In this document: positions 1 to 22,545 of the stretch, one piece after another
How the letters are laid out: every line of letters begins with the position of its first letter
Numbering within the stretch: the stretch's first letter is position 1
Virus record (IMG/VR): IMGVR_UViG_3300025695_000104
Span: 1-22,545 of that record
From: a virus
Strand: one strand, 5' to 3'
Length of the DNA stretch: 22,545 bases
Notes under the pieces: generated by a model
The model's database searches: none
Told to the model about the DNA's origin: nothing
What the model saw: only the letters and a program-made list of their open reading frames with translations
Position numbers and translations under genes: made by a program

Positions 1-167
1 TTCCCTGGCAGTGTAAATACTAAAGGAGACTTACCTGTACTTAAATAATAAGTTCTGTCTTTATATTCCCACCTTGGTTTAACTGATTGTTTTTGAACTG
101 GTGCATTTTTTACAACAGTTGACTGAGGTGCAACCTCGCTTCTTGTAGCTGTAGCTTTTTTAGCCAT
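1..167 (-). CDS. Partial head-region protein downstream of the capsid gene (N-terminal 55 aa)
   Basis: The frame starts with ATG at 167 and stays open to the left edge, so the 3' part is missing. The visible protein begins MAKKATATRSEVAPQ, followed by a low-complexity T/V/Q/K stretch and then a more ordered part containing WEYKDRTYYL and STGKSPLVFTLPG. The leader is an A/T-rich run ending in TTATATTATG, as at other starts here. It is the next gene after the major capsid gene, with an 82-nt gap that holds a strong stem-loop. In comparable phages this slot usually encodes a head-completion, decoration or connector protein, but that is inference from position. I do not recognise the family. Confidence 0.75.
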   Translation of the reverse strand, partial: MAKKATATRSEVAPQSTVVKNAPVQKQSVKPRWEYKDRTYYLSTGKSPLVFTLPG

Positions 168-197
168 AATATAATATAATTAAATAATTTAATAAAG

Positions 198-238
198 GTA
201 ATACCTACCCTCGTATATACAACAAGGGTAAATATTAC
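198..238 (-). other. Stem-loop between the capsid gene and the next gene
   Basis: An inverted repeat has outer arms GTAATA (198-203) and TATTAC (233-238), inner arms TACCCT (206-211) and AGGGTA (225-230), and a 13-nt loop. The two positions between the arms are CC against AA on the plus strand. In the minus-strand transcript they become UU against GG, which form two U-G wobble pairs, so the 14-pair stem is continuous only in the sense in which the neighbouring genes are transcribed. It lies just after the capsid stop codon. No clean U-tract follows, so it could be a weak terminator, an RNA-processing site or a 3'-end stabiliser for the capsid mRNA. Confidence 0.55.
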
Positions 239-249
239 ACTAGTTTTTG

Positions 250-1671
250 TTATACTGAAATCTTTTTCAACAATACAAAGTTATTAGCTCCTTGTACACA
301 TAAACATCTTTCTGATAAGAAGTGAACGTTCATTGCGTCTTCGTCACTTGTGTAGTTTCCACCAACAGATCCAGTAATCCAAGATTTCATTTTTCTGTCG
401 TCAGCTTCTGAAGCTCTGTAACGTACATGTAAAAATGGTCTTGAAATGTTCTTACCTAATTGTTGATCATAAACTGTAGAAGTTCCTGCTGGCACAATAA
501 CACCTTCAATATCTCCTACTAATCCACGAGTAGTAGCGTCGTTTAAGTATTTCCAGTCAGTTTTATAGAAGTCGTAAGAACCTCTTCTGAATCCAGAGAA
601 ACCTAAATTTAAAGCCATATCCTCAGAGTTGTCAAATACTCCATAAGAAGTACCTCCAGCACCATAAGAATTTTGAGCTGCTAACATGTTATCAATACCT
701 AAAGCAGAAGCTCTATCTAAGAACATCATGTTTTCTTCAATAGCTCCTTGCTTATCTAATTCTTGTAAGATTAAATCAAAGTCAGCTAAACCATTAGTTC
801 CACCAAAATCAGCGTCAGAATATACTAAACCTCTGTTTTCTAAAGCTGAAAATAACCCATCAGATCCAGTAATTTCAGATCCGCCACCTAAACCAGCAGC
901 TGGAGTAATTGGAGCAGATGCTTTTTCTGCTTCGATCATAGTCATTTCTAATTGATCTTCAAAACGAATTCTTGCTTCGTGCTCAGATTTTAAATACCAT
1001 AAGTATCCAGAAGTTCCCGCTTCAGTAGCTACTTCTACCCAACCAATTTGAGCAGTATCAGAACCGTTTACATTGTATTTATCTCTTAAGATAATTGGTT
1101 TGTTACTAAATTGCTCAAAAGCAGCATCTATTGATGTACCTGCATTAGAAGTACCTTTAGCATATTCAGAACCATATACAAATACTTTAACATTACCAGT
1201 TCCTGTAACTGTAATAGCACCTGCGTAACCAGCGATTGTTAATGTTGCAACACCCGCAGCAACAGATACAGCGCTAACATATGCTTTTTCAACAGTTAAA
1301 CCAGTAGAATCAGCAATAACAATTGTAGCTCCAGGGCCAATAAGGTTTTTAGAAGCTCCAGATGCAGCTGGAATAGTGATAGAAGTTGGAGATACAACAG
1401 TTACGTCGTCATAAGCAATGTGTAATCTTCCTTGTTCAGACCATACAACTTGATCAGAAGCCATTGGCATTTCTGCTCCTACCATACGTAAAAATCCAGA
1501 GATTGTTCTGTTTCCATAACGCTCTACTTCTTTTTCGTATACTTCTGGTAAGAATTGTTGTGTAAAATCTAATTGAGATAATGATAAATAGTTGTCATTA
1601 AATAATGTTTGTGTAGGACGTGGAGTTAAATGAGCTAACGCTCCTGCACTTCCTGTAAATGAACCTGCCAT
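250..1671 (-). CDS. Major capsid protein (HK97-fold type, probable)
   Basis: This 473-aa protein is the likely building block of the icosahedral shell. The N-terminal region has the helix QFLPEVYEKEVERYGNR (about residues 39-55), followed by a predicted mixed alpha/beta core with SDQVVWSEQGRLHI (72-85). This style is seen in capsid proteins of Bacteroidota phages, including crAss-like ones. Residues about 90-167 are T/V/G/A-rich beta sequence that looks like an inserted Ig-like or E-loop/insertion domain. The order portal, scaffold, then this gene supports the call, as does the length. The leader reads AAAAAATTATG with no Shine-Dalgarno. No N-terminal propeptide or prohead-protease site is obvious. 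The main uncertainty is the exact family, since the capsid role rests on context and general resemblance. Confidence 0.85.
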   Translation of the reverse strand: MAGSFTGSAGALAHLTPRPTQTLFNDNYLSLSQLDFTQQFLPEVYEKEVERYGNRTISGFLRMVGAEMPMASDQVVWSEQGRLHIAYDDVTVVSPTSITIPAASGASKNLIGPGATIVIADSTGLTVEKAYVSAVSVAAGVATLTIAGYAGAITVTGTGNVKVFVYGSEYAKGTSNAGTSIDAAFEQFSNKPIILRDKYNVNGSDTAQIGWVEVATEAGTSGYLWYLKSEHEARIRFEDQLEMTMIEAEKASAPITPAAGLGGGSEITGSDGLFSALENRGLVYSDADFGGTNGLADFDLILQELDKQGAIEENMMFLDRASALGIDNMLAAQNSYGAGGTSYGVFDNSEDMALNLGFSGFRRGSYDFYKTDWKYLNDATTRGLVGDIEGVIVPAGTSTVYDQQLGKNISRPFLHVRYRASEADDRKMKSWITGSVGGNYTSDEDAMNVHFLSERCLCVQGANNFVLLKKISV

Positions 1672-1694
1672 AATTTTTTAATTTTTAATTTTTT

Positions 1695-2879
1695 TTATTT
1701 TCTAGTTTTAATTCCAAACTTAGAAGGAGCTCCGGGATTTATTGCTCTAATTTTAAAACCGCCTATTCTTTCTACACTTTCGTGAGTTCCTCTAGGAGAC
1801 ATATCAATGTTTTTTGCTTTAGCTACACTTTGTTTAATAGCATCTGCTTTACCTTGCTCATAAAAATGTTGTGCAATCTTATCCGCGTTCATAGCTGTAA
1901 ACAAAGACTTATGATAACCCGCTGCGTCACTAATTTCATTTTTTTCGTTCAAGAACTTCTTGACAAAATTATTAATATCGCTTTGAGTCTCTTTTACTTG
2001 ATCTACATTATTTACTTTAAACCGAAATTGCTTTTCTCCAACGTTGAAATCAAAACCTTTGAAATCATTAGAAAAAAGTTTTTCTGTTTTGTTTTTAAAT
2101 GTAGAAACTTGTTGTTCAGCTAATTTTGCTGCTTCCGCGTTTTCTTTTTTATAACGATTAAAAAATTCAATCGCTTTTTGTTGTTCTGGATTTAGTCTAG
2201 ATCCAGCTTTTATTTCTTCGTAATATTTAGTTTTTAAACTATCAAGATGCTGCTTAGCTTTTGATAACTCTTCTTTTTTAGCTAATTTTTTTCTTCTAAT
2301 ATCTAATTCGTCATCCATGTCCCCATCATAAGAAAAATTGTCTTCCATCAAGAAATCAATTTCTTCTTTATCTAAATGAGGTTTAGTTGTTTCGTAATAT
2401 TCTCTTAATAACTGATCATCATTTAAAGAAGAGTAATCAGTATTTAACTTAACATAATCTTCAAGGCTTCCGCCTGTTTCATTAATAAAATCTACAACTT
2501 TTTGAATATTTTCAGGAAGTTCTACTCCCGATTCTTTTTGTTCAGCTATAGCTTCTTGTATATCTTCTTGTAAATCAACTACTTGCTCTTGGACTTTTTC
2601 CTCTTGTATTTCTTCAATTACAGATTCTGGTTCTTCTTGGACAGAGCTTTGTACTTCTTCAACCAATTTTTCACCGTTACTACTGTCTTCAGATTGTTCG
2701 ATGGTAGCATTGCTTACATCTGGTTTTTGCTCTGGAGCAGCATTTTCTGTTGGATTATTTAACTCGCTTAAATTTACCTTAATAATGCCGTCCTCATAAG
2801 ACATAGCTTTATTTTCTTCTGTTTTTTGTTCTTGAGCAACTTCTTGTGTCGCTAAAGGTTCTTCATTGGTTCCTGCCAT
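1695..2879 (-). CDS. Head scaffolding protein (probable)
   Basis: This 394-aa protein lies between the portal and capsid genes, the classic slot for the internal scaffold that guides shell assembly and then leaves or is digested. Roughly residues 1-125 are extremely rich in E and Q with few aromatics and are likely disordered. The middle (about 185-260) is charged helix/coiled coil, with runs such as RRKKLAKKEELSKAKQHL. The last 50 residues turn basic (SVAKAKNIDMSPRGTHES, then KFGIKTRK), as in scaffolds whose C-terminus binds the capsid lattice. No protease motif is visible, so this is not a fused scaffold-protease. It contains SPRG, one instance of an SP-x-K/R-like motif that recurs in this window. 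Function rests on position and composition. Confidence 0.75.
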   Translation of the reverse strand: MAGTNEEPLATQEVAQEQKTEENKAMSYEDGIIKVNLSELNNPTENAAPEQKPDVSNATIEQSEDSSNGEKLVEEVQSSVQEEPESVIEEIQEEKVQEQVVDLQEDIQEAIAEQKESGVELPENIQKVVDFINETGGSLEDYVKLNTDYSSLNDDQLLREYYETTKPHLDKEEIDFLMEDNFSYDGDMDDELDIRRKKLAKKEELSKAKQHLDSLKTKYYEEIKAGSRLNPEQQKAIEFFNRYKKENAEAAKLAEQQVSTFKNKTEKLFSNDFKGFDFNVGEKQFRFKVNNVDQVKETQSDINNFVKKFLNEKNEISDAAGYHKSLFTAMNADKIAQHFYEQGKADAIKQSVAKAKNIDMSPRGTHESVERIGGFKIRAINPGAPSKFGIKTRK

Positions 2880-2911
2880 GATAAAATATTATATAATTAT
2901 TACTATTATTA

Positions 2912-5338
2912 TTACTTAGGCTCAAAGGAACCTAAGTTGAAATTACCGCTAAGTATATCATTACCTGATGATTCAAAATTTTTAGGCGGCAAATTGTTTT
3001 GTCTTTGTTCTATTAATTCGCTTTGTTGAGTTGCTTGCAATTCAGTTCTTTTATCTTTACGATCTTCTTTTTCTTTTGTCTCAGATTTTTTACTTTGAAC
3101 TTCTATGCCTTTTAATTTCATATTCATTTCAAACTCCATTTGCATTAACTCTTTTTTCAGAGAAGCCTCCTGCATTAATTTTTGTTGATCTATTTGAGCT
3201 TTTGCTTGTTCGAACATAATCTTTTGTTGCGTGATAGCTTCTTGTTTTTGCATTTCAGCCTGAGCGGCTACTTGTTGAGCTTGAGCGTTCGCTTCTGCTT
3301 GAGCTTGTATATTCTGTTGTTGTATTTGCTGATCTCTTATTTGTTTTTCGTTTCTTCTAAGTTTTAGTAATTGATTAGCTAATTTTATATTTTTAATTTC
3401 TCTTAAATCTATAGCATCAGATAAATCTATTAAACCACTTTGTACAGCTGCTTGAATATTGTTTTCTAAAACCGCTCTTTGTTCTTCATCAGGCTGTAAC
3501 TCAATAAATATACCAAAGTCATATAAGTACAAATCACTCATCTCCTCTAAGACGGCTACATTTTGATTCCCTATTTTATGTATAAAAGCTTCCCTTGTTG
3601 GTGAATATTCTAATATATCTGATATTCTAAGCGACAGACCTGCGCATAGGTCAGAAGTTAAAAATAAACTACCGTCTAATATGTGTCTAGTTGCTGTATT
3701 TGAATTTGCAGCAGCTAATTTTTGAACGCCAACTAAAGCTCTAGAATCAGGAGTACTACCGTCTCTTGCTTCGTTTAAACCTGTTACATCTCTTATCATT
3801 TGTAAATAATAGTTGTAGTTAGCAATTAAACTTTGTATTTTTCCACCTCCTGATCCTGTAGATATTTCTTGAATAGGAACTTTTCCTGGGTTCATATCTC
3901 CTTCTTGAGTAAAAGACCTACCTATAACAGAACCTGTTTGGAAAAACATATTTAAGGCTTCTTGCGGATTGTAATTTGTTCCATTACCTAAATCAACCTC
4001 AGCTAAACCATCAGCGTCTAAGTAAACTCCATCTGGAACCATCCTTGACATAACTTGTTGCAGTTTTAAATGGGTTAGTTGTATCATATCTGCAAAACCT
4101 GTTATTCTACTAACAAGAGATTCAATCCTTCCTTTGTACATTCTAGGGGCTACAATACTGTAGTTCATTTTTACTTTTGTATAATCGCTTTTAGGGCGTA
4201 TCATATTTTTAGCAAGCTCCCATTTAAGCATTCTGCCTCCTAGTATCTTAACACCTTCATATAAAACTTCTAATGATTGGGACGCTTTTTCAATACCATA
4301 CTCTTCATATAATTCTGGTGGTGGATTAAAATCATCATCTTTTGGTATTATCTTCGCTGCTCCTGTAGAAGTTTCTTTAACTTTATAAACTTCATTTGTA
4401 AAAGTTTTATAGTTAAAATATAAAACCTGTACAGTATTTGAGTCAGTTTCATCGTAATTAGTAATTGATCTATCGTAAAAACCGTTACTTTGATAGGATT
4501 GAGAAGATATTTCTTGTAATTCATCATTTGTTAGCCAAGGAAATTCTTTTTTAAGCTCGTTTAAATGAACTCTTTTTATTTCTCCTACATAGTAAATATC
4601 TTCAAAGTAAGGTGAGTCAGTGTAAGACCAAACTAAATCAACTGGGTCTACATATTCAATTTTAGCTCCTTCTGATTTATTAAAAGTATTTTTTACAGCA
4701 GCAATACCTATTGTAGTTAAATCGTAATTACACCTTCTTCTAATAAGATTATAATTATTACCTTCTAATAAAACATTTAAAGCTTGCTCTTCGGCTAACT
4801 CAACCTCTTGCTTATAGCTAAGTTGCATATGCAAATCTAACTCTTCTTTATTTTTAGGTAATGTCTCTGGGTCGTTTTCGAATAAGTTGATACCAAACTC
4901 TTGAGCAGCAAATTCATTTAGCTCTCTTGTTTGCATATCTCTTATTAATGATTCCATATACTTTGTTCTTTTTTCAACCCCATAAGGATCTTGAGAATAA
5001 GCTTTTATGTCAAAAAGTCTTTCAGATATACCGTTTACAACGATATCTACAAACTTAGGTATTATAGGTACAGGTTTCCAATCTAAATTAAGATATGACA
5101 AATCACCGTTTATAGATAATTCATCTTTATATTTTTGTATACCCTGTTCTCCTCTAGCATATAATCTTAAGTTGTGAAATGTGTTTTGGTTACTTTTAAA
5201 TCTACCATAACCGTTATCACTACTAAACCACTCGTTTTCAATAGCTCTACCTACAGATGTTCCGTAGTCCATTGACATTTTTTCTTTGTCACTTGCTATT
5301 TGACTTGGAAAATAATTTGTTATAACAGATTTAGCCAT
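2912..5338 (-). CDS. Portal protein
   Basis: This 808-aa protein probably forms the dodecameric portal ring at the head vertex through which DNA is packaged and ejected. It follows the large terminase by 4 nt and precedes the scaffold, the usual order. The N-terminal 550 residues are a globular alpha/beta portion with blocks such as PIIPKFVDIVVNGISERL and DPVDLVWSYTDSPYFEDIYY. In its general look this recalls the long portal proteins of crAss-like and related phages. From about residue 658 the chain becomes a long Q/A/K/E coiled coil (QIQQQNIQAQAEANAQAQQV and onward), ending in a basic KEKEDRKDKR patch. Such a tail suggests a long helical barrel or an internal extension. The start is the ATG after a short A/T leader. 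Confidence 0.85.
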   Translation of the reverse strand: MAKSVITNYFPSQIASDKEKMSMDYGTSVGRAIENEWFSSDNGYGRFKSNQNTFHNLRLYARGEQGIQKYKDELSINGDLSYLNLDWKPVPIIPKFVDIVVNGISERLFDIKAYSQDPYGVEKRTKYMESLIRDMQTRELNEFAAQEFGINLFENDPETLPKNKEELDLHMQLSYKQEVELAEEQALNVLLEGNNYNLIRRRCNYDLTTIGIAAVKNTFNKSEGAKIEYVDPVDLVWSYTDSPYFEDIYYVGEIKRVHLNELKKEFPWLTNDELQEISSQSYQSNGFYDRSITNYDETDSNTVQVLYFNYKTFTNEVYKVKETSTGAAKIIPKDDDFNPPPELYEEYGIEKASQSLEVLYEGVKILGGRMLKWELAKNMIRPKSDYTKVKMNYSIVAPRMYKGRIESLVSRITGFADMIQLTHLKLQQVMSRMVPDGVYLDADGLAEVDLGNGTNYNPQEALNMFFQTGSVIGRSFTQEGDMNPGKVPIQEISTGSGGGKIQSLIANYNYYLQMIRDVTGLNEARDGSTPDSRALVGVQKLAAANSNTATRHILDGSLFLTSDLCAGLSLRISDILEYSPTREAFIHKIGNQNVAVLEEMSDLYLYDFGIFIELQPDEEQRAVLENNIQAAVQSGLIDLSDAIDLREIKNIKLANQLLKLRRNEKQIRDQQIQQQNIQAQAEANAQAQQVAAQAEMQKQEAITQQKIMFEQAKAQIDQQKLMQEASLKKELMQMEFEMNMKLKGIEVQSKKSETKEKEDRKDKRTELQATQQSELIEQRQNNLPPKNFESSGNDILSGNFNLGSFEPK

Positions 5339-5342
5339 ACTT

Positions 5343-7556
5343 TTAATTTTCTATTATTTTCGAAAACACACCAGAATTAGTATATTTTGATATTTTTAAA
5401 TTTATTTTATTTTTTTGCACGTTTGCTTTTGGATAATACTTGTGTCTATTGCAAGCCATTATAGCTAACCCAGAACTTATAGCAGCATCAAACTTGGTTC
5501 TGCTGTTAATATCAAAACCAGCCCAGTCATTTAAAGTTCTATTAAAATACATAGTACCATAAGTATTGTCTTCCAGTAACCCCACGTGTTTGTCTATGTA
5601 ACTTTCAATAGCCGCAGCGTGAGCTTGTTTTATATCTTCACTTGAGTTAGGCATACCGCCTATTTCTTTTTCGGTAACCGATAATTTATTCCAAATACGA
5701 TCAGGCCTATTCATTGAATACCCTCTATAACCTCTCCTTTTAAAATAATATAATAATCTAGGCTTATTATTTTCAGCTAATAAAGGCATTCCGTAGAAAA
5801 CACAAGCCATTAAAACATCTTCAAAAAACATATCCGCTGTTTGAGGTCTAGCTATGTATTCTAAAAAAAATGTATTAGCAGGAGCATCTTCCATACTAAA
5901 TTTAGTTAACCCGTGTAAAGCTCCTTTAGATCCTCCTCCACCTACTGTTCCTGATATATCGTAACTATCGCATCCAAAAGCACCCATATGTTCGTTGCCG
6001 GGGTATTTTATACCATTTTTTATTATTTGCCTATTTTGTAAAGCAGTATTAGGTACCCAAGATATTTTAAATCTACCATTAGGGTTTGGAGTAAAAACTA
6101 CTTTAGAATCTTTAATACCATTAACCCATTGAAAGTTACCAGTTGTAATTACATTTGAATTACTAAGATCTTCATTGTAGTCTATTTGCTCATATATCTT
6201 AGCTAAATTAAATATACTATTTTTAGCTTCGTCTCTAAAAGCGTGCTCTTCTGTTCTTGGAAATTGTCTATAATATTCGTTTAAAGCGTCCTGGTCGCCT
6301 TTTAATCCGTCGGCTTCATTTTCCCAATGCTCTATAACTCCAACTTCTATAAGATCCCCTAATGGATCTAAAACCTCGCTTTTAGGTGTATTAAATACAG
6401 GATGTCCGTATTCATCTATAAATCCTTCATAATTCCATTCCATTGGAATAAACAAAGAATATAAACCAGAAGCTGTTTGACCATTCCTGTTTCTTTTTGT
6501 AACATCAGAGTTTACATATAATTTTTTAAAATTCCCCCCTCCTTTATCTAAAGCGTTTGACGTAGAACCCATCATACACTTTCCAATAATTCTAGAGCCT
6601 AATCTTAAACAAGTTTTTGTAACCCTCCAGTTGTTTAATATATTATCAGGTCTTTCCCATTTACCACTTTCATCATGAACCAATAATCTTAGTTTTTCAC
6701 CATCATATGAGTTATCTCCTGTATTTTTCCAGTCAATAGTTGTATCTAAGCCTTCTAAAACTTCTAGTTTTTCTTTATTTTGTATAGATTTTCTAGTTAG
6801 TCTAGAAGCTGGTACTCTATAAGCCAATTCTGTTTTTGGTCTATCCATACCGTCTTGTATGGGTTTAAAGAAAAAAGGATAGTTAACTGATATTGGCACT
6901 ACCTTGTCAGTGAACATCTTTTTAGCGTCACTACCAGACTTAGACAGTATACCAAATCTAGCGTCTGAACTAATAGTTGCTTGATTAACAGTTTCACCTG
7001 AAGCCATAAAACTAAACCCAGAACGTCTGTTTTTTAAATAACACATTCCATAACATCTGTTATCTGCTTTACAAGCTTCCCAAAATATAAAAAACAATCT
7101 ATTTGCTTCACGAAAATCAGGTCTACCTACATCTATCTTAGACCATTGAAGATACATATAATGAGTACCTGTTAAATATGTCGGCTTATTTTTGTTATAA
7201 AACCAATGACCTTCTTCTCTTCTTTTAAATTCTTCATCAATATACGGCTCCCATTTTTGTTGAAATTTTTCAGGAAGTTCTCTCCAATCGAAAATACTAG
7301 AAATAGCTTTAAGTTCTTTTGGATACTCTACTGGTTTCCATTTATTTATACCTTTGCTAATTTTAGCAGGCTCTTTCGGTAAAGCTATTTTTAAATTTTG
7401 TATACTGTAAATTTCACCAATTTGACCTGTCTTGCTAATTACAACTACGTCGTGCTCCTTATTATACCCATACTTCCATTTTTTACCTCTATTTAACCTA
7501 GAGATTGTTGTATGTTTTATTGGTGTTATAATACTATATAATGATTGCTCGTACAT
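5343..7556 (-). CDS. terL: Terminase large subunit (DNA-packaging ATPase and nuclease)
   Basis: This 737-aa protein is the packaging motor that threads DNA into the prohead and cuts the concatemer. A degenerate Walker A loop sits at about 174-182 (LKNRRSGFS), a basic/Gly/Ser version rather than GxxGxGKT, as in several Bacteroidota phage terminases. The Walker B region is LLVHDESGKW (291-300), with D295/E296 as acidic pair. The coupling motif is GSTSN at 330-334. The C-terminal RNase H-like nuclease shows candidate metal ligands D530 and D533 (FGCDSYD), E595 (LLAEN) and D690 (TKFDAAISSG). The start overlaps the preceding stop by 1 nt (TAATG). The family call is strong, and the exact catalytic assignments are by eye. 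Confidence 0.88.
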   Translation of the reverse strand: MYEQSLYSIITPIKHTTISRLNRGKKWKYGYNKEHDVVVISKTGQIGEIYSIQNLKIALPKEPAKISKGINKWKPVEYPKELKAISSIFDWRELPEKFQQKWEPYIDEEFKRREEGHWFYNKNKPTYLTGTHYMYLQWSKIDVGRPDFREANRLFFIFWEACKADNRCYGMCYLKNRRSGFSFMASGETVNQATISSDARFGILSKSGSDAKKMFTDKVVPISVNYPFFFKPIQDGMDRPKTELAYRVPASRLTRKSIQNKEKLEVLEGLDTTIDWKNTGDNSYDGEKLRLLVHDESGKWERPDNILNNWRVTKTCLRLGSRIIGKCMMGSTSNALDKGGGNFKKLYVNSDVTKRNRNGQTASGLYSLFIPMEWNYEGFIDEYGHPVFNTPKSEVLDPLGDLIEVGVIEHWENEADGLKGDQDALNEYYRQFPRTEEHAFRDEAKNSIFNLAKIYEQIDYNEDLSNSNVITTGNFQWVNGIKDSKVVFTPNPNGRFKISWVPNTALQNRQIIKNGIKYPGNEHMGAFGCDSYDISGTVGGGGSKGALHGLTKFSMEDAPANTFFLEYIARPQTADMFFEDVLMACVFYGMPLLAENNKPRLLYYFKRRGYRGYSMNRPDRIWNKLSVTEKEIGGMPNSSEDIKQAHAAAIESYIDKHVGLLEDNTYGTMYFNRTLNDWAGFDINSRTKFDAAISSGLAIMACNRHKYYPKANVQKNKINLKISKYTNSGVFSKIIEN
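6002..6028. repeat. 27-bp exact repeat, copy inside terL
   Basis: The 27 bases here, GGTATTTTATACC followed by a T-rich tail, are identical to 8922-8948. In terL they encode part of QIIKNGIKYP (residues 510-519), just before the nuclease domain. The core is a short palindrome, GGTAT-TTT-ATACC. Confidence 0.85.
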
Positions 7557-7831
7557 TATCTAGATCTTTTTTCAGCAAAACCTTTAACTGTTTTTGTTAC
7601 AACAGTATCTTTAGGTTTATCATCTAAAGCATTTTGCTCATCATTTATTCTATTTAATATTTCAAAAGCGTCAAATATTGCTAATTTTTTAGTTGCTGCT
7701 GCATTTTTTAATCTATCAGCAGATAAATCATCTTCAGAATCAACAATAGCTTCTTTAGCTACTTTTATTAATTCTTCTACAGCTTTATGTCCAGCTTGGA
7801 TTATATTCTTTTTCGTTTCCTTGATATTCAT
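7556..7831 (-). CDS. Small protein upstream of terL, candidate terminase small subunit
   Basis: This 91-aa, mostly helical, charged protein begins MNIKETKKNIIQAGHKAVEE and contains a second helix around KKLAIFDAFEILNRINDEQ. Its stop overlaps the terL start by 1 nt (TAATG), so the two are probably translationally coupled, and its place directly before terL is where small terminase subunits sit. No classic helix-turn-helix is recognisable by eye, so the terminase role is inference from position and size. Its 5' end overlaps the 3' end of the 197-aa gene by 47 nt in another frame. There is no other in-frame ATG, and the A/T-rich leader (CAATTAAATATG) looks normal. Confidence 0.7.
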   Translation of the reverse strand: MNIKETKKNIIQAGHKAVEELIKVAKEAIVDSEDDLSADRLKNAAATKKLAIFDAFEILNRINDEQNALDDKPKDTVVTKTVKGFAEKRSR

Positions 7832-8378
7832 ATTTAATTGTAATTGATTTGGTAGGAACTCTGTACAACCTGTCTTTGTTTATAATAAATTCATATTCTG
7901 CTCCAGGTTTAAAGCCAACTAAAGATCCGGTTTCTAAGAAATCTAATTCAGGATCTTTATATACTAAAATACCGATGCCTTCTTTTTCAAAATTGCTAGA
8001 AAAAATATTATTTTCAGCTAATGGTTTTATAAAGTTAAAACCTTTACAAGCTTTAAATGTATCATTATTTTTTCGGTATCCAAATACTTGATCTAAGCTA
8101 ACGAAATAAGTGTCTTCGTTGTAATAGCTTCTACTATTCTTTTCATTGCCTCTAATGTCTTTAAAACGTCTAAAAACATTATGATGAACTATGATTTCAT
8201 CTCCAACTTTTATTTCTGTATCTATTTCTAAAGGTACAGCTAAAACTTTTGCAATTCTATTAGAATAATTATGATTATGAAGTTCTGTGTTTAATATTAA
8301 TTCAGAACCATTTATGGTTTTTTTATTTGTATATCTATTACCTAATGGTTTTACTATAAAATTATATAAAGCTTTCAT
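7785..8378 (-). CDS. Tandem double GroES-fold protein, putative second co-chaperonin
   Basis: This 197-aa protein can be read as two GroES-like barrels. Domain 1 (about 1-100) begins MKALYNFIVKPL, like the MKAINYYLVIEKI start of the GroES in this window. It has a possible mobile loop with a hydrophobic LIL tripeptide (GSELILNTE, 24-32), then RIAKVLAVP, then IKVGDEIIV (56-64), and closes with DTYFVSLDQVFG (89-100). Domain 2 (about 113-184) repeats the plan: GFNFIKPL, GIGILVY, GSLVGFKPGAEYEF, then LYRVPTKSITIKYE. This is the strand order of GroES, where a VKVGD turn is followed by a closing strand. The start overlaps the preceding stop by 1 nt. It lies about 3.3 kb from groES and just before the terminase genes, which suggests a head-assembly role. 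The fold call is by motif reading and has not been searched. Confidence 0.6.
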   Translation of the reverse strand: MKALYNFIVKPLGNRYTNKKTINGSELILNTELHNHNYSNRIAKVLAVPLEIDTEIKVGDEIIVHHNVFRRFKDIRGNEKNSRSYYNEDTYFVSLDQVFGYRKNNDTFKACKGFNFIKPLAENNIFSSNFEKEGIGILVYKDPELDFLETGSLVGFKPGAEYEFIINKDRLYRVPTKSITIKYEYQGNEKEYNPSWT

Positions 8379-8596
8379 TAATATTGCAAATCATATTCGA
8401 CCGCGATTGCCATGTTTTTATTAAAATCTTTCCAAGGCAATACTTCATTGTTTTTTTCAATATATATTGAGTACTTAGTTTCTTCTTCAATTATATTAAT
8501 TATAGTGTGACCACCATACACTTCCTGACCAACAGAATAGTGCATAGCGTCACTCTTATAATCTTTACCGATACTAATCTTCCTTATTAGGCTCAT
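8378..8596 (-). CDS. Conserved small phage protein of unknown function
   Basis: This 72-aa protein begins MSLIRKISIGKDYKSDAM and includes HYSVGQEVYGGHTI, a compact, probably beta-rich sequence. From memory this N-terminus resembles small proteins found in marine Bacteroidota phages, always of unknown function. An upstream in-frame ATG at 8614 would add MEKLPK and lengthen the overlap with the 79-aa gene from 23 to 41 nt. I prefer 8596 because MSLIRKISIG matches the remembered family start, but 8614 cannot be excluded. Its stop overlaps the start of the 197-aa double GroES-like gene by 1 nt, so the pair is probably co-translated. No membrane segment, signal peptide or catalytic motif is visible. 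Confidence 0.65.
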   Translation of the reverse strand: MSLIRKISIGKDYKSDAMHYSVGQEVYGGHTIINIIEEETKYSIYIEKNNEVLPWKDFNKNMAIAVEYDLQY

Positions 8597-8813
8597 CTTC
8601 GGTAATTTCTCCATCTTTAAGATTCACAGACACTTTCCCGTAAGCTTCCTCTAGATCTTTTTGTAATTTTTGCAATTCGTTATTTTCATTAGCGAGTGCA
8701 TGTAACAAGTCGTGTTTTTGAGCTTCAATTCCTCCAATTTGCATTTGCAAATTATTGATATTACCTACTACTCTTTGTAACGCTTCTAACTCTACTGTTT
8801 TAATTTTACTCAT
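8574..8813 (-). CDS. Small coiled-coil protein
   Basis: This 79-aa protein is helical throughout, with a heptad-like pattern from LEALQRVVGNINNLQMQI to NNELQKLQKDLEEAYGKV, and ends in an acidic tail (ITEDEPNKED). The prefoldin-like or leucine-zipper-like pattern suggests it dimerises or forms a small bundle. It is the first gene after a 129-bp non-coding gap, so it may head its own late transcript with the 78-aa-class, double GroES-like and terminase genes. No enzymatic motif is present. Small coiled-coil proteins of this kind are common in phage structural blocks, but the role is unknown. Confidence 0.7.
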   Translation of the reverse strand: MSKIKTVELEALQRVVGNINNLQMQIGGIEAQKHDLLHALANENNELQKLQKDLEEAYGKVSVNLKDGEITEDEPNKED

Positions 8814-8942
8814 TTGATTTAATTTAATTGTTAATTTGTTATTTATTCAATGTTTAATCGACTATCTATATGTTTAGTAATTACGTGTATATCTACAATT
8901 TTTAACTTTTAACTGTATTGTGGTATTTTATACCATTTTTTA
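8814..8942 (-). promoter_or_regulatory. Non-coding gap ahead of the packaging/head gene set
   Basis: This 129-bp A/T-rich gap holds no ORF in an otherwise gapless block. It contains a hairpin TGGTAT-TTT-ATACCA (8921-8935) right after the 312-aa gene, within one copy of the 27-bp repeat. It also holds the heptamer ACGTAAT on the minus strand (8886-8880), 66 nt before the next start. The same heptamer occurs in the leaders of groEL and of the first late gene. A late promoter is plausible but unproven. Confidence 0.35.
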
Positions 8943-8948
8943 TTATTT
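8922..8948. repeat. 27-bp exact repeat, copy at the 3' end of the 312-aa gene
   Basis: Identical to 6002-6028 in terL. Here it covers the last codon and stop of the 312-aa gene plus 21 nt of the gap. One extra flanking base extends the palindrome to TGGTAT-TTT-ATACCA. On the plus strand it is followed by a T-run, like an intrinsic terminator, but no plus-strand gene leads into it. Confidence 0.85.
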
Positions 8949-9881
8949 TTCTGGATCTATAGCCTTTGATGCTTGTCCTCTTTTCCTAGCCGCTCTTTTA
9001 TTTATTCTTTCTTCTCTTCTTTTTAGTCTTAAAGCTTTTTGCTTATCACCTGAGTTTAAAGCTTCAATACCTTTTTGTCTAACCCTTGCAGATCTACTTT
9101 CTTTTTTTTCAGCAGATTTAGTTTTTCTAGCTACTTTTCTTGCTGTTTTTTTATCCAATGCGTTATTATTTGGGGTAATAATTTTACTCTCTTTAACAAC
9201 ATCGGCTACTTTACCTGTTTTATTAGACAATTCTTTAGAAACAACTTTTTTAGCTTTTGGCTTTTTTGCAATAGTATCATCATGAGCCCAGCCTAACTTA
9301 TCATATTGTTTTCTTCTAAGCTCTGAACCAATTTTACCTGTTACCTTGTTTTTCTTAGGCGCGGTTTGTTTAGGTGTATCTTTTTTAGGAGCATACTGTC
9401 CTGTTTTATTTTTACGTGCAAGATCATCCGCTGCTCGCCCAGCTTTCCCTGCTTTTCTAGCCGCTAAATCTATTTGTTTTTTATTTTTATTCTGCAAAGA
9501 ATCTACACCCTTTGCTCCATTAATTGGTAAAGACTGCAAAGACGCTAATTTATCCTGCGTTTTTTTCAAATATCTTGCGTCGCTAGCATTTTTTTCACCC
9601 CCCTTTTTTTGATAACTCTCCATCGCGGAAGTCATGTGGCCAATTTCTTTTTTTAACCTCTCTATTTCAGATTTAGTGTTTTTAGTAGAAGGAGCAGAAG
9701 GAGAAGTAGAAACAGCCCCTCGATTACGTTTGTTATTTTCACCTCCTTGTTTAGCAGGTGAATGCATCTTCATTTTTACAGGTGCACCCATATTAAGTAA
9801 TGGCTGTTGAGACATTCCTCCTTTAGTTGTTCTTTTAATCTTAGCTGTTACAGGTGTGCAGCCTTTTTGTTTGTATGCCAT
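8943..9881 (-). CDS. Large lysine/arginine-rich protein, putative DNA-binding or virion-internal protein
   Basis: This 312-aa protein is extremely basic and low in hydrophobic residues, likely largely disordered or helical. The first 50 residues (GCTPVTAKIKRTTKGGM, then LNMGAPVKMKMHSPAK) form a distinct N-terminal region containing the SPAK motif shared with neighbouring proteins. The rest is rich in K, R and A, with histone-H1-like runs such as KKPKAKKVV and ARKVARKTKSAEKK, and ends in RRxxR-type repeats. Two small basic genes lie directly upstream. It could condense DNA in the capsid, act as an ejection/internal head protein, or bind RNA. No catalytic motif is seen. The A/T-rich leader ends in AATTATG. 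Confidence 0.6.
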   Translation of the reverse strand: MAYKQKGCTPVTAKIKRTTKGGMSQQPLLNMGAPVKMKMHSPAKQGGENNKRNRGAVSTSPSAPSTKNTKSEIERLKKEIGHMTSAMESYQKKGGEKNASDARYLKKTQDKLASLQSLPINGAKGVDSLQNKNKKQIDLAARKAGKAGRAADDLARKNKTGQYAPKKDTPKQTAPKKNKVTGKIGSELRRKQYDKLGWAHDDTIAKKPKAKKVVSKELSNKTGKVADVVKESKIITPNNNALDKKTARKVARKTKSAEKKESRSARVRQKGIEALNSGDKQKALRLKRREERINKRAARKRGQASKAIDPEK

Positions 9882-9906
9882 AATTGTTTTTATTTATTTA
9901 TTATTT

Positions 9907-10221
9907 TTAACAGTTCCATCTTCTTCTAGCTGCTTTACCTCTTTCTGAAGTCCAACTTCTAGATCTTGCACAAAAAGCTTTTCTTCTTTTAGCTGCTTTA
10001 CCATTTGGATCTAATTTAGAAGGGTCTTCTGTTACAGCCGTTTTTAATTTACTACCAGGATTATCAGCTCTATATTTTTTTACGCCTTTTTCAGACATAC
10101 CCCCACCCGCGGCAGCACCTGTTCCAGTAGGTTTTGCTTCGTTATAATATCCTTTAGATTTCTTACGAGGAGGAGCGTCTCCTTTCTTTTTAAACGGTGA
10201 GCTATCCTGTATATAAGCCAT
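9907..10221 (-). CDS. Small basic phage protein of a conserved unknown family (DUF6321-like)
   Basis: This 104-aa protein ends with a conserved block: GGGMSEKGVKKYRADNPGSK, then LKTAVTEDPSKL, KAAKRRKAFCARS and a terminal RRRWNC. From memory this matches a family widespread in phages that I know as DUF6321; the number should be checked. Function is unknown, though it is often encoded among virion genes. The conserved C-terminal cysteines (FCAR and WNC) and the K/R clusters suggest nucleic-acid or metal binding. The N-terminus (MAYIQDSSPFKKKGDAPPRK) is disordered and carries an SPFK motif. The central loop between CARS and WNC is shorter than in members I recall, so this may be a trimmed version. 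Confidence 0.65.
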   Translation of the reverse strand: MAYIQDSSPFKKKGDAPPRKKSKGYYNEAKPTGTGAAAGGGMSEKGVKKYRADNPGSKLKTAVTEDPSKLDPNGKAAKRRKAFCARSRSWTSERGKAARRRWNC

Positions 10222-10242
10222 AATTAATATTTTTTAAAGTAA

Positions 10243-10590
10243 TTATTTTTTATTAAATTCTCTTCTTACAGCTTCTTTAGCGGTAATAGACGTATCTTTT
10301 ACTTTTTTTCCAGGTTTGTAAGTTACACTGTGCCCGTTTTTGCTACGTAAGGTGTATTCGTTTACTTTGTTTTTTTTCTGTGTAACTGTATACCTACCTT
10401 TAAACCTATTTTTTACTTCTTCGAACCCTGGTGTTTCACCTACACCTGCTTTTTTAACTTTTTTGTTTTTACCTCCGGGGCCATCTGTCATACGCGCTGG
10501 AGACTGCGCATTATCGGTTGGGTCATTTACAAGGCTCATATTCATCTTACAAGCACTAGATACTCTGTTTGTTATTGGTCTATATTTCAT
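10243..10590 (-). CDS. Small basic protein, unknown function
   Basis: This 115-aa basic protein starts MKYRPITNRVSSACKMN and contains AQSPARMTDGPGGKNKK, then a small folded-looking region (FKGRYTVTQKKNKVNEYTL, then GHSVTYKPGKKVKD), and ends in a basic helix. I place the start at 10590 because it is preceded by the typical leader ACAATAAAAATATG. The upstream ATG at 10635 would add 15 residues and overlap the peptidase-like gene by 41 nt. The N-terminal layout, with a cysteine, methionine-rich turns and an SPA[R/K] motif followed by a Gly/Lys stretch, parallels the start of the 312-aa protein. That hints at a shared targeting or assembly signal. No known family is recognised. Confidence 0.6.
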   Translation of the reverse strand: MKYRPITNRVSSACKMNMSLVNDPTDNAQSPARMTDGPGGKNKKVKKAGVGETPGFEEVKNRFKGRYTVTQKKNKVNEYTLRSKNGHSVTYKPGKKVKDTSITAKEAVRREFNKK

Positions 10591-10594
10591 ATTT

Positions 10595-10975
10595 TTATTG
10601 TTTATTATAGGCTTCACGCTCCCATTCGAAGTCACCTCCTTCTTGAGCAGCTCTACCTGTTTGTTTATCTATTAATTGTCCGTTTACTCTTTGATATACT
10701 CTAGCTGGCGATTTTGTATCTTTTTTCCAAGTTACCGTATTGTCATCATAATGAAGTCTCCCTTGAGCCATTTGCTCCAAGTGTACTTTCTCATGGCTAA
10801 CCGCTGTTTCTTTATCTTTGCCTTTTAAAGACTTATCTATAAATATAGTACCGTCATTATTCGCTTCACCTAATATACCCCCTTCTAAATTTTTCTTAAA
10901 AACAGGTGTATTATAAGTAGAAGTTTCTTTGTCGATACCTACTAGCTCTGTAAAGTCTTTTAATTTAAATCCCAT
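10595..10975 (-). CDS. Small HExxH zinc-metallopeptidase-like protein
   Basis: This 126-aa protein carries the zinc-peptidase signature HEKVH (H61, E62, H65) in the helix TAVSHEKVHLEQMAQG. A downstream acidic element EWEREAY (117-123) could supply the third ligand, as in gluzincins, with E121 the best candidate. The N-terminal half has the edge-strand pattern GTIFIDKSL expected before the active-site helix. Between helix and glutamate lies a loop with KSPARVYQ, another SPAR motif. It is shorter than typical secreted peptidases and has no signal peptide. Its start overlaps the MarR-like gene's stop by 1 nt. Possible roles are processing of virion proteins, cell-wall attack from the virion, or host-protein cleavage. 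The substrate is unknown and activity is unproven. Confidence 0.6.
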   Translation of the reverse strand: MGFKLKDFTELVGIDKETSTYNTPVFKKNLEGGILGEANNDGTIFIDKSLKGKDKETAVSHEKVHLEQMAQGRLHYDDNTVTWKKDTKSPARVYQRVNGQLIDKQTGRAAQEGGDFEWEREAYNKQ

Positions 10976-11415
10976 TATCTTTCTTTGTCTTTAATCATAT
11001 CGTCAATAGCTTTATTGTAAACTTTATCGGTATATGTTTTATTATTGTAAAATACACTTCTTTCTGAAGTGGGCAGATCCTCTTCTGCTAGCAGTATTCT
11101 ATAAATTCTATTTATTAGTAACTTGCATTTTTGAGAAACCTTATAAACCGCATACTTAGATGATCTTCTATTTCTTTCTTTAAATACATCAATCCAACCT
11201 TGTTTTCTCAACCTAGTCCACCTATCTTTGTCCCAGCTATAAGTGTATGTCCCGTTTTTAAACTCATTTCTTGTAAAAAACTCTTTACAATCAAGATAAA
11301 TTAACAACTCAAGATCAGCATCTTTTAAATTATAAGTCTTACAAGCCCATCTTCTGACAAGCCTGTAATACTTAAATAAATTTATATCTTTAAGATCTTT
11401 TGGCGTTAGTCTCAT
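10975..11415 (-). CDS. MarR-like winged-helix DNA-binding protein
   Basis: This 146-aa basic protein has the layout of a MarR-type winged helix. A first helix pair LKDADLELLIYLDCKEFFT (about 30-48) is followed by a recognition-helix region WDKDRWTRLRKQGWI (61-75). A basic wing follows (VFKERNRRSSKYAVYKV, 77-93), then a long C-terminal helix (KCKLLINRIYRILLAE) that would dimerise. The pattern 'R(L/W)xxLRKxGWIxVF ... RRSSKYxVYKVS' matches MarR proteins. It overlaps groES by 4 nt (ATGA) and the peptidase-like gene by 1 nt, so it is part of the chaperonin operon. It may regulate late transcription, or act as a terminase-like or virion DNA-binding factor. The ligand and target sites are unknown. 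Confidence 0.6.
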   Translation of the reverse strand: MRLTPKDLKDINLFKYYRLVRRWACKTYNLKDADLELLIYLDCKEFFTRNEFKNGTYTYSWDKDRWTRLRKQGWIDVFKERNRRSSKYAVYKVSQKCKLLINRIYRILLAEEDLPTSERSVFYNNKTYTDKVYNKAIDDMIKDKER

Positions 11416-11669
11416 TCAACTATAACTATATCCCCTGCGTTTATAACGTGGTAAAAATTATTATTCCATTCAATACCGTGCCCTGCGTGCTTATCATATC
11501 TTATAAAATCCCCTTCTTTAACACCAACTACTTTATCCCCTGCGCTTATAACTTTAGCTCTTAAGTACCTAATGTCGCTATCTTGCTTTTCTGTCATCTC
11601 AATACCTCCAACAACTTTAGGGGCTTCTTTAATCTTTTCTATTACTAAATAATAATTAATTGCTTTCAT
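11412..11669 (-). CDS. groES: Co-chaperonin GroES
   Basis: This 85-aa protein caps the GroEL ring. It starts MKAINYYLVIEKIKEAPKVV, then has a mobile loop GGIEMTEKQDSD (21-32) whose GGIEM corresponds to the GGIVL motif that contacts GroEL. It continues with YLRAKVISAGDKV, the turn VKEGDFIRY (50-58) and the closing strand YHVINAGDIVIVE. It is shorter than E. coli GroES (97 aa). The stretch between AKVISAG and VKEGD is reduced, so the dome 'roof' hairpin is probably small or absent, as described for T4 gp31. The start overlaps the groEL stop by 1 nt, and the stop overlaps the next gene by 4 nt. Together with the adjacent groEL this call is firm. Confidence 0.9.
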   Translation of the reverse strand: MKAINYYLVIEKIKEAPKVVGGIEMTEKQDSDIRYLRAKVISAGDKVVGVKEGDFIRYDKHAGHGIEWNNNFYHVINAGDIVIVE

Positions 11670-13222
11670 TATGCTAATCTTTTATTACTTATTACACAAT
11701 CCGCAGATATAATAGTTGTAACAACACTCACTGCGTTTTTAAGAGCTGACTTAGTTACTAAAACCGGATCTATAATACCCGCTTTTATCATATTTACTTC
11801 TTTGCCTGACTTAACATCTATGCCTCTGTTTTTAGCACTAGGCTTTTTAATTTCAACAATACCAGCGTTGTCTAATATCTTATAATAAGGCGCTTTGATA
11901 GATTCAAAAAGTATTTCTTCTCCTTTATTCTTTGGTTTTAAACGGGTAGCCGCATTTAATAAAGCAACTCCACCGCCTGCAACAATACCTTCTTGATAAG
12001 CTGCTTTAGTAGCATAAATAGCGTCTTCTACCCTATCCTTCTTTTCTTTTAGTTCAACCTTAGAGTCTGCTCCTACATAAATAATACCAACTTTTCCGGT
12101 TAGCATAGATAATCTTTGTTCTAACTTTTTCTTAAAAAACGGGTTGTTTTCGTTTTCTAACTTTTTAGTAACATCAGCTACTCTTTCTGATACGTCTATA
12201 TCTTCTATAGTTTGTAAAACTGTTGTCTTTTCGTCTGTTACTGCTTTTTTAGCAAAACCCAAAACTTCAGGGCTAATTAAGTCTAAATCATCACCTAATT
12301 CTTCGTTTATTATTGTAGCACCTGTAAGTAAAGCTAAATCTTCTAAAGTCTCTTGTCTAGTAGGGCCAAAACCAGGAGTGTCTACTATATTTACTTTTAT
12401 ATTACCTTTAACTTTATTTGATAATAAGGTTGCAAATGGCTGTTGTTCCACAGAAGCAACTATTAAAAGACTTTTTTTGCTTTTTATAACGTGTTCTAAG
12501 ACGCTTTGTATTTTTCTTATATTAGGAATAGGAGAAGACACAATAAGTACGTAAGGATCGTCTAAAACAGCTGTATGCTTGTCTTTGTCTGTTACTAAAT
12601 GTGGAGATTTTAATCCGCTGTCAAATTGCACACCTTCTACAAAATCAACATAAGTTTTATTTGTGTCAGATTCTTCCATTAATACGACTCCATTCTTACC
12701 TACTTTTTCGTAAGCTTCGCCAATCTTTTCCCCTAATTCTTTATCGTTATTGCAACTAATAGTAGCTACATTTTTTAACATTTCTCCTTTTACATCTATC
12801 TTTGATAGATTTAAATATTTTTTTACTTTTTCAGAACCGCTAATAATACCAGCTTTTAAAGATCTTAATTTTTCATCTCCAGCTTTTTTATTTACAGTTT
12901 TTAATAAAGAATGAGCTAATACTGTAGAAGTTGTTGTTCCGTCACCTGCTTCTTTTACAGTATTTCTTGCAGCTTCTTTAATCAATGTTGCTCCAATATT
13001 TTCTACCGGATGTAATAAGACTACGCTTTCTGCAACGGTTACCCCATCTTTTGTTATCACCGGTTTCCCTGTAGCGTCTTCATAAATAACGCATTTTCCA
13101 GATGCTCCTAATGTGGAGCTTACTGCGTTTGCTAATTTTTCTACGCCACTAATTATTTGATCACTAGCTTCGTTTCCGAAAGTAAGTGTTTTTACTATTT
13201 CGCTCGGGTTATTAAATTCCAT
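11669..13222 (-). CDS. groEL: Chaperonin GroEL
   Basis: This 517-aa ATP-driven folding chaperonin would form a ring with the adjacent GroES. The equatorial ATPase is intact: VITKDGVTVAESV (55-67), DGTTTSTVLA (94-103), RVEDAIYATKAA with D400 equivalent to E. coli D398, VAGGGVALL (414-422) and GIIDPVLVTKSALKNA (482-497). The P-loop-like LGPKG is changed to LGASG. The apical domain is recognisable (EGVQFDSGL, then TPGFG). However, the substrate-binding residues equivalent to E. coli Y199, Y203, F204 and L234 read L, H, L and Q. The GGM-rich tail is missing and the protein ends ISNKRLA. It is preceded by a 90-bp gap with a dyad symmetry, suggesting its own promoter. Phage-encoded GroEL is known (for example in Pseudomonas phage EL) but uncommon. 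Confidence 0.97.
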   Translation of the reverse strand: MEFNNPSEIVKTLTFGNEASDQIISGVEKLANAVSSTLGASGKCVIYEDATGKPVITKDGVTVAESVVLLHPVENIGATLIKEAARNTVKEAGDGTTTSTVLAHSLLKTVNKKAGDEKLRSLKAGIISGSEKVKKYLNLSKIDVKGEMLKNVATISCNNDKELGEKIGEAYEKVGKNGVVLMEESDTNKTYVDFVEGVQFDSGLKSPHLVTDKDKHTAVLDDPYVLIVSSPIPNIRKIQSVLEHVIKSKKSLLIVASVEQQPFATLLSNKVKGNIKVNIVDTPGFGPTRQETLEDLALLTGATIINEELGDDLDLISPEVLGFAKKAVTDEKTTVLQTIEDIDVSERVADVTKKLENENNPFFKKKLEQRLSMLTGKVGIIYVGADSKVELKEKKDRVEDAIYATKAAYQEGIVAGGGVALLNAATRLKPKNKGEEILFESIKAPYYKILDNAGIVEIKKPSAKNRGIDVKSGKEVNMIKAGIIDPVLVTKSALKNAVSVVTTIISADCVISNKRLA

Positions 13223-13256
13223 TTTTATTTTATTAGATTAAATTATTGTCTGTAAC

Positions 13257-13279
13257 TATATTATTACGTAATTGATATA
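13257..13279 (-). promoter_or_regulatory. Dyad symmetry upstream of groEL (candidate promoter or operator)
   Basis: In the 90-bp gap before groEL, the perfect palindrome ATTACGTAAT (13263-13272) sits inside a longer imperfect dyad, TATAT-T-ATTAC against GTAAT-TG-ATATA. It is 40-50 nt before the start codon. ACGTAAT also occurs ahead of 20969 and 8813. Right behind it (13281-13301) is an A/T-only hairpin, TTTTAATT-TTTAC-AATTAAAA, which could weakly end the upstream transcript. The function is inference. Confidence 0.35.
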
Positions 13280-13312
13280 ATTTTAATTTTTACAATTAAA
13301 ACTATTTTTATT

Positions 13313-13657
13313 TTAATTTTGTATAGTTAACGTAACTGATGGAGGTGTTATTAGGTTATCAATTTGAAACTGAAGACTACTCTCTAAGTTGTTTACACTT
13401 TCTTCACCCATAGCGCTTTTAACCCACTGAGTTACCTGGCCATTAGTTAACTGATCAAACGGTATAAACCCTGCTGTATCTTCAGTGTTTAAAACCTGAG
13501 TTCCAATAGCTGATGCCTCAAAAGCATTTCCTTCTGAATCAACTTGGTCTGACACCGCTGTTACCCTCCAGTGTACATTATATACAATGTTTGTGTTCCC
13601 ACCTGCTGATGGATAAGCGTCTACTGTTTTACAATTCCAATCGTAAGTAATGTTCAT
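13313..13657 (-). CDS. Small phage virion-associated protein of unknown function
   Basis: This 114-aa acidic protein starts MNITYDWNCKTVDAYPS and contains IVYNVHWRVTAVSD, a possible short beta-sheet domain. It then has FIPFDQLTNGQVTQWVKSAM followed by ESVNNLESSLQFQIDNLITP, which look helical. From memory, proteins with this YNVHWR / LT..QV..W core are found beside tail genes in many marine phages, with no known role. It lies after the tail fibre and the 146-aa tail protein, so it may be a tail or tail-fibre accessory. The leader is ATAACTAAAAATG with no Shine-Dalgarno, and no signal peptide or membrane segment is visible. It is the last gene before the groEL gap. Confidence 0.7.
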   Translation of the reverse strand: MNITYDWNCKTVDAYPSAGGNTNIVYNVHWRVTAVSDQVDSEGNAFEASAIGTQVLNTEDTAGFIPFDQLTNGQVTQWVKSAMGEESVNNLESSLQFQIDNLITPPSVTLTIQN

Positions 13658-13677
13658 TTTTAGTTATTTATTTATTA

Positions 13678-14118
13678 TTAAAAAATACAATTGTATTCAT
13701 ACACTATAACTCCACTAGAGTTTACTTGTATAATCCAGTTCTTATTGTCTGGTACGTTAAAGTATGCGTAATGTTTATCTCCTCCGTTAAAAGGAATTGT
13801 GCCTCCTGAGTTTGTGTAAATTATATTTCCTTTTCTATACCTAATAGTGCTATTAGTAGGAGTAAGATTTGTAGAGCAAACGAATTGCTCATCAAAAACG
13901 TCAAGAACAGTAAAGCCTTTAGTTAACATTGTAAGTGCTACAACGGTACCAGCATAGTTCCTAAACTCTAGCAAGCTAGTCGCTGGATCAGTGTAGTACG
14001 TTGGATCGTACAGTGTAGGATTAGCGCTGGCAACGCAATCAAACAAGCTACTTGAACTCGGATTTACTTCGTTCACCACGTCTTGTAAACTAAAAGTTGT
14101 AGTATTTGGTACTGCCAT
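13678..14118 (-). CDS. Small tail-associated protein
   Basis: This 146-aa protein begins MAVPNTTTFSLQDVVNEVNP, followed by SLFDCVASANPTLYDPTYY and LLEFRNYAG. I recognise this N-terminal block from memory as a recurrent module in tail or surface proteins of flavobacterial phages and prophages. The C-terminal half (RKGNIIYTNSGGTIPFNGGD, then HYAYFNVPDNKNWIIQVN) is beta-rich and may be a small carbohydrate-facing or assembly domain. Its start overlaps the fibre gene's stop by 1 nt (TAATG), so it is probably made along with the fibre and could be its partner or chaperone. No enzymatic motif is visible. Confidence 0.7.
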   Translation of the reverse strand: MAVPNTTTFSLQDVVNEVNPSSSSLFDCVASANPTLYDPTYYTDPATSLLEFRNYAGTVVALTMLTKGFTVLDVFDEQFVCSTNLTPTNSTIRYRKGNIIYTNSGGTIPFNGGDKHYAYFNVPDNKNWIIQVNSSGVIVYEYNCIF

Positions 14119-17100
14119 TATCTTTCTAGTTTCTCTAACCTAGCCTCTAACTCAGCTATCTTAGCAATTAATAAATCTATATACTTAACTGACTTAAATC
14201 CCTCATCATCGGTGTTAACAAATTCAGGGTGGTTTTTTTCCAGTTCCTGAGCTATAACACCTGTTCTATATTCTCCCCCATCTTCTTTAAATTCAAACGA
14301 TTTCCAGTTAACACTTATATTGTTACATATTAAATCCTTTATTTTAGTTTTCTTTCTTTCATCTGAGGATAGTATAAAGTTTGTAGCTGTAACGGTTGAT
14401 GTAAATCTTCCAGTTCCGCCTACGTCTAGCTTATAACCTGGAGAAGTAGCCCCAATCCCGACGTTTCCTCCATATGGATTTAATACAATATCTCTACCTA
14501 CTGTAGCTGCGTTATTAACTCCTTGTATATATTGCCTTGAGCCTGCTCCTGAACTTATTGTTAGTTTGCTATCAAAATTAGTTGAAGATTTGACACTTAA
14601 ACCTGCTCTAGATTCAGTGTTCTCAAGGTTTATAGCGTAATTTGTAGATTGCCTAAAAACTGTTAATGTAGCGTCAGGATTAGTATCCCCTATGCCTACG
14701 TTTCCAGAAACATATATAGAATTCTGAAAAGTTTTCGTTCCAGTTATTGTCTGCGTAGTGTTTGTTGTTACATAATTGCTCAAAGAAGAAATACCAACTG
14801 TCGACCCTGTTGTAACGCCCGTAACTCTACCGTAAGCATCTACAGTTATTTGATCAATTTTAGTTCCATCTGATGTAGAGCCGTATGTTCCAGCACCAAT
14901 TCCACCAGTGTTCATATTAAATGTTACTGTTGGGTTTGATTGGTTTACAACAACAGCAGTTGTATTTGTACCGTTTACAAAATTAACTTCTTCACCTGTA
15001 GAAATATTTACTTGTGTACCACTGTTAGCTTGTATGTTGAAGTTTGTAGTATTTGATGGGGTTGCCCAAGTAAACGTCCCGTCTCCATCACTTCTTAAAT
15101 ATTGAGAAGTGCTTCCGTTACCTGAAACAGCTAAAGCATCTGCGTATATTTTATTTGTTAAATCTACTGAACCACCAGGCGCCCCTGTAACAGTAGCTGT
15201 CAATATACTACTTACAGAATCATAGCTAAGCCCTGTTAAATAATAGTTAGTATCAGTATTAACTACAGTTTCCGTAGCAGATGTAATACCTGTTACGTGA
15301 CCATAAGTATCTAATGTTATATCCTGAATGTATGTTCTACCCGAGTTATTCACACTTGATTGTGTTGAAGTATCAGTGTGACTAAATGTAGTTCCTGATA
15401 AAGATATACCACTACCAGCACTGTAAGTTGTATTTGTGTCAGTCCAAGGAACATTTACATACATCTTATTAGAACCGTCAAGCTCTACAGGGTAGTTTTT
15501 ACCGGTCTCTGTATAACCTACCTTAACTAACCCTAAAACAGATGAAGTTGCTACAGAATATGTTGTATTTGCGTCAGATCTCCAAGCAGGGTTACCACTA
15601 CCATCTGTTTTCCAAACCTTATTTGCTTGTCCACTACCTGGTGCAACATACCCTGCAGCCGATGAGGAGTTAGCAATCCAAGTATTGTTATCAGTAAACA
15701 CAGCTCCAGCTGGTACCGGAGTCTTCACGTTGTCAAATGCCCAATTTGAAGATATTGAAGTAGTGGTAGCTCCGTTTACTGGCGTATCATGTATAGGTCT
15801 GAATGTATTAGTATCTGTAGAGGATATTGTTATTACCCCTCCAGCTTCAGATAACGTAATATTACTACCTTTCTTGAATCGTAAGGTTTCAGAAGAGGTA
15901 AGTGTATTATTAGCAGAGCCATCGCCATTAGTATCCACACTCACCGGTCTCCAGGTATTAGTGTTCGTGTCTACATCGTCTCTCCAAGCTGGAACACCAT
16001 TTGCGTCTGTCTTCCATACTTTATTATTATTTCCTGCACCTGCCGCAACGTAACCTGCATTAGCAGCACTATTCGCTACCCACGTGTTTGTGTCAGTATT
16101 TACCCAAGGCACGTTTACAACTGCTTGTCCTGAAGAATTTAATTGAATACCGTAAGTTCTACCTGCAGTTGTTGTAACGGCGTTAGCAGCTACTGATTGG
16201 TCTGTGTTTGAAAATAGTTCAATACCACCTCTAGTAGTTGCAGTAGCTTCAGGCAGAGTGTAGTTCATGTTATCCACTACTAAATCTATAGTACCATCCG
16301 CATCTTGATATGTAGCGGCTATTCGAGTTTCAGTGTTACCACTAAACATAGCGCCTACAATATCTTGCACCTGCTCAGTAGATAATTGAGTGTTCGTGTT
16401 CGGTGGAGTTGCCCAAGTAAATGAACCATCCCCATCTGAACGTAAGTATTGAGAAGTGCTTCCGTTACCAGAAACATTTAGTTGATTCGCATTTATAGCA
16501 TTAGCAATAACATTTTTAGCTATTGGAAAATTTCCAGAATTAGTATTATTGACAGTGTCAAAAGATGTTACTAAACTAACAGCCCAGTTATCATTATAAG
16601 AATCAATATCAGCAGTAAAACCTGTAAAAAAGTCTCTAACACTTACTTGAAGATAAGACCAAGTAGAAGTTGTTTCCCCTATCCAAACACAGTTAGTTGT
16701 GCCATCAGCTCCAAATCTAACATTAAAATCTTTACCAGTGTCATTAGATAAAATTTGAACCGAGCAATTTACCCATTCATTATTATTGGTGGTTTGATAT
16801 AAATATCCTTTTATAAATACAGTGATAGACTCATTTGTAGCGTAATCAAAAATATCAACAACAAACCCAAGCATATCATTTGTTCCATGGGTTGGTAATT
16901 TTATTTTTATTGCGCCAGTTAAACTGTTAGTATCACTATGATAAAATCCTCCTCCAGGATGTGGAATATAACCAAATACTCCACTATCTTCAATTATAAA
17001 TGAGCCATTATTACCTTGATCAATTTTTAATTGAGATTTAACAACTTTAGCTCCAGTTATATCCTGTATAGTGTTTGTTGTTACATAACTACCTGAAGGC

Positions 17101-18605
17101 TGGGCTCCAATATCTCCAGGAGTTAAAGTTCTTGTAGATACCACAGCATTAGCATCAGTAACATGCCCTAACGCGTCTGTTGTAACATTGAAATCTAAAT
17201 CACTAATTACTTTACCTCCACTTAAAGCTCCTGTATCTATGCTTATGTCATCCCCTGCATAACTTGGGTGTACATAATTATTAGCATTAGTAGCTCCTGT
17301 GTACCCCAAATCAGCTAAAGTCATTGCTCTTGTAGATACTACAGCATTAGCGTCTGTTACGTGACCTAAAGTATCAGTCGTAACATTAAAATCTAAATCA
17401 CTAATCACTGTTGCACCGGTTAAAACTCCTGTGTCTACGTTTATGTCATCTCCAGGATGTGTAGGATGCACGTAATTATTGGCATTAGTAGCTCCCGTAT
17501 ACCCTAAATTTGCCAACGTGATTGTTCTTGACGCTAGACCTGTAACGTGACCATTCCCATCAATATTAATTGTTGAAAATACATTTGCACCAGATAAACC
17601 GCTCACTGAAGCTTGTGACGATGTATCTGCATGATTTATTTGCGTCCCGTTAAAAGTAATTTGCGATCCTGCTGAATAAGTCGTATTAGTGTTTGTGTCT
17701 TGCGCTAAATTCCTCCAAGCAGTCCAAGAATTATTGTAAAAAGTTCTATGATAATAATTAGTAGAATTATATTGACTATATAATTGAGTTGTATGTAAGC
17801 CATTACCATAATCATCATTAATAACTTGTAATATACCAGCATTAGCAGTAGGATAATTTGTACCACTAGCCGCGTTTGAATTAGAATTTTGAGTAAAAAA
17901 TCCAGTAGACCTATATGTGTTTAAATCAACACTTGCTGGAAGTGTATTACCGTTAATATATACGTTATCTCCAGTAACTTTAACACCTTTCCCTCCATTT
18001 ACATTGAAAGTTGTCCCAGAAAGAGTTAAACCATTACCCGCTGAATAAGTCGTATCTGTAACTGTTTCAGTTGCGCTAGTGATACCGGTTATATGTCCAT
18101 ATGTATCTAATGTTATATCCTGTATATAAGTACGACCAGAATTGTTCACTGAAGCTTGTGACGAAGTATCTTCATGGTTAACCGTTATTGTCGCATTTCC
18201 TGATTGGTTTGTGGTAAATGAACCTCCACCTGTTAAAGCGCCTCCCGCATTTATGGTTATAGTCGCATTATTAGGGGTTGTATTTGGGGGGGTTGCCCAA
18301 GTGAATGTTCCATCCCCGTCACTTCTTAAATATTGAGAAGTAGTTCCATTTCCGGTAACGTTTAGTTCAGCTGCACCAACTGAGTTATCAGTTATGGTGG
18401 CAGCATTTACTGTATTTAAAGTAGCTAGAGATCCTAAACCTAGTGAAGCTCTACCAGTGGTAGCGTTTAAACCAGTTGCTCCACCATCCCATTTATTCCT
18501 GTCAGCGTAGGCTGTGTTCCATTGTGTTGAGTTTCCGCCTGTTGCTGATATAGTACCTGTTACATCAAGATCTGCTTGTATCTCTGTATTTGATTTTAAC
18601 TTCAT
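14118..18605 (-). CDS. Tail fibre with pyocin-knob-like domain and C-terminal S74 intramolecular chaperone
   Basis: This 1495-aa protein is probably a trimeric receptor-binding fibre. The N-terminal 220 residues are Gly/Thr/Asn-rich repeats. Residues about 226-302 (VDLNTYRSTGFF to WTAWRNLA) match the pyocin-knob pattern. Two 66-residue tandem repeats follow. A distinct unrepeated beta domain lies at about 516-686 (GAIKIKLPTHGTNDMLG to DSYNDNWAVSL). Next come more repeats with YLRSDGDGTFTW (three copies overall) and NNKVWKTDANGVPAWR (related copies). The C-terminus (from about 1412, SSDERKKTKIKDL to IAELEARLEKLER) is a Peptidase_S74 domain, which assists trimerisation and then cuts itself off at the conserved Ser-Asp, followed by a coiled coil. 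The GNVGIG and YKLDVGG blocks just before it are typical partners. Confidence 0.9.
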   Translation of the reverse strand: MKLKSNTEIQADLDVTGTISATGGNSTQWNTAYADRNKWDGGATGLNATTGRASLGLGSLATLNTVNAATITDNSVGAAELNVTGNGTTSQYLRSDGDGTFTWATPPNTTPNNATITINAGGALTGGGSFTTNQSGNATITVNHEDTSSQASVNNSGRTYIQDITLDTYGHITGITSATETVTDTTYSAGNGLTLSGTTFNVNGGKGVKVTGDNVYINGNTLPASVDLNTYRSTGFFTQNSNSNAASGTNYPTANAGILQVINDDYGNGLHTTQLYSQYNSTNYYHRTFYNNSWTAWRNLAQDTNTNTTYSAGSQITFNGTQINHADTSSQASVSGLSGANVFSTINIDGNGHVTGLASRTITLANLGYTGATNANNYVHPTHPGDDINVDTGVLTGATVISDLDFNVTTDTLGHVTDANAVVSTRAMTLADLGYTGATNANNYVHPSYAGDDISIDTGALSGGKVISDLDFNVTTDALGHVTDANAVVSTRTLTPGDIGAQPSGSYVTTNTIQDITGAKVVKSQLKIDQGNNGSFIIEDSGVFGYIPHPGGGFYHSDTNSLTGAIKIKLPTHGTNDMLGFVVDIFDYATNESITVFIKGYLYQTTNNNEWVNCSVQILSNDTGKDFNVRFGADGTTNCVWIGETTSTWSYLQVSVRDFFTGFTADIDSYNDNWAVSLVTSFDTVNNTNSGNFPIAKNVIANAINANQLNVSGNGSTSQYLRSDGDGSFTWATPPNTNTQLSTEQVQDIVGAMFSGNTETRIAATYQDADGTIDLVVDNMNYTLPEATATTRGGIELFSNTDQSVAANAVTTTAGRTYGIQLNSSGQAVVNVPWVNTDTNTWVANSAANAGYVAAGAGNNNKVWKTDANGVPAWRDDVDTNTNTWRPVSVDTNGDGSANNTLTSSETLRFKKGSNITLSEAGGVITISSTDTNTFRPIHDTPVNGATTTSISSNWAFDNVKTPVPAGAVFTDNNTWIANSSSAAGYVAPGSGQANKVWKTDGSGNPAWRSDANTTYSVATSSVLGLVKVGYTETGKNYPVELDGSNKMYVNVPWTDTNTTYSAGSGISLSGTTFSHTDTSTQSSVNNSGRTYIQDITLDTYGHVTGITSATETVVNTDTNYYLTGLSYDSVSSILTATVTGAPGGSVDLTNKIYADALAVSGNGSTSQYLRSDGDGTFTWATPSNTTNFNIQANSGTQVNISTGEEVNFVNGTNTTAVVVNQSNPTVTFNMNTGGIGAGTYGSTSDGTKIDQITVDAYGRVTGVTTGSTVGISSLSNYVTTNTTQTITGTKTFQNSIYVSGNVGIGDTNPDATLTVFRQSTNYAINLENTESRAGLSVKSSTNFDSKLTISSGAGSRQYIQGVNNAATVGRDIVLNPYGGNVGIGATSPGYKLDVGGTGRFTSTVTATNFILSSDERKKTKIKDLICNNISVNWKSFEFKEDGGEYRTGVIAQELEKNHPEFVNTDDEGFKSVKYIDLLIAKIAELEARLEKLER
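17112..17507 (-). repeat. Tandem 198-bp repeat inside the tail fibre gene
   Basis: Two adjacent units, 17310-17507 and 17112-17309, each encode 66 residues that start LGYTGATNANNYVHP and include VISDLDFNVTTD and LGHVTDANAVVSTR. The units differ mostly at synonymous sites plus a few residues (THPGDDINVDTGVLTGAT against SYAGDDISIDTGALSGGK). The duplication is therefore not brand new but is kept in register. Confidence 0.85.
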
Positions 18606-18613
18606 TTATTATC

Positions 18614-19990
18614 CTATTTTTGTACTAATACTCTAACTGAATTTGTCGGGGTAGATGCAAATGTAATTGTAGCTTGCGTTGCTGATAATCTTTCTACGTC
18701 TGCGTAAACCGTTTCGTAAGTAGCAACATCGTATAGTTGAATTACAACATCCCTAGTATTCAACCCATGATTAATAGTAGCTGTGTCGGCTATTGTTGTA
18801 GCGTAAGAAGTAGTTGGAGTACTATATGTGTTAGATATTGTTACAGTATCATTAGCTGCGTTCGTTGTTATAGATATATTAGAGCCTGCTGATAGCGTTA
18901 AAGTATCGTTATTAGTGTCTGCAGATATGGTACTTTGTCCTGGTACAGCCACATTCTTAAATATGTTTTGAGAAGAACCTCTATCTGTATTCGTTACCGT
19001 AGCTGTGCCTCCTGCATAAGCTACACCTATTCCGGTTCCAGCATCTACATTACCAATACCTATTTGTGAAGCACTTGCTAAATCGATATTATTTTGAACT
19101 GCTGTCCAATCAGTTAAAGCAGTAGGCGAGTCAATCTCCGCTATTAATACATCACCAACTCTTACTTGCTCTGTAAAGAATAATCCATCTGCGGTGACTG
19201 TGTATGTCCAACCTTTTTTAATTCCAGCTATAGGTGTAGAATCTAAGTTAGGGGTATTTGTTGCAGCATCGTAACTTCCTTGATAAACTAAACCACCGAC
19301 TACTGCTCCGTCAACATAAGCTTTAACAGCAGCCGAAGTTGGTAGAGTTGTGTCGTTGTCGTTGTTTTCAATTCCCTCTGCGGCCGTTGCAATAGCTGAT
19401 GCATTGAAATTAGCTACATCTAAAACGTTGTTAGCAACTGTTGTTGATATTGAAGTTGTTCCAGATCCAGTTACTTCACCTGTTAGCGCTATAGTTTGAG
19501 CAGAACTAACTGCGTCTATTGTTATTTTTTTAGAGCCATCATCGGTAAGCGTTATATTTGTACCAGCAACAAGCGTAACAGTTTCTACTACAGCGTTAGA
19601 TCCAACTAACACTATAGCTGCATCATTTCCAACCTGTAAACTATCTAAATCATAAGTGACGCCGGCTATATCACTTAGAGGTGCCCAAGTGTTGTCTCCT
19701 CTTAGATACTTTGTTAAATCAGGTGTTCCAGTAGCTGATAGTTCAGCTGTTATAACTGGTTTAGCTGCTGAACCTGTTGATGATAAACTTACAAAAGTAC
19801 CGCTACCAAAGCTATACTCTTTTAAAGATACCCAAGTATCTGTAGGGTTTGCATAATATTTAGCTACACTATCACCTGTATCAAAGTATATCTGCCCAGG
19901 ATTTGTATTAGCGGATCCTGTATTATGAAGCCTTACATTCCATATTTCGTTATTTTTAAGATTTAGGTTGTTTAAAAAAGGTATTGCCAT
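18614..19990 (-). CDS. Tail fibre / baseplate-type structural protein
   Basis: This 458-aa beta-rich protein lies upstream of the large fibre gene with an 8-nt gap. The N-terminus (MAIPFLNNLNLKNNEIWNVR, then GQIYFDTGDSVAKYY) looks like a virion-attachment module. The middle part is Thr/Ser/Ala-rich beta repeats. Residues about 215-310 (PTSAAVKAYVDGAV, then LVYQGSYDA, KKGWTYTVTADG, VRVGDVLIAE, DWTAVQNNID) form a module I know from many Bacteroidota phage tail proteins. The last 60 residues (INHGLNTRDVVIQLYD to ATITFASTPTNSVRVLV) resemble the C-terminus of the 239-aa protein next door. It could be a short tail fibre, a connector to the main fibre, or a head fibre. No enzyme motif is present. 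Confidence 0.75.
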   Translation of the reverse strand: MAIPFLNNLNLKNNEIWNVRLHNTGSANTNPGQIYFDTGDSVAKYYANPTDTWVSLKEYSFGSGTFVSLSSTGSAAKPVITAELSATGTPDLTKYLRGDNTWAPLSDIAGVTYDLDSLQVGNDAAIVLVGSNAVVETVTLVAGTNITLTDDGSKKITIDAVSSAQTIALTGEVTGSGTTSISTTVANNVLDVANFNASAIATAAEGIENNDNDTTLPTSAAVKAYVDGAVVGGLVYQGSYDAATNTPNLDSTPIAGIKKGWTYTVTADGLFFTEQVRVGDVLIAEIDSPTALTDWTAVQNNIDLASASQIGIGNVDAGTGIGVAYAGGTATVTNTDRGSSQNIFKNVAVPGQSTISADTNNDTLTLSAGSNISITTNAANDTVTISNTYSTPTTSYATTIADTATINHGLNTRDVVIQLYDVATYETVYADVERLSATQATITFASTPTNSVRVLVQK

Positions 19991-19994
19991 GCTT

Positions 19995-20714
19995 TTAGTT
20001 TATATATGCCTTACCCGACTCTGCAGAGGCAAATGTTATTGTTAAGTTGTTTTCGTCTATATACATAATATCTCCATAACCTTTCTGCCCAGTAGACAGC
20101 ACCATTGTAGCTGATGGAAACTTATTTAGATTGTGTTGCACGTTCCAGGTCGAAGAAGCAGTAGCCTGATCATGCACATATGTTTTATCCGTATCATTGT
20201 TAGGTATTGTAAACTCACTAAATATATAAGTGGCCCCAATGGCCATTACCCCATTAGCTTCTTGATTAGTGACGTTTACTATAAAAAAGTTAGACTCTGT
20301 AGGGTGTTCTGTAATACTATCAACTAGGTATATACCAAATTTATTTATATCATTTAGCTCAGCTAAAATTATGCTCTTACCTACGAATAATGGTATATAT
20401 TTATCTATATTTTTAAACCCTATCAATGTTTTACTAAGCATAAAAGAAGTAACATCAGAAAATGGCTTCCCTACACCTCCTCCTGCTTCAAAACTTATAG
20501 TACCCGCATCTCTACCTTCTGATATATCTGTCTGGAAAAAATATAACACTTGGTCAGCAACACCTAAACTGTTGGTTTTATTAAACATACCAACTACATC
20601 CGCTAAAGAATAGTTTTTTGTTCTTAAATTAGCGCCCGGAGCAACATCAGTTCCTATCGTTTTATCTCCTAATTCGGGTTTAGCGTCTACACCATAAGTG
20701 CTTATTCTTGCCAT
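19995..20714 (-). CDS. Tail protein with fibre-tip-like C-terminal module
   Basis: This 239-aa protein begins MARISTYGVDAKPELGDKTI and continues with LRTKNYSLADVVGMFN, an N-terminal block I associate from memory with tail genes of flavobacterial phages. The centre is a mixed alpha/beta domain. The last 55 residues (TWNVQHNLNKFPSATMVLS to YIDENNLTITFASAESGKAY) form a small beta module also seen at the end of the 458-aa protein, with shared HxLN and ITFAS. It is followed at 4 nt by the 458-aa gene and preceded at 6 nt by the 82-aa gene, so all are in one operon. A baseplate or fibre-attachment role is inference. Confidence 0.7.
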   Translation of the reverse strand: MARISTYGVDAKPELGDKTIGTDVAPGANLRTKNYSLADVVGMFNKTNSLGVADQVLYFFQTDISEGRDAGTISFEAGGGVGKPFSDVTSFMLSKTLIGFKNIDKYIPLFVGKSIILAELNDINKFGIYLVDSITEHPTESNFFIVNVTNQEANGVMAIGATYIFSEFTIPNNDTDKTYVHDQATASSTWNVQHNLNKFPSATMVLSTGQKGYGDIMYIDENNLTITFASAESGKAYIN

Positions 20715-20720
20715 GCTATA

Positions 20721-20969
20721 TTATGTGTTTGTTGAATATCTATTTCCGCTTTCCTTTCTAGTACCTTGCCCCTCATTACCTCGATTCGATTTCACAGAAA
20801 CAAATCTTTGACGCTTATGATCATAGTCCTGACCTTTAGCCTCGTGAGGATTTTCTCTTCGCTTACGCTGTGCATGTGCTTTTTTAGCCTTCCTAGCAGG
20901 GGACATTGCATAAGCCTTATCTCTAGCAGCCTTAGCTCTTCTAGCGGATGGTGAAAGTTTTTGTCTCAT
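20721..20969 (-). CDS. Small arginine/lysine-rich protein, first gene of the late block
   Basis: This 82-aa protein has about one third R+K and few hydrophobics. It begins MRQKLSPSARRAKAARDKAY, continues AMSPARKAKKAHAQRKRREN, and ends in a glycine/asparagine tail (QDYDHKRQRFVSVKSNRGNE). The start contains two SP-x-A/R motifs. From memory, relatives with the DYDH and SVKSNRG blocks occur in other marine phage structural regions without known function. It is likely a nucleic-acid-binding or virion-internal protein, or an early-translated late regulator. It opens the minus-strand block right beside the divergent control region, so it should be the first product of the late transcript. Confidence 0.65.
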   Translation of the reverse strand: MRQKLSPSARRAKAARDKAYAMSPARKAKKAHAQRKRRENPHEAKGQDYDHKRQRFVSVKSNRGNEGQGTRKESGNRYSTNT

Positions 20970-21358
20970 ACATTGTATGATTACGTCTTTTTATTATGTT
21001 TTAAAAATGCGACATTAGCCTGCTACTATTATATATAATACCCTATCGTCGCACTGTATAACAGAAAAAAAATAGTAAAAAATTTTTTGTTAATTATATA
21101 GAGGTTTTGTGTTACGCTACGCTATACATTTTTTTTTAAGTATTTGGGAAATGCTTTTATTTTTACCAGTCCCCGTGTTGTTTTTACGTTTTATTCAGGG
21201 TTTTCCACGTTTTGCTGTGAATATATCAGGAACTAATCAAACTATTTTTATATTTTTAGATATATATTTTTGACTTTTTAGGCAAATTTAATACGTGGTT
21301 ATTTAGATAATATAAGTGTAATAAAAATAAATAAATAATAACTTAAAAAATAAAAATT
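20970..21358. promoter_or_regulatory. Divergent non-coding control region between late and early blocks
   Basis: No ORF is supported in these 389 bp. Visible structure: ACGTAAT on the minus strand (20986-20980) near the first late start; an inverted repeat TGCGAC (21008-21013) / GTCGCA (21048-21053) that encloses a 14-bp palindrome TATTATATATAATA (21027-21040); an A6T6 tract (21077-21088); the duplicated pentamer in TTACGCTACGCTA (21112-21124); two ACGTTTT copies 21 bp apart (21186, 21207); a lone TATTTTTG (21265-21272) fitting the Bacteroidota -7 box, but with no TTG at the expected distance; and the first early element (21283-21321). The region must hold promoters in both directions. An origin is possible but not shown. 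Confidence 0.6.
21283..21321 (+). promoter_or_regulatory. Early repeat element, copy 1 (candidate phage-specific promoter)
   Basis: CAAATTT, then AATACG, then exactly 9 nt, then AGATAATATAAGTGTAA. It ends 37 nt before the ATG of the 36-aa gene. The same blocks with the same spacing occur at 21471 and 22167. The A/T-rich stretch after it (AAATAAATAATAAC) is also shared. Confidence 0.6.
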
Positions 21359-21469
21359 ATGATACCTTACGAGTATAAACTAGAATTAGCTATGGCTAAT
21401 ACGGATATGGATCTATGTGATCTGATTGAATTAGATCCAAATGAACTGGATGAATTGATAGGATTTTAA
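21359..21469 (+). CDS. Tiny acidic protein, first early gene
   Basis: This 36-aa ORF reads MIPYEYKLELAMANTDMDLC, then DLIELDPNELDELIGF. It has about ten D/E and a single K, with leucines spaced for an amphipathic helix in the second half. It follows the first copy of the early element and uses the same AAAAATTATG start context as the 107-aa gene, which is the main support that it is real. Short acidic phage peptides often bind a host protein or mimic DNA, but nothing here shows which. Not a recognised family. Confidence 0.55.
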   Translation: MIPYEYKLELAMANTDMDLCDLIELDPNELDELIGF

Positions 21470-21470
21470 A

Positions 21471-21509
21471 CAAACTGAATACGAAGTATAAAAGATAATA
21501 TAAGTGTAA
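21471..21509 (+). promoter_or_regulatory. Early repeat element, copy 2
   Basis: CAAACTG, AATACG, 9 nt, then AGATAATATAAGTGTAA. It starts one base after the stop of the 36-aa gene and ends 29 nt before the ATG of the 107-aa gene. The last 17 bases are identical to copy 1. Confidence 0.6.
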
Positions 21510-21538
21510 ATAAATAATAACAATTAAATATAAAAATT

Positions 21539-21862
21539 ATGACAAATCAAGAATTAATTACTCAAGCAATTGCAAACATGACTAATGAAGAGAAAGCTAA
21601 AATCTTTCCACCAATCGAAAGAAAAAACTTTGTAGTGAGAAAAAGTTGGCTAGGACGAAATCAAATCATCACCTTTGTAAACAACAAAAATCAAAAAGTA
21701 ACTTACAATCACGATGTAATACTTGAAGCAATGTTACCTAAACTAAGTATAATGCCATGTTGGATCAAAAGAGGTTACTGGTCACAATCAACTAACTTAC
21801 CTTCTACCGTTAGACATCTAGCTGAGTTTGAAGAACTAGAAGAGGTTGCTACTGAAAAGTAG
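21539..21862 (+). CDS. Early protein of unknown function
   Basis: This 107-aa protein begins MTNQELITQAIANMTNEEKA, a likely helical start. A basic beta-rich core follows (FVVRKSWLGRNQIITFVNNK, then NQKVTYNHDVILEAMLP), then MPCWIKRGYWSQSTNLPSTV and an acidic tail (EFEELEEVATEK). The central strand pattern with aromatic and basic residues could be a small nucleic-acid-binding fold, but I see no diagnostic motif and do not recognise the family. It is expressed from the second early element and has the AAAAATTATG leader typical of Bacteroidota. It is the largest gene of the early set visible here, and a short GC-rich hairpin follows its stop. Confidence 0.8.
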   Translation: MTNQELITQAIANMTNEEKAKIFPPIERKNFVVRKSWLGRNQIITFVNNKNQKVTYNHDVILEAMLPKLSIMPCWIKRGYWSQSTNLPSTVRHLAEFEELEEVATEK

Positions 21863-21866
21863 TAGC

Positions 21867-21884
21867 TTCTCCCTCGGGGGAAAA
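21867..21884 (+). other. Short GC-rich hairpin after the 107-aa gene
   Basis: TTCTCCC-TCGG-GGGAAAA folds into a stem with three G-C pairs, flanking A-T pairs and one C/A mismatch. It is a GC island in very AT-rich sequence, 5 nt after the stop. There is no U-tract, so a standard intrinsic terminator is unlikely. mRNA 3'-end protection is an alternative. Confidence 0.35.
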
Positions 21885-21922
21885 CAGATAAGATCATATA
21901 AATAAAATTAAACCTATAAATT

Positions 21923-22018
21923 ATGAAAAAATTGATAAAAGTAATAGTATACATAACAGTATTGACGCTTGGTATTATCGTAATATATGATGCGATAGTA
22001 AACGGATCTAACCTTTAA
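21923..22018 (+). CDS. Single-span membrane micropeptide
   Basis: This 31-aa ORF starts MKKLIKVIVYITVLTLGIIV and ends IYDAIVNGSNL. One hydrophobic segment (about residues 5-23) follows a positively charged start, fitting a single inner-membrane helix with the N-terminus inside. The start context is TATAAATTATG, like its neighbours, and the next gene follows 10 nt after its stop. It has no full early element upstream, only a loosely similar AGATAAG..ATATAA, so it may be read through from the 107-aa gene. It could be a membrane-acting early protein, such as one for superinfection exclusion, or a small holin-like peptide. Position among early genes makes lysis less likely. Confidence 0.55.
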   Translation: MKKLIKVIVYITVLTLGIIVIYDAIVNGSNL

Positions 22019-22028
22019 AACAAATAAT

Positions 22029-22190
22029 ATGGATTTTTACGATAAAGAAATAGAAACATTATACAATACGCTTAGATCAATGATCAGCCCAGAATCTGAT
22101 AGTATTTTGTACGATCTTGCTCAAAAAGCAGATGACTTAAAGTTTGAAAATACAAATCTAAAATTACAAACTAAGTACGAGTGTAAATAG
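22029..22190 (+). CDS. Small helical early protein
   Basis: This 53-aa ORF begins MDFYDKEIETLYNTLRSMIS and ends NTNLKLQTKYECK. It looks helical and acidic in the first two thirds, with a short coiled-coil-like second helix. It follows the membrane micropeptide by 10 nt with the start context AAATAATATGG. Its last codons lie inside the third early element (22167-22205), so coding and regulatory sequence overlap there. No family is recognised. Confidence 0.6.
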   Translation: MDFYDKEIETLYNTLRSMISPESDSILYDLAQKADDLKFENTNLKLQTKYECK

Positions 22191-22205
22191 ATAATATAAC
22201 TGTAA
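22167..22205 (+). promoter_or_regulatory. Early repeat element, copy 3, overlapping a coding end
   Basis: CAAACTA, AGTACG, 9 nt, then AGATAATATAACTGTAA. The first 24 bases are also the 3' end of the 53-aa gene. It ends 19 nt before the ATG of the 44-aa gene. The 11-mer AGATAATATAA is identical in all three copies. Confidence 0.6.
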
Positions 22206-22224
22206 CAAATAAACAATAACAATT

Positions 22225-22359
22225 ATGAAACAAAACTTAATACAAGAAATCTGGGAATACTGTAAACACACACACAACGATCAAGACTATAAAGACTTAC
22301 AAGAGTTTTCAGTAGAAGAATTAAAAGAAATATTAAATGATATAAAAATAGACTATTAA
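22225..22359 (+). CDS. Small early protein
   Basis: This 44-aa ORF begins MKQNLIQEIWEYCKHTHNDQ and continues with VEELKEILNDIKIDY. It is probably two short helices, acidic overall, with C13, H15 and H17 close together (YCKHTH). It is preceded by the third early element and the leader AACAATTATG, which supports translation. The next small gene starts 11 nt downstream. Too short for a family call. Confidence 0.6.
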   Translation: MKQNLIQEIWEYCKHTHNDQDYKDLQEFSVEELKEILNDIKIDY

Positions 22360-22370
22360 TACTAAATAAT

Positions 22371-22508
22371 ATGGAAAGATACGAAGAATTAAATAACAAA
22401 TTACAAAAAGGTATTATAACTAATACAGAAATGTTAGAACTTAACTTTTTAGCTTTTGGAGCTTCCTATATGGAAAGTAACGATAAAGGAGCATTGAAAG
22501 AATACTAA
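22371..22508 (+). CDS. Small early protein, last gene of the window
   Basis: This 45-aa ORF begins MERYEELNNKLQKGIITNTE and continues MLELNFLAFGASYMESNDKG. The pattern (helix, turn IITNTE, helix) resembles small helical-hairpin phage proteins, with charged ends and a central hydrophobic stretch. It shares the transcript of the 44-aa gene. Two adjacent hairpins begin 2 nt after its stop and run to the window edge. Function unknown. Confidence 0.6.
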   Translation: MERYEELNNKLQKGIITNTEMLELNFLAFGASYMESNDKGALKEY

Positions 22509-22509
22509 A

Positions 22510-22543
22510 TCTGTAATACTCTACAGAGCACGTGAAAGCGTGT
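22510..22543 (+). other. Two back-to-back hairpins at the right edge
   Basis: TCTGTA-ATACTC-TACAGA (22510-22527) is a perfect 6-bp stem. It is followed with no gap by GCACGT-GAAA-GCGTGT (22528-22543), a 6-pair stem (with G-U pairs) capped by a GAAA tetraloop. This starts 2 nt after a stop codon. It could be the start of a structured RNA or a 3' processing element. The window ends 2 nt later, so the rest is unseen. Confidence 0.45.
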
Positions 22544-22545
22544 AT

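Follow-up and report, generated by a model that had tools for sequence, protein, structure and literature searches.

The three repeated elements described here are confirmed members of a promoter family, ACAAACTAAATACGA-N8-AGATAATATAA, that is present in dozens of phage genomes in IMG/VR. They occur in a stretch of DNA, hereafter called the window, that comprises positions 1 to 22,545 of IMGVR_UViG_3300025695_000104. Given the sequence characteristics of these promoters and of the genes that accompany them, it is probable that they are read by the host core RNA polymerase working with a phage-encoded sigma factor. Specifically, a sigma-70-family protein of ~252 aa that carries regions 2 and 4 and is encoded outside the fragment would bind the host core polymerase and direct it to ACAAACT (about -36 to -30), to an additional TACGA box (-26 to -22), and to GATAAT(AT) (-12 to -7). 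Transcription would then begin at a purine seven bases downstream, and the small genes would be read one by one, in some cases from leaderless mRNAs.

Promoter copies in the window

The window, 22.5 kb in length, is part of the genome of an uncultivated tailed phage. Its minus strand holds structural genes and genes for GroEL and a GroES-like protein, and a block of small genes begins on its plus strand. The hosts of phages with related portal proteins are Flavobacterium, Cellulophaga, Maribacter, and Tenacibaculum, and therefore the host of this phage is likely flavobacterial. The relevant features are as follows:

20721..20969, minus strand: first gene of the divergent late/structural block
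21008..21053, no strand assigned: 46-bp palindrome TGCGACATTAGCC..CCTATCGTCGCA, 38 nt upstream of the first late minus-strand ORF
21280..21324, plus strand: promoter copy 1, PWM score 24.6 (-35-like CAAATT 21283-21288, TACGT 21292-21296, -10 GATAAT 21306-21311, inferred +1 G 21318)
21359..21469, plus strand: ORF of 36 aa downstream of copy 1, inferred leader 41 nt
21468..21512, plus strand: promoter copy 2, PWM score 34.8 (-35-like CAAACT 21471-21476, TACGA 21480-21484, -10 GATAAT 21494-21499, inferred +1 G 21506)
21539..21862, plus strand: ORF of 107 aa downstream of copy 2, inferred leader 33 nt
22029..22190, plus strand: ORF of 53 aa whose 3' end is shared with promoter copy 3
22164..22208, plus strand: promoter copy 3, PWM score 40.1 (-35-like CAAACT 22167-22172, TACGA 22176-22180, -10 GATAAT 22190-22195, inferred +1 G 22202)
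22225..22359, plus strand: ORF of 44 aa downstream of copy 3, inferred leader 23 nt

The original prediction described a 39-bp early element with fixed internal spacing that recurs on the plus strand at 21283, 21471, and 22167. The blocks indeed begin at these positions and are separated by a fixed gap, but the extent of 39 bp is too short, as conservation reaches from about -37 to +6. The pattern ARTACG-N9-AGATAATATAA has three exact matches in the window, all on the plus strand (at 21290, 21478, and 22174), compared to a mean of 0.56 matches in the shuffled window with up to 3 mismatches allowed. The PWM was derived solely from the copies of other phages, with the window excluded, and its maximum is 5.8 on the minus strand and in the rest of the window, and 16.3 over 200 Markov shuffles. 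The weakest of the three is copy 1, with its TACGT and CAAATT boxes.

Each copy is followed by an A/T-rich leader and then by a small plus-strand gene, as had been proposed. In addition, the predicted overlap of one copy with the end of a coding gene is seen for copy 3, which lies on the end of the ORF at 22029-22190, and copy 2 sits directly behind a stop codon. A PHROG search with the 107-aa ORF gave no match. A scan of the window for E. coli-type TTGACA-N17-TATAAT, which performs at chance level, called no copy on the plus strand, and an Rfam scan gave no match at the three copies.

A promoter family with a predicted start site

A scan of related phages had been suggested as a check on the original prediction, and the element does recur: at least 119 viral stretches in IMG/VR match TACG-N9-AGATAATATAA, with up to 6 copies per locus among the matches listed. 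The consensus of the aligned copies is TTACAAACTAAATACGA-N8-AGATAATATAA, followed by W-T-R, and a genome typically carries 4 to 11 copies. Whole records show nearly all copies on one strand, grouped in a single block of several kb, ahead of consecutive small genes. The 76 viral loci recovered by homology to the sigma gene discussed below contain 289 motif sites, all of them on the sigma strand, and shuffled or reversed sequence contains none. With both halves scored independently, the gap is 9 nt in 210 of 215 pairs. A collection-wide control with a gap of 11 nt (N11) returned 115 stretches, none of them multicopy among the matches listed, and the upstream box is present in 6 of 80 cases at N11 versus 92 of 116 at N9.

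A blastn search of cultured phages with the consensus gave no full-length match, and a search of ~50,000 phage records turned up no member that carries the motif or this sigma factor. Strings of GTGTATAGCA upstream of some copies were rejected as a signal, being scattered and forming no pattern. By eye, the aligned flanks place some promoter copies directly behind apparent tRNA 3' ends (L096, L098, L103, L115, L122, and L161). One 129.5-kb record, G025 (L227-L233), seemingly consists of two related phage genomes joined head to tail, with an array, a sigma gene, and a helix-turn-helix (HTH) gene in each half; this double structure is probably an assembly join.

For the +1 statistics, 249 sites were picked without the use of any base past GATAAT. 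At the seventh position past this hexamer, 99% of these sites have a purine, and at the position before it 87% have a pyrimidine. A start codon falls exactly on this purine position at 24 of 238 sites (37 of 299 with redundant sites included), 18 start codons in total are found across all twenty positions upstream of it, and a second main peak of start codons is located at +19 to +22. Based on the purine/pyrimidine signature and the start-codon positions, we infer that +1 is the seventh base past GATAAT. Because some start codons lie exactly on this base, a tenth or so of the mRNAs (about 10-12%) are predicted to be leaderless.

Relative to this predicted start, GATAAT spans -12 to -7, TACGA -26 to -22, and CAAACT -35 to -30. 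The layout is that of a sigma-70-type promoter, with boxes near -35 and -10 at near-constant spacing, and with a purine start ~7 nt past the -10 hexamer that is preceded by a pyrimidine. The two separated protein contacts that had been suggested from the window alone are thus matched by a -35/-10 geometry with a fixed gap. The misfit to the Bacteroidota TTG / TAnnTTTG promoter also holds, with GATAATAT at -12 to -5. Flavobacterium sigmaA promoters carry TAnnTTTG at -12 to -5 and TTG/TTTG near -33 (PMC9723704). Because TAnnTTTG also begins at -12, the GATAAT box is found in the same place as the flavobacterial sigmaA box, but has a different sequence. The motif would give a map of a whole regulon, accurate to +1, from sequence alone.

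In some sigma loci, an identical GATAATATA is preceded by a different upstream half at the same place. The upstream half is CACGGACTT in type B, which has 5-7 copies per genome, and CTCACCNRTTAAATAATTT in type C. A common alignment of types A, B, and C reads YACRRAYTWA at about -37 to -28, and only type A has the TACGA box. Which base occupies -13 (G, T, A, or C) depends on the genome.

The predicted sigma factor and other candidate readers

The original prediction proposed a search for a sigma-like gene outside the window. Such a gene is found in relatives, where a sigma-70-family protein of ~252 aa is encoded downstream of the array in every genome with a complete block. A 251-aa protein in the motif-strand block matches PHROG 351, a phage sigma family, with E=1e-22, and its Pfam matches are Sigma70_r2 (PF04542) and Sigma70_r4 (PF04545), corresponding to regions 2 and 4. 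Its PDB profile matches are to sigma factors only, including FliA at full length, and the top Foldseek matches of its AlphaFold model (mean pLDDT 76) are all sigma factors. Among the 76 loci, the array is present as type A, B, or C wherever enough upstream sequence is available, as expected of cognate promoters.

Motif-bearing records without the sigma gene, including the window, end soon after the array. The window stops 340 nt after copy 3 and holds no sigma gene; because the fragment ends there, the gene belonging to this phage is presumably out of view. Four relatives that are cultured or have complete genomes (MW202828, phi14:2, Panino, and elemo) carry neither motif nor sigma gene. No close relative of the sigma factor was found among the phage records of the collection, and its occurrences in the genome collection are confined to contigs that had been binned into metagenome-assembled genomes, apart from two distant clostridial proteins.

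Covariation was examined across 34 phages by Mantel tests and partial correlations, with the neighboring primase as a control. For the -14/-13 positions, the strongest correlate of motif distance is sigma region 2, with a partial r of 0.44 when primase is controlled for and of 0.34 when region 4 is controlled for as well. For the -35 box, it is region 4, with values of 0.34 (primase controlled for) and 0.24 (primase and region 2). Primase distance shows no residual correlation with motif distance in these phages. This tracking is the pattern expected if the sigma factor reads the boxes, and the primase control lowers the contribution of shared ancestry but leaves some of it. Covariation between the -13 base and individual sigma columns was rejected because it is confounded by one monophyletic clade. 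Of the two readers named in the original prediction, the phage factor redirecting the host enzyme is the likely one, with its gene located beyond the window in relatives.

Three points count against a phage sigma factor as the reader. First, the array precedes the sigma gene, with the nearest promoter site a median of 2.7 kb upstream, and another promoter must therefore start sigma expression. Counts of host-type TTG-N18-22-TAnnTTTG are at shuffle level, and a promoter for the sigma operon was not found in this way. Second, the TACGA box would be an unusual sigma contact. Third, some shared ancestry persists in the Mantel tests, and the HTH partner described below varies along with the sigma factor. 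Because the array lies ~2.7 kb before the sigma gene and no host-type promoter for the sigma operon was found, the term “early” should be taken as “early or middle,” and the array genes could be expressed at either time.

It is unlikely that these elements are instead immediate-early promoters used by the host polymerase with a host sigma factor, leaving the phage sigma for late genes only. The array does open the non-structural block and lies upstream of the sigma gene, as first-read genes would, and the late genes also need a factor and are without any motif copy. However, the flavobacterial sigmaA box at -12 to -5 is TAnnTTTG, and no described host motif resembles GATAATAT (PMC9723704). Moreover, the motif is long and genome-specific, it is absent from sigma-less relatives with related hosts, and its variants track the phage sigma.

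Another arrangement, analogous to that of MotA/AsiA, would be host polymerase with host sigma and a phage activator (the HTH partner) on the upstream half. An upstream half too long for a sigma factor alone could be explained in this way, as could its differences between phages (types A, B, and C) next to a constant GATAATATA, and the HTH protein is encoded alongside the sigma factor wherever upstream sequence is available. There is also precedent in the MotA box, which is centered at -30 and is combined with an unchanged -10 (PMC2988021). We nevertheless regard this arrangement as quite unlikely: the -10 is not of the host type, divergence of the HTH protein adds nothing for the upstream half once the sigma factor is accounted for, and the better HTH-linked site is a palindrome over the HTH start codon. 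An activator role for the HTH protein could be combined with a phage sigma factor.

Recognition by a virion-carried phage RNA polymerase of the crAss-like or N4-like kind seems very improbable. These phages are distantly related to crAss-like groups, and some of their virion proteins, at 2,500-3,700 aa, are of unassigned function, but a -35/-10 layout with +1 seven bases past the -10 is of the sigma-promoter type, and a sigma gene is present instead. Comparison of the giant proteins with PHROGs, Pfam, and PDB sequences gave no polymerase match. The phage RNA polymerase offered as the other possible reader in the original prediction has no recognizable candidate among the large proteins that were examined, the giant ones included. 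A 3,710-aa protein of one virion block (L247:5970-17102, minus strand) contains an AAA/zeta-toxin-like kinase domain at residues 2586-2733. Finally, a non-promoter repeat acting at the RNA level, in recombination, or in packaging would also be multicopy, oriented, and A/T-rich, but is scarcely credible given that many copies end at or a few nt before a start codon and would be mostly untranscribed, that Rfam yields no match, and that two blocks at a fixed gap are joined by a +1 initiator signature.

The HTH partner, the palindrome, and known systems

Encoded just upstream of the predicted sigma factor, mostly with a 14-nt gene overlap, is a protein of ~206 aa with a C-terminal helix-turn-helix. 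All whole genomes have this gene, as do all sigma loci that extend far enough upstream; the relatives MW202828, phi14:2, Panino, and elemo all lack it. One example (L266:9370-10002; AlphaFold pLDDT 87) has homologs across the sigma loci. Searches of PHROGs and the PDB with the protein found nothing, Pfam gave weak HTH matches only, and one unnamed viral model resembles it. The HTH partner was rejected as the reader of TACGA, as no unique association with TACGA or the -35 box is seen after controlling for the sigma factor.

A palindrome, TGTGACANTAGCC..GGCTAATGTCACA, with an arm offset of 33-35 nt, lies over the HTH start codon in 31 of 53 representative loci. It is also found at the late/early junction in relatives, usually 30-62 nt ahead of the first late gene. 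Occurrences of TGYGACANTAGCC..GGCTAATGTCRCA include window positions 21008-21053, sites at about 616 and 2131 in L259, and further sigma loci. We infer that the HTH protein may bind this palindrome. A tentative and rather doubtful extension is a three-part switch consisting of the phage sigma factor, an obligate HTH partner of unknown family, and the three-box promoter, in which the upstream half is swapped between phages and the -10 is constant. In this scheme, the HTH protein would also bind both copies of the 46-bp palindrome, the one at its own start codon and the one at the late-operon start, and a single cassette of two genes would thereby activate the array and set the timing of the late genes.

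Phage sigma regulons are already known. In phiEco32 and Salmonella phage 7-11, a phage sigma factor with its own conserved, low-copy promoters uses the host core polymerase (PMC4331800), and the putative pairing described here is likewise between a phage-encoded sigma factor and well-conserved promoters of its own. However, the promoters of those phages serve middle and late (structural) genes and have a short TGATGT/TATA core (PMC4331800), whereas the present copies are outside the structural block, are bipartite with an added TACGA box, and probably function in a bacteroidote host. The T4 middle promoters (AsiA/MotA) similarly combine a -10-type box with a phage-specific upstream box that replaces the usual -35 (PMC2988021). 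T4 keeps the host sigma70, however, whereas the present phages encode a sigma factor and have a -10 unlike that of the host.

There is also a likeness to sigma-28/FliA, whose full length is covered by the profile match and whose GATAA is present in the -10. The FliA consensus is GCCGATAA; its -35 sequence and spacing differ, and the gene studied here is a phage gene, not a flagellar one. Flavobacterium sigmaA promoters are similar in that leaders are short and a fraction of the mRNAs is leaderless (5.5% for the host, PMC9723704, versus about 10-12% predicted here), but have TAnnTTTG in place of GATAATAT and lack the specific ACAAACT and TACGA boxes. The crAss-like virion RNA polymerase systems, as in phi14:2, belong to distantly related phages; however, phi14:2 is without motif and sigma, and no polymerase was found among the motif-phage proteins examined. 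The literature searched contains no description of a sigma regulon in crAss-like or flavobacterial phages. What is new is the sigma/promoter family, its three-box design in which the upstream half can be exchanged, the invariably present HTH partner, and the palindrome that links the cassette and the late operon.

Phages of this family are common in aquatic metagenomes, and the promoters of their hosts differ from the textbook type. The system may show how a widespread virus group takes control of its host. Dozens of natural promoter variants are each paired with their own sigma factor, which makes recognition of the -10 and -35 directly testable, and the promoters and sigma factor could become an orthogonal expression tool in flavobacteria.

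A search for late-promoter motifs yielded only TATATTATATNATGGC in the start region of one late gene. This sequence is located on the late strand at the start of a conserved late gene (MAKK..) in G019, G004, G029, G018, G030, G002, and G025, and is possibly a late promoter or an initiation signal.
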